This document shows positions 1 through 50,829 of a stretch of 50,829 bases of DNA, one piece after another. Numbering within the stretch: the first letter of the stretch is position 1; each line of letters begins with the position of its first letter. A model generated the notes under the pieces. It saw only the letters and a program-made list of their open reading frames with translations. It was not told the DNA's origin and did no database searches. The stretch is from Pseudomonadales bacterium (lineage in GTDB: Bacteria > Pseudomonadota > Gammaproteobacteria > Pseudomonadales > Azotimanducaceae). The stretch is taken from positions 1 through 50,829 of the forward strand of contig JASMJM010000143.1 in NCBI GenBank assembly GCA_030749725.1. The letters are read 5' to 3'. The position numbers and the translations under genes were made by a program.

Positions 1-141
1 AGCATGGCATATTGTTTCTGAATTGTCTGAAACACACCCTTGCTATATTGTCAGGTTGGTGCAGGAAGAACCCAGCTTCCGGGTTGGCTGGCTGCGCGAT
101 GGGGTCTTAACCTTCTTAACAACTTTATGAGCAGACTCTAC

Positions 142-1407
142 TTAGCCCTCAACAATCTCTGGATTCACCAATGGTGAACCGCGACGCTTCAGTGCCTTTA
201 GATAAGCTGATTCATCATAGGGCGCGTGTGTCTGCCAACAACGAAACAGAATCCGGATCCATTTAAAGGCCAATGCTCGTACTGCCACCTGGTACTTGCA
301 GCCTTTCTCTCGTTGTTGGCGATAATACTCGCCGGCCCAGTACGATTTGTTAATCGTCTGTGCCGCCCACTCCACAAACGTCTGTCGCAGAAACTTGGGA
401 CACTGATATCGCCAATGAACCCAGTTCTTCTTCCCACTGCGCTCGATAACCGGAGCGATGCCTGCATACTTCTGCAATTCCGCAGCACTGGCGTAGCGAT
501 CTCGTTGCTCACCAAACGCCACCAGCAATCGCGATGCGTAAGCGGGGCCAGCACCAGGAAGTGATTCGAAGAGCACAAAATCTTCATGTTGCTTGGCGAC
601 CTCGGCGATCTCCTTTTCAAACTTCTCGATGCCCTGCAGAATCACACGTAATCGATCAACTAATACCAATGCCTGCAGGCTATACGGATTGATAACGGCT
701 TCATCCAGGGTCAGGGGCTGAGCTGCTTTGATGGCCGTCAAGCGCGTCTCAAGAATTTGAGACCGGTGCATCCTATGGTCACTGAAAAACGTTATCAGGG
801 TGTTTTTGCGGGCCCTTTTCACCTGTTTGAGCGTTGGCCAACGAGCAATGAAGTTGCAGAACATCACCGAACCAATGCTCCGGTCAAACCACTCCAATGG
901 CTGTGGATAGTATTGCTTGAGCGCATAGCGCAAGCTGTTGGTGATACGCACTCTATCATTCACCAGATTTCTGCGTTGTTCGACCAACAACATCAAAGAT
1001 CTCATCACCACACTTTGTGGCTGCAGCGGCTGGAGACGATCCGGATGATGTAACAGCAGATCCAAACCAAACTCGGCGTCAGTGGGATCATCCTTAGCAC
1101 CACTGGGACGGAACGCTTGCCGGTACTTGGCTAACGTCAATGGATGAATCGGAAAGATCACCAAGAAATCGTACTTCTGTAATGCATAGACAATGGGACC
1201 TTTCGATAACTCCACGGCGATGGCGATGGGTCCACCGAATCGTTTATGCGTGGCTAAAGCCCACTCCTCAATCTTGTCTGGTTTATGCTGAATACAATCG
1301 AATTCACGATCCTCACTATCAGCAGCTTGGATGCAGATATCATGCTTGGTATCCGCCCAGTCAATACCCACATAGGCGGCGTATGAATTGTTGCTTTGAG
1401 AGTTCAT
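142..1407 (-). CDS. IS110-family DEDD transposase/recombinase
   Basis: 421-residue transposase that in this family recombines donor and target DNA with an RuvC-like DEDD site plus a C-terminal Transposase_20 domain. The N-terminus shows YVGIDWADTKHD (first Asp at residue 15), then a VEL motif near 66 and KDDPTDAE near 105-112, giving the acidic set. The C-terminal part has a helix-hairpin-helix-like ESLPGAGP segment followed by YAGIAPVIERSGKK, typical of Transposase_20. The length is normal and no stop or frameshift is seen, so it may be active. The long untranslated region before its start codon is where IS110-group elements encode their guide RNA. Confidence 0.93.
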   Translation of the reverse strand: MNSQSNNSYAAYVGIDWADTKHDICIQAADSEDREFDCIQHKPDKIEEWALATHKRFGGPIAIAVELSKGPIVYALQKYDFLVIFPIHPLTLAKYRQAFRPSGAKDDPTDAEFGLDLLLHHPDRLQPLQPQSVVMRSLMLLVEQRRNLVNDRVRITNSLRYALKQYYPQPLEWFDRSIGSVMFCNFIARWPTLKQVKRARKNTLITFFSDHRMHRSQILETRLTAIKAAQPLTLDEAVINPYSLQALVLVDRLRVILQGIEKFEKEIAEVAKQHEDFVLFESLPGAGPAYASRLLVAFGEQRDRYASAAELQKYAGIAPVIERSGKKNWVHWRYQCPKFLRQTFVEWAAQTINKSYWAGEYYRQQREKGCKYQVAVRALAFKWIRILFRCWQTHAPYDESAYLKALKRRGSPLVNPEIVEG

Positions 1408-1632
1408 GGTTTCACTCCAACGTGGTAACGTTCATATCAAGGATATGCACGCTTGAGTTCTGCGAAACAGATATAGGTGAGCCGGTGTGACGGCAAGCCC
1501 TGAGCATTCGTTAGTGAACTCAAGCACACCCGTGACCTCGAAACTGGAGCAGTAAACATCGTGTGTTATGGCACAACATTCGTAGGCCACGGGTGCATGT
1601 CCCGTTCTCACTGACAGCTACCTGCCAGCTGT
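1408..1632 (-). ncRNA. candidate IS110 bridge RNA region
   Basis: This non-coding stretch lies between the transposase start and the presumed right end of the element, where IS621-like IS110 members encode the bridge RNA. It holds several perfect inverted repeats: 1419-1423/1428-1432 (AACGT/ACGTT), 1433-1438/1442-1447 (CATATC/GATATG), 1451-1460/1516-1525 (GCTTGAGTTC/GAACTCAAGC) enclosing 1481-1484/1491-1494, 1589-1593/1601-1605 and 1614-1619/1627-1632. Such nested stems suit a structured RNA. The guide loops were not assigned because the element boundaries are unknown. Confidence 0.4.
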
Positions 1633-1887
1633 TTGCAGTATCACGGAAAACGAGACTGAGTGACTATACCTGGCACTCCTCAAACCTGTTATGGCAGTAT
1701 TCAGTGCCACCTTGTAGACCCAGGTGTTGAGCTGTGACTTGCCCGCAAAGGAAGGAAAACTGCGCCACAGTTGATAGAGGATTTCCTGTAGCAGATCTTC
1801 GTGGGATTCACGCTCAGCATAGCTCTTGGCAATCGCTGTCAGGCGACCCAGGTTGGCATTCACCATCTGTCGATACGACTCATCCAC
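1618..1887 (-). pseudogene. ECF sigma factor, N-terminal fragment cut by the IS
   Basis: The 89-residue frame starts MDESYRQMVNANLGRL and matches sigma-70 region 2: the helices around HEDLLQEILYQLWRSFPSF and a TWVYKVALNTAI segment that fits the promoter -10 recognition helix. Homology stops after about residue 70 and the last residues come from the adjoining IS110 element. Region 4 is absent, so the gene should not give a working sigma factor. The ATG at 1887 has a purine-rich stretch about 10 bases upstream. A second ECF gene in this window (around 26818-27119) is truncated at a similar point. Confidence 0.75.
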
Positions 1888-1927
1888 CGGTGTGCCTCTC
1901 GCGAAACAACATTGATATGGGTATCTA

Positions 1928-2093
1928 CTAGTATGCTGTCCCGCAATTAACTGGCCTTATTCAGTGGCCTATTTCGTCCCTGGACTTCGTTGCTCGTCCT
2001 TGTGGGTGCCCAACCCGCGGCGTCCTCACGCCTCGCCAGGAACAAAATATGCCGACCGAGTGATGACCACTTAATTGCGGGACAGCATACTAG
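1928..2093. mobile_element. MITE-like element with perfect terminal inverted repeats
   Basis: Positions 1932-1950 and 2071-2089 are exact 19-bp inverted repeats (TATGCTGTCCCGCAATTAA and its complement), each flanked outside by CTAG (1928-1931 and 2090-2093), which fits a 4-bp target duplication. The 120-bp interior holds no convincing gene. The size and structure fit a non-autonomous element moved by a transposase encoded elsewhere. It sits about 40 bp upstream of the truncated sigma gene, possibly within its promoter region. Confidence 0.8.
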
Positions 2094-2240
2094 GTTAGTC
2101 GCAGCAAGATCAGCAAAATTACATGGCCTCGAATTCTGCGTCGCTGCGTGTCTGCGGACTGAGCACACGCGGGATGTCCGGTCTGCTCACACTCCACTCT
2201 GATTCGGGAATCACACTGCACTTGCGACGAGCGGAATGAA

Positions 2241-3326
2241 TCAGGTAAATCTGCGCCCCTCATCCAACATGGTCAGATAATTGTCCACAGGAATATAGTT
2301 GGCCACGGTATTGCCGGTTCCCAGGCAATAGCCGCCACCGGGCATGCACACTTGCAGGGTTTGATGTACGCGCTCGCGAAGTGAATGCTCATCGGCGCGA
2401 CACATGAAGTCCATATCGATGCCCCCCAGTACGGCGATGCGATCACCCCACAGGCTTTTCGCGTCCCGGACATCCACGATCGTGTCCTCAAACGAGTGCT
2501 TGGCGTCGATGCGGACGTCGTCGATCAGATCGCCCATGATCGCTTCCAGATTGCCGCAGGAGTGGAGCAGGTAGAGTCGGCCTGCATCGTGTGCAATACG
2601 GGCCAGCAGCTTGTGTCCCGGCAGCACCAGGGCGCGCAGGTCATCCGGGCTGATCAGCGTTCCCGTGCGAAAGCCCATGTCGTCAGAACCCCACACCATC
2701 TTGACGCAGTCGAACTGCACCAGTTGCTCGGTGACCTGGCGATCGATGTCGAGACAGCGGGTAGCGATGGCCTGCACCAGGTCCGGCTGATCGTACAGTG
2801 CATAGCAGAGCGTTTCATATCCCATCAGCCACGACAGGTTCTCGGCGAAGTGCCCGGTCAGTCCACCGAGAACGCACATGTCGTCAGGCAGATTGTCTTC
2901 GTACCACTGCATCGCCGTGGACCGGGCCGCTTGCGGATCGGGCCAGGGGTAAGCTTCGAACTCTTCCCATGTGGTGATCGGCCCCACGTGTTCGTCGATA
3001 AAGAACCTGCCGATGCTGCGCTTGTTTTCCGCCGTGTCCTCAACCATGTGCCAGTTCATTGGCATGTCGATCCCTGTCAGACCACAGAGCACGTAGTCAT
3101 AGCCGAGGAAGCGCTGGATGGCGATTTCGCGTTGCAGAGTGAAAGAGGGATCGTCCTGCTTCAAGCCCGCGGTCAGGTCGAAGCGATCGCAGATCGCCTG
3201 TTTGATCTCCGGGTCCAAAAACAGCTCGAGGTTGTGTACCCGACTCGGTGTTCCTTGGCGGGCCACGCACTGTACGAGGTCCTCCCAGTCAGGTGTAATG
3301 TCATTGGCAAACGGTGATCCGGACAA
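2241..3326 (-). CDS. uroporphyrinogen decarboxylase (URO-D) family protein
   Basis: 361-residue protein of the URO-D superfamily (COG0407). Members include HemE and corrinoid-dependent methyltransferases, and many, like this one, sit in catabolic clusters rather than heme loci. The C-terminal half carries the typical LYLLHSCGNLEAIMGDLID segment followed by IAVLGGIDMDFMCR, where methyltransferase-type members place His and Cys residues. It lacks the N-terminal substrate-binding signature of true HemE, so a role in demethylation of a small substrate is likelier than heme synthesis (inference). It is divergent from the LLM gene across about 120 bp. Confidence 0.8.
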   Translation of the reverse strand: MSGSPFANDITPDWEDLVQCVARQGTPSRVHNLELFLDPEIKQAICDRFDLTAGLKQDDPSFTLQREIAIQRFLGYDYVLCGLTGIDMPMNWHMVEDTAENKRSIGRFFIDEHVGPITTWEEFEAYPWPDPQAARSTAMQWYEDNLPDDMCVLGGLTGHFAENLSWLMGYETLCYALYDQPDLVQAIATRCLDIDRQVTEQLVQFDCVKMVWGSDDMGFRTGTLISPDDLRALVLPGHKLLARIAHDAGRLYLLHSCGNLEAIMGDLIDDVRIDAKHSFEDTIVDVRDAKSLWGDRIAVLGGIDMDFMCRADEHSLRERVHQTLQVCMPGGGYCLGTGNTVANYIPVDNYLTMLDEGRRFT

Positions 3327-3446
3327 CTTGTCCTCCCGTGTTTGCAGTCGCTTCCCATATGGTACTCCCTATATATGACGCGGGCGAGTCGTGTCTTGTT
3401 GCCACATCGCCAAAGGAGTAAGCTGAGAAAAAACAAGGGGAGAGAC

Positions 3447-4382
3447 ATGGCACAAGGGCACTTTGGAGTAACGGTTCCGCAGATTAAACGTCCATGGGTT
3501 GCGGCTGCGGAAGCTGCACGTGGTTTTGAGTCGATGGGTTTCGATTCGCTCTGGGTCTGCGATCATCTCTATGGACCTCAGTCACCACAGCTTCCGATTC
3601 TTGAGGCATGGACGATGGTGTCCGCTCTGGCCGCCATCACGGAACGGGTTGAGATTGGCACGCTGGTGACGCCGGCCGGCATGCGTAACCCAGCTCATCT
3701 CGGCAAGATCATCGCCACGGCGGACAATATAGCCGGTGGCCGCGTGATCGCGGGTCTTGGGGGTGGTTGGATGGACCGTGAATATACCGACTTCAACGTG
3801 CCGTTTCTGTCTACCGGTGAACGCCTCGGACAACTCGCCGAAACCGTGGAACTCTTAAAACGGATGTGGGGCGAAGAAGAGGAAGTCACCTATGAGGGCA
3901 AGTTCGTCACCACCAACAAGGTTGTGTGTCAGCCCAAGCCGCCACGAAAAATTCCCATTCTGATCGGTGGTGCAGGAGAGAAAGTGACCCTGAAACTCGT
4001 AGCTAAGGAAGCCGATATCTGGAACAACGTGGCGGGACATCAAGCAAATCTCGGCCACAAGATCGACGTCCTGAAACGACATTGTGACGATGTTGGCAGG
4101 GATTTCACCGACATAACCGTCAGTCAGCAGTGCCTGGTGACTATCGCCCGTAACGCGGAAGAGGCGGGACCGATGGCGGACCGTGCGCAGAAAATCTTTG
4201 GCGGCCATATGGGCGACCCGAAAGGTCCGATTGCCATCACCGGCACGTCCGAGCAGTGCTGTGAGGCCATCCAAAAACACATTGATCTCGGCTGTACCAT
4301 GTTCGTCATGGAGTTTTTCGGCCGTGACACCCTTGAGCCTGCGCAGCTGTTTGAGGAGGAGGTGGCATCGCAGTTCAGGTAG
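3447..4382 (+). CDS. LLM-class F420/FMN-dependent oxidoreductase
   Basis: Luciferase-like monooxygenase family TIM barrel (311 residues) that uses F420 or FMN to oxidise or reduce small organic substrates. Visible features are the N-terminal VTVPQIKRPW start, FDSLWVCDHLY, the IGTLVTPAGMRNPAHLGKIIATADNIAGGR block and GLGGGWMDREY, all classic for the family. The ATG at 3447 is preferred because GGGGAGAG lies 6 bases upstream; an earlier in-frame ATG at 3342 would add residues unlike the family. It probably works with the neighbouring URO-D and PhyH proteins in one degradative pathway (inference from position only). Confidence 0.88.
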   Translation: MAQGHFGVTVPQIKRPWVAAAEAARGFESMGFDSLWVCDHLYGPQSPQLPILEAWTMVSALAAITERVEIGTLVTPAGMRNPAHLGKIIATADNIAGGRVIAGLGGGWMDREYTDFNVPFLSTGERLGQLAETVELLKRMWGEEEEVTYEGKFVTTNKVVCQPKPPRKIPILIGGAGEKVTLKLVAKEADIWNNVAGHQANLGHKIDVLKRHCDDVGRDFTDITVSQQCLVTIARNAEEAGPMADRAQKIFGGHMGDPKGPIAITGTSEQCCEAIQKHIDLGCTMFVMEFFGRDTLEPAQLFEEEVASQFR

Positions 4383-4434
4383 GCAAAGCCGCGCTCCATC
4401 CTCTGTTTCGTGCCGGCAGCTACCGCATCGGCTC

Positions 4435-5256
4435 TTAACGCTTGGCGTTGTTGAACGTGGTCAGGAGTTTGGAGTAGTCAGCGCCGTTTGCACCCATCAG
4501 GAAGTCCTGACGACCCATAAGCTGCGCCATTCGTTCACCATGTTCGCTGATCAGTTCGTCCGCCGATGCGCTGTAGTCTTCCACGGGCCGCATCATCAGT
4601 CGTGTGTAGGTAATGTGGCAGACGACTCGCTCACCTTTCAGATTCCGCGGCCAATTGGAATGCCAGACATTGCCGTCCCACATGGCCACCGAACCGGCGG
4701 GACATTCGATGGCGATGGCACCAGCGACTTCGCGGACTTCATGAGCACTGGGATGACGAAGCAGGTTATTGCTGCCGGGAATCACCAGGGTTGCGCCGCC
4801 TTCCTTGGTGTAGTCATCGCAGGCCCAGCAGGCGGTCAACAACATATTGTGAGCCGGAAACGGGGAGGGCAGCCAATTGTGGTCGGCGTGCAGCCCAATG
4901 CTGGCTGCACCATCGGGTCGAACGCTAGCCGCAACCTGACTGATCAGGAATCCGCGGCCCACGGAGAACTCCGCCATGGCCAGCAGGTTGGGATTGAGAA
5001 CTGCTTCGGCAAAGACCGGGTCCTTGGCGAGTAGCATATTACTGCCCCCGGACGGCGACAGTTGCATTATTTTCTCGCGTAGGCGTGCGTTAAACTCGAG
5101 TGATGCCGCCTGCTCCACCACCGTCCAGCCCTGCATCACCAGCTGTCGGCAATTATCCGCCAGTCCCAAATCGTCGATCACCGGCGCCAGTTCTTCAGAA
5201 ACCGCATCCGGTGGCAGCGTATCGAAATATGCCGTGGGCCTTTTTGCTTCACTCAT
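4435..5256 (-). CDS. phytanoyl-CoA dioxygenase (PhyH) family protein
   Basis: 273-residue Fe(II)/2-oxoglutarate dioxygenase. The iron-binding facial triad is visible as HAD in GLHADHNWLPSP (His and Asp) and the distal His in MWDGNVWHSNWP; an Arg follows a few residues later (NWPRNLKGER) where 2-oxoglutarate is usually held. The cupin core strand VIPGSNNLLRHP is also typical. It is convergent with the LLM gene, 52 bp apart. Substrates in this family are diverse (fatty acyl-CoAs, ectoine, natural products) and cannot be read from the sequence. Confidence 0.88.
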   Translation of the reverse strand: MSEAKRPTAYFDTLPPDAVSEELAPVIDDLGLADNCRQLVMQGWTVVEQAASLEFNARLREKIMQLSPSGGSNMLLAKDPVFAEAVLNPNLLAMAEFSVGRGFLISQVAASVRPDGAASIGLHADHNWLPSPFPAHNMLLTACWACDDYTKEGGATLVIPGSNNLLRHPSAHEVREVAGAIAIECPAGSVAMWDGNVWHSNWPRNLKGERVVCHITYTRLMMRPVEDYSASADELISEHGERMAQLMGRQDFLMGANGADYSKLLTTFNNAKR

Positions 5257-5483
5257 GACTTATGTCTCCACTCGATCCAATTCCGCGACCCTTGCAGCGA
5301 GTGGCTGCAAGTGAACTTGGCGATGTATTTTTCTGTGACGCGTGGCCCAGGAGCCTGTTGACTGCGCCGCCAGCCATTACGCCTAATGTGTGACCGCGCA
5401 AATCAACAAGGTTCATCCGTCCAGGTGATGAGTTCGTCTGTGGTTTTTCTGGAGGCTGTTTCTGAGGTCAGGGAAAGGTCTGA

Positions 5484-6623
5484 CTAACTGATCATGTAAT
5501 TTTCGAACGGCAATCCCAGATAGTATCTACCCAGTAAAGCATAGATATCGGTACGACCCTGAATGTGTTGGGTGATCACATGCATGTCCTGAAATCGCCT
5601 CTGAATATCGTTAGCCTGGAATATGCTGTCCGTGCTGCACAGGGCATAGGCGATATCGGTTACGTCCTTGCACTGTCTAATGACGTGGGTACCTGCCATA
5701 CGAAGAGCAATCTTATGTTCAGGGCGCAGTTCGTCGCCGTCATCGAGATCGCGCCAGACCTTGGCGACAGTTGTGTGCAGGAACAGTTCGGCGGCCTGCC
5801 ACAGAGTCTCAGCGCGCCCGACTTGCCCCTGAATAGTCTCGTTGGCGCTCAACGTATTCTGATCGAAGCGCTTGACCTTCTCCGTGGTGCGCTGCAGTGC
5901 GAAGTCGAGCGCGCCCCTCGACACTCCTAACGCCACGGCTCCAAAGCCGCAGGCGAACAGCAGGTTCAGGGGAACGCGATACAGGGGAGGGTTGTCCGGG
6001 TTGATGCTGTAGCTGATGGTCATCTCCCCGGGGATCAGGAGATCTTCGACCGAAAACTGGTAACTGGCAGTCCCTTTCAGGCCGCTAACCTGCCATTCTT
6101 CATGAATGGTGGCGTCGGCTTTTGGCAGGAAGCACCAGAGAACTCGCTGGGTCTTGCCGTTTTCCTTTAACGGAGCGACGCCGACCAGCCAGGAGGCATG
6201 ATCGATGCCGCTGCTGAATGACCAGTGGCCGTTCAAGAGATAACCACCTTCGACCTGAACGGCTTCGCATTTCCCGGGCGGGCCATTGGCAATAGCGGTG
6301 CCAGGATCTTGCCAGATCGCCCGTGTGGCCTCGTCCGGCATCTGGTTGGCAAGGGTCGTTAATATCGAGCCCTGATTGACGCACCAGCCGGTACTGCCGT
6401 CAGCCCGCGCAACGGTCTGAACCAGTTTGAGGAACTCAGGGTAGTAAAGTTGTTTGCCACCACACCTGGTTGGCAGCAGCAGACTGAAGTAATTGGCAGA
6501 TTTCAAATCAGTCAGCAGGGATGCAGGGATCCTGCCGAGCTCTTCTATCTCGTCTGCATGACCAGCAATCTGCTGAATCAATCGATCATCGATGGGAGAC
6601 ATCATTTCACACCAGTTTTGCAA
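5484..6623 (-). CDS. acyl-CoA dehydrogenase-like flavoprotein (group D monooxygenase type)
   Basis: 379-residue protein with the acyl-CoA dehydrogenase fold. The N-terminal helical part contains LPTRCGGKQLYYPEF and ADGSTGWCVNQGS, and the middle has GHWSFSSGIDHASWLVG, a pattern typical of two-component flavin monooxygenases such as HsaA and HpaB-like ACAD relatives rather than beta-oxidation enzymes. The usual catalytic Glu of acyl-CoA dehydrogenases was not identified. The first Met may not be the true start; Mets 7 and 8 (6605, 6602) are alternatives and no strong ribosome site decides between them. It is divergent from the MDR reductase gene. Confidence 0.8.
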   Translation of the reverse strand: MQNWCEMMSPIDDRLIQQIAGHADEIEELGRIPASLLTDLKSANYFSLLLPTRCGGKQLYYPEFLKLVQTVARADGSTGWCVNQGSILTTLANQMPDEATRAIWQDPGTAIANGPPGKCEAVQVEGGYLLNGHWSFSSGIDHASWLVGVAPLKENGKTQRVLWCFLPKADATIHEEWQVSGLKGTASYQFSVEDLLIPGEMTISYSINPDNPPLYRVPLNLLFACGFGAVALGVSRGALDFALQRTTEKVKRFDQNTLSANETIQGQVGRAETLWQAAELFLHTTVAKVWRDLDDGDELRPEHKIALRMAGTHVIRQCKDVTDIAYALCSTDSIFQANDIQRRFQDMHVITQHIQGRTDIYALLGRYYLGLPFENYMIS

Positions 6624-6698
6624 TCAATCTACCATAAGCAACTGGAGAATGAAAAACGCCGTGTTATGATCTTGCCCCTCGAATTACGAGGAGGAACC

Positions 6699-7688
6699 AT
6701 GAAATCCAAAGAGGTAGTGCTTAGAAAACGCCCTGAAGGCATGCCAACCGACGATGACTTTGAAATCGTCGAGAGAGAGATTGCTGACCCCGAGCAAGGT
6801 GAGGTACTGATTCACAATACCTATATGTCCGTCGATCCCTATATGCGGGGAGGTATGCGCGAGGCATCGCCGCTGGGTGAGCCATTGCACGGTGGTGCGG
6901 TCGGTAAGGTAGTGGCATCCAGAAACGATGACTTCAAGGAGGGGGGATACGTCAGACATGACTTCGGTTGGCGCGAATATCTGCTATCGGAGGGTAGGGG
7001 ACTGCGTAAGATCGACGCGACCCTTGCGCCTCTTTCCACGCATCTGGGCGTCATGGGCATGCCGGGGCTCACCGCCTATGGCGGTCTCCTCGTTACCGGC
7101 GAGCTCAAAGAAGGGGAAAGAGTTTTCGTGTCCGCCGCCTCGGGAGCGGTGGGTAGTACAGTCGGGCAAATCGCCAGAATCAAGAACTGTACCGTTATCG
7201 GTAGTGCCGGCAGCGACGCCAAAGTTGACTACCTGATTAACGAATATGGATTCGACCATGCATTCAACTACAAGACTGCTAACATTCTCGAAGAGTTGCG
7301 AAAAGGTGCGCCGGAAGGTATTGACGTCTATTTCGAGAACGTCGGCGGCCGGCAACTCGAAGCGGCACTAGCGCACATTCGACTGTATGGGCGGATTCCC
7401 GTATGTGGGTTGATCGCATCTTACAACGATTTCGAAACGGCCACGCCTGGTCCACGCAATCTGGGTGAGATAATCCACAAGTTCGTTAGCCTTCGCGGTT
7501 TCGTGGTGTCCGCATTTGAACAACAGCGGCCGGAGTTCCTCCGTGACATGAGCCAGTGGATCAAGTCCGGGCAGATGAAGTACAAGGAAACGATCTTCGA
7601 GGGTATCGAAAATGCACCAACGGCCTTCCAGGGGCTTTTCAGCGGGGTTAACGACGGCAAGATGCTGGTCCGCCTCAGCGATGGCTAG
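6699..7688 (+). CDS. NADP-dependent MDR-family oxidoreductase (PTGR/CurA-like)
   Basis: 329-residue zinc-independent medium-chain reductase similar to leukotriene B4 12-hydroxydehydrogenase/prostaglandin reductase and bacterial CurA; these reduce alpha,beta-unsaturated carbonyls with NADPH. Seen are VDPYMRGGMRE near the N-terminus, MPGLTAYGGLL and the nucleotide loop VSAASGAVGSTVGQIA. No catalytic zinc ligands are present, as expected. The start at 6699 follows a strong GAGGAGGA site; the upstream open frame is not needed. It is convergent with the SDR gene, only 5 bp apart. Confidence 0.92.
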   Translation: MKSKEVVLRKRPEGMPTDDDFEIVEREIADPEQGEVLIHNTYMSVDPYMRGGMREASPLGEPLHGGAVGKVVASRNDDFKEGGYVRHDFGWREYLLSEGRGLRKIDATLAPLSTHLGVMGMPGLTAYGGLLVTGELKEGERVFVSAASGAVGSTVGQIARIKNCTVIGSAGSDAKVDYLINEYGFDHAFNYKTANILEELRKGAPEGIDVYFENVGGRQLEAALAHIRLYGRIPVCGLIASYNDFETATPGPRNLGEIIHKFVSLRGFVVSAFEQQRPEFLRDMSQWIKSGQMKYKETIFEGIENAPTAFQGLFSGVNDGKMLVRLSDG

Positions 7689-7693
7689 GGCTG

Positions 7694-8521
7694 CTAACCC
7701 ATGACCTGACCACCGTCAACATACAATGCCTGACCGGTAATATTCCTGGCATCCTCTGAAACCAGGAAGACGGTGGCCTTGCCCATATCTTCCGGTGTCT
7801 GCAATCTCTGCATGGGTATACGGGGCTTGGCAATGTCCAGGAACATGTCCGCCGGCGTCTTTCCCTCGGCTTCCGGATTATTCTGTATAGCGCGTTCGAA
7901 CATCCGCGCTATGTTCGGTGTAAGGACATCCCCCGGACACACGCAGTTAACATTGATGTTATGTGGGGCCAGTTCGGTAGCCAACAGGGAAGTGAAGTGG
8001 ACCACGGCAGCCTTGGTGACGCAGTAGGTAAACAGTTGAGGGTCCGGTATCACTGCGAGTCTCGATCCGATATTGACGATCTTGCCACTTCCCTGCTTCA
8101 AAAAGTGCGGTACCACAGCCCGGCACATCAAGAATTGGGTCTTGGCATTGAGTTCAAAGGTCCTGTCCCACACGTCTTCATCAATATCGACAAATGTTTG
8201 TCGGGTGCCGGGCGGTCTTGCCTGAGGACGCTTCGCCCTGACACCCCCGCCAACATCGTTCACCAGGATATCGATCTGACCAAAGGTGTCGATAATCTCT
8301 TGAACCGCCTGGTCAATTTGCTCACTATCGGTAACATCCGACTGTATGGCGTGCGATCTGCGGCCCATTGCCTTGACTTCATCGGCGACCTTGGCGGCAG
8401 TGTCGCCATTTAAGTCGACGACCGCCACGTCTGCCCCATCGTCCGCCAGACAGCGCACGATCCCTTCACCAATTCCTTGTCCTCCGCCGGTAACAATGGC
8501 CACTTTACCTTCTAGTTTCAT
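7694..8521 (-). CDS. short-chain dehydrogenase/reductase (SDR)
   Basis: 275-residue classical SDR. It has the TGGGQGIG cofactor loop at residues 11-18, DVAVVDLN (an Asp ending strand 2, favouring NAD), NDVGGG in place of the usual NNAG, and the catalytic Ser plus YCVTK around residue 160. The C-terminal VSEDARNITGQALYVDGGQVMG matches the family end. The probable function is an alcohol or 3-oxoacyl-type dehydrogenase within the surrounding cluster. It lies next to the VOC protein on the same strand, about 100 bp apart, and they may be co-transcribed. Confidence 0.92.
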   Translation of the reverse strand: MKLEGKVAIVTGGGQGIGEGIVRCLADDGADVAVVDLNGDTAAKVADEVKAMGRRSHAIQSDVTDSEQIDQAVQEIIDTFGQIDILVNDVGGGVRAKRPQARPPGTRQTFVDIDEDVWDRTFELNAKTQFLMCRAVVPHFLKQGSGKIVNIGSRLAVIPDPQLFTYCVTKAAVVHFTSLLATELAPHNINVNCVCPGDVLTPNIARMFERAIQNNPEAEGKTPADMFLDIAKPRIPMQRLQTPEDMGKATVFLVSEDARNITGQALYVDGGQVMG

Positions 8522-8621
8522 ATACGACTCCCTTGATTCAAATATCGATAGCGCAATGGTCCGAGCTGTCGGTCATTTCCGTTCGCTGCAGACCGAAATG
8601 TGCACGAGTTCCGGGTGCTTG

Positions 8622-9398
8622 TCAGATGAGGTTCAACCGCATTCCGCAGATGGCGACCTGGGAATCGGCGGAAATACAGTTTCTCTCTTGAGCTACTTGC
8701 AGGATTGCCTGGCGGTTACTGGTAATCAAGTCCAAACCTCCCAGTCCCTCCGGGCGACCGTCGTTGCAATTCACGAATCTAACCGAAGCATTATCCAGTT
8801 CAATGATGGGATTGCCGTTATCGTCCTTGTTAACCGGCATCTGCACGATTTCTCCCCAACGAGCCGACACAGCCGCTGGATCATCCACTTGCATTTCGGC
8901 GCAGGCGATGCCGGTTATCCGCTCCAGTCTCTGTCCAACCTTCCAGCCGGGGCCGCCGGCCGGGTGCCATGGGCCGTCGAGTTCCTGTGCATTCTCACCC
9001 AACTGTTCATTGATTTCAAAGAAGGACCCACCGGTGTCCTTCGGATGCATCTGCAGGTTCTTGAACTGGTCCGGTACATCGAACTGATAGACGATACGGA
9101 TGCCCAATTCTTCGACGCGGGCACGCCTTCGTGCATGGTCATTGCACTGGGTGATTACCATGTAGCCGCCGTCACCGCCGCGACGCTTGAGATATCTCCC
9201 CCCTGCCGTATTCTCCTGAATCGGTGCAACGATTTCCAGGAACTGATTACCGATCGGCATGAGTACGTTTTCCAGACCAAAGTAGTCGATCCCCGGGTCT
9301 CTGTAACAGACCTCGATCCCCAATATATCACGAAGATCTGACACCACCTTTTTCAGGTTGCCGGTAACGAGTGCAATCTGTCTGAGCCTGAGCCACAT
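8622..9398 (-). CDS. VOC/glyoxalase-like domain protein
   Basis: 258-residue protein of the vicinal oxygen chelate superfamily, probably Glyoxalase_3-like with two beta-alpha-beta-beta-beta modules (start RLRQIALVTGNLKKVVSDL; second half GWKVGQRLERITGIACAEM). Members bind a metal and act as dioxygenases, isomerases or binding proteins. The N-terminal module ends in FLEIVAPIQE, giving a plausible Glu metal ligand. The specific reaction is not clear. It is probably transcribed ahead of the SDR gene. Confidence 0.75.
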   Translation of the reverse strand: MWLRLRQIALVTGNLKKVVSDLRDILGIEVCYRDPGIDYFGLENVLMPIGNQFLEIVAPIQENTAGGRYLKRRGGDGGYMVITQCNDHARRRARVEELGIRIVYQFDVPDQFKNLQMHPKDTGGSFFEINEQLGENAQELDGPWHPAGGPGWKVGQRLERITGIACAEMQVDDPAAVSARWGEIVQMPVNKDDNGNPIIELDNASVRFVNCNDGRPEGLGGLDLITSNRQAILQVAQERNCISADSQVAICGMRLNLI

Positions 9399-9490
9399 GA
9401 TTGAGTTTCCCTTGCCATGGAGTCAATGAGTTCGCGTTAGTATAACGATGTTGCTACGGATTGAGGAACCGCTGATGAGAAACCGGCGCA

Positions 9491-9516
9491 CTCGTTAACG
9501 AGGGGTGTGCTAGAAT
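9491..9516 (+). promoter_or_regulatory. palindrome and -10-like box upstream of the ABC-F gene
   Basis: CTCGTTAACGAG at 9491-9502 is a perfect 12-bp palindrome. TAGAAT at 9511-9516 resembles a -10 hexamer, so the palindrome would overlap the -35/spacer region, a usual operator position. No good -35 hexamer is seen, which would suit an activated or weak promoter. This is inference from pattern only. Confidence 0.35.
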
Positions 9517-9571
9517 CCTGTTTTCGCAAACGACAACTGCCCTATCCTGACGCCCACACTCAAGAACAGCA

Positions 9572-9612
9572 ATCCCGTATGGCCTGCATACGGATGCACA
9601 GCCGCACGGGAT
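9572..9612 (+). promoter_or_regulatory. leader with two mutually exclusive hairpins before ABC-F
   Basis: Two perfect 7-bp stems share bases. Stem A is 9575-9581 with 9587-9593 (CCGTATG/CATACGG, 5-nt loop). Stem B is 9572-9578 with 9606-9612 (ATCCCGT/ACGGGAT). Because 9575-9578 are used by both, only one can form. This lies about 50 nt before the ABC-F start codon. ABC-F resistance genes are known to be controlled by ribosome-dependent attenuation, so a switch is plausible. No U-run follows either stem, so classical termination is not obvious. Confidence 0.4.
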
Positions 9613-9660
9613 GATCGAATGCACGTCAAGTTTTTGTGAATTGAGGAGTCAATCACTGCA

Positions 9661-11295
9661 ATGAGTCTTATACGGCTTCATTCCGTGACCAAGAAGTTCG
9701 ACGACAGGTTGATACTGCGCGACATTATCTTTCGCCTTGAGTCCCACGATCGGGTTGGTCTTATCGGCAAGAATGGAACGGGCAAGACCACTGTGTTGAG
9801 ACTGATACTGGGACAGGAGGATCTCACTTCAGGAACTGTCGACACAAGCAGCGAAGCGACCCTCGGATACTTCTCACAGTTTTCAGAACTGCAAGATGAA
9901 GTGAGCGTTGTTGACGTACTCACCGAATTGTTTGCTGGAATCCGCGCCATCGAGACGGAACTGGATCAGATTGATGCCAGGCTCACTGAAATCGAAGACG
10001 ACAAGGAACAACTTCAGGTGCTGGAACGTCAGGGAGAGTTGCACCATGAAATGGACCGACTCGATGGCTGGAACTATGCGAACCACATCGACATCGTATT
10101 GACGAAACTGGGCTTCAGTGCGTCCCGCCGTACCCAACCCATATCCCAGTTATCCGGGGGTTGGCGCAACCGGGCTGCTCTGGCCAAAATACTGTTGACC
10201 AAGCCCGATGTCCTGTTGATGGATGAACCGACCAACTTCCTCGACGTTGATGGATTGATGTGGCTTGAGCGGTGGTTAACCAACCACAAGGGCGCCTTGA
10301 TCGTAGTCTCGCACGACCGACAATTCCTCGACAATGTGGTCAACCGGGTCGTCGAGATAGAGAATCATCGTTTGCAGGAGTACAGGGGGGATTTCACCAG
10401 CTACGTTCGAGAGAAGAGGATTCGTAGCAAGCGACTGGAGGCCCAGTTCCAGCACGAAGAGGAACTGCTCGCATTTGAATCTGAAGCCATCAGCGCGCGA
10501 AAAGAAGCTTTGAGGAGTGCGTTGCGTCCCAAATTGGCTCGCGGAGTGGCTCGCCGAAAGGCCAACATCAAGAAATCAGTCGAACCGCGCCCGGTCGACA
10601 AGATCATTACCGGGTTGTACCAAGGCCTGACCACGGCCAACGTGCTCTGTCGCGCCAGAGACATTTCAATATCATACGACGAGCCCATCATCGAAGGGCT
10701 GTCCCTCGAACTGAATCGCCGCGACCGGCTTGCCATCGTCGGTCCGAACGGCTGCGGCAAGACGACTCTGGTGAAGGTTCTGACCGGTGACGAAACCCCC
10801 GATTCGGGTAAGATCAGATGGTTCGGCAACGCTGCTTGCGCCGACTGTTGCTATTACAACCGTGTCTTTGACGAACTGGATCCCAGCGATACGGTGACGC
10901 ACGCCGTCAACGTCATGCCACTGGCCTTTTACAAGCCACGTAAAACGGTGAACCGTTTTCTCTCCCTCCTGCAATTCTCGGAAATGGACTTGAAGCAACG
11001 CATATCTGCTCTGTCCGGGGGACAGCGGGCACGGGTGGCACTTGCCAAGTGCCTGCTGTCCGGTGCTGCCACCATTGTCCTGGACGAACCGACAAACTAC
11101 CTGGACCTGACCAGTACCCAGGTCATGGAGCGTGCTTTGATCCACTTTCCCGGCGCCATCATCGTCGTGAGCCATGACCGATTCTTCATCGATAAGGTAG
11201 CCACGCGCCTGCTCATGTTCGGCGAGAACAGGGAGATCACACAGGTTAATGGCGGCTGGACGACCTGGGCAGGGAACCGAGCCGCAAAGGCCTGA
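9661..11295 (+). CDS. ABC-F family ATPase (translation/ribosome-associated)
   Basis: 544-residue protein with two ABC ATPase domains and no membrane segments, the ABC-F arrangement (Uup, EttA, YbiT). Domain 1 has GKNGTGKTT (about 37-45), LSGGWRNRAALAK and LLMDEPTNFLD. Domain 2 has GPNGCGKTT, LSGGQRARVALAK and IVLDEPTNYLD. A charged helical linker of about 80 residues between them corresponds to the P-site tRNA interaction motif that reaches the ribosome. Whether it is a translation factor or gives antibiotic resistance cannot be decided from sequence. The start is supported by GGAG about 15 bases upstream, a rather long spacing. Confidence 0.93.
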   Translation: MSLIRLHSVTKKFDDRLILRDIIFRLESHDRVGLIGKNGTGKTTVLRLILGQEDLTSGTVDTSSEATLGYFSQFSELQDEVSVVDVLTELFAGIRAIETELDQIDARLTEIEDDKEQLQVLERQGELHHEMDRLDGWNYANHIDIVLTKLGFSASRRTQPISQLSGGWRNRAALAKILLTKPDVLLMDEPTNFLDVDGLMWLERWLTNHKGALIVVSHDRQFLDNVVNRVVEIENHRLQEYRGDFTSYVREKRIRSKRLEAQFQHEEELLAFESEAISARKEALRSALRPKLARGVARRKANIKKSVEPRPVDKIITGLYQGLTTANVLCRARDISISYDEPIIEGLSLELNRRDRLAIVGPNGCGKTTLVKVLTGDETPDSGKIRWFGNAACADCCYYNRVFDELDPSDTVTHAVNVMPLAFYKPRKTVNRFLSLLQFSEMDLKQRISALSGGQRARVALAKCLLSGAATIVLDEPTNYLDLTSTQVMERALIHFPGAIIVVSHDRFFIDKVATRLLMFGENREITQVNGGWTTWAGNRAAKA

Positions 11296-11473
11296 CGGAT
11301 CACGTCCTTCGACCCCGATGGTCTTGTTGCGGACATTGGCAATTAGCTACATGACACACGTATTGAACGGATACAATGAGTTTAGGAACTGAATTCATGA
11401 CTTCAGGCGAGCCCCGTTAATACATTAATGCTCTCGCCAAGTCTGGATCGAGTCGCAATCTCGATGGATGTCC

Positions 11474-11479
11474 TATAAT
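11474..11479 (+). promoter_or_regulatory. -10 box of the small secreted protein gene
   Basis: TATAAT, a perfect -10 hexamer, lies 38 bases upstream of the start codon. No strong -35 element is visible at the 17-bp position. The following GGAGGG at about 11500 is a good ribosome site for the ATG at 11512. Confidence 0.5.
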
Positions 11480-11511
11480 GAAGCCTTGGCTTCCGACCGG
11501 AGGGAAATGCT

Positions 11512-11871
11512 ATGAAAAAGTTGATTGTAACGATCTGTTTCTGTTGTGCCGCCGCAATGGCATTTGCAGGACATCACCTTAACGGCACCTGGAAGATGAA
11601 CGTGGCTATCGGCGGCCAACAGGGCGGAACTGCAACATTCGTACTTACCGAGGGCGAAGGTGGCACACTAAGCGGGACCTATTCCGGTGCTCTCGGCACT
11701 GAAAACATCAAGGGAACTGTAAAGGGTTCCGAGATGGAATTCAGTTTCGACTCTCAAGCCGGAAAAATATCCTATAAAGGAACCGTCTCCGGCACGACCA
11801 TCAAGGGCTCGTGCAGCTATGGTCAACTGGGCGCAGGTACCTTCGAGGGAGAAAAATCCGCAGCGGAATAG
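11512..11871 (+). CDS. small secreted beta-rich protein of unknown function
   Basis: 119 residues with a clear signal peptide (MKKLIVTICFCCAAAMAFA, cleavage after AFA). The mature part is Gly/Thr-rich with alternating strands (GTWKMNVAI, GTATFVLTEG, GTLSGTYSGALG, IKGTVKGSEMEFSF, ISYKGTVSGTTIKGSCSYG), giving a repeated G-T-hydrophobic pattern like a small beta-barrel or sandwich; similar short proteins appear as periplasmic hypotheticals. It has its own promoter-like -10 box and stands alone. The function is unknown. Confidence 0.8.
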   Translation: MKKLIVTICFCCAAAMAFAGHHLNGTWKMNVAIGGQQGGTATFVLTEGEGGTLSGTYSGALGTENIKGTVKGSEMEFSFDSQAGKISYKGTVSGTTIKGSCSYGQLGAGTFEGEKSAAE

Positions 11872-11874
11872 GTT

Positions 11875-12030
11875 CATGAGAGCTGAATTCAGGACCGCCA
11901 CGTTGCACTTGTAGACCTGAGTCCTGTACTCCATGAGAACTGAATTCAGGACATCCCTGTAGCAGTCCTGTACTCTCGAGTGCATTCCCATCCGTGGATG
12001 TCCTGTACTCTCAAGTGCATTCCGTGGATG
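11875..12030. repeat. cluster of interleaved short direct repeats
   Basis: CATGAGAGCTGAATTCAGGAC at 11875-11895 recurs with one change at 11932-11952. GTCCTGTACTC occurs at 11921, 11965 and near 12000, and the segment after it (CTCNAGTGCATTCC then CGTGGATGTCC) is repeated near 11972-12001 and 12008-12032. The first motif ends AGGAC and the second starts GTCCT, so alternating copies can pair as inverted repeats. No gene is seen here. Confidence 0.7.
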
Positions 12031-12161
12031 TCCCGTATTCCCATCAAATCCATGTGCGTCTTGTATAGCTCCGTCATCGTCGCTGCCGACAATTGACTTC
12101 ACTGCCGGGCTATGGCTTATTTGGCTTCAATCACGTCCCCATGGAGTCAGAGGACCTATCG

Positions 12162-12500
12162 ATGACCTACAACGCCTTGCAGCTGGAAAAGAATGCCGGA
12201 GACCCAGCGATTGCCCCGCGTGATCGGCGCACGGAAGGCAGCGCAGAGGAAGCCGAGCGTCTCGGTATCGTTAACAAGGTTGTCCCCCATGACGATCTGG
12301 ACGTCGAGGCCCGCAAGATGGCGGAGCAGATTCTGGAGAATGTACCCGAGACCATCAGTACGATGAAAGCGTTAGTCAATCAATCCATGAGCCTGGATCT
12401 GGATACCGGCTTGGAGCGGGAAGCCGCCTACCATGACAATGGCCCGATATCCCCCAGCCAGGTGGGACGGCAACGCATGGAAGGGTTCTTGAAGAAGTGA
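12162..12500 (+). pseudogene. enoyl-CoA hydratase (crotonase) with a large internal deletion
   Basis: The frame encodes 112 residues. The first twenty (MTYNALQLEKNAGDPAI) match a crotonase N-terminus. From about residue 28 (SAEEAERLGIVNKVVP) it matches the C-terminal third, including the helical trimerisation region and the FLKK end. A full crotonase has about 260 residues; the middle, with the oxyanion-hole and catalytic Glu regions, is missing. The junction stays in frame, so a short protein could still be made, but without activity. The adjoining repeat cluster may have promoted the deletion (inference). Confidence 0.75.
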
Positions 12501-12571
12501 CCTGACGGTACTTGTCAGTGCAGACCCAGCTCTGACTCCATGGGCCAATCCTGAGCCACTGGCTCTGCTCA

Positions 12572-14425
12572 ATGTTCGCCGTTACCGTATGCACGAGTGG
12601 CGTTGCCCATGCTGCGGAAATTCGCTACGCGGAAAGCCCCCTTATTGCTGAGCGTGTTGCTGCAGGGCTGTTGCCGCCGGTTGCCGAACGGCTGCCGCGC
12701 CATCCGGTGATCGTTAGACCACTTACCAGGGTCGGCGACTACGGCGGCACTGCCCGCGTCTTCGAATACGATCGCCATATATTTGTAAATACCGAAAACC
12801 CCCTGACCGTGGACACTGACATCTCGACACTGCTGCCTAATCTGGCGCGGCGATGGCAGTGGAACGCAGACAAGACCTGGTTGACGCTGGAATTGCGCGC
12901 TGGGCTGCGTTGGTCCGATGGTCATCCACTGACAGCGGATGACTTTCTGTTCTACCACTACGATCTGATGCGGAACAAGGAATACACGCCGGTGCCACCC
13001 CCACCGTGGGGCGAAACGGAGGTGGTCAGGATCGACGATCTAACGATTCAATACCAGTTTCCGGAGCCGTACCCATTATTCGAAAACCTCCTCGCGCAAT
13101 ACGGTTACTACTATGTGCCTAAACACTTCTATAGACGGTTTCATCCGGATTACGTAGACCCTGAAAAACTCCAGGAGCAGATTCGCTCCATGGGGTATAT
13201 CAGCTGGCTCAATTTTGTCGCTGCCAGCCAAGGCGGGAGTGCCATGGGCGGACCCTATCCGCCGACCATGAGATCCCACTATCGCATCAGGCGCACGCCG
13301 ACCCTCATGACCCTGGAGCGAAACCCGTACTACCACAAGGTGGATACCGAAGGGCGTCAGTTGCCCTATATCGATCGGGTCGAGTCGGAGGTGAGCGATA
13401 ACGTCGAGGTTGTCACGGCGAAAGCGTCCACTGGCCAGAAGGACTTTGCCGGTTACACCCTCAATACACAGGATTTTCCGCTCTTCAAACTCGGTGAGCA
13501 AACCAGCGGCATCCGCGTTCTGGTGTGGAATCGGATTCACGGCAGCGACGTGATCATCCGGCCTAATTACAATTCTAGGGATCAACGATTGCGTGAGCTT
13601 TACTGGGATTTTCGTTTCCGCCGCGCCATGTCCATAAGTCTCAATCGCGAGGAGATGAATCAGATCATCTATTTCGGGCGCGGCACGCCGAGACAGTTTA
13701 CTGTGATTCCCACCAGTGCATACTTCGAGCCCGAATTCGCCACCTCGCACGCCGAGTATGACCCTGCAACGGCCAACCAACTACTCGATGTCATGGGCCT
13801 GGCTGATATCGATGGTGACGGCTTACGTGAGTATGCGGACGGTGAGCCCCTCATCATCACCATCGAGTTCGTTGAAGTGGAAACGCCGAGGGCGATCACG
13901 CTGGAGTTGGTTACTGAGTATTGGCGATCGATTGGCATCGACGCACGCGTAAGGCTTCTGGAAAACGCGCTGCACAACCAACGCAGCCGGGCCGGCACGA
14001 TGGCGATGAGTGTCTGGCACGGCGATCGAAGTACCGATCTCCTGTTTCCTGCGCATCCGGTATGGTACGTCCCCATTCACATTAACTGGGAAGGCTCCAA
14101 GTGGAATGACTGGGTACGTTGGTACCAGTCAGAGGGCCGCCTCGGCAGTAGGCCTCCTGCCGAGATCGCTCAGTTGCACACCTGGTGGGATGAAATGCGG
14201 GCGACGCCAAGCCTGGAACGACGCATTTTCCTGGGCAAGCGAATACTGCGTTCCACTGCTGAAAATCTTTGGAGCATCGGCACGGTAGGGCTCGCACCCC
14301 AGCCTGTGGTCATCAACGAGCGCTTGAAGAACGTGCCTGATGTTGGCTGGTGGGGTTGGGATACACGCTGGTCGTTGCCGTACAATCCGTCAAGCTGGTT
14401 CTTCGAAGGAGGACGCGCCCGCTGA
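12572..14425 (+). CDS. ABC transporter substrate-binding protein, family 5
   Basis: 617-residue periplasmic binding protein of the peptide/nickel/opine family (SBP_bac_5). A short export signal ends at VAHAAEIRYAE. Family landmarks are LARRWQWNADKTWLTLELRAG, WSDGHPLTADDFLFYHYDL and RFRRAMSISLNREEMN. A calcium-loop-like DIDGDGLREYADG lies in the middle, as in several large members. No permease or ATPase genes are adjacent, so it is an orphan that must use a transporter elsewhere or act differently. The upstream in-frame stop at 12533 fixes the start close to 12572, although the signal peptide is unusually short. Confidence 0.88.
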   Translation: MFAVTVCTSGVAHAAEIRYAESPLIAERVAAGLLPPVAERLPRHPVIVRPLTRVGDYGGTARVFEYDRHIFVNTENPLTVDTDISTLLPNLARRWQWNADKTWLTLELRAGLRWSDGHPLTADDFLFYHYDLMRNKEYTPVPPPPWGETEVVRIDDLTIQYQFPEPYPLFENLLAQYGYYYVPKHFYRRFHPDYVDPEKLQEQIRSMGYISWLNFVAASQGGSAMGGPYPPTMRSHYRIRRTPTLMTLERNPYYHKVDTEGRQLPYIDRVESEVSDNVEVVTAKASTGQKDFAGYTLNTQDFPLFKLGEQTSGIRVLVWNRIHGSDVIIRPNYNSRDQRLRELYWDFRFRRAMSISLNREEMNQIIYFGRGTPRQFTVIPTSAYFEPEFATSHAEYDPATANQLLDVMGLADIDGDGLREYADGEPLIITIEFVEVETPRAITLELVTEYWRSIGIDARVRLLENALHNQRSRAGTMAMSVWHGDRSTDLLFPAHPVWYVPIHINWEGSKWNDWVRWYQSEGRLGSRPPAEIAQLHTWWDEMRATPSLERRIFLGKRILRSTAENLWSIGTVGLAPQPVVINERLKNVPDVGWWGWDTRWSLPYNPSSWFFEGGRAR

Positions 14426-14513
14426 TCCCGTGACGCCCCCTCTTACAGTTGTTTGCACAAGGCCCTGTCGAAATCAGTCAGGTCTGATCCAAGCAACGTT
14501 GTCAGGGCTGAAA

Positions 14514-14774
14514 TCAACCCCCTGCAATCGGTGGGAAGAAGACGACCTCGTCACCATCTGCCAGGGGATGGTCCGGCTTGACCATTGCCTGATTGACCGA
14601 TACCAACAGGTTTTCCTGGCGCAGGGTGGTCGACCACTGGTCTCCCCGCTCGCTGCAGAGGAGTTCGATCAGCGAAGCTACATCCGTCAATCCGCCACGC
14701 CACGGTAACTGCTCCTGCTCCGAATCCATATCCAGATCCTGCCTGAGGTGCCCCACATACACTAAGTCGATCAT
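14514..14774 (-). CDS. moaD: MoaD/ThiS-like sulfur carrier protein
   Basis: 86-residue ubiquitin-like protein ending in FFPPIAGG; the C-terminal Gly-Gly is where MoaD is adenylated and thiocarboxylated to deliver sulfur for molybdopterin synthesis. The LADGDEVVFFPP strand-turn before it is characteristic. It is probably functionally tied to the tungsten/pterin genes 5-10 kb away (inference), although no moaE is seen. The start codon lies inside the first unit of a 60-bp tandem duplication, which may affect its leader. The family could also be ThiS, but the context favours MoaD. Confidence 0.82.
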   Translation of the reverse strand: MIDLVYVGHLRQDLDMDSEQEQLPWRGGLTDVASLIELLCSERGDQWSTTLRQENLLVSVNQAMVKPDHPLADGDEVVFFPPIAGG

Positions 14775-14877
14775 TCCCGCTCCCGTTCACAAGCTGCTGA
14801 CAGATGATTAGACCGGGCATACACTAAGTCGATTCCCGCTCCAATTCACAAGCTGTTTGACAGATGATTAGACCGGG
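14756..14877. repeat. 60-bp tandem duplication across the moaD start
   Basis: Positions 14756-14817 and 14818-14877 are two nearly identical units, each from CATACACTAAGTCGAT to GATTAGACCGGG. The first unit includes the first codons of moaD and its ribosome site; the second has lost the bases that make the ATG (a small deletion) and has a few substitutions. It looks like a recent local duplication of the moaD 5' region. Confidence 0.85.
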
Positions 14878-15015
14878 TTATTGTGGCATCCAATGCCCCG
14901 ATCTGCCTTCTTTTTTGGTATGGACCCACTGCCAAATCCCCGGTAACGCTAATTATCAGAGGGAGAACGCAGCCATAGCTGCTGAGATAGCCTAGGCGTG
15001 CTGCAGGAATCGATG

Positions 15016-16233
15016 CTAAGCGAATCGCTTGGCGTCGCCGATGACGCCGGCATCTCGCAGCGTGGTGATCTCATCATCCGTCAAGCCGAGTTCGGAGACG
15101 AGTAATTTATCCGTATGCTCACCGAGCCTCGGTGGTCGTTTCATGTCCACTTTCGACTCGGACAACCGTGGCGCAAACCCGAGCATCGGAACCTTTCCGT
15201 GTACCGGCAGGTCCATCTGATGGATGAAACCGCGTGCCCTCAAGTGCTTGTCGGTGTGGAGTTCGCTCGTGTCGAGACAGGCTGCGCAAGGCACACCGGC
15301 AGCGGCGATCGTTTCCATGGCCTCGTATTTCGTGCGTTCGCCGGTCCAATTCCTAACTTCTTCGTAGAGAGCGGCGCCGTTTTGATAGCGTCCCTGAACG
15401 GTTTCAAAACGAGCATCGATTAGCAGGTCGCCGCGGTCCATGGCGGCAAACAAGCCGTCAAGATGATCTTGAGTCACAGGCATCAGATAAATGTAGTCGT
15501 TGGGGCCAAACGGTTTGCAGGGATAGATGTTAACCGGCGGCAGTCCTCCCGCGTTGCCGCTGCGGGGTGCTGCCTGCGTTCCCCAGGCGGAAGCGATAAA
15601 AGTACGGGTCCGAACGTAATAGGTCATCGCTTCCTGCATCGAGATTTCAATCTGCTGACCGGCTCCAGTGCGTTGTTTCTGCACATACGCAGCCAGGATG
15701 GCCATTGCCATCTGTACGCCGGTACCGGCATCGCCCGTGGTGGAACCCGGCATCATGGGGGGACCGTCGGGTTCGCCGGTAATCGAGAACGCGCCGGCCG
15801 CCGCTTGCGCAATCATGTCCATGCAGCGATAGTCCGCGTAGGGCCCCGTGGTGCCGAAGCCTTTGATCCGAGCATGGATCAATCCAGGATTGACGTTGCT
15901 CAGATTTTCGTAACCGATGTTGAGTTTTTCGACAACGCCAGGACCGTAGTTCTCGACGAACACGTCGAACTTCGGCACGAGTTGCATGAATAGGTCGTGC
16001 CCTTTATCTGTGCTGAGATCCAGGGCGATGCTGCGCTTGTTAGAGTTCCACGCACAGAAGTAAGCCGAGTAGTCTTTGTTTTCCGTCCGACCGACGCCGC
16101 GGCCCGGATCGCCGTATTCCGGCGCCTCGATTTTAACGACATCGGCGCCCAACCATGCCAGGGCTTGTGTGCACGAAGTGCCGGCCTCGTACTGTGTCAT
16201 GTCGAGGACTTTCATCCCATCTAATGCGGCCAT
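15016..16233 (-). CDS. CaiB/BaiF (family III) CoA transferase
   Basis: 405-residue class III CoA transferase, which moves CoA between carboxylic acids through an aspartyl-CoA intermediate. The N-terminus GMKVLDMTQYEAGTSCTQ, LGADVVKIEAPEYGDPGR and FCAWNSNKRSIALDL are diagnostic. The catalytic Asp is in STTGDAGTGVQMAMAI at about residue 167. The end (RPPRLGEHTDKLL) is typical. Acid substrate specificity (formyl, succinyl, carnitine and others) cannot be read. It lies about 200 bp downstream of the sulfatase gene on the same strand. Confidence 0.93.
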   Translation of the reverse strand: MAALDGMKVLDMTQYEAGTSCTQALAWLGADVVKIEAPEYGDPGRGVGRTENKDYSAYFCAWNSNKRSIALDLSTDKGHDLFMQLVPKFDVFVENYGPGVVEKLNIGYENLSNVNPGLIHARIKGFGTTGPYADYRCMDMIAQAAAGAFSITGEPDGPPMMPGSTTGDAGTGVQMAMAILAAYVQKQRTGAGQQIEISMQEAMTYYVRTRTFIASAWGTQAAPRSGNAGGLPPVNIYPCKPFGPNDYIYLMPVTQDHLDGLFAAMDRGDLLIDARFETVQGRYQNGAALYEEVRNWTGERTKYEAMETIAAAGVPCAACLDTSELHTDKHLRARGFIHQMDLPVHGKVPMLGFAPRLSESKVDMKRPPRLGEHTDKLLVSELGLTDDEITTLRDAGVIGDAKRFA

Positions 16234-16438
16234 AAGTATCTCCAGGGAAACTACCTATCCAGTGAATTCGGACTGCCCACCGATGCTCACGTTGATTTTT
16301 CTGCGACTGATCACCCGGAATTCGAGCGTCTTGAAATCAGGTGTCAGCTTCTCACTGCGGCAGGCAGGTGCAATAGTACCGTTGTTTATGTCAGATAACT
16401 AATCGGATCTGGGAATTCTAATACGTTGGCGCGGGCTT

Positions 16439-17878
16439 CTACGCCTCGACAATGCCCTCGGCAAAGCCGCGCGAATCTGTGTCAAGCGGCACGCAATCGC
16501 TGCTGTGGATGTACCAATCCAGCATCTGTTCCAGAAGTTGCTGCTGGATGTGCGCCAGATTCGCGTCCCCATACCGGTTATGCAGTTCCTGTGGATCGGC
16601 ATCCAGGTCGTAGAGTTCGTGGTCACCCCCGGTTCGCCGCACCAACTTGTGCGTTGCCGTGCGAACCATGGCGGACCGGCAGACGGTGTCGGGACGCTCC
16701 TGTTGCTGCAGTCCTTTCGGCCAATAGATGCCGCTCCGGCTCCGGCCGATGTCTTGCGGTGCATCCTTGCCCTCGAAACAGTGCGGTTCATGGGCGTCGT
16801 ATCCGCCTTCGGCAAAGACGGCACGATCCGGGTTGCCCTGCGCTCCGTGAAGTTGCGGCAGCATCGAGTGTGCGAAGTGAGTATGGTTTGCTTCGATACC
16901 GGCTAACGCCAACGTCGTCGGCATGATGTCGAAACACTCGATGGGCTCACAGACGACATGGCCAGCGTGTCCACCGGGGGTTCGGACGATCATGGGGATG
17001 TGGGTCAGACAGTCGTCCAGGGCGCTCGGCCACTTCTCCACCAGCCCATAGTCGCCTCCCCAATCGCCGTGATCTGAGAACATGAATACGGTGGTGCTGT
17101 CAGCCAATCCGGTCTCATCCAGCGCTTGCATAAGCTGACCAAACAGGTGATCCACATAAGAGATCATGCCGAGATAAACGGCCATAACTTTGCGCAGTAG
17201 CGGCTCGTCGCACTCGTCCAGTCGTCGGTACTTGCGGATCGCCTCGAAGTAACTTGGTTTTGCGTCGAGGCCGGCTGGTCGCAGCGGCGGCACGTCATCC
17301 GGATCATACATGCTGTACCAAGGCTGCGGCACTGTGTATGGAGGGTGCGGTAGTCCCCACGGCAGGTAGAGCATGAACGGAGCATCTCCCTCACTGCGAT
17401 TCCTGAGGAAGTCGATGGCCTGCTGCAGCATGGGGACCTCGCCCGGGTCGCCTTCTCTCGGTGTATACAGAAAGCTTAAGTGGCCCGGTTCGTCCGGAGG
17501 GAAGACATTTTCGGTTCTCGCGCCCCAGCCGTAACGGTGCACCCGGGTGACCGAATCGGCAAACGATTCCGTTGCCAGCAGGTCGTTCTTGCCGATCCAA
17601 TGCACGTCGTAGCCAGCCTGTTTCAGGTATCTAAGGGTATTGGGCTCATCTGGGCGCAGGCTGTGCCACAGTGTCCGATGCCCGCGCGTGTGGGGATACC
17701 AGCCGGTCATGAAGCTGCAACGGGAGGGCGTGCAGACTGTGTGCTGCGCGTGGCATTGGTCGAAGCGCGTTCCTTCGGCCGCCAGTCGATCGAAGTTCGG
17801 CGTCTTGACCAGCGGATGGCCGTAGCATCGCAAGAGATCGCCACGCATCTCGTCCGGATTGAAGTAGATAAAGTTCAT
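16439..17878 (-). CDS. sulfatase (type I, formylglycine-dependent)
   Basis: 479-residue alkaline-phosphatase-superfamily sulfatase. The C-T-P-S-R motif at residues 49-53 is the Cys-type signal for conversion to formylglycine, and it is followed by the usual TGWYPHTRGHRT. Metal ligands appear in FNPDEMRGD at the N-terminus and in FSDHGDWGGDYG. No signal peptide is seen, so it is probably cytoplasmic. It would hydrolyse a sulfate ester of a sugar or aromatic substrate. A maturation enzyme is not in this window. It is divergent from the hydroxyacid dehydrogenase gene. Confidence 0.93.
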   Translation of the reverse strand: MNFIYFNPDEMRGDLLRCYGHPLVKTPNFDRLAAEGTRFDQCHAQHTVCTPSRCSFMTGWYPHTRGHRTLWHSLRPDEPNTLRYLKQAGYDVHWIGKNDLLATESFADSVTRVHRYGWGARTENVFPPDEPGHLSFLYTPREGDPGEVPMLQQAIDFLRNRSEGDAPFMLYLPWGLPHPPYTVPQPWYSMYDPDDVPPLRPAGLDAKPSYFEAIRKYRRLDECDEPLLRKVMAVYLGMISYVDHLFGQLMQALDETGLADSTTVFMFSDHGDWGGDYGLVEKWPSALDDCLTHIPMIVRTPGGHAGHVVCEPIECFDIMPTTLALAGIEANHTHFAHSMLPQLHGAQGNPDRAVFAEGGYDAHEPHCFEGKDAPQDIGRSRSGIYWPKGLQQQERPDTVCRSAMVRTATHKLVRRTGGDHELYDLDADPQELHNRYGDANLAHIQQQLLEQMLDWYIHSSDCVPLDTDSRGFAEGIVEA

Positions 17879-18180
17879 AGTAGTCCCTCGTCACATCTGC
17901 AAGTGGCTAAGACGCACTCACCTTGTTTCTGCCGACCAATCTAGTTAGAAAGACAGCCAGTGTCCAGCTTGCTCGCCACTGCAAGGAATCGTTGTTACGG
18001 CTTCCCGGCATTGCCTGCTAACGATCCGGAGTTGTCGGAGGGAAGACGGACCACAGGAAATCACCGATGTTGTTGAGAACAGCGGAAAGGACCATCGCCG
18101 GCAACGGTTCCCATATTCGTTATACTGCTGCTATTATCGGCTTCCCCTTCTAACCGCGATCATACAAAGAGGACGAACAC
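17879..18180. other. divergent intergenic region, sulfatase / hydroxyacid dehydrogenase
   Basis: No gene is seen in these 302 bp. Positions 18121-18126 (TATACT) and 18132-18137 (TATTAT) resemble -10 boxes for the rightward gene, but no clear -35 accompanies them. The two divergent genes may share regulation. Confidence 0.4.
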
Positions 18181-19167
18181 GTGAAACCTGATGCGATTCT
18201 GTTATTGCCGCAAAACTGGGGCCAGCGCCGACTCGAGCAACTCAGTTCCCTGGCGGCAAAAGAGGACCTGGTTACATTCAAGTTGGTCGATTCCGCTCAG
18301 CCGATGGAAGCCATCCTGCCGATGTGTGAGGGCTCAGAGGTGCTTATCACAATGGATCGTGTAGAAACCAACGAGATTGCAGTTCAGATCCCGGGCCTTA
18401 AACTCGTACAAACGTTCAGCGCCGGCACCGAACGCCTCGACAAGGCGCTGCTGCTGAATCACGGTATCAAGGTGGCCAACAACGGTGGTGCCAATGCAGT
18501 CTGCGTGGCCGAGTACGCCATCTGGTTTATGTTGACCATCGCCCACAAATTCGACCGCCAGATCGAAAGCGTTAGAGCCGGCAAATGGGCAGCGGGCATC
18601 AGCGGGCCGCTTGCGGAATTTCAGACCCTGGTCGACAAACGCGTCGGCATCATCGGCCTGGGTCGGATCGGCTCGCGTGTCGCCCGGCGACTGATCGGTT
18701 GGGAATGCGAGGTGGTCTACCACGATATCGCCACATTCGAGCCGGAATATGAACTCCGTAACGGCGCCCGACGCGTATCGTTGGACGAGCTGCTGTCAAC
18801 TTCGGACATCGTCTCCCTGCACGTTCCGTTGGATAGCAGCACCAAAGGCATGATCGGCGCTGCGCAGTTGAGCGCGATGAAATCCACAGCGATACTGATC
18901 AATACCTGCCGGGGTCCGGTGGTGGTCGAAGCCGATCTGGTGAGCGCGCTTCGCGCCGGCGAAGTGTTCGGCGCCGGCATGGATGTCACCGAGGTGGAAC
19001 CGATCGATCCGGACAGTCCGTTAATCAGCCTGCCGAATGTGGCTATTACGCCTCACCTGGGCGCTCGTTCCCTTGATTCGGAGCGCAACGCGGATCTGAA
19101 TGTACTGCAAAATGCCGAGCGGGTCGCCCGGGGAGAGGAGCCACTCTGGGTCGTCGACCCAACCTGA
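18181..19167 (+). CDS. D-2-hydroxyacid dehydrogenase (NAD-dependent)
   Basis: 328-residue member of the phosphoglycerate dehydrogenase/formate dehydrogenase-like family. The nucleotide loop is GLGRIGSRVARRL, with an Asp in VVYHDIATF favouring NAD. The catalytic set is Arg in INTCRGPVV, Glu in MDVTEVEP and His in ITPHLGARS. It starts with GTG at 18181, preceded by AGAGGAC. It would interconvert a 2-oxoacid and a D-2-hydroxyacid; the substrate is unknown. It ends 4 bp from the convergent VOC gene. Confidence 0.92.
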   Translation: MKPDAILLLPQNWGQRRLEQLSSLAAKEDLVTFKLVDSAQPMEAILPMCEGSEVLITMDRVETNEIAVQIPGLKLVQTFSAGTERLDKALLLNHGIKVANNGGANAVCVAEYAIWFMLTIAHKFDRQIESVRAGKWAAGISGPLAEFQTLVDKRVGIIGLGRIGSRVARRLIGWECEVVYHDIATFEPEYELRNGARRVSLDELLSTSDIVSLHVPLDSSTKGMIGAAQLSAMKSTAILINTCRGPVVVEADLVSALRAGEVFGAGMDVTEVEPIDPDSPLISLPNVAITPHLGARSLDSERNADLNVLQNAERVARGEEPLWVVDPT

Positions 19168-19171
19168 GTTC

Positions 19172-19579
19172 CTATTCAGCTGCAGTTTCTACCAACTCTA
19201 TCATCAGGCCGCGTGAAGCTTTCGGGTGTATAAACACCGGTATCCCTTGTTCTCGGGCCTCGGGATTGGCATTTATGAGGGGTACGCCTCTGGCCTGCAG
19301 GTCCTCGACAGCTGCTGCCAGGTCCTCGACCTCGAGTGCGGTCATATAGACACCCTCACCCCTCTTTTCCAGGAACTTGGCCACCGGACCTTGTCCTGCT
19401 TCCAGCGGTTCGATCAGTTCAATCACCGAATCGCCGATCTGCAGCAGGGCGTTTTTGATCCCGAGCGCCGGTAGGGTATCGCTCTGGTATGCCTCTATGC
19501 CGAAATTGTCGGCATAGTCCTTAGCCGCCGCTTCGACACTGTTAACTGCCAGATGGATTGCACGAATCTTGCTAAACAT
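19172..19579 (-). CDS. VOC-family protein, methylmalonyl-CoA epimerase-like
   Basis: 135-residue single-module VOC protein resembling methylmalonyl-CoA epimerase: start KIRAIHLAVNSVEAAAKDYADNF, then VIELIEPLEAGQGPVAKFLEKRGEGVYMTALEV, which matches the epimerase signature with metal-binding His, Gln/Glu and Glu positions. The ATG at 19579 is chosen because AGAGGAG lies just upstream; the earlier in-frame ATG at 19594 overlaps that site. No mutase genes are nearby, so the true substrate may be a different acyl-CoA. Confidence 0.82.
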   Translation of the reverse strand: MFSKIRAIHLAVNSVEAAAKDYADNFGIEAYQSDTLPALGIKNALLQIGDSVIELIEPLEAGQGPVAKFLEKRGEGVYMTALEVEDLAAAVEDLQARGVPLINANPEAREQGIPVFIHPKASRGLMIELVETAAE

Positions 19580-19796
19580 GGTTACTCCTCTCATATGGTG
19601 TCAGATCCACCGCCAGATTCTTAATCTGTGATGGTGTCAGCGTCAATGCTACGCAACTAAAGCTGAGATGGCAAAGCGCTGGACGGGACATCTCGTGAGA
19701 CGTCCGTTCTAACGTCCGGTCTTCACATAAAGTGACTGTTGTAAGACTATGCCAGCATCCGAGTTTGTGGATAGCTAAACATAGCAACGGTTCAAA

Positions 19797-20627
19797 TCAG
19801 CGCGGGTTCGGGTGAAACAACGTCTCGCCGTTGATTTTGAAAGCTGCGATCGCATCCTGACCAGCCCGGGAGGTCAACCACTCGACAAAACGGCGCCCTT
19901 CAGGTGCTTTGATATGCGGGTGTTTCTCCGGATTCACAAGGATCACGCCGTAAGGATTGAACAGACGCGGATCCCCCTCCACCATCACCTGCAGCGCGCC
20001 TTTGTTCTTGAAGCTCATCCAGGTACCCCGATCCGCCAGTGTATAGGCATCCATGGCACTGGCCGTGTTTAAGGTTGCCCCCATGCCGGATCCGGTTTCA
20101 CGATACCAGGCCCCGGAACCGCGGGACGGGTCGATGCCGGCAGCGTCCCACAGGCCAAGCTCCTTCCTATGGGTTCCGGAGTCATCCCCTCGGGAGACAA
20201 AAACGAAAGACGCGGCGGCCGTTGCCGCCTCGACCGCTTTGCCGAGGGCAGCAGCGGCATCGCCCATGCCTTTGATGCCTGCCGGATCCGCTGCCGGCCC
20301 GACGATCACGAAGTCGTTGTACATGACATCCTGCCGTTCGATGCCGTGCTGTTCGGCCACAAAACGGTCCTCCGATGGGCGGTGATGTACCAGCAGCACA
20401 TCGGCATCTCCGTTACGGGCCAACCGAATCGCCTGTCCTGTGCCCACCGCCACCACCCGTACCTGGATGCCGCTGGCTGCGCTGAATTGAGGGAGTATGC
20501 GGTCAAACAGCCCCGAGTTCTGTGTCGAGGTGGTGGAGGCGAGTGTAATAAAGGCCTCCTCGCCGGTGGCCATGCGTGTCAGGCTTAGCAGAGCAAGGGC
20601 AAGAAAAAGTCCCCGGCAACGTCTCAT
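19797..20627 (-). CDS. tupA: tungstate ABC transporter substrate-binding protein
   Basis: TupA-type periplasmic protein of about 276 residues. A signal peptide (RGLFLALALLSLTRMATG) precedes the mature start, then LASTTSTQNSGLFD, the conserved oxyanion-binding TTST motif of TupA. VSRGDDSGTHRKE and WYRETGSGMGATL are also family hallmarks. The ATG at 20627 is chosen over the upstream one because GAGGAGG precedes it and it overlaps the tupC stop as ATGA. It is the last gene of the moeA-tupB-tupC-tupA series. Its role is high-affinity tungstate capture, feeding the AOR encoded nearby. Confidence 0.93.
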   Translation of the reverse strand: MRRCRGLFLALALLSLTRMATGEEAFITLASTTSTQNSGLFDRILPQFSAASGIQVRVVAVGTGQAIRLARNGDADVLLVHHRPSEDRFVAEQHGIERQDVMYNDFVIVGPAADPAGIKGMGDAAAALGKAVEAATAAASFVFVSRGDDSGTHRKELGLWDAAGIDPSRGSGAWYRETGSGMGATLNTASAMDAYTLADRGTWMSFKNKGALQVMVEGDPRLFNPYGVILVNPEKHPHIKAPEGRRFVEWLTSRAGQDAIAAFKINGETLFHPNPR

Positions 20628-21400
20628 TCTGCAAATTCCTCCTCTTGCCCAGGTTTGTGAAGTGGGTGCTTGCGGTGCCACCAGAGCAGTTCGCCGCGAA
20701 CAAACGCCTGGGCCAGGTCGTTTTGGGGCTCCTCGAAGAACTGTGCCGCAGGCGCGTGCTCCAGCAGGCGCCCGCGGTGCAGGAACATCACATCGTCAGC
20801 CAACCGGCGGGCCTGCCCCAGGTCGTGGGTCGTCATCACGATGCGAGTACCGGCGTCATGAATCGCCTTCAGAATCTCCTCGACCAGGTAGGTGGCCGGC
20901 GGGTCCAGACTGGCAGTGGGCTCGTCAAGAAACAGGATCTGCGGTTGCAGCGCCCAGACCCGCGCCAGCGCCAGGCGTTGCTGTTCGCCAAAGGAAAGCT
21001 GTCGCGCCGGCGCGCCGGCGAAGCGGCTGAGACCGGTTCGCTGCAGCACTTCGTCGATGATCGTGTTGCGTGTTTGCCTCGGGACACCGCGCACGGACAG
21101 GGCGTAGTCCACGTTGGAGCGGGCTGAGCGTCGCAGCATAACCGGTCGCTGGAATACCATCCCCTGATGCCGGGCAACGTCCGCGCCGGTACCGCCCTGC
21201 CATAAGACCTGTCCTGAAGTGGGCTGCAAAAGGCCGTGGCAGAGCCGCAGAAGGAGACTCTTTCCGGCACCGTTTGGACCGATAACGATGGTGCGCAATC
21301 CCTGTTCGAAGGAGCAGGAAAAATCTTTGATCAGACGTTTGTGTCGGTACTCGAAATTGACCTCTTCGAGTTGCAGGGGCAGGATGCTTTCGCTTGTCAC
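20624..21400 (-). CDS. tupC: tungstate ABC transporter ATP-binding protein
   Basis: 258-residue ABC ATPase. Walker A is GPNGAGKSLLLRL, the signature is LSFGEQQRLALARVW (SFGEQ in place of the commoner SGGQ) and Walker B is ILFLDEPTAS, followed by the H-loop TTHD. Both ends overlap neighbours by four bases (ATGA with tupB upstream and tupA downstream), showing translational coupling. It powers the TupB permease. The family is shared with molybdate and phosphate importers, but the flanking TupA and TupB fix the assignment. Confidence 0.92.
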   Translation of the reverse strand: MTSESILPLQLEEVNFEYRHKRLIKDFSCSFEQGLRTIVIGPNGAGKSLLLRLCHGLLQPTSGQVLWQGGTGADVARHQGMVFQRPVMLRRSARSNVDYALSVRGVPRQTRNTIIDEVLQRTGLSRFAGAPARQLSFGEQQRLALARVWALQPQILFLDEPTASLDPPATYLVEEILKAIHDAGTRIVMTTHDLGQARRLADDVMFLHRGRLLEHAPAAQFFEEPQNDLAQAFVRGELLWWHRKHPLHKPGQEEEFAE

Positions 21401-22119
21401 TGGGCACTCCCCTTGGCCGGGTTAAGCACCTGATCCGGTTTCTGGATCAGCTGAACCAGCGCATTGACTCCGATGGAAAGCAAGATCAGCACAATCCCCA
21501 AGCCAAGCGCCAGGGCCAGGTCTCCCTTGCTCACTTCCAGCGCAATCGCAGTAGTCATAACCCGGGTGGCATGATCGATATTGCCGCCAACGATCATGAC
21601 CGCCCCCACTTCCGCAATGGCACGGCCAAATCCGGCCAATACCGCTGTGACCAGTGAAAAGCGTCCATCCCAGAGCAGCGTCGGTAGCGCCTGCCTGGGT
21701 GTCGCTCCCAGAGAGCGCAACTGTTCTTCGTATTCCGTCCACAGTTCCTCAACCACCTGCCGGGTTAGAGAAGCGATGATGGGCACCACCAGAATAACCT
21801 GGGCGATGATCATGGCTGTCGGGGTAAATAACAGATTGAGTACTCCGAGGGGCCCGGACCTGGAGAGCAACATATAGACGATCAATCCCACCACTACCGG
21901 TGGCAATCCCATCAGCGAACTCAAGCCGACCACCACCGCGCGGCGGCCCGGGAAAGAGATGACCGCCAGAGTGGCACCCAGAGGCATACCGATGACAATC
22001 GCCGTCAGCACTGCCACCAGACTCACCGACAGGGAGAGCATTACGATCTCTGCCAGATCAGGGTCCAGGCTAATCAGCAGCGAGAAGGCAGCGCTGAAAG
22101 CCGCCGAAAATTCAGTCAT
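21397..22119 (-). CDS. tupB: tungstate ABC transporter permease
   Basis: About 240 residues with five or six membrane segments and the permease loop EEQLRSLGATPRQALPTLLWDGRF, which contacts the ATPase. The segments LMGLPPVVVGLIVYMLL and GFGRAIAEVGAVMIVGGNI are typical of TupB. The ATG at 22119 is preferred because GAAGAGA lies upstream and the protein starts right at the first helix; an in-frame ATG at 22182 would add 21 polar residues. It overlaps tupC by ATGA. Confidence 0.92.
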   Translation of the reverse strand: MTEFSAAFSAAFSLLISLDPDLAEIVMLSLSVSLVAVLTAIVIGMPLGATLAVISFPGRRAVVVGLSSLMGLPPVVVGLIVYMLLSRSGPLGVLNLLFTPTAMIIAQVILVVPIIASLTRQVVEELWTEYEEQLRSLGATPRQALPTLLWDGRFSLVTAVLAGFGRAIAEVGAVMIVGGNIDHATRVMTTAIALEVSKGDLALALGLGIVLILLSIGVNALVQLIQKPDQVLNPAKGSAQ

Positions 22120-22267
22120 GGGTGTCTCTTCGATGAAATCATGCCGTTGTCCAGCCAACTCCATCGCTGGACCTACAGTCAAAGGCTAATTGGCTGAGTA
22201 TCAAGGCTATTGGTGCGTTCCGTCAATGACTAGCCGGCAACTCGTGACCATCTGCGGGACTGCACGG

Positions 22268-23443
22268 TCAGAGCGTCCGGACAGTTACCAGGACCCCCTC
22301 GTCAAGGGATTCCACGCCGGCGGGCATGGTACCGAGGCAGTCGGCTTCGCACAACGATTCCACGTGGGCGGAACCGTGAAACTCGCACGGCAGCACGGTT
22401 CCGTCGTCGGTGATCTTGGCGGGAAACCAGGATTCACGGGCGAACCGTTTGCGGCTGTGAGTTCGCGCCATGGGAAGGCGAAGGTTGGCCGGACGATAGT
22501 CATGCCCCATCAGTCGGTACAGAAAGGGTTTTACGAGGAGTTCAAACTGGGTGAAGGTGGCGACCGGATTACCGGGCAATCCGACGCAATAGCTGTTATC
22601 CGACACGGCGAAGGTGGTGGGCTTGCCCGGCTGTATGGCGATTTCGTCGAACAGGATGGTCAGTCCGTTGGACTTCATGATGCCGGGCACCAGGTCGAAG
22701 TCGCCCATGGAAACGCCACCGGACAGCAACACCACATCGCATTCCGCCATGGCTTTTTTCAGGGTGGCATCGAGTGACTCTTCGGTGTCCTTGGCGATAC
22801 CGTAATAGGTGGGAGTCGCGTCGGCCGTCAGCACCTGGCCCACCAGTTGGTGACTGTTGCTGGTACGGATCTGGGAGACGTCCGGTTTGACATCCGGTTC
22901 GACCAGCTCGTCTCCGGTGGCGATGATACCGACCCGCGGTCTTTGCGCCACCTCCGGCCGCACGCAGCCCACCGAAGCCAGCATGGCGATATGTTGAGGC
23001 CGCAGTTGCGTGCCGGCTCGAAGGACCACGTCACCGAGCTTCATGTCCTCGCCTTTTAGGCACACGTTGTCGCGGGTGGACTCGCCGGTAAAACGGATGC
23101 GATTCTTGTCGAGTTGTTCGACCTGCTCGACCATGATCACGCAATCCGCACCTTCAGGCACCATGCCGCCGGTCATGATCTTGGCGCACTCTCCCGGGCC
23201 AATGGTCTTGCGCGGTATTTCGCCGGCTTTCAGGGTCTCCACAACCTCGAGGTCATCGGCCAGATTTGTCCGGCGACAGGCATAACCGTCCATCGCGGAT
23301 TTCACGAACGGCGGCATATCCATGTCGGCGCGAACATCTTTGGCCAGCACCCGGTTCAGAACCTGGTCGAGCTCCACCTGCTCTGTGCCAAGCGTACCTG
23401 CCCGGGCCATCATGATTTGGTGTGCTTCGTTTTGCGTAATCAT
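22268..23443 (-). CDS. moeA: molybdopterin molybdenum/tungsten transferase MoeA
   Basis: 391-residue MoeA, which inserts metal into adenylylated molybdopterin. Seen are PPFVKSAMDGYA (residues 44-55), IMTGGMVPEGADCVIMVE, the MoaB/Mog-like domain with GIIATGDELVEP and LLSGGVSMGDFD, then GLPGNPVATF. Normal length. It heads the tungstate uptake genes 85 bp upstream of the tupB region and is divergent from the AOR gene, so it most likely loads tungsten (inference from context). Confidence 0.95.
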   Translation of the reverse strand: MITQNEAHQIMMARAGTLGTEQVELDQVLNRVLAKDVRADMDMPPFVKSAMDGYACRRTNLADDLEVVETLKAGEIPRKTIGPGECAKIMTGGMVPEGADCVIMVEQVEQLDKNRIRFTGESTRDNVCLKGEDMKLGDVVLRAGTQLRPQHIAMLASVGCVRPEVAQRPRVGIIATGDELVEPDVKPDVSQIRTSNSHQLVGQVLTADATPTYYGIAKDTEESLDATLKKAMAECDVVLLSGGVSMGDFDLVPGIMKSNGLTILFDEIAIQPGKPTTFAVSDNSYCVGLPGNPVATFTQFELLVKPFLYRLMGHDYRPANLRLPMARTHSRKRFARESWFPAKITDDGTVLPCEFHGSAHVESLCEADCLGTMPAGVESLDEGVLVTVRTL

Positions 23444-23704
23444 TTTGCGATTGTCTTGTCCCTAGACGCTGTAGTTTATGCGTTTTCCACATGCTCATTC
23501 GATAACGAGCCAGGAAAGTGGTACTTGTTCCTGCTTCGCTGTTCTCAGGATTCTAGCCCGGAATCAAGCCTGAATGAAAGCGGGGTTTTAGGCACTAGAC
23601 GCGGTTTGAGGTTGAGGTTATAGTCCTAGGTCAACACACAATCACCGAACGAATGTGAGACGGGCCCCGGCATGTAGGGTCCTGTGGAAACCTAGGAGGA
23701 ATGA

Positions 23705-25402
23705 ATGAAGATTTTGCGGATTGATATGAGTACGTTGACATCGAAGTATGAGGATCTTCCCGAGGAGTGGAAGATAGTCGGCGGACGCTGTCTGTCTGCC
23801 AAGATCCTACTGGATGAAGTACCACCGGAAACCGACCCGCTCAGCGCCGAAGCCCGTCTGGTCCTTGCGGCCGGACCGTTGGCCGGCACGCATGCCCCTT
23901 CCTTCGGCCGCATGTCGGTCGGTGCAAAAAGCCCGTTGACGATGGGTATTAAGGAAGCCAACGTGGGTGGAACCTTGTCGCAGAAACTGGACAGACTCGG
24001 GATTCGCGCAATCGTTGTCGAGGGCGCTCCAGCCGACGGCAAGATGCACGTGGCCAAGATTACCAAGAAGGAGGTCAGCTTCGAACCTGCCGATGACTAT
24101 GTCGGCATGGGAACCTACCCTCTGTCGGCGGCATTGCGCGAGAAGCACCACGCCAAAGCAGGTGTCATCAGCATTGGGATCGCCGGCGAACGCAAACAGA
24201 AGTCTGCCAGCGTGGCGCTGACCGACAGGGATGGCCACCCGGCACGACACGCGGCGCGCGGGGGTCTGGGGGCCGTGATGGGCGCCAAGGGTCTCAAAGC
24301 GATCGTCGTTGACGACCGTGGAACGTCTATCGTCAAACCGACCCAGCGCAAGGCCTACATGGCAACGCTCAAGCCATGGAATAAAATCCTCGATGAAGAC
24401 AGAGGCGTGCAGACCATGAGCACTACCGGTACGCCTGGTGTGCTACAACCCCTCAGTCGCATGGGTAGCACACCTATGCAGAACTACAGTGGGGTGCCTG
24501 CCGAGGGCATCGAGGGTTTGTATGGGGACTATATCAGGGAAGTGGGTGACAAACGCGGCGGCAAGATGGATGCGTGCATGCAGGGCTGCATGGTGAAATG
24601 CACGGTTGTCCACAACGATGCCGAAGGCAATCACGTCACCTCGGCGCTGGAATATGAAACCTTGGCCCTCTTAGGGAGCAACCTCGGCATCGGCGATGCA
24701 GATGCTGTGGCCCGATTCGACCGCAAGTGCGATGACCTCGGAGTCGATACGATTGAGGTCGGCAGTGCGCTGGGTGTTGCTGCGGGCGCTGGAAAGTTCG
24801 CCATGGGCGACGTGGCTGCAGTAGATGCTCTATTGGACGGGATCGAAAAAGGCACTGACGATGGCAATATGATCGCCAACGGTGTCGTGAATACCGCCAA
24901 GGCGCTGGGAATTAATCGTGTCCCGGCATTCAAAGGTCAGGCGATACCTGCCCATGATCCCCGTGTCGGCAAACCCACCGGGGTGACCTACCACACCAGT
25001 CCCATGGGCGCCGATCATACGGCCGGCCTGCAGTACACGATGGAAGACGAGGGTGCGGTGGAGCATTCGTTACGGGCACAGATCTGGAATGCCACGCTCG
25101 ACTCACTCGGCTTGTGTCAATTCGCCATATCGGGCGACAAAAACGTCACGGCGTCGTTCGTCAAGGATCTCCTCAATGCCTGCCACGAACTTAGCGTGAC
25201 CGAGCAGGACATTGTCAATCTCGGCCGTGATACCCTGCGGGCAGAAGTTGAATTCAACAAGGGCGCAGAGATCGATGACATCGACAGTGGACCCGATTTC
25301 GTGCGCAGCGAGACCCTGCCACCCATGGGACAGGTCTTCGGCGTCGATCCTGCGGAAATGGAGAAGATCTGGGATAACCTCGACACGATTGCGGTCCTTT
25401 AG
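23705..25402 (+). CDS. aor: aldehyde:ferredoxin oxidoreductase (tungsten enzyme)
   Basis: 565-residue AOR-family tungstopterin enzyme; it oxidises aldehydes to acids with ferredoxin, or catalyses a related low-potential reaction. The N-terminal domain shows VGGRCLSAKILLDE and GPLAGTHAPSFGRMSVGAKSPLT; GGLGAVMGAKGLKAIVVD binds the pterin. Candidate [4Fe-4S] ligands are Cys291, Cys295 and Cys299 (CMQGCMVKC) and Cys471 (DSLGLCQF). The first pair is separated by three residues, whereas the Pyrococcus AOR has two. GGAGGA lies 5 bases before the ATG. The divergent moeA-tup genes supply its cofactor. The subfamily and substrate are unknown. Confidence 0.93.
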   Translation: MKILRIDMSTLTSKYEDLPEEWKIVGGRCLSAKILLDEVPPETDPLSAEARLVLAAGPLAGTHAPSFGRMSVGAKSPLTMGIKEANVGGTLSQKLDRLGIRAIVVEGAPADGKMHVAKITKKEVSFEPADDYVGMGTYPLSAALREKHHAKAGVISIGIAGERKQKSASVALTDRDGHPARHAARGGLGAVMGAKGLKAIVVDDRGTSIVKPTQRKAYMATLKPWNKILDEDRGVQTMSTTGTPGVLQPLSRMGSTPMQNYSGVPAEGIEGLYGDYIREVGDKRGGKMDACMQGCMVKCTVVHNDAEGNHVTSALEYETLALLGSNLGIGDADAVARFDRKCDDLGVDTIEVGSALGVAAGAGKFAMGDVAAVDALLDGIEKGTDDGNMIANGVVNTAKALGINRVPAFKGQAIPAHDPRVGKPTGVTYHTSPMGADHTAGLQYTMEDEGAVEHSLRAQIWNATLDSLGLCQFAISGDKNVTASFVKDLLNACHELSVTEQDIVNLGRDTLRAEVEFNKGAEIDDIDSGPDFVRSETLPPMGQVFGVDPAEMEKIWDNLDTIAVL

Positions 25403-25433
25403 AACGCCGCATCGTTTTCAAAAACAGGAAGCA

Positions 25434-25461
25434 CCCCGGAGTTCGTAGACGGACTCCGGGG
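25434..25461 (+). terminator. hairpin after the AOR gene
   Basis: A perfect 9-bp stem (CCCCGGAGT / ACTCCGGGG) with a 10-nt loop lies 32 bp after the AOR stop. No T-run follows, so it may be an mRNA-stabilising or Rho-assisted 3' end rather than a textbook terminator. Confidence 0.6.
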
Positions 25462-25476
25462 CATCTCCTAACTAAG

Positions 25477-25647
25477 CTCACCTTCCTGCAGTAGAGATAG
25501 AAGCCGTCGCGGGTTCATCTCAGCTCCACTGAACTCACCTTCCTGCAGTAGAGATAGAAGCCGTCGCGGGTTCATCTCAGCTCTACTGAACTCACCTTCC
25601 TGCAGAAGAGACAGAAGCCTTCGCGGGCTTATCTCAGCTCTCGTCTG
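25477..25647. repeat. 57-bp tandem repeat, three copies
   Basis: Units begin at 25477, 25534 and 25591, each starting CTCACCTTCCTGCAG. The first two differ at a single base; the third has about five changes in its shared core and overlaps the 3' end of the small membrane protein gene, which looks like the source of the array. The period equals 19 codons. Read on the minus strand in a frame other than the gene's own, every unit stays open and gives the peptide AEMNPRRLLSLLQEGEFS. Confidence 0.9.
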
Positions 25648-26054
25648 TGCAAAAACGAATAGTCACGATGGCGTCGAGGCATATGCGAGCCCACCGACGC
25701 AATGATGAGCACGAGGATGAGAATGGGGACGCGGTAGTCCCACATCCAAGGTATGCAGCAAAGCAGCAGTAGCTTGACGAGTACCGAGGCGCCTCGTGCC
25801 TGGAAGCACCAATACGGATACTCATACGCCTCGAACAGCACCAGTACCGAGCCGGTGAAGATCGTCAGATACAGCCACCACAGGAGTTGTTCGGCATCGA
25901 TCGCAAAGACATGCCCACCAAACAAGGCTGACGCGGCCACTATGTGGACCGTTCTAAAGCCGATATTCCAATACCGTGTGTTCAACAACATGCCCTCGCG
26001 GAACTGTTTGGGGCCGGCACCTGACTTTAGTCGGCGCCGGCAGGGTGGTGGCAT
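25629..26054 (-). CDS. small multi-pass membrane protein, unknown function
   Basis: 141 residues with about four hydrophobic segments (NIGFRTVHIVAASALFGGHVFAI, LLWWLYLTIFTGSVLVLFEA, VLVKLLLLCCIPWMW, VPILILVLIIASVGSH). The HIVAASALFGGH helix with two His is reminiscent of heme- or copper-binding CopD/HemJ-like membrane proteins, but I do not recognise the family. The start may instead be Met22 (25991). The C-terminus runs into the 57-bp repeat, which in another frame extends the protein by repeated 19-residue units. It is convergent with the AOR gene. Confidence 0.65.
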   Translation of the reverse strand: MPPPCRRRLKSGAGPKQFREGMLLNTRYWNIGFRTVHIVAASALFGGHVFAIDAEQLLWWLYLTIFTGSVLVLFEAYEYPYWCFQARGASVLVKLLLLCCIPWMWDYRVPILILVLIIASVGSHMPRRHRDYSFLHRRELR

Positions 26055-26164
26055 CGATCAAGCCTGCTCCTTGCACCATTGAAACATATCCGAATCATTT
26101 GTAACAAATCCGCATCGTGCACGTCTATGTCCTGAATTTGTAATGGCATGATTGAGGGATTGCG

Positions 26165-26982
26165 ATGAAAACCAGGATGATGTTGCTTGCTTTGACAATA
26201 GCGTTGGCCTGCGCCTACTTCTATTTCGATGTGGGGAAATACTGACCCTTGAGTATTTCAAGTCTCAGCGGATATTGATCGATCAGGCAGTTGCTCAGGC
26301 ACCCCTTAAGACCGGCTTGCTGTTTCTGGTGATCTATGTAGCTGTAACGGCCCTGTCACTTCCCGGGGCAACCCTGATGACCCTGGTGGCGGGCGGTGTG
26401 TTTGGACTCCTGGGCGGGATGATTCTGGTTTCGTTGGCATCCACAATCGGCGCCACCCTGGCGATGTTAGTTTCTCGGTTTATCTTCCGGGACATCATAC
26501 AAACGAAGTTCGCCAGACAACTCAGCATGATAAATGAAGGCATGGCCAAAGAAGGGGCCTTTTATCTGTTTACGTTGAGACTGGTCCCGGTGGTTCCCTT
26601 CTTCGTCATCAATCTGGCGATGGGCGTGACGCACATCTCTACGCGTGTTTTCTTCCTGGTGAGTCAGATAGGAATGCTGGCGGGCACGTTGGTTTACGTA
26701 AATGCCGGCACCCGGATTGCCGAGATTGATTCCCTGACTGGCATTTTATCGCCGGCGATCGTACTGTCGTTCCTGCTGTTAGGCATATTCCCGCTGTTGT
26801 TGTTGAAGCGTGCCTCCATCGTTTTGTCAGTGGCCAGCATGGCCGCCAGGGACACCGTGCGCCGTTCTTTGCGCAAGCGTGTTTTTGATTCGTTGGCGAC
26901 GATGCGGAAGATCCAGGTTTTCAGACTGGATCTGCCCTCGAACTTGGGCAGTGCCGCCATCACCGAGATCCACGCCTCCTGA
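26165..26982 (+). pseudogene. VTT-domain (TVP38/TMEM64-like) membrane protein, frameshifted
   Basis: The true start is ATG 26165 with GAGGGA 5 bases upstream, encoding MKTRMMLLALTIALACAYFYF and then a TGA at 26243-26245. One inserted base there restores VGKYLTLEYFKSQR and the rest of the protein, which has the VTT motifs LSLPGATLMTLVAGGVFG and LRLVPVVPFFVINLAMG. VTT proteins are DedA-like membrane transporters or scramblases. The last 55 or so residues, after LLLLKR, are only antisense of the adjacent sigma gene, so the natural C-terminus was probably cut or replaced at about 26810-26820. Either a real pseudogene or a sequencing indel. Confidence 0.8.
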
Positions 26983-27119
26983 ACCACCTCGTCTGCAATG
27001 CGCTCGCCGACGATACTGACAGCGAGGGATTTCAGGCCGCTCTGATGGAGTCGGATCAGGTGCCGAAAGGAATCTTCATCCTTTCGTACCAGGCCTTCTA
27101 CCAAGCCCGTTTCGTTCAT
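26694..27119 (-). pseudogene. ECF sigma factor, truncated after region 2
   Basis: The real sigma part is 26818-27119. It starts MNETGLVEGLVRKDEDSFRHL and contains region 2 (RIADEVVQEAWISVMAALPKF, SSLKTWIFRIVANESKTRL) and the first linker residues RRTVSLAAM. Beyond this, the frame reads antisense through the VTT gene, and region 4 is missing. The rearrangement joined the two genes tail to tail. It lies upstream of, and divergent from, the SHOCT/pentapeptide genes, so it may once have controlled them (inference). Confidence 0.78.
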
Positions 27120-27415
27120 GTCGGCAGCACCGCTTGCATGGATCCATGGTAATGGTTTGGCAGGGGCTTTTCATCTGCTGGCGGGCCTGGGCAGCACCCC
27201 TTACGCGTGTAGGCGATTGTCTGTGCTCCGGAAATATCCTGTCCTTTGTAAGCGAGAATGTGTGCCCTCTGGGAGAGAGAGTGTCTGTCCTGTGGGAATC
27301 AACGCTGAAATCAAAGTATTTAATATAATTATCAAGATATTTAAGTTATATAGTTGCAATAATGACATATCTGGATTTAGAATGACGCTGTATTCCCCAC
27401 AATTGGAGTTATGCG

Positions 27416-28486
27416 ATGCAGGAGGAGATCGAGAGAATCCTGACGATGGTGAAGAATGGCAGTCTGACGGAGGAGCAGGGCGCCGAACTGCTGGCTGCAC
27501 TGGTGCAGGACGAGCCGGAAGAAGGCCGACGTTCCGGCCGGCCGCGAGGAGAACGCCGCGCCGAACGGTTCGCCGACCGGCACGCAAAAAGGCACGCCGA
27601 TAGGCACGCCAGAAGGCACAGAAGCAAAAGACACGGGAACGATCATTCGCAAAACGGATTCAGCAACGTGCTGTCGCGTGTATCGCCGCTGGAGGGAACC
27701 GACTACATCTGCGAAAACAACAAGGTCAATGTAAGTTCCATCCGGAGTTTGAATCTGCAGGGCGCCACGTTTTCCGACAACCGACTCAACGCGGCCAAGC
27801 TCAGCCAGGTGACACTGGAAAAAGCCAAGATGACTGGCTGTGGACTGGACGGCTCATCCCTCAGTGATGCGTCTATCAGCGAGGGAGAACTGCAGGCCCT
27901 CAAGCTAAACGGGTCCAAGCTCCGTGGACTGACCATGAAAGGAGCAGAAATGAAACAGTGCAGGTTCAATGGCACAAAAACTACGGAGCTGGAATTGACG
28001 GATAGTCGCATGACATCGTGCCGGTTCAACGGCGCGTCTATCGCCCAACTGAAGATTACGGACCACAGCGAGGTGACGGAATTAAGACTGAATGGCAGTA
28101 AAGTAAATGAGATGGGGATCGAGGCGTCCAAGCTCGAGGACGTAAAGATCAGTGCAACTGCCTGCAGAAACGTTGAAATCGGGCACTCAACAATACAAGG
28201 TTTCCGCTTTGAATCTAACGATCTGGTCAGGGTCAAAGTCACTCGGGACGGCATTGAAAGCGATGCCATTCACTCTGACGATTCGGGTACCTTCTATCTC
28301 GATTTCAACGCGATGCGTGCCAACCGCGCTCGACTTGAGGACGTAAAGCTCCATCAAATGCAGATCAGTAACTGCAGATTTACGAACTGTAAGCTGAACA
28401 ATGTCAGCCTTTCAGGGTTCGAGATGAAGGACCTGACGGTGACCGATCTACACATTCAGGATCGCCAGATAACCAGAATGGAATAG
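27416..28486 (+). CDS. SHOCT-like/pentapeptide-like repeat protein, copy 1
   Basis: 356 residues. Residues 1-30 (IERILTMVKNGSLTEEQGAELLAAL) form a SHOCT-like helical hairpin as found at the start of DUF4097/YvlB proteins. Residues 40-75 are a His/Arg-rich linker. From about 90 to the end are quasi-repeats (LNLQGATF, LDGSSLSDASI, LNGSKLRGLTM, CRFNGTKTTEL) that should fold as a right-handed beta-helix like pentapeptide-repeat proteins. GGAG 7 bases upstream supports the start. The stop is TAG 28484-28486, yet the frame stays open for 15 more codons with sequence like the paralogue's C-terminus (LSDIIAES). No signal peptide; the function is unknown. Confidence 0.85.
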   Translation: MQEEIERILTMVKNGSLTEEQGAELLAALVQDEPEEGRRSGRPRGERRAERFADRHAKRHADRHARRHRSKRHGNDHSQNGFSNVLSRVSPLEGTDYICENNKVNVSSIRSLNLQGATFSDNRLNAAKLSQVTLEKAKMTGCGLDGSSLSDASISEGELQALKLNGSKLRGLTMKGAEMKQCRFNGTKTTELELTDSRMTSCRFNGASIAQLKITDHSEVTELRLNGSKVNEMGIEASKLEDVKISATACRNVEIGHSTIQGFRFESNDLVRVKVTRDGIESDAIHSDDSGTFYLDFNAMRANRARLEDVKLHQMQISNCRFTNCKLNNVSLSGFEMKDLTVTDLHIQDRQITRME

Positions 28487-28564
28487 CTATCTGACATTAT
28501 TGCCGAGTCGACTACCCTTAAAGAAGCATCCTAACGGTGATTTGGCGCCGGCGCGCAATTCGTT

Positions 28565-29689
28565 ATGAAAGAATCAATTAAACGCATTCAGGGACTTGTA
28601 AAAAACGGCACACTCTCTGAGGAGCAGGGCGCTGAATTAATCGAAGCGCTCGCAGCACGACAGTCAAAGGGGGCGCGAGAGGAGGATGCCCCGGAAGAGG
28701 CCCGCCAGGGGAGATCACGGCATGGCACCGATCGATCCTTTCAAGATAGGATCGAACGGGAATTCCGCCGCAGGTTTTCAGGAAACAAGAGCGCAACAGC
28801 CAATATAGAGGGCCTCGCTGCTGTAGCCGAAGTGGTCTCGCAGTCGCTGCAGGTAGCCGAGTCTGTGGGTGACGTAGTGCAGAGAGTCATCTCCAGGACG
28901 GTGAAGCCCACCTCCTGGATGAATGAGACGAATCCCGTGGTGCTGTCCAATATCGGCTCGGTAGAAGGAGCGGACTACACGCTGCAGGATAATCGGATCA
29001 ATGTCAGTAACATGAACGGACTCAACCTGAATGGATCGACGTTCTCTCACAACCGAATCAATGCATCTCGAATAAACAATCTGGCAATCGACTCCGGTGA
29101 AATGTCTCACTGTACCCTGCACGGGTCTTCCCTCAGGGATACGGATGTCAAACGGGCCGAACTGATTCATCTGAAACTTATCGGATCCAAACTCTACAGG
29201 ACCCTCCTCGAAGAGGGAGAGATCAAGCAGGCCGAATTCAATGGTTCCACCAGCAAGGGGTTATCCGTGAAGGACAGCGTGATTGACGGGTGGCATCTTA
29301 ATGCCAGTGCCATTCGCGGACTTGAAGTCATTGAAAAAAGTGAAGTATCGCAGTTTCGATGCAATACCAGCTTCCTCAAGAATACCGCGATCATCGCCTC
29401 CTCGATCAGCAATCTGCGCATGGACCTGGTCAATCTGAAAGGTCTCGGCATTACCGGATCCGGATTCAGCAGTGTCGGATTTGAAGGTAGCAGGTGTCGA
29501 ATGAGAGAGGTCGTGTTTGCTAACATGCAGGTTAAGGGCAGCAAATTCGTTAATTGTGAGTTCAGGAATGTCGCCTTCACTGGATTTGAGATAGAAGACA
29601 TGACGTTGCGGAACATCCACCTGCATAATCGTCAGGTCACCAGCAGAGAGCAACTATCAGACATCCTCGCTGAATCACAGCGTCCATAG
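28565..29689 (+). CDS. SHOCT-like/pentapeptide-like repeat protein, copy 2
   Basis: 374-residue paralogue of the preceding gene, with the same plan: N-terminal hairpin IKRIQGLVKNGTLSEEQGAELIEAL, a charged linker, a helical insert (about 75-125, AAVAEVVSQSLQVAESVGDVVQ) absent from copy 1, then beta-helix repeats beginning VEGADYTLQDNRINVSN and ending FEIEDMTLRNIHLHNRQVTSRE. The two C-terminal halves align throughout, so they arose by duplication. It lies 78 bp after copy 1, and the DUF2089 gene follows by 27 bp, suggesting one operon. A weak ribosome site precedes the ATG. Cytoplasmic; function unknown. Confidence 0.88.
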   Translation: MKESIKRIQGLVKNGTLSEEQGAELIEALAARQSKGAREEDAPEEARQGRSRHGTDRSFQDRIEREFRRRFSGNKSATANIEGLAAVAEVVSQSLQVAESVGDVVQRVISRTVKPTSWMNETNPVVLSNIGSVEGADYTLQDNRINVSNMNGLNLNGSTFSHNRINASRINNLAIDSGEMSHCTLHGSSLRDTDVKRAELIHLKLIGSKLYRTLLEEGEIKQAEFNGSTSKGLSVKDSVIDGWHLNASAIRGLEVIEKSEVSQFRCNTSFLKNTAIIASSISNLRMDLVNLKGLGITGSGFSSVGFEGSRCRMREVVFANMQVKGSKFVNCEFRNVAFTGFEIEDMTLRNIHLHNRQVTSREQLSDILAESQRP

Positions 29690-29716
29690 AGAACGCGGTA
29701 CAGTTGGAGTTGAGCT

Positions 29717-30169
29717 ATGAAACAGATTAGTGCGGACATATTGTGTCCCACCTGCAAGGGGCCCCTATATCCTTGTGTTCTGGAATGTCGCGAATGTGGC
29801 ATAAAGATCGAGGCCCAGTTTGAGGGCAGCGAGTTCGCCAAGCTGTCCCCGGATGAGTTCCACTTTCTGCGTATTTTTATCAGTTGCGAGGGGCGCATCC
29901 GGGATATGGAGTCTGCATTGGGGGTGAGTTATCCAACGGTAAAGACCCGTTTGGCTTCGTTGAAAGAAAGGCTCGAACTGTCCGGTGACGTGACTGGTTC
30001 AGTCGACGAATCGATCGAAGCGGAGACAGTTGCCCATCCCGAAACGGACCCGGACCAGCAGCAGGATAAACAAGAGGACGACCTCAACATATCCTCATTG
30101 TTAGACTCCATGGAAAAAGGTCTGGTCGGTTTTGACGAAGCGATGAAGAAGTTGAAGGATGACGATTGA
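29717..30169 (+). CDS. DUF2089 family zinc-ribbon/HTH protein
   Basis: 150 residues. A zinc ribbon is formed by Cys10/Cys13 and Cys24/Cys27 (CPTCKG, CRECG). The middle LSPDEFHFLRIFISCEGRIRDMESALGVSYPTVKTRLASLKERL is a helix-turn-helix like DUF2089 regulators. After an acidic Gln/Asp linker, the C-terminus SSLLDSMEKGLVGFDEAMKKLK is a SHOCT-like hairpin of the same kind that starts the two upstream proteins, so the three may bind through it. DUF2089 genes commonly adjoin DUF4097 genes; here the beta-helix paralogues take that place. Probable autoregulator (inference). Confidence 0.88.
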   Translation: MKQISADILCPTCKGPLYPCVLECRECGIKIEAQFEGSEFAKLSPDEFHFLRIFISCEGRIRDMESALGVSYPTVKTRLASLKERLELSGDVTGSVDESIEAETVAHPETDPDQQQDKQEDDLNISSLLDSMEKGLVGFDEAMKKLKDDD

Positions 30170-30264
30170 TCCGGCGCAGCGTACTCGCCACTGCGCCGCG
30201 ACACGACTTGCCTGCAGATTCCAAGAGAGTATATTAGCCCCTGCATCAGCCAGGGAGATTAGCC

Positions 30265-31413
30265 TTGAAAGCACTTATGTTAGCCTTTCTATCCGTCTGG
30301 GCTACAACATGCTGGGCAGAATTCACCCCAATCAAAACTGAAGTAGCCATCAGCGGTGACAGTCAGATTACCGAGACCGTCTGGCGTGCGGGAGTGGCAC
30401 CGGGCGGTAGCTACGACCAGATACAGGTGCACCGATATCACAAGCCGGGCAAGAGCAGTGCTGTGCTGTTGTACCTGCCCGGTACCAATCAGAACGGCGA
30501 GATTGCGTTGACCGATGAAGATCACAATCTGTGGGTTTACCTTGCCAACCGCGGTGTGGATGTCTACACGCTGGACTATCGCACGCACGCCATCCCGTCC
30601 GAGGGAGTTGTCGACCCCGCTTTTGCCCGGCACTGGACACTGGACAGGTTTGTCGAAGATGCTGAGTTGGCCGCCGAACTGGCGCGCAAGACCTCCGCCA
30701 GGCAGAAGCTGTTCGTGGCAGGATTCAGCCGCGGCGTGACCTATGCGTATGCTTTGGTTTCACGCTCAGCGCAATCCTCGATTGCAGGCTTGATCGCTCT
30801 GGACGGTAGCTTCAAGCAGTACCGTGAGCAACCCTGGCAGGGGTACGAAGGGGCGCTGAAGGCCCTGACCGACAGCGGTCGATATATATCTGATCTTGCC
30901 GGTCGACGTGGATGGGAAAATCGACACCAGTTGATGATGCAGACCTATTCGGATTCGTCCGCCGCCGCTCTCGACCCCAAGTATGCCACTATCGGTGAGC
31001 AGTTGACCGAGACGCTTTACAACGCCTGGGGGCCGGGCGTGCTGGCCAATCCGAAAGATGGTGTTTCCCGAGTTGAAGTATTGGCGTTGCTGCTGGACGG
31101 CTACGATCGGTATTTTCCAACTATTCAGGGCCTGCAAGGCAGAGCGCTCGCGGCGCAGAATAATGATCCCAGGACCACTGTGGATGACACCTGGGGCTCC
31201 TTTGAGATTCCCATCATCTACTTTGGCAGCAGCGGCATGAATGCGGAATTCCTGCTCAGTGGAATCTACTCCGCCAGCCACAGTGGATCAGGTAAAGTGT
31301 CCATCCATGTGCTGGAAGACTATGGGCACCTTGATGTTCTTGTTGGAGAACAGGCAAGAGAAGAGGTCTACGATCCAATCCACAACTGGATCCGAGCCAA
31401 CAGCCAGCAATAG
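30265..31413 (+). CDS. secreted alpha/beta hydrolase
   Basis: 382 residues starting at TTG 30265 (GGGAGA 7 bases upstream) with a signal peptide ending TTCWA. The nucleophile elbow is VAGFSRGVTYAYAL (GFSRG), and the likely catalytic His is in DYGHLDVLVG near the C-terminus; the acid could be in the preceding strand-loop. VLLYLPGTNQNGE gives the oxyanion loop. A periplasmic esterase or lipase-like enzyme; the substrate is unknown. It follows the DUF2089 gene by about 95 bp but has its own ribosome site. Confidence 0.83.
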   Translation: MKALMLAFLSVWATTCWAEFTPIKTEVAISGDSQITETVWRAGVAPGGSYDQIQVHRYHKPGKSSAVLLYLPGTNQNGEIALTDEDHNLWVYLANRGVDVYTLDYRTHAIPSEGVVDPAFARHWTLDRFVEDAELAAELARKTSARQKLFVAGFSRGVTYAYALVSRSAQSSIAGLIALDGSFKQYREQPWQGYEGALKALTDSGRYISDLAGRRGWENRHQLMMQTYSDSSAAALDPKYATIGEQLTETLYNAWGPGVLANPKDGVSRVEVLALLLDGYDRYFPTIQGLQGRALAAQNNDPRTTVDDTWGSFEIPIIYFGSSGMNAEFLLSGIYSASHSGSGKVSIHVLEDYGHLDVLVGEQAREEVYDPIHNWIRANSQQ

Positions 31414-31473
31414 CCCACTGCGTTATCGTGCCCCAACGGCAGACCTAACCAGGCTCACCCTCTAGTGATCCCG

Positions 31474-32081
31474 TTAGGAGCTGCCTTCAGGATGCTGCGG
31501 CTGCCGCAACATTGGCCACAGAGTCGGCCCATCAGGAATGCTGACGTCCCGCAGGATCTCAAAGCCGTGGCGTATATAGAAAGAGATGTTTTTCTGGTTG
31601 GATGATTCCAGATAGGCCGGCAGATTCTGCTCATCGCACTGTTGCAGAACCGATTGGAGCAGGGCTGGACCGACGCCCTTGCCCCTGTGCCGGGTATCCG
31701 TGCCGATTACGGAAAGGTACCAATGGGGTTGCTTTGGATGAATGTGCTGCAACGCTTCCTCTATCTGCAGACCGCGGACAAAACCGCCCCTGAACAGCCA
31801 GGACATCTTCATATAGGCGACAACCTGATACCAGAAACCCGGTTTCGGCGAATCCGGCTTTAGCCAGAGCGCAGCACCCTCCAGTCCATCGGTTGTCAGG
31901 GCGTGACCGCTACGGATGTATTCCCTGATTGCCATGCTGAAATAACGCAGGGCACATCGTTCCCATTCCCTTTCCGTAAAGAAAATCCAGCGCATAACGG
32001 GATCCTGATCGAATGCCGCTTGAAGCAGTGACTTAGATTGACGATATCCTGACTGGTGATCTGTCGGACCGTGAGAGCCAT
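31474..32081 (-). pseudogene. GNAT acetyltransferase with N-terminal frameshift
   Basis: The continuous frame 31474-31995 gives 173 residues with the acetyl-CoA loop TDTRHRGKGVGPALLQSVL and NISFYIRHGFEI, clear GNAT features. The natural start is further upstream: ATG 32081 encodes MALTVRQITSQDIVNLS, typical for GNATs, and shifting frame near 32035-32045 continues into LLQAAFDQDPVMRWIFF. A single indel therefore separates the first 17 or so codons from the rest. If the indel is real, the gene is damaged; if it is an error, the protein has about 202 residues. Confidence 0.78.
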
Positions 32082-32120
32082 AGCATTTCCGCAGAGGGAG
32101 GCCCCAATGGCTTAGCCGAA

Positions 32121-32702
32121 TCAGGAATCCAGTTCTTCGAAAGAGATGATGGTCTTGGACACGATGCCGTACTCGATCGCTTCGTCAACCGACATCCAGT
32201 AATCCCGGTCCGTATCCTTTTCGACCTGTTCGAGGGGACGGCCGGTTTCATCGGCAATGATCTGGTTGATTCGTGCCTTTGTCTTGACCATCTGATCTGC
32301 TTGAATCTTGATGTCGGTTGCGTCTCCCTGGGACCCGCCGGAGGGTTGATGGACCAGATAGCGGGTATTGGGCAAAGAGTACCGGTTCTCCTTCTTTGCC
32401 GCCAAATAGATGTTGGTGGCGGCGCTCGCCACCCAACCGGTGCCTACCACACGAACGTCCGGTTTGATGAATTTGATCATGTCGTAGATGACATCACCCG
32501 ATTCCACGTGCCCACCTGGTGAACTGATGTAAAGGGTGATCGGCTGATCACCTGCAGCAGCCAGTGCCAGCAGTTTCTCCGTTACCGAGCGCGCGGTTTT
32601 TTCCGTTATCTGACCGAAGATGGAGATGGCTCTCGATTTGAACAGCTTTTCGTCGAGAAAGTTGAATGCGGATACCTGATTCGGCTGGACTTCGTCGCTC
32701 AT
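32121..32702 (-). CDS. ClpP-type serine peptidase (non-canonical ClpP)
   Basis: 193-residue Clp protease proteolytic subunit. The triad is complete: Ser93 in WVASAATNIY, His118 in LVHQPSGG and Asp167 in DTDRDYWMS, with the same spacings as E. coli ClpP. SSPGGHVESGDVIYDMI is the substrate-groove strand. It lacks a propeptide, and its VASAATN motif replaces the usual AASMG, placing it with secondary ClpP2-like proteins. No clpX or clpA lies nearby, so it would partner with an unfoldase elsewhere. Confidence 0.93.
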   Translation of the reverse strand: MSDEVQPNQVSAFNFLDEKLFKSRAISIFGQITEKTARSVTEKLLALAAAGDQPITLYISSPGGHVESGDVIYDMIKFIKPDVRVVGTGWVASAATNIYLAAKKENRYSLPNTRYLVHQPSGGSQGDATDIKIQADQMVKTKARINQIIADETGRPLEQVEKDTDRDYWMSVDEAIEYGIVSKTIISFEELDS

Positions 32703-32912
32703 GTTGCGGCTCCGTGGACAGTGAGTGGTGCAAGACGTGGTGACAACAGCGGCGCGTTCAGCATCGCGTTGTTTATCGTCGGCTGACTACCAGTATGCTT
32801 TGTCAATATTGGGACATCAAGGTGAAAAACAAGGGTAACTGCTTGATTTGCCACGATGGTAACGGCATCCTTTTTGATATGGTTACCAACCGCCCGCAGG
32901 CCGCAACAGCCT

Positions 32913-33410
32913 ATGATTGAATCGGTCTCTATCAGGCGAGCTGACAGGACGGATATTCCGGCAATCGTGGGGATTCAAGACAGTGCCCTGAAAGCGGTAC
33001 AGGATCCAGGCCGGGCGTTCTCACTCGAGGCGTGGCAGGCTTTTTTTGATGCCCCCGGCACATTTACCTACTTGTCTGAAGCCGATCAGCCCTTCGGATT
33101 TGTGACTGCCGGAGTGCCCCTGGAAGAGTACTACCTGGACGGAGCACACGGCGAATTGATCGCGCTCAATATTCTGCCGACCCACTGGGGCCACGGCTAT
33201 GGCAAGAAGCTGCTGGTACATGGCATCAGCGTGTTGAAGAGGCGCAGCTTTGAACGCGCCATCGTCTGGGTGGCGACCGAAAATGAGCGGGCGATGGCGA
33301 TCCTGGTCCGGCTGGGTTTCAGTCCAAATGGTGCTGAAAGGATTACCAATAGCGGTGATGCAAGCTATCAGGAAAACTGTTATGAACTGGGATTGGGAGA
33401 CTACTTCTGA
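32913..33410 (+). CDS. GNAT family N-acetyltransferase
   Basis: About 165 residues: IRRADRTDIPAIVGIQDSAL start, HGELIALNILPTHWGHGYGKKLLVHGI (acetyl-CoA loop, here HWGHGYGKK) and ATENERAMAILVRLGF, the standard GNAT order. The Met at 32913 is preferred to the ATG at 32856, because homology begins at IESVSIRRAD and the extra residues look untranslated. The acceptor is unknown. It is divergent from the ClpP-like gene. Confidence 0.88.
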   Translation: MIESVSIRRADRTDIPAIVGIQDSALKAVQDPGRAFSLEAWQAFFDAPGTFTYLSEADQPFGFVTAGVPLEEYYLDGAHGELIALNILPTHWGHGYGKKLLVHGISVLKRRSFERAIVWVATENERAMAILVRLGFSPNGAERITNSGDASYQENCYELGLGDYF

Positions 33411-33578
33411 TTCTGCAATCGATCTGTAGTAGCGGCGGGAAAAGATCTGACCCTGTTTTCCGGTCCTAAGTTGGATAGTTCCGGTCAGATGTGGTGCAGT
33501 CCGGAGGGTTCCGTCGAGCACACTGGTGAGGCACACGGGCAAACATCAAATCCATATTGGCAAATAAGGGCATTGGCT

Positions 33579-34206
33579 ATGAAAGAAAAACTGATGGGCA
33601 GCTTAGCGGTCTTGGTGATAAACATTTCCTCCATCTGTCTGATACTCGGACCCATTGCGGTTTACGCACAGGACATGTTTATCCCGGAGGACACGGATCA
33701 GTATAGCCCTGGAATCGGTATCGGTGAAACATTCCCGAACATCCGCGCCAGGCAGGGTCAATCTGAAAAGCGCACCGTGAACGAGTTTATGGGAACGAAG
33801 GGGCTGGTAGTCTATATGAACAGATCGGTCGACTGGTGACCCTACTGCAAGAAGCAGCTCGTGCAGCTGCAGGAAAGCCTGGCTGACTTCGAACAGTCGG
33901 GCCTCGGGGTCATCGCCATTACCTACGATGCACCACAGAAACAGCAGCCCTTTATAGATAAGTTCAATATCCAATATCCAATATCCAATCCTGTCCGATA
34001 TCGAAGCCACGACGGTTAAGGCCCTCGGCATTCTCAACCAACAATACAGCGAAGGGCAGCCTGCCTACGGCATACCCTATCCCGGAATTTACGTGTTGGA
34101 TACTAACAAGAAGATTGTGGGGAAAGTCTTTATTGAAGGCTACAAGCAGCGCGTGTATGCAAGCTCTGTTCTGGCCTATGCGCGCAAGGTGCTGGCATCA
34201 AACTGA
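33579..34206 (+). CDS. probable selenocysteine redoxin (UxxC), with a heptamer frameshift
   Basis: An AhpC/TSA-type thioredoxin-fold protein read through an in-frame TGA. Residues 1-86 give a signal/anchor helix, then GIGIGETFPNIRARQG and MNRSVDW; the TGA at 33837-33839 is codon 87; the frame then continues PYCKKQLVQLQESLADFEQSGLGVIAITYD. The TGA sits where redoxins have the first Cys of CxxC, giving U-P-Y-C. A SECIS-like hairpin follows 14 nt later. Further on, a tandem CCAATAT heptamer at 33971 shifts the frame; removing one unit continues into ILSDIEATTVKALGILNQQYSEG through the TGA stop at 34204. Likely a periplasmic thiol/peroxide redoxin. No sel genes are in the window. Confidence 0.72.
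33854..33870 (+). promoter_or_regulatory. SECIS-like hairpin downstream of the in-frame UGA
   Basis: GCAGCT (33854-33859) pairs perfectly with AGCTGC (33865-33870), closing a CGTGC loop. The loop starts 20 nt after the TGA and has a G in its first two bases followed by U. These fit general bacterial SECIS rules for stem length, spacing and apical G. The stem is short and made of simple GCAGCT sequence, so chance cannot be excluded. Confidence 0.5.
33971..33989 (+). repeat. CCAATAT heptamer repeat causing a frameshift
   Basis: Two full CCAATAT units and a partial CCAAT, preceded by a near unit (TCAATAT at 33964). Loss of one 7-bp unit restores the redoxin reading frame. A repeat unit that is not a multiple of three can switch a gene on and off by slippage. 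Confidence 0.85.
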
Positions 34207-34857
34207 TGGATCAGGGCGGTAGATCCTGACCCGATTGAACTCCTCAGACTCGTTGATGTCCGGGATGGTGGTTGCAGTCATCTGCTCGATCACCCGGTAG
34301 CCCTTGATGGCTTCGCTCTTCATGCGGGAATCCGCTGCCAAAACCTGAGGTGCCCTTTGCAGGAACTCCGCCAGGAAGTGGTGATTGTCCCGATCGTAGA
34401 ATACATCGGCAGCGATGATCATCTCGAAGGGTTGCGTGATCTCTTCGATGGATTGGGTGAGTTCGACCGATACGTTGTTTAGATCGGCATTGGCACTGGC
34501 GGCGTCGAGCGCGTGGCAATCTATATCACAGGCGTAAACTTCCCTTGCCCCCGCCTTGGCGGCTGCGATGGCGACCACTCCGGATCCTGAACCAAAGTCG
34601 ATGATCTTTCTGTCGGCAAAACAGAGCGGGTGGTCGAGTATGTAACGGGCCAGTGCCTGACCGCTCGCCCAGCAGAATGACCAGTAGGCCGGGGCATCCA
34701 TGATCGCCAACATCTCGTCTGAGGGCAGGGGGCCGGTGGGATAATCGGCTGCTAACAGGTAAAGCTGAATATCGGGGCAGAGGGGTAATCTGGTGACTGC
34801 GATGTTGCCCCGGGAAACGGTCAGTCGTAAGTTCCTGCGCAGAGTTGTTAGGGACAC
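34198..34857 (-). CDS. class I SAM methyltransferase, ETFB-lysine methyltransferase-like
   Basis: About 219 residues starting at GTG 34857 (VSLTTLRRNLRL), chosen because homologues of the METTL20/PrmA-like group begin here with an LCPDIQLYLL stretch; an upstream ATG at 34968 would add residues without family character. The SAM site is IIDFGSGSGVVAIAAAKAGA, followed by ACDIDCHALDAASANADLN, and the post-motif IIAADVFYD is typical of protein methyltransferases. PAYWSFCWASGQALARYIL matches the METTL20 N-terminal lobe. It overlaps the redoxin 3' end by 9 bp, tail to tail. Confidence 0.82.
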   Translation of the reverse strand: MSLTTLRRNLRLTVSRGNIAVTRLPLCPDIQLYLLAADYPTGPLPSDEMLAIMDAPAYWSFCWASGQALARYILDHPLCFADRKIIDFGSGSGVVAIAAAKAGAREVYACDIDCHALDAASANADLNNVSVELTQSIEEITQPFEMIIAADVFYDRDNHHFLAEFLQRAPQVLAADSRMKSEAIKGYRVIEQMTATTIPDINESEEFNRVRIYRPDPSV

Positions 34858-35079
34858 GGTAATGGCAACCTGTGGCGGTGTAATCAGCAAGTGCGATGCA
34901 CCAATGATACACACTTTTTCTACAGTATGTGCTCGACGCGACAAGCGTCTGCTGTTGCTGGTATGCAACCCGGTGACTGAATTGAATCCATGCTATGCTG
35001 CGCCTCTGAAATCTCACGCGACGACGACTTTCGGGGCCAACTGGCCAACGGCAAGCTAATTTTGAATAGATTGACAACC

Positions 35080-36450
35080 ATGCTGACCTCATCGCTGCTC
35101 CTCTTTGCCTCGGTAACTATGGCAGAAGCAGCAGAGAATGTTGACGGTGATCCACAAGCCCTGCATCGAATTGCAGCGGCCGTATCCGCCCGCAGAATTG
35201 AAGCCGATATCGGTACACTGGTTGGCTTCGGTACGCGACATACCCTGTCCGATACAACGTCCAGCGTTCGTGGTATCGGCGCAGCACGGCGATGGATTAA
35301 GGCCGAGTTCGAAAAGATCTCCGCCGACTGTGGCGGTTGTCTTGCCATTCAATACCAAAGGGAAGTCATCGAGGGAGAGAGAAGGATACCCGATCCAACG
35401 GAAGTGGTGAACGTGGTGGCGATCCAGAAGGGAACGCAGCAGCCCAACCGCTACGTAGTCATGTCGGCAGATATCGATTCCAGAGTATCCGATCCCATGG
35501 ACTTTCAGTCTGACTCTCCCGGCGCCAACGACAACGCTTCCGGAATGGCGGGCGTTCTGGAAGCCGCCAGGGTCTTGTCCAAATACAGGTTTCCCGGTTC
35601 AATCGCATACGCCGCATTATCCGGAGAAGAGCAGGGCCTCTTTGGCGGACGCATTATGGCCGGTATCGCCAAACGGGAGGGCTGGTTTGTAGAAGCCGTG
35701 CTCAACAACGATATGATCGGTAACATCGCCGGCATCAACAACATCGTGGACAATCATTCGGCGCGGGTGTTCTCGGAAGGCACAAGGGTGGTCGAGACGC
35801 AGGAGGAGGCGAGGATACGCCGCTTCTCGGGTGGTGAGGTGGATTCGCCTTCAAGAAACCTGGCGCGCTATATCGATCTTATGGCCGACCGTTACATTCC
35901 CAATCTGGATGTGATGATGATCTACCGGTTGGACCGTTTTGGCAGAGGCGGCCACCATCGCCCCTTTAACGAAGCGGGATACCCGGGTGTACGTATCATG
36001 GAAACCAACGAGCATTACCATAGGCAACATCAGGATATTCGAGTGGAGGATGGAATCGAATATGGTGATGTGCTCGAAGGCGTGAACTTTGACTACGCAG
36101 CCAAGTTGACCGCACTGAATGCGGTAACGCTGGCTTCCCTGGCGTGGGCACCGGGCCCGCCGACGGACGTCAGTATTGAAGGAGCAGTCAGTCCGCACAC
36201 CACCCTGAAGTGGCGCAGGGGAGAGGATGCGGCAAGCTACAAAGTCTATTGGCGATTGACTACTTCGCCCGTGTGGACAACGAGTCGGGAAGTGGGTGAT
36301 GTGGCGCAGTACACGCTGGAAAATGTGGTGATCGACAACTATTTCTTTGGAGTGACAGCGCTATCTGCATCCGGCTTTGAGAGCCCCGTGGTATTCCCCG
36401 GTCCGGCCGGATCGTTTCAGAGTGCAAGTGACGCGAATACTAACGATTGA
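35080..36450 (+). CDS. M28-family metallopeptidase with an altered metal ligand
   Basis: About 456 residues starting at ATG 35080 with a signal peptide (TSSLLLFASVTMAEA). It has the M28 aminopeptidase order: SADIDSR, GANDNASG (Asp151), SGEEQGLFGG (Glu183/184), NNDMIGNI (Asp211) and HHRPFNEAG (His292/293). The first zinc ligand is normally His in GHxD; here it is Asp131 (A-D-I-D), one base change away from His. A fibronectin-III-like domain (PGPPTDVSIEGAV to the end) follows. Likely a periplasmic peptidase, perhaps with altered metal use or reduced activity. Confidence 0.85.
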   Translation: MLTSSLLLFASVTMAEAAENVDGDPQALHRIAAAVSARRIEADIGTLVGFGTRHTLSDTTSSVRGIGAARRWIKAEFEKISADCGGCLAIQYQREVIEGERRIPDPTEVVNVVAIQKGTQQPNRYVVMSADIDSRVSDPMDFQSDSPGANDNASGMAGVLEAARVLSKYRFPGSIAYAALSGEEQGLFGGRIMAGIAKREGWFVEAVLNNDMIGNIAGINNIVDNHSARVFSEGTRVVETQEEARIRRFSGGEVDSPSRNLARYIDLMADRYIPNLDVMMIYRLDRFGRGGHHRPFNEAGYPGVRIMETNEHYHRQHQDIRVEDGIEYGDVLEGVNFDYAAKLTALNAVTLASLAWAPGPPTDVSIEGAVSPHTTLKWRRGEDAASYKVYWRLTTSPVWTTSREVGDVAQYTLENVVIDNYFFGVTALSASGFESPVVFPGPAGSFQSASDANTND

Positions 36451-36546
36451 TATTCGGGGAGCAGTTTTCCGAACACTCACATTCACCATCCATGCGAACA
36501 AGAACTGTATCAGGCGGCAAACGAGCCGCGAAGTGGAGTAGTGTCC

Positions 36547-37479
36547 ATGTCCAGATCAGAAATAAGCCCTGATCAATTGATCGACCGGGAGATTGGCCCC
36601 GTAACCATTCTGTTTGGCCATGAGAACGGCAAGTATCCGGATGGCAACGCCGTCCTCGTATCGGGCGCGCATGAGACTATCATAATCGATCCATGTCTTG
36701 GCGTTGTTGCCAGGAAGGACCGATTGCCCCGGGTAGACCGGGTGTTCCACAGCCATGCTCACGAAGATCATCTGTCCGGCAGTCATCTGTTCCCGGACGT
36801 TCCCTGGTATGTGCACGGTGAAGACCTGGCAGGTCTCCAGTCGCTGGACGGCATGATGGCCATGTATGGTGTAGAGGGACCGGGTGTGGGAGAGTTCAAG
36901 AAGATGGTAACGACCCAGTTCAACTATCTGCCGAGAGAAGATGCCCATACCTTTGTCGATGGGGACCTTTACGATCTCGGTGGTGTAACCATTGAAGTGC
37001 TGCACACCCCCGGGCATACGGGAGGTCATTGCTCCTTCCTGATCGACTGGGGAGCAACCGAAGGCAGATTTGTGTTCCTGAGTGACATCGAACTGACCGG
37101 CTTTGGGCCCTACTACGGGGATGCGTGTTCATCCCTGGTGAGTTTTGAGAAGAGCATCGAGAGGCTCAAGCACATCGATGCTCGCTGGTGGCTCACCTTT
37201 CACCACAAGGGATTATTCGAGCCGCGAGAACATTTCCTTCTGAAACTGGAACAATATGGAGGGGTCATTAAAAGCAGAGAGCGCCGCTTGCTGGAGTTCC
37301 TCGCCGAACCGCGTTCAATGGATGAAATCGTTGCCCATCGTTTTGTCTACCGACCGGGAGTTGTTGACGGTAACATGGTGGACAACACAGAACGTCGCAG
37401 TATGGCAAGACACCTGGAGCGATTGCTCCAGTCCGGCACCGTTATCGCCATGGATGATTCCCGCTACCGGATTGTTTAA
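36547..37479 (+). CDS. MBL-fold metallohydrolase
   Basis: About 310 residues. The metallo-beta-lactamase motif HSHAHEDHLSG (H-x-H-x-D-H) is intact, as are HTPGHTGGHCSF and the Asp in FLSDIELTG. The C-terminal winged-helix-like part resembles the LACTB2/glyoxalase-type tail. The ATG at 36547 follows GGAG by about 10 bases, and a GTG at 36541 is possible. It is followed by the nitroreductase 12 bp away, so the two are likely co-transcribed. Confidence 0.9.
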   Translation: MSRSEISPDQLIDREIGPVTILFGHENGKYPDGNAVLVSGAHETIIIDPCLGVVARKDRLPRVDRVFHSHAHEDHLSGSHLFPDVPWYVHGEDLAGLQSLDGMMAMYGVEGPGVGEFKKMVTTQFNYLPREDAHTFVDGDLYDLGGVTIEVLHTPGHTGGHCSFLIDWGATEGRFVFLSDIELTGFGPYYGDACSSLVSFEKSIERLKHIDARWWLTFHHKGLFEPREHFLLKLEQYGGVIKSRERRLLEFLAEPRSMDEIVAHRFVYRPGVVDGNMVDNTERRSMARHLERLLQSGTVIAMDDSRYRIV

Positions 37480-37491
37480 GGGGAATGAAAG

Positions 37492-38163
37492 ATGGCTATC
37501 GATGTTGACATTGAAACGATTGGCGAAGACGTCAGGATGCTCGAAGGTATTCGGACCACTCGGGCGATCAGACGGATCAAACCGGATCCCGTACCCAACG
37601 AATTGATACGAAAGGTCTGTGAGGCGGGCACCTTCGCTCCCAACGGTGGCAATCGACAGCCCTGGTTCTTTATCGCGGTAACGGAAAAGGAGAGGAGAGC
37701 CTATATTGCCAATCTCTATCGGAAGACGTTCACCCGTTATATTGCTACGCCGCTCAAGGCGGCAGAAGACCCCGCGTATCCGGATGCCAAACGACGCAAT
37801 ATGAACGCGGCCATCTGGCTGGCGGAACACCTTCATGAAGTGCCGGTACATCTGTTTGTGGCGGGATGGACCAGGCGTGGTGCGCCACAGACTCAGGCTC
37901 TGTTTCCCGCGATTCAGAATATCCTTCTGGCGTGCCGCGCCGTCGGGCTGGGAGCTTCCCTTACTACCGCGCACGTGGCCTACGGCAAACAGATCGACAG
38001 CTATCTGGGGCTGGCGGAGGATACGCCGACCATCGCGCTCATCCCAATCGGCTGGCCTATCGGTAAATACGGCAAACCGCCGAGACGGTCGGTGGATGAA
38101 TGTCTGTTCTTCGAGGAATATGCCGGCGCACCGCTGGCGCCCAGGCAACAAGCTGTACACTGA
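37492..38163 (+). CDS. nitroreductase-family FMN protein
   Basis: 223-residue nitroreductase fold protein: EGIRTTRAIRRIKPDPVP (FMN phosphate-binding Arg pairs), VCEAGTFAPNGGNRQPWFFIAV and ALIPIGWPIGKYGKPPRR at the C-terminus, all typical. It would reduce nitroaromatics, quinones or halogenated phenols using NAD(P)H. It lies between two MBL-fold genes with 12-bp spacings, so the three form an apparent operon. Confidence 0.9.
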   Translation: MAIDVDIETIGEDVRMLEGIRTTRAIRRIKPDPVPNELIRKVCEAGTFAPNGGNRQPWFFIAVTEKERRAYIANLYRKTFTRYIATPLKAAEDPAYPDAKRRNMNAAIWLAEHLHEVPVHLFVAGWTRRGAPQTQALFPAIQNILLACRAVGLGASLTTAHVAYGKQIDSYLGLAEDTPTIALIPIGWPIGKYGKPPRRSVDECLFFEEYAGAPLAPRQQAVH

Positions 38164-38175
38164 GAGGACTTGACG

Positions 38176-38877
38176 ATGGCACATTGGAAACCCAACTGGC
38201 CGGTGGAGGTCAATCACGTCGAGTCCGACCTCGATGTCTTTAGTACGGTTAACATCAAGAGCGGTCGCATTTATCACAGCTATTTTCTGACGCACAAAAG
38301 AGGCAACACACTCTTCCATGGGCCGGACAGCCGAGCCTTCTATGATGAGTTCTCGGGTTTTTTCGAGGACCATGGCGGCATACAAAACCACCTTTTTACG
38401 CATGCACCCGAGACCTCGAAGCCCGGGTGCGAGATCCCCGTAGAGAAATGGAATACAACCAACTGGCTCTCCGAACTCGATTATCCACACCTCAGGAAGG
38501 ACGTCAGAGAAGTCCAATTCAGGAACCCAAAGAGCAGCGGCCGCTGGATACCGAATATCAAATGCATTCCACTGCCGGGCCATATGCCGGGATTTACAGG
38601 CTATCTCGTGAAGTCCGCCGGAAAGTCCTACCTGATCAGCGGCGATTTCGTCATCGTCGGCGCCGGGGGCCGTGGCTGGCGGGCACCGGTTCCGACTGAA
38701 CGAATGAGCAGCTATGCACTCAGCAGTATCGAAACGGTAAGAGAGCTGAAATTCGATGCCTTTCTACCTAATCAATCGATAAAGGAACGCCCAATTCCCT
38801 GGCCGAGAGAGCGGAAGGAAGAAATCCTCAACGGCGGAGAATCTTTCGTCAGGAGGAAGTTCCGCATCAAAGCTTAG
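38176..38877 (+). CDS. MBL-fold-like protein lacking the HxHxDH motif
   Basis: 233 residues. The fold is suggested by NHLFTHAPETS where HxHxDH should be, CIPLPGHMPGFTGYLV (GHTPG-like), YLISGDFVIVG (the conserved Asp strand) and the late FDAFLPNQS. Most N-terminal metal ligands are missing, so it probably binds little metal or acts non-enzymatically. AGAGGA sits 7 bases before ATG 38176; the TTG six bases earlier is less likely. Its C-terminal part is duplicated at about 41730. Confidence 0.8.
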   Translation: MAHWKPNWPVEVNHVESDLDVFSTVNIKSGRIYHSYFLTHKRGNTLFHGPDSRAFYDEFSGFFEDHGGIQNHLFTHAPETSKPGCEIPVEKWNTTNWLSELDYPHLRKDVREVQFRNPKSSGRWIPNIKCIPLPGHMPGFTGYLVKSAGKSYLISGDFVIVGAGGRGWRAPVPTERMSSYALSSIETVRELKFDAFLPNQSIKERPIPWPRERKEEILNGGESFVRRKFRIKA

Positions 38878-39170
38878 GCCGTCTCCTCGGAAATGAAAAC
38901 CATCTTGCCGGAACAGTCACCGATCACCGTCCAGCTACGGGTCACTGGCTGCGAGAATCTACGTTAGATTTGCCTTAGCTGTGCCACGATACATGACTGT
39001 GGAAACGGTTCTCGACAACAGTGCTCACGGTACAGCGTGTGTCAGTTGGCACATGTCTAATACCTGCCACTAGCCGCCAATTCCAGTGGCTGAACTTAAC
39101 CGACTGCGACCGGAACTACATAATCTGAATAGCACGCTTTAGACCGGCAGAAAACGATCGGGAAAAAGGC

Positions 39171-41528
39171 ATGGAGCGGCCCTTCCCAGCCTATACAGGC
39201 GATGATCCCTATATCTTCGTAAGTTACTCCCACGAAGACAGTGATGTCGTGTTCCCCGAAATCCAGTGGTTGAAGGATCAGGACTGCAACATCTGGTATG
39301 ACGAAGGGATTGTGCCGGGTTCCGAATGGACCGAAGAACTGGGCAAAGCCATCGAAGAAGCGGATCGATTCCTGTTCTTCGTCACACCGAATTCGGTGGC
39401 ATCCCAATACTGTCGTGATGAACTGAGCTTTGCTCTTAATCACAAAAAGAAGACCCTCATCGTATATCTTGACAAGACCGATCTCCCTGTGGGACTGGAG
39501 CTGTCCATTGGAACAAGACAGGCGATCTTGAAGCATGAACTTCGGGAGCAGGACTATCGGGACAAGCTGCTGGCCAGCATCGCTGGTGACATCCACATAG
39601 ATACCCCGGCACGATCAGCCAATGGGAAACAGATTTCAATAGCGGCTGTCCTTGGGATTGCTCTGTTGGTCAGCATGGGCGGCTGGTTCCTATACATTAG
39701 TATTGGATCTGAATCAGCGATCGAAGAGCCGGGCACAGAGAGCGAGTCGCCCGCTAACGATCCATCTGGGCCGGTCACGCCGGCACCGGGTCAAGAACAG
39801 CGACCAGGTATTGCCGTGCTGCCATTTCTCAATATGAGCGACGATCCATCCAACGAGTATTTCAGCGATGGCATTTCCGAGGAAATACTCAATGCGCTGG
39901 TGAAGACGAACCAGCTACCGGTGATCGCCAGGACCTCTTCCTTTCAGTTCAGGGGGCAGAATCTGCCTGTTCAGAAAATCGGTGATCAACTCAACGTGAG
40001 TCACTTGCTGGAGGGCAGCGTTCGCAGGTCTGGGAATCTAGTTCGGGTCACGGCACAACTGATCGATACAGCGAGCGGCACTCATTTGTGGTCCGAGCGT
40101 TACGATGGTGCTATCACCGACATATTTGCCTTGCAGGACGAAATCGTGGGGAAAGTCGTGGCTCAAGTCGGGATCGCGCTAGGGAGGGACGCGAGTCAGC
40201 TTGTGTCAGAACAACGCGGGCGCGCGAATGCGGAAGCCTACGAATTATATCTGCAAGCGCTCTATTTCAGTAATTCGGGTAATCCGTATGAAGTTGAGAA
40301 GGCGATTCCCTTGTTTGAGCAGGCAGTGGCACTCGATCCTGAGTTCGCTGATGCCTGGGCTGAGCTTGGCGCAACATACTTCTTCTTGAACAGTAGCCTG
40401 AATATCCCGATCCAAACCAATCCGATTGCGATCAAAGCGTTTGGGAGAGCACTCGCAATTGATCCGCAGCATGCGGGTGCAATGTTCCTCCTGGGCGTTT
40501 TGAGAATTACGCACGACTATGCCTGGCGCGAAGGTTTCAGGCTGATGGCACAGGCCGCTGCCCTGGCGCCACAGCACGCAGGCATACAGGGCGGCTATGG
40601 CCGTTGGCTGCGCATGACCCGCCATGAGGAAGCCGACACCATCATGGCACGTGCCAGTCGGTTCGATCCACTCGCGTTCGGTCCAATCATTGATCGAGCT
40701 GCGATGATGGTACATGAGGGACGGTTCGATGAGGGTGTAGAACTGATGGAAACGGCGCTGATACAGCACCGTGACAAATACCAAGCGAACGTTAGTGTTG
40801 CCTTGTTCAACTGGGCGGCGCGACGGTTCGACAGAGCAGAAGAGTACCTTGAACGGGCGAGAGCGATCGTCGGTTCGGATTTCGCCTCAATTCGACTGTT
40901 GGAGTGGAAAATAGCAGCTGCCAGAGGTGATCTAGCCCTGGCAAATGGAATAAAAGCTGAAGTCAAGGAGCGTGCAAAACATACTCGAGTGGCCCATCTT
41001 GTGGATGCGTCAGGTCCGTGGACCCAGAGCGAGTACCTGGAGATGTTCGAACTGGCAATCGAGCAGCGCCACGGTGAAGTCCTAATACCGTTACTTTACG
41101 AGAGACACTGGATGGTGGCTAAGTCAGACTGGGATCGTCTCCAGAACAGCGTACGTTTTACGGACGTGCAGTTCGGTGATGCAGTGGCACTGGGGGCGAG
41201 TTTTTCGCGTTCAAATCAGGAAAGAGAAGAGCTGTTGTCGTCGGCAACTCCCATGTCAAACGAGACGCTGCAATCCTACACAGGTACATTTCAGCGCCCA
41301 AACGGCGGCCAGCGTCGAGTGGTTCGAGATGGCAATCAACTCAAATATATCAAGCCATCGGGTGATCTGTATCTGATGATACCCAATGGAAGTCACCGAT
41401 TCAAAATCCTCGAATATAGAGCTACCGTTGAGTTCATTCTAGAAAATGGCGAAGTTCGCGTAATGAGATGGATAGAGAGAGAGCTTACTGTTGACGCCGT
41501 GAAAGTTGATACACCGAACTTACGGTGA
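39171..41528 (+). CDS. TIR-TM-TolB_N-like-TPR protein, intact copy
   Basis: 785 residues. Residues 1-130 are a TIR domain (YIFVSYSHEDSDVVFPEI, IWYDEGIVPGSEWTEEL, SVASQYCRDEL), with Glu84 at the position of the catalytic Glu in NADase TIRs. A membrane helix lies at about 155-172 (IAAVLGIALLVSMGGWFLYI). Residues 210-330 (GIAVLPFLNMSDDPSNEYF to SGTHLWSERYDG) form the TolB/FlgO-like domain often fused to adenylate cyclases or CadC-type regulators. TPR helices span about 345-620, and the C-terminal beta region contains YTGTFQRPNGG. The gene likely follows from fusing TIR in place of a cyclase or HTH output domain. Possible NAD-linked signalling or defence role (inference). Confidence 0.9.
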   Translation: MERPFPAYTGDDPYIFVSYSHEDSDVVFPEIQWLKDQDCNIWYDEGIVPGSEWTEELGKAIEEADRFLFFVTPNSVASQYCRDELSFALNHKKKTLIVYLDKTDLPVGLELSIGTRQAILKHELREQDYRDKLLASIAGDIHIDTPARSANGKQISIAAVLGIALLVSMGGWFLYISIGSESAIEEPGTESESPANDPSGPVTPAPGQEQRPGIAVLPFLNMSDDPSNEYFSDGISEEILNALVKTNQLPVIARTSSFQFRGQNLPVQKIGDQLNVSHLLEGSVRRSGNLVRVTAQLIDTASGTHLWSERYDGAITDIFALQDEIVGKVVAQVGIALGRDASQLVSEQRGRANAEAYELYLQALYFSNSGNPYEVEKAIPLFEQAVALDPEFADAWAELGATYFFLNSSLNIPIQTNPIAIKAFGRALAIDPQHAGAMFLLGVLRITHDYAWREGFRLMAQAAALAPQHAGIQGGYGRWLRMTRHEEADTIMARASRFDPLAFGPIIDRAAMMVHEGRFDEGVELMETALIQHRDKYQANVSVALFNWAARRFDRAEEYLERARAIVGSDFASIRLLEWKIAAARGDLALANGIKAEVKERAKHTRVAHLVDASGPWTQSEYLEMFELAIEQRHGEVLIPLLYERHWMVAKSDWDRLQNSVRFTDVQFGDAVALGASFSRSNQEREELLSSATPMSNETLQSYTGTFQRPNGGQRRVVRDGNQLKYIKPSGDLYLMIPNGSHRFKILEYRATVEFILENGEVRVMRWIERELTVDAVKVDTPNLR

Positions 41529-41729
41529 TTGCTGATCTGTTTGTCTGTCGGCACTTTGTTCTTCCTTTGCCTGGCGCAAGAAGCTTCGCAGCGAGGATTG
41601 AGTCGACTACGACGGAAAGAAGATCACCTTGCCAGTTCAGTAAGTGTCACCTTCCTTCCAGCCTCCGATAAGAGCCAGTAGCGGTCGTTTAGGTTTCAGA
41701 CGAATTGGCTATGCTCCCGCTGATTTTGA

Positions 41730-42025
41730 ATGCCGAGATTCAACGGCTTTCTCATAAAATCCTCCGGAAAATCCTACCTGATTAGCGGCGACTTGGTCAT
41801 TGTCGGTGCCAGGGGTCGTGGTTGGCGGGCACCGGTGCCGACGGAACGAATGAGCGGCTATGCACTCAGCAGTATCGAAACGGTCAGAAAGCTGAAAGTC
41901 CATGCGTTTCTGCCTAACCAGTCGATAAAGGGTGTCCCCATTCCCTGGGCCGCAGGTGAGCGCAAGGAAGACATTCTCAACAGTGGAGAAGCTTTCGTAC
42001 GGGGAAGTTTCGCATCCGAGATTGA
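41730..42025 (+). pseudogene. C-terminal remnant of the MBL-like gene (duplicate)
   Basis: The frame MPRFNGFLIKSSGKSYLI through AFVRGSF matches the last 90 or so residues of the 38176 gene. Near 42000 one base is missing relative to that gene, so the current frame runs on past the original end; in the original frame a TGA occurs at 42023. It has no ribosome site or N-terminal part and marks the left edge of the second duplication unit. Confidence 0.85.
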
Positions 42026-42215
42026 GCCGTATCCCGGAACATCATCTTCTGACTCCAGACCATCAGCACACTCTTGAGCCTGCCATGCAAGGCTAGGCTG
42101 TGTACAGCTACCTGCAGCGCTGCCAATGCCGACCTCTGAACTTAACCGACTGACTCTGGAACTACATACTTGAATAAAACGTGTGGGACCGGCTGAGCAC
42201 AATAGGAAAAGAGGC

Positions 42216-44580
42216 ATGGAGAGGCCCTTCCCAGCCTATGCAGGCGATGATCCCTATATCTTCGTAAGTTACTCCCACGAAGACAGTGATGTCGTGTTTC
42301 CCGAAATCCAGTGGTTAAAGGATCAGGACTGCAATATCTGGTATGACGAAGGGATTGTACCGGGTGCCGAATGGACGGATGAACTGGGCAAAGCCATCGA
42401 AGAAGCGGATCGATTCCTGTTCTTCGTCACACCGAATTCGGTGGCATCCCAGTACTGTCGTGATGAACTGAGCTTTGCCCTTAATCACAGAAAGAAGACA
42501 CTGATCGTATACCTTGCCAAGACCGAACTCCCGACAGGGCTGGAACTGTCCATTGGATCAAGACAGGCGATCTTGAAGTATGAACTGCGGGAGCAGGACT
42601 ATAGGGACAAGCTTTTAGCCAGCATCGCTGGTGACATCCAAGTAGACACTGTCGCGCCCGTGCTCAATGAGAAAAGAAGTTCAATAGCGGCTGTCCTTGG
42701 GATTGCTCTGTTGGTCAGCATTGGCGGTTGGTTTCTCTATATTGGTATTGGACCTGAATCAGCGATCGAAGAGTCGCTCACAGATAGGGAGCTGTCGGCT
42801 AACGATCCAACTGCGCCGGTCACGCCGGGGCTGGGTCAAGACCAACGACCAGGGATTGCCGTGCTGCCGTTTCTCAATATGAGCGACGATCCATCCAACG
42901 AGTATTTCAGCGATGGCATTTCCGAGGAAATACTCAATGCACTGGTGAAGACCAACCAGCTGCCGGTAATCGCCAGGACCTCTTCCTTTCAGTTCAGGGG
43001 CCAATCTGCCCGTTCAGAAAATCGGTGCACAACTGAACGTGAGTCATTTGCTGGAGGGCAGCGTTCGTAGGTCAGGGAATCTGGTACGTGTCACGGCACA
43101 GCTGATCGATACGGCGAGCGGCACTCATCTTTGGTCCGATCGATACGATGGTGATCTCAGCGACATATTTGCCTTGCAGGACGAAATCGCCGGGAAAGTC
43201 GTGGCTCAAGTCGGGATCGCGATAGGTAGGGACGCCACTCACCTCGTGTCAGAACAACGTAGGCCCGCGAATGCGGAAGCTCACGAACTCTATCTTCAAG
43301 CGCTCTATTTCAGTAAATCGGGTAATCCGTACGAAGTTGAGAAGGCGATTCCCTTGTTTCAGCAGGCGGTGGCGCTCGATCCCGAGTTTGCTGATGCATG
43401 GGCTGAGCTTGGGGCAACATACTTCTCCCTAAACCAGAATCTCTACATCCCCGTTCGAACCAACCCGATTGCAATCCATGCGTTTGAGACAGCGCTCGCA
43501 ATTGATCCGGAGCATGCCGGCGCAATGCTCCTCTTGGGTTATCTGAGAATCACACATGACTATGCCTGGAGTGAAGGTTTAAGTCTGATGGCACGGGCCG
43601 CTGCCCTTGCGCCACAGAATGCAGCAATACAGGGAGCGTATGGCCGCTGGCTGCGCATGACTCGGCATGAGGAAGCCGATACCATCCTGGCACGGGCGAG
43701 TCGGCTCGATCCACTCGCGTACGGTCCAATCATCGATCGAGCTACGATGATGGTACATGAGGGACAGTTTGATGAGAGTGTAGAACTCATGGAAACGGCT
43801 CTGATTCGGCACCGTGACAAATACCAAGCCAACGCTCACGTAGCGTTGTTCAACTGGGGGGCGCAGCGGCTAGACAGAGCTGAAGAGTACCTTGAACAGG
43901 CCAGAGCGATCGTCGGTTCGGATTTCGCCTCAATTCGACTGTTGGACTGGAAAATAGCAGCTGCCAGAGGTGATCTAGCCCTGGCAAATGGAATAAAAGC
44001 TGAAGTCAAGGAGCGTGCAAAACATACCCGAGTGGCCAATCTTGTAGATGCGGGAGGTGACTGGTCCCAGAGCGAGTACCTGGAGATGTTCGAGCTCGCG
44101 ATAGAGCAGCGACACGGTGAAGTCCTGATTCCGTTGCTTTACAAGCGGCACTGGATGGTGGCCAAGTCCGACTGGGATCGTCTCCAGAACAGCATACGGT
44201 TTTCAGAGGTCGAGTTTGGTAATGCAGGGGCACTGGGCGCGAATTTTCAGCGTCGTTCAAGTCAGGAAAGAGAACAGCTACTGTCGTCTGCAATTCCTGT
44301 GTCAGAGGAGACGCTGCAATCCTACACAGGTACCTTTGAACGCCAAGACGATGGCCTAACCAGGCGAGTGGTGCTAGACGGCAATCAACTTAAGTATATC
44401 CAGCCATCCGGCGAGCCCTTTCTGATGATACCCACCGGTACGCACCGATTTGGCACCCTGGAATATAAAGGCACCGTTGAGTTCATCTTGGTAGATGACA
44501 AGGTTCACGTTATGAGATGGATAGAGAGAGGAGCGCTTACTCATGACGCCGTTAAAGTTGATACGCCGAACTTACGCTGA
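42216..44580 (+). pseudogene. TIR-TM-TolB_N-like-TPR protein, frameshifted second copy
   Basis: Close paralogue of the 39171 gene with the same start (MERPFPAYAGDDP) and end (VKVDTPNLR). Residues 1-265 carry the TIR domain (with CRDEL), membrane helix and first half of the TolB_N-like domain. At 42996-43010 two bases are missing relative to copy 1 (FQFRGQNLPV becomes FQFRGQSAR), and the frame shifts. The rest continues from about 43021 to 44580 in another frame, with TPRs intact. Conservation of both halves suggests the break is recent, or a sequencing error. If split, a 295-residue TIR-TM protein could still be made. Confidence 0.85.
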
Positions 44581-45241
44581 TTGCTGACCTGTTCGTCTGT
44601 TTGTACTTATTCCTGGGTCGTGCGTAGGAAGAAGCTTCGCATCCGTCGGCTACTCCCGAAAGAAAACCACCTTGCCAATCCAGCACCAATCCTTCCTGCC
44701 GGCAGTCGCTGCATGCGATCAGAGCCAGGAGCGGTCGTTCAGTATCCTGATTTTGATTAGATTCACCCATGCGTTACTATTGACCACACAAAAAGTAAGG
44801 ATCAAGCATGGAGAGGCCATTTCCGCTAAGGGCCACAGATCCCATCATATCCAATCCCACTCAGTAGCATTGCCAAGTCCGGCTTTGCCACCTGAAGAGA
44901 TTCTTGTCTGCAACGATAGGAGGTGCCGACTACAGGTGCGATAGGGGTCGTATCGACTTCACAGGCAAGCGTGATTATTGCCAGGCCTGTCTATGAGGAC
45001 TTGCCTGCAACTACAACAATCGTGACTGCTGCGTTGGAATAGTGATTCCTAACGGTTGGCGTGATGTGCGTATAGCGCGCGCACGGAATTATTGAAAATC
45101 CTTCCTTGAGCACGGGGATTGAATATTGGCTAACTGGTGATTGAGAGATCTGGCAACAGCTTCCGTCCACCAGTTGCTGACGTTCCCTTATCTGACCCCA
45201 ACCGAATGTCGATAGCGCCCCTGCATGGCTTGTTAGCGTTT
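44581..45241. other. non-coding region with a degenerate TIR-gene remnant
   Basis: No intact gene. Positions 44581-44760 are the duplicated 3' flank of the TIR gene. At 44808 ATGGAGAGGCCATTTCCGCT resembles the TIR gene start (MERPFP), and similarity fades within about 40 bp. The remaining 350 bp up to the enolase-family gene show nothing convincing. Confidence 0.65.
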
Positions 45242-46390
45242 CTACCACTCCGCGATACTGCCATCATCATGGTGCCACAAAGGGTTTCTCCAGCGATGCC
45301 CCTGCACTGCCCGTTGCCTTACGTATTCCTCATTGATTTCAATGCCAAGCCCCGGACCGTCCGGAATGTCTATGTAGCCGTCCTCGAAGTGCATGACTTC
45401 GGGGTCGACAAGGTAATCTGTCAGGTCGTTGCTCTGATTGTAAGCGATGCCCTGACTCTGCTCCTGAATAAACGCGTTGTGCGCGGTTGCATCGACCTGC
45501 AGGCTGGCAGCGAGTGCGATCGGACCAAGAGGGCAATGGGGCGCGAGGGCCACATCCCAGGCTTCCGCCATGGAAGCGATCTTCTTGCACTCGGTGATGC
45601 CACCGGCATGGGAAAGATCGGGCTGAACAATGTCGGCGGCACCAAGGGTCAGCAGTCTCTTGAAGTCATAGCGGGAAAATAGACGCTCACCGGTCGCGAT
45701 TGGAATGTGTGTGTTGCGCCGAAGGTCCGCCATGAACTCCAGGTGCTCGGGCAAGACCGGTTCCTCGATAAAGAGCGGGCTATACGGTTCGATTGCCTTG
45801 ATGAGTACGGGTGCCATGGGGCGGTGAATCCGGCCGTGGAAGTCAACGGCGATGTCCAGGTCACTTCCCACCGCTGCGCGAATTCCTGCAACCTTGGCGG
45901 CCGCCGTTTCTACCTTGGCGATGGAGTCGACGATCTGCAGAGCTCCGGTGATCACCATCTTGGTTGCGCTGAAGCCGCTCGCGATGGCGTTCTGCGCCGA
46001 TTTCGCGATTTCCTCCGGTGTTTCTCCCCCAACCCATGCGTAGATTCGGATGCGGTCCCTGACCTTGCCACCCATCAATTGATGTATGGGCGCATCGTGG
46101 TACTTGCCCTTGATGTCCCACAGGGCTTGGTCGACACCGGCGATCGCACTCATGAGTACGGGTCCACCGCGATAGAAACTGCCGCGGTACATCGCCTGCC
46201 AATGTTGCTCAATCTGCAGCGGATCCTGACCGATCAGATAGTCGGAAAGCTCCTCCACGGCAGTGAGTACCGTGTGCGCCCGACCTTCGACGATTGGCTC
46301 TCCCCAACCGGAAATCCCTTCGTCCGTGTCAATTTTCAGAAACAGCCATCGGGGTGGAACGAGATACGGAGTAAGACGTGTGATTTTCAA
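45242..46390 (-). CDS. dgoD: D-galactonate dehydratase-like enolase-superfamily enzyme
   Basis: About 382 residues from a TTG at 46390 (LKITRLTPYLVPPRWLF), matching the length and start of DgoD. The active-site set is present: AVDFHGRIHRPMAP (Asp and His), FIEEPVLPEH (Glu), ATGERLFSRYDFK (Glu), LAPHCPLGPIALAASLQVD and FIQEQ. Members bind Mg2+ and remove water from sugar acids. The frame is open for 60 further codons upstream to an ATG at 46570, but that part has no family character. TTG lacks a clear ribosome site, so the start is uncertain. Substrate specificity inferred by similarity only. Confidence 0.87.
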   Translation of the reverse strand: MKITRLTPYLVPPRWLFLKIDTDEGISGWGEPIVEGRAHTVLTAVEELSDYLIGQDPLQIEQHWQAMYRGSFYRGGPVLMSAIAGVDQALWDIKGKYHDAPIHQLMGGKVRDRIRIYAWVGGETPEEIAKSAQNAIASGFSATKMVITGALQIVDSIAKVETAAAKVAGIRAAVGSDLDIAVDFHGRIHRPMAPVLIKAIEPYSPLFIEEPVLPEHLEFMADLRRNTHIPIATGERLFSRYDFKRLLTLGAADIVQPDLSHAGGITECKKIASMAEAWDVALAPHCPLGPIALAASLQVDATAHNAFIQEQSQGIAYNQSNDLTDYLVDPEVMHFEDGYIDIPDGPGLGIEINEEYVRQRAVQGHRWRNPLWHHDDGSIAEW

Positions 46391-46610
46391 AATAGTCTGC
46401 AGGTCAGTCGACGAAGCTGACAGAGTTGTAAAACTGCCTGGCGCGTCGTGGCCCGTGGCAAAAGCAATGCTTCTGGTGGCGAGTACTGGCCTCCTGCCAT
46501 TGGCTCTGCCCAATCGAAACACCTGTCCGGCAAAGCCCCGACCTTGACTACTTCGGAGAACGTACCGCATTCCATCACGATCCGTGGCCGAAGTTCTCGT
46601 ATGGGTGCCA

Positions 46611-47774
46611 TCATCGCGCCGCCTCAGGAACTGACAAGGTTATGTCTGGCAGTTTGCCCACATCCAGCTCCCGGTTCCGATCACCTTGAGGACACTTGAT
46701 CGTCATAGCTGCCTCTTTCGATTTCATTACGACGTTGGTACCGGGAAGTGATACCGTAATGCTGACTCTGTGTTCGCCTTGAGACAGTCCTCGGCTTCCC
46801 GGGTCGACTTCCTCCGCGCGTGCTCCCCAGCCTGGCTTGTACTTAGACTTGGGAACATGGACGTTGCATCGTGTGAATACTCGGTCACGCCCAGGTCCAT
46901 ATCAGCTCTGTCCAGGTACCCAATGACCAAAATCCGAAAGAATCGGTCGCCACGGCTGGTCGTCGACAGTTGTTTCGAAGTGGAGGAAACGTATGAACGG
47001 CTCCAACTGCTCACCCAATTCAACACGCACGTCCCTTGCTGCAACACCCAGGTAGTTCGAACCACAGTTCACGCCTACTCTCTGCCGCCCATGCAACTCA
47101 TCACCAATTACAACGTCAAACGGTTCAACCACCGTGGGTTGATCGACGACTTCCAGCATCACGTGCTTTATAAAGGGGTCACGTGGATCGTGATATGTTT
47201 GTGTGATCTCGTACTGGAAGCCTGGGCGAAAGCCCTGTTCAGGCCGAACCAGGTGGAGCGACCCACTGATCGGCTCTACTTCCAGTGGAACCTGCGTACC
47301 CCATTCGATACCGAGTAGCGTCTGAAGCCTGGCGATCGCACGTTCAAGCTGTCCGCCAACAGGGCGTCTTCTGACAATCAGCACTTTGTGTGGATCACGC
47401 CAATCTCGCCACAGCACGCCGCGGTTATTGGATGGCAGATATCCATCGACTGCGCCCTTTGCACTCCTTGCCTCGTACCGGTCACGATACCTTTCTTTTG
47501 CCCCACTAGCTCTTTCAATCCAGGTGACGTTAGCAGGAGCCAGCCCGTGATACGGCATATTACCCGTGCAACCGATGGCCGGTTCAACAACGATAAGTGC
47601 AAGAAGGCATAGCGTCTTGTAAGTCCAGCCGACCAGCGACCGCTGCAGGCAGAGCATGTACCCCCAAATGTGTTTCCCTTGTCCCGCGAAATGTGCTGAG
47701 TCTCTCATAGTGGTCATGCTCAAGACACGCCGGTTGGCCACCATAGCACATTGGTCCTGGAATGGGACAATCAA
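46611..47774 (-). pseudogene. putative lipoprotein gene interrupted by an in-frame TGA
   Basis: From the ATG at 47774 the frame encodes 290 residues to TGA 46902-46904. A better start may be 47657 (MLCLQRSLVGW), giving a lipoprotein signal ending AIGC. The product contains YLPSNNRGVLWRDWRDP and LEPFIRFLHFETTVDDQPWRP. After the TGA the same frame stays open for 96 codons to TGA 46611-46613, reading YGPGRDRVF, KYKPGWGAR and EHRVSITVSLPGT, which looks like a natural continuation. TGG to TGA (PGQS-W-YGPG) is the simplest explanation. Family not recognised. Confidence 0.6.
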
Positions 47775-48027
47775 ACGATTGCAGACTCGGGTGATCTGAA
47801 TCTCAAATTCTCGTTAGTTTTCGCTGCTCTTTCTGAAGCGGACAGGGCTGATGATAGGCATGGCGTCACCCGTTTCCCTCCTCAATTCCGTGATGACCAG
47901 CACGAATCCGATCTTTACTTATCGCGCGATCAGAGTCGCCACCCGATGCGACTCGGTTCCCGTCGGCCGTATCCGGCCCCCTCCTTTATCTCGTAGAGTG
48001 AACGGGTGATGCATGAGGATATCCTGC

Positions 48028-49428
48028 TTAGAACACGGGCGGGTAATTCTCCGATGAGACCTCGGACAGGCGCCACCAATCCTTCGTAAAAGCACCCCAC
48101 CCACCCACCAGAACCGTGCGCACTTGAGTCTTCCGGTTTTCGTGCATCCCCCCTCGAAGCACGAGGTCCAGGGGCACCCACCCCGGCTCACTCGGGCTGG
48201 GGTCGCCGACTAATTGAATCCTTCGGGTGGCGTTGGGTTTGTCAGGGTAGAGGCCGCCTTCCATGCGGTAGAACTCGAGCCCCAGCCAGATATCATCGCC
48301 CCAGAACCCTTTCCATCTCTTCCAGGGGTTGCTGCTGAGAAATCGCACCTCGATGGTTGTGAGCATCACGTCCGCCTGGCCGTCGCCATCGAAGTCGTGC
48401 TGTTCCATCCCGAGCTGGATTCTATCGTCCGACTGGAACGTGACTCCGACCTCCGATGCGAATGCGGTGCCGCCATCGGGTGTTGGCTTGCCATAGTGCA
48501 CCTCGTAGCTGGAAAGCTTCTTGGAGATGCGCCTACCCTCGAGCGAGTTGACCACGAGATCGCCGACGCCGTCGCCGTTCAGGTCGGCGAGTGAGTGCAA
48601 CACCCTCCCTGTCATGTCTCCGATGGCGAGCGAGGAGAGATCGTCAGTGTCGAAGGCCACATCGCTCGTGAAGGTCTTGGCCTTGGCGACAAACAGCCCA
48701 TGCTCGTCTTGGGTGTGAACCTCGAAGCGTTCCGCGTTCCAAAATACCAGGTCGTTGCGACCGTCCTGGTTGTAATCGATCTCGTGGACACGGCTCTGAG
48801 ACCACGGATCGTATCGATATCCGTCGGCGCCGTAGATGCGACTCATATCCGTGGCAGGGCCAATCATCACAGGATCGGCGAACGCGCCGTCGCTCATCTG
48901 GATAAACACCCAGAAGCCATCGACGTCCGGCACGACCAAGTCGTCGCGATTGTCGTCGTTCACATCACGGGTGACGTCTACGTGGCGGATTTCGCTCTCG
49001 CCAGGCGGATTGAAGTTAGAGGTAACCGCCACTAGCGGGCGTTCCATCGCCGATTTGGGATCGAACCAGCTCAAACGACCATTCTCGTAGCTAATCAGCC
49101 TGTCGCGTCCGCCAATGTTGGCCACGTCCACGAACAAGACACTCGGAGGCAGCGTGGCTTCAAGCATCGATACCCAGCCCGTGCCGTCGAATCCGAACAT
49201 GTGCAGAATACGATTGTCATTCGCATCAATGTGTACCACGGCGATTTCCGCTATATCGCCGCCGAGATAAAAGCCCGGAATCACGGTCTGACGCTTGGCA
49301 ATGCCTGTATCGAATTCGTGATATTCCAGAGAGTCGTCCTCCGCATACGCCGGCACTGCTGCCGTGAGGCCACCAAGAACCAGGATAGACAACAGACTCA
49401 GTATATTTCTAGGCTCGCCTTTGGTCAT
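48028..49428 (-). CDS. secreted FG-GAP/VCBS repeat protein
   Basis: 466 residues with a signal peptide (ILVLGGLTAAVPAYA). It has repeated calcium-loop motifs of the FG-GAP/VCBS type: DVNDDNRDDLVVPDVDG, DYNQDGRNDLVFWN, DLNGDGVGDLVVNSL and DFDGDGQADVMLTT, each a D-x-D/N-x-D-G-x-x-D pattern, spaced to form blades of a beta-propeller. Likely periplasmic or extracellular. Ligand or adhesion role unknown. It is divergent from the YejA-like gene across 283 bp. Confidence 0.88.
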   Translation of the reverse strand: MTKGEPRNILSLLSILVLGGLTAAVPAYAEDDSLEYHEFDTGIAKRQTVIPGFYLGGDIAEIAVVHIDANDNRILHMFGFDGTGWVSMLEATLPPSVLFVDVANIGGRDRLISYENGRLSWFDPKSAMERPLVAVTSNFNPPGESEIRHVDVTRDVNDDNRDDLVVPDVDGFWVFIQMSDGAFADPVMIGPATDMSRIYGADGYRYDPWSQSRVHEIDYNQDGRNDLVFWNAERFEVHTQDEHGLFVAKAKTFTSDVAFDTDDLSSLAIGDMTGRVLHSLADLNGDGVGDLVVNSLEGRRISKKLSSYEVHYGKPTPDGGTAFASEVGVTFQSDDRIQLGMEQHDFDGDGQADVMLTTIEVRFLSSNPWKRWKGFWGDDIWLGLEFYRMEGGLYPDKPNATRRIQLVGDPSPSEPGWVPLDLVLRGGMHENRKTQVRTVLVGGWGAFTKDWWRLSEVSSENYPPVF

Positions 49429-49711
49429 GGTTTGGCTCCTTTGTTTGTTGGCAACAGCCTAGCCGTAGACGACCTAATGAGACCTGAGGGAATCCTTTAG
49501 ATTGTCTTATGACTGCCACAATAATCGTGAATATGACCAGGACCAGGAAATCTACCCGTTGCCAGGTTCCCAAGCATACATCGGCTGGACGACGTGGGGC
49601 GTTAAGTGCCGACAACCCACCCAATGGCCCCCGAAAAAGTACGGACATACCCTTCACCCATCTGGTACGATCCATAATGAATTGACTTGGCAGACAGCGG
49701 ACTCGAATTGA

Positions 49712-50829
49712 TGTCGTTTTGCAAGACGTATGCGTGCAGGTTGGTTGCTTTAGGACTGACTACGCTTTTGTGGGCTTCGGCGGTAGCCGCGGATTCGCCT
49801 TCCTGTGAAGACCCGGAATACCACCACGGGATCAGTCACCTGTTGCCGCTGAAATACGGCAAAGACGCCACGCATTTCGACTACACGAACCCGAACGCGC
49901 CCAAGGGCGGCGAGATGAAGATCCCCATCGGGGGCACCTTCGACAACTACAACGCCATCATAGAAAAGGGCCGCCTTGCAGCCGGCTATTCGGTCTTGGG
50001 TGGCCTGGTTTACGACCGCCTGCTCGAGCCTTCCCTCGACGAGCCGACCAGCTACTACGGGCGTCTGGCGGAGGGAGTGGCAGTGGCCCCCGACCTTGCC
50101 TGGATCGCGTTCAAACTTCGTGACGATGCATTCTGGCACGATGGGCGACCGATCACGGTCGAAGACGTTGTCTTCAGCTACGACATGTTTAAGAAGCACG
50201 GCTCGGTTGCCCTTAGGACCGCCATCTATACCCTTGACCACGTGTTCGCATTCGGCGACAACGAGCTTTGCTTCGTGCGCAAGAAAGGGGGCGAAGTCGA
50301 CCCGACCATCAAATTTATTTTCGGCATCTTCAGCATCTTGCCCAAGCATTATTGGCAGGATCGCGACCTGTCGGTGACGACGACCGAGGCACCTCTCGGC
50401 AGCGGGCCCTATCGCCTTAAATCCGCGGATCCAGGCCGCGTACTCATCTACGAGAGAGTCAAGGGTTACTGGGGAGCGGACGTACCCATCAACAAGGGAC
50501 GCTACAATTTCGACGTGATCAAGTATGACCACTTCCGCGATGATGCGGTCATGGGCGAAGCTCACAGGGCAAACGTGGTCGACATCCGTGAGGAAGGCGT
50601 ATCGAAGAACTGGGCCACTCAGTACGACTTTCCGGCAGTCAGGGCAGGACTGTTCAAGAAAGAGCTGAGGCCGCTTTCACGTGTGGACGGTCTCTGGTGG
50701 CCCATATTCTGGAATGTCGAGCGGCCTCACCTACAGGACATTCGTGTCCGCGAGGCCCTGGGCTTGCTCTACGACTTCAAGTGGACCAACCGCATCCTGT
50801 TCTACGGCTTTTACCATACCGGGGTAAGT
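49712..50829 (+). CDS. YejA-like solute-binding protein, family 5 (3' end beyond window)
   Basis: The plus-strand frame from ATG 49712 stays open to the end of the window (372 codons). It begins with a signal peptide (LVALGLTTLLWASAVAA) and continues HGISHLLPLKYGKDATHFDY, NPNAPKGGEMKIPIGGTFDNYN, HDGRPITVEDVVFSYD, PLGSGPYRLKS and REALGLLYDFKWTNRILFYGFY. This is the microcin C/oligopeptide YejA type of SBP_bac_5, which feeds a YejBEF-type importer for peptides. The yejBEF genes would be expected just to the right. Incomplete here. Confidence 0.92.

Follow-up and report, generated by a model that had tools for sequence, protein, structure and literature searches.

A probable selenocysteine-containing redoxin whose reading frame is broken at a 7-bp repeat in the assembly

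The stretch of DNA analysed here (the window, 50,829 nucleotides) carries a gene that we take, with a probability of roughly 0.87, to be a member of a selenocysteine (Sec)-containing redoxin family in which an in-frame UGA is decoded by way of a SECIS, and whose frame is broken at a 7-bp repeat in the assembly. The redoxins of this family have an AhpC/TSA fold and the active site U-P-[YF]-C, and are probably exported or anchored in the membrane. A hairpin 15-31 nt past the UGA would be bound by SelB with Sec-tRNA-Sec, and UGA 33837 would then be read as Sec; the Sec/Cys pair of intact relatives most likely goes through a selenenylsulfide cycle outside the cytoplasm, whereas the window copy, frameshifted past the active site, would give a truncated product without the conserved-Pro loop and the last core strands.

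The UGA codon and its hairpin

Read from ATG 33579, codon 87 is TGA 33837 in the context D-W-UGA-P-Y-C, followed by KKQLVQLQ and later by TAA 34017 (Table 1). The first-pass annotation had placed this in-frame TGA at the first Cys of a CxxC in a redoxin, and the placement holds: the N-terminal part of the window gene scores 54.4 bits against PF00578 (cut-off 26) and 28.2 bits against PF08534 (cut-off 26.6). The frame-0 product comprises a signal or anchor segment and an AhpC-TSA domain with UPYC. It reaches no further than roughly two thirds of the way through the fold, and about a dozen residues at its end, before TAA 34017, are out-of-frame sequence. A single frame across 33579-34206, as had been proposed, does not exist in the assembly, since frame 0 ends at TAA 34017 and 34206 belongs to the stop of another frame. 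The latter encodes the loop YGIPYPG, the last strands and the helix, with the conserved C-terminal stretch YPILSDIEATTVKALGILNQQYS...YGIPYPGIYVLD...KVLASN.

Table 1. Features of the redoxin locus in the window.
Feature	Coordinates	Strand	Remarks
Frame-0 reading with TGA as Sec	33579..34019	+	146 residues; ends at TAA 34017-34019
Lys-rich start and hydrophobic segment, probably a signal peptide or an anchor in the membrane	33579..33668	+	Judged from the sequence by eye
UGA codon, U87, first position of UPYC	33837..33839	+	Same-site TGA in relatives
Codon of Cys90, partner of U87	33846..33848	+	Aligned with the PVC cysteine in BCP 2cx3
SECIS hairpin core	33854..33870	+	Arms 33854-33859 and 33865-33870; loop CGTGC 33860-33864
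Triple exact 7-bp tandem repeat, site of the frame change	33965..33986	+	Homology and codon-usage scan
C-terminal redoxin part, shifted by +1 against the frame of the N-terminal part	33958..34206	+	82 residues; stop TGA 34204-34206

The UGA is conserved throughout the taxonomic family of the window's genome. A redoxin match was found in 174 of 206 genomes of this family (the window's own counted), and TGA occurs in 149 of the 150 matches listed (window included; one also contains TAG), the remaining one having TAA only; these matches were counted by hand, and weaker matches beyond the 150 lie outside the count. Inspection of 69 relatives, each from a different genome (29 plus 40, the latter hand-picked among the matches listed), showed TGA at the same site in 68 of them, 67 with the motif WUP[YF]C and one (L161) with WUSFC. 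A 27-row set, A1, combined the N-terminal part of the window gene with 26 relatives taken from the first 29. The single exception among the 69, L148 on the reverse strand of genome G052, has TGG (Trp) at the Sec codon, an in-frame TAA downstream and the motif WPLC. selB scored over the cut-off in 35 of 41 sampled genomes of the family, and G052 is among the six without a match (E 1e-60), which fits a loss of the Sec trait behind this TGG/TAA copy; L148 looks like a gene in decay after that loss. A counter-case is G135 (85% completeness), another of the six, which nevertheless has a TGA copy (L037), while the remaining four selB-less genomes have no redoxin match among the matches listed.

Homologues with Cys at the same site exist in other bacteria. 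From 256 relatives in named genomes we kept 80 loci, whose 81 sites are encoded by TGC (63) or TGT (18); the scan pattern demanded Cys at this position, and these numbers therefore speak to the existence of Cys homologues and not to their rate. Among 142 other genomes of the class, 44 gave a match at E 1e-12, and the 52 matches listed from these 44 comprise one with TGA (anywhere in the match), three with TAG or TAA and 48 free of stops, in a hand count that may include some other redoxins. A tree with 149 rows, built by a quick method with SH-aLRT support only, places the window among 21 rows that group together at support 100, namely 17 Sec rows (the window, L016-L030 and L164) and four Cys rows (L045-L048, titled Halieaceae, Seongchinamella, Alteromonadaceae and Halioglobus). 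The Sec/Cys label requires four changes on this tree, two of them being forced by well-supported branches. L050 and L051, on two contigs of one Hirschia MAG, encode an identical Cys-homologue protein, reflecting either duplication or redundant assembly. Five of the genes flanking the redoxin in the window (two GNAT, ClpP, methyltransferase and M28) matched none of the 149 loci L016-L164 at E 1e-3, although the redoxin query matched all 149. This is a weak test of neighbourhood, as the flank at many loci ranges from a few hundred bases to no more than 1.5 kb (up to 3 kb for loci from the Cys scan).

The first-pass annotation had supposed that the cell makes selenocysteine, and had held that the absence of sel genes from the genome, or of Cys from this site in homologues, would count against its reading; both are present. 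Profile searches of the window's own genome recovered selA on contig C78 (527.7 bits), the adjoining selB (450.9 bits), selC (tRNA-Sec) on C74 (69.8 bits; called by ARAGORN as tRNA-SeC with anticodon tca) and selD on C37 (343.2 bits). In 14 control genomes, selA, selB and selD each exceeded the cut-off in two, and the tRNA-Sec model in five. The selD gene contains one in-frame TGA (ARTCGUAAKIG), and SelD of this genome is, from the TGA in CGUAAKIG, probably a Sec protein itself. A weaker match to the SelD model, on C101 (40111-40869), reached 101.3 bits, below the cut-off of 125, and presumably belongs to another, AIR-synthase-like family. Elsewhere in the genome (contig C33, about 1438-1905) lies a peroxiredoxin with an in-frame TGA in a TPNU motif, probably a second selenoprotein gene.

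Downstream of the UGA lies the hairpin GCAGCT-CGTGC-AGCTGC, with a stem beginning 14 nt and a loop beginning 20 nt past the codon and arms at +15 to +20 and +26 to +31 separated by the 5-base loop. The 6-bp stem with a CGTGC loop noted in the first pass is confirmed, and its five inner pairs are kept in 67 of 68 Sec loci (67 relatives and the window; L148, with TGG, and L161, with WUSFC, were missed by the motif and omitted), compared to 28.0±4.1 of 68 after synonymous-codon shuffling (maximum 40 in 300 rounds). Pair +18/+28 is GC in 49 and AT in 15 of these loci, and pair +19/+27 is CG in 40 and TA in 28; pair +15/+31 fails in two loci and an inner pair is broken in one. In a set of 30 distinct sequences, both sides had changed in 35 cells; shuffled sequences gave 11.1, and none of 500 shuffles reached as high, whereas neither the number of pairs with a double change (476 of 500 shuffles as high) nor that of pair types (441 of 500) rises above the shuffles. 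In Cys homologues the inner pairs occur at 18 of 81 sites, against 14.5±3.1 after shuffling (maximum 24). The second base of the loop is G in the window and in all 67 relatives measured, compared to 29 of 81 Cys homologues. The hairpin coincides with the codons for a conserved QLVQLQ, but the idea that it is a by-product of these codons was rejected on the synonymous shuffles and on the Cys homologues.

Folding the mRNA after the UGA, as had been suggested, gave a divided answer. The 21-nt core by itself forms the hairpin in all 68 Sec loci (-9.0 kcal/mol for the window), as it does in 26 of 81 Cys homologues. When the 48 nt downstream of the UGA are folded, the minimum-energy structure includes the hairpin in 55 of 68 Sec loci and 19 of 81 Cys homologues, and the window is not among the 55: its 48 nt, folded alone, prefer another pairing. 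No Rfam family matched the window at the gathering threshold. The case for a SECIS rests on covariation.

The proposal that the UGA encodes Sec is thus borne out by the same-site TGA in 68 of 69 opened relatives, the covarying hairpin and the sel genes; the accompanying remark that a Cys codon becomes TGA only by a transversion is correct, though weak evidence. One could hold that UGA 33837 is an ordinary stop or nonsense mutation and, alongside the frameshift, one of two lesions in a single pseudogene, given that this copy does bear a second disruption, but the conservation of the UGA at the same site, the covarying SECIS and the full sel machinery in the genome leave this reading hardly any probability. 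A nonsense mutation was rejected on family-wide conservation together with SECIS covariation, and at the level of the family the pseudogene reading is practically refuted.

The frame break at the tandem repeat

The idea of a working selenoprotein gene at this locus in its present state fared less well, as the frame is broken downstream of the UGA. When the intact relative L017 was searched against the window's own genome, it matched the gene in two pieces lying in different frames, 33666-33995 (51% identity) and 33973-34197 (57%), and the family profile splits likewise, into 33594-33986 and 33970-34197. A Viterbi frame scan based on codon usage, trained on 17 long ORFs from the window (one of which, 37315-38583 on the minus strand, is probably a poor training ORF, as the scan itself calls plus-strand genes there), switches frame between 33969 and 33986. 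The repeat beginning at 33965 is the sole exact tandem array of at least three copies with a unit of 5-12 bp in the 50.8-kb window. From the UGA the frame stays open for 60 codons in the window, compared to 110-141 codons in all 67 relatives measured, in each of which it reaches the C-terminus of the family; in the window it does not, and the copy contains no complete PF00578 domain in a single frame. The conservation of the redoxin on both sides of the UGA, claimed in the first pass, therefore holds for the protein letters but not for one frame, the two sides lying in different ones. The search with L017 found no intact second copy in the genome, the next matches being 31% and 25% identical, the latter to the TPNU peroxiredoxin.

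As assembled, the window copy cannot encode the whole protein. In the AlphaFold model (pLDDT 93.1) of L045, a Cys homologue with 50% identity across 105 residues, the part lost in the window corresponds to strands E140-142, E172-176 and E181-187, the conserved-Pro loop and the C-terminal helix, and because these elements are missing, the truncated product should not fold as a complete redoxin. Most likely, the frameshift either arose recently by slipped-strand mutation or represents a strain variant.

That the gene is intact in the living cell, and the frameshift stems from misassembly or from a minority allele taken into the consensus, is a serious competitor to which we give somewhat less than an even chance. 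The assembly consists of 173 contigs at 96.6% completeness with no 16S found, and is probably a metagenome bin; both halves of the gene are still conserved, past the active site the N-terminal half meets no stop in its frame before the repeat and the C-terminal half none before its end, and the genome has no other close copy. The repeat array, however, measures 21-22 bp, which ordinary reads are long enough to span, and in our reading of the codon-usage scan all other same-strand frame changes are gene boundaries, so that a single within-gene same-strand switch across the window argues against an error-ridden contig. Were the frameshift an assembly error, the 'broken' half of our reading would fall. 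Far less probable is that the two frames, which overlap at the repeat and are both conserved, are fused by programmed ribosomal frameshifting, as all 67 relatives measured make do with a single frame and inspection by eye revealed no recognised slippery signal; we consider this scarcely credible. Only slightly better placed, and still very improbable, is the notion that the repeat is a contingency (phase-variation) switch, at which slipped-strand changes in repeat number toggle the selenoprotein gene within the population; if true, the bacterium would reversibly control a selenium-dependent redox enzyme. We thus retain a Sec-encoded redoxin whose frame is broken at the repeat.

Domain family and likely function

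The intact relatives L016 and L017 match PF00578 with 72.1 and 72.9 bits, and PF08534 exceeds its cut-off in four of four intact homologues scanned; PF00578 outscores PF08534 in all five proteins compared. No NCBIfam model scored over its cut-off for the window pieces or for six intact homologues (four Sec, two Cys). The best sequence-profile match is ResA 3c71 (1.8e-13), followed by BCP 2cx3 (4.2e-13). Aligned with 2cx3, the family has its second Cys on the PVC cysteine, which we take to be the peroxidatic Cys, its first Cys on a Ser, and a Pro opposite an Arg to which we ascribe a catalytic role. A fold search with the Cys-homologue model placed peroxiredoxins on top, above ResA, including Bcp4 3hjp (Z 20.1, rmsd 2.6, 157 aligned) and AhpE 5id2 (Z 19.2, rmsd 2.3, 151 aligned).

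Judged by eye, the hydrophobic segment at the N-terminus of the window protein makes export or membrane anchoring likely; residues 2-21 form a helix in the AlphaFold model of a Cys homologue. Five Acidobacterial Cys homologues (L049, L053, L054, L058 and L061) carry a C-terminal DsbD_N fusion, over the Pfam cut-off in four of them (L053 scores 23.3 against a cut-off of 25), a hint that DsbD_N may be a reductant or partner of the redoxin.

Two functions can be weighed on these data. Thiol:disulfide exchange outside the cytoplasm is favoured by the N-terminal hydrophobic segment, the ResA profile match and the DsbD_N fusions. A peroxidase, in which Sec at the place of the Thr/Ser of a peroxiredoxin TxxC attacks the peroxide and Cys90 resolves, with roles reversed, would agree with the peroxiredoxins at the top of the structural matches, with PF00578 as the best Pfam model and with the second Cys on the PVC cysteine of 2cx3 and the first on Ser, yet the Pro opposite the BCP Arg, ResA 3c71 as the best profile match and the DsbD_N fusions, which fit thiol-disulfide exchange, make it an unlikely reading. 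The family is most likely a thiol:disulfide oxidoreductase acting outside the cytoplasm, a redox role assigned by homology.

Relation to known selenoproteins and redoxins

The family amounts to a redoxin subfamily that no NCBIfam model captures over its cut-off. In one bacterial family its members nearly always encode Sec, and their SECIS, which lies within a conserved coding motif, shows unusually clean covariation. Such genes would be shortened by gene calling in which UGA counts as a stop only, and the window copy adds the caution that a correct recoding call does not amount to a whole gene.

The first-pass annotation had called the selenoprotein new, which applies to the member but not to the kind. 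Sections of two reviews describe Prx-like thiol:disulfide oxidoreductase selenoproteins of PF00578 with UxxC (PMC13188914; PMC9312934) as well as redoxin-family UxxC selenoproteins, the latter as PF08534 in PMC13188914 and without a Pfam name in the corresponding part of PMC9312934. Prx-like 1 and Prx-like 3 selenoproteins, the latter assigned to pfam08534 with UxxC, appear in the text of the ocean (GOS) survey (PMC2398784), and a UXXC Prx-like family in that of the Sargasso Sea paper (PMC1088965). The main text of PMC12013277 contains no word beginning with redoxin and neither AhpC nor UXXC, and we found no literature pairing selenoproteins with Woeseiaceae or Halieaceae.

ResA/TlpA proteins are extracytoplasmic and have a W-C-x-x-C active site, and the profile of the window family matches 3c71 at 1.8e-13; however, they rank structurally below the peroxiredoxins (4nmu at rank 13), and the NCBIfam ResA model yields 34.9-53.1 bits where listed, against a cut-off of 170. 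The SelL-related redox protein model NF040769 has the redoxin core in common with our family, but the window scores 25.6 bits and the six intact homologues 22.1-47.0, against a cut-off of 120. The TxxC/TxxU motif of canonical peroxiredoxins is absent, the window gene having UxxC, in contrast to the TPNU of the Sec-peroxiredoxin of its own genome. With redoxin-family selenoproteins (PF08534, UxxC) the N-terminal part shares the UxxC and a PF08534 match, although the window family scores better with PF00578. Closest are the Prx-like selenoproteins (PF00578, UxxC/UxxU; GOS Prx-like 1), whose descriptions share with the window gene the Pfam domain and a UxxC with Sec first; the window subfamily differs in a conserved N-terminal stretch resembling DMFV..D.DAFDPG, and the window copy in its frameshift. 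We conclude that the window gene adds a new member to the known UxxC kind of selenoprotein, arguably within a subfamily that has no name.
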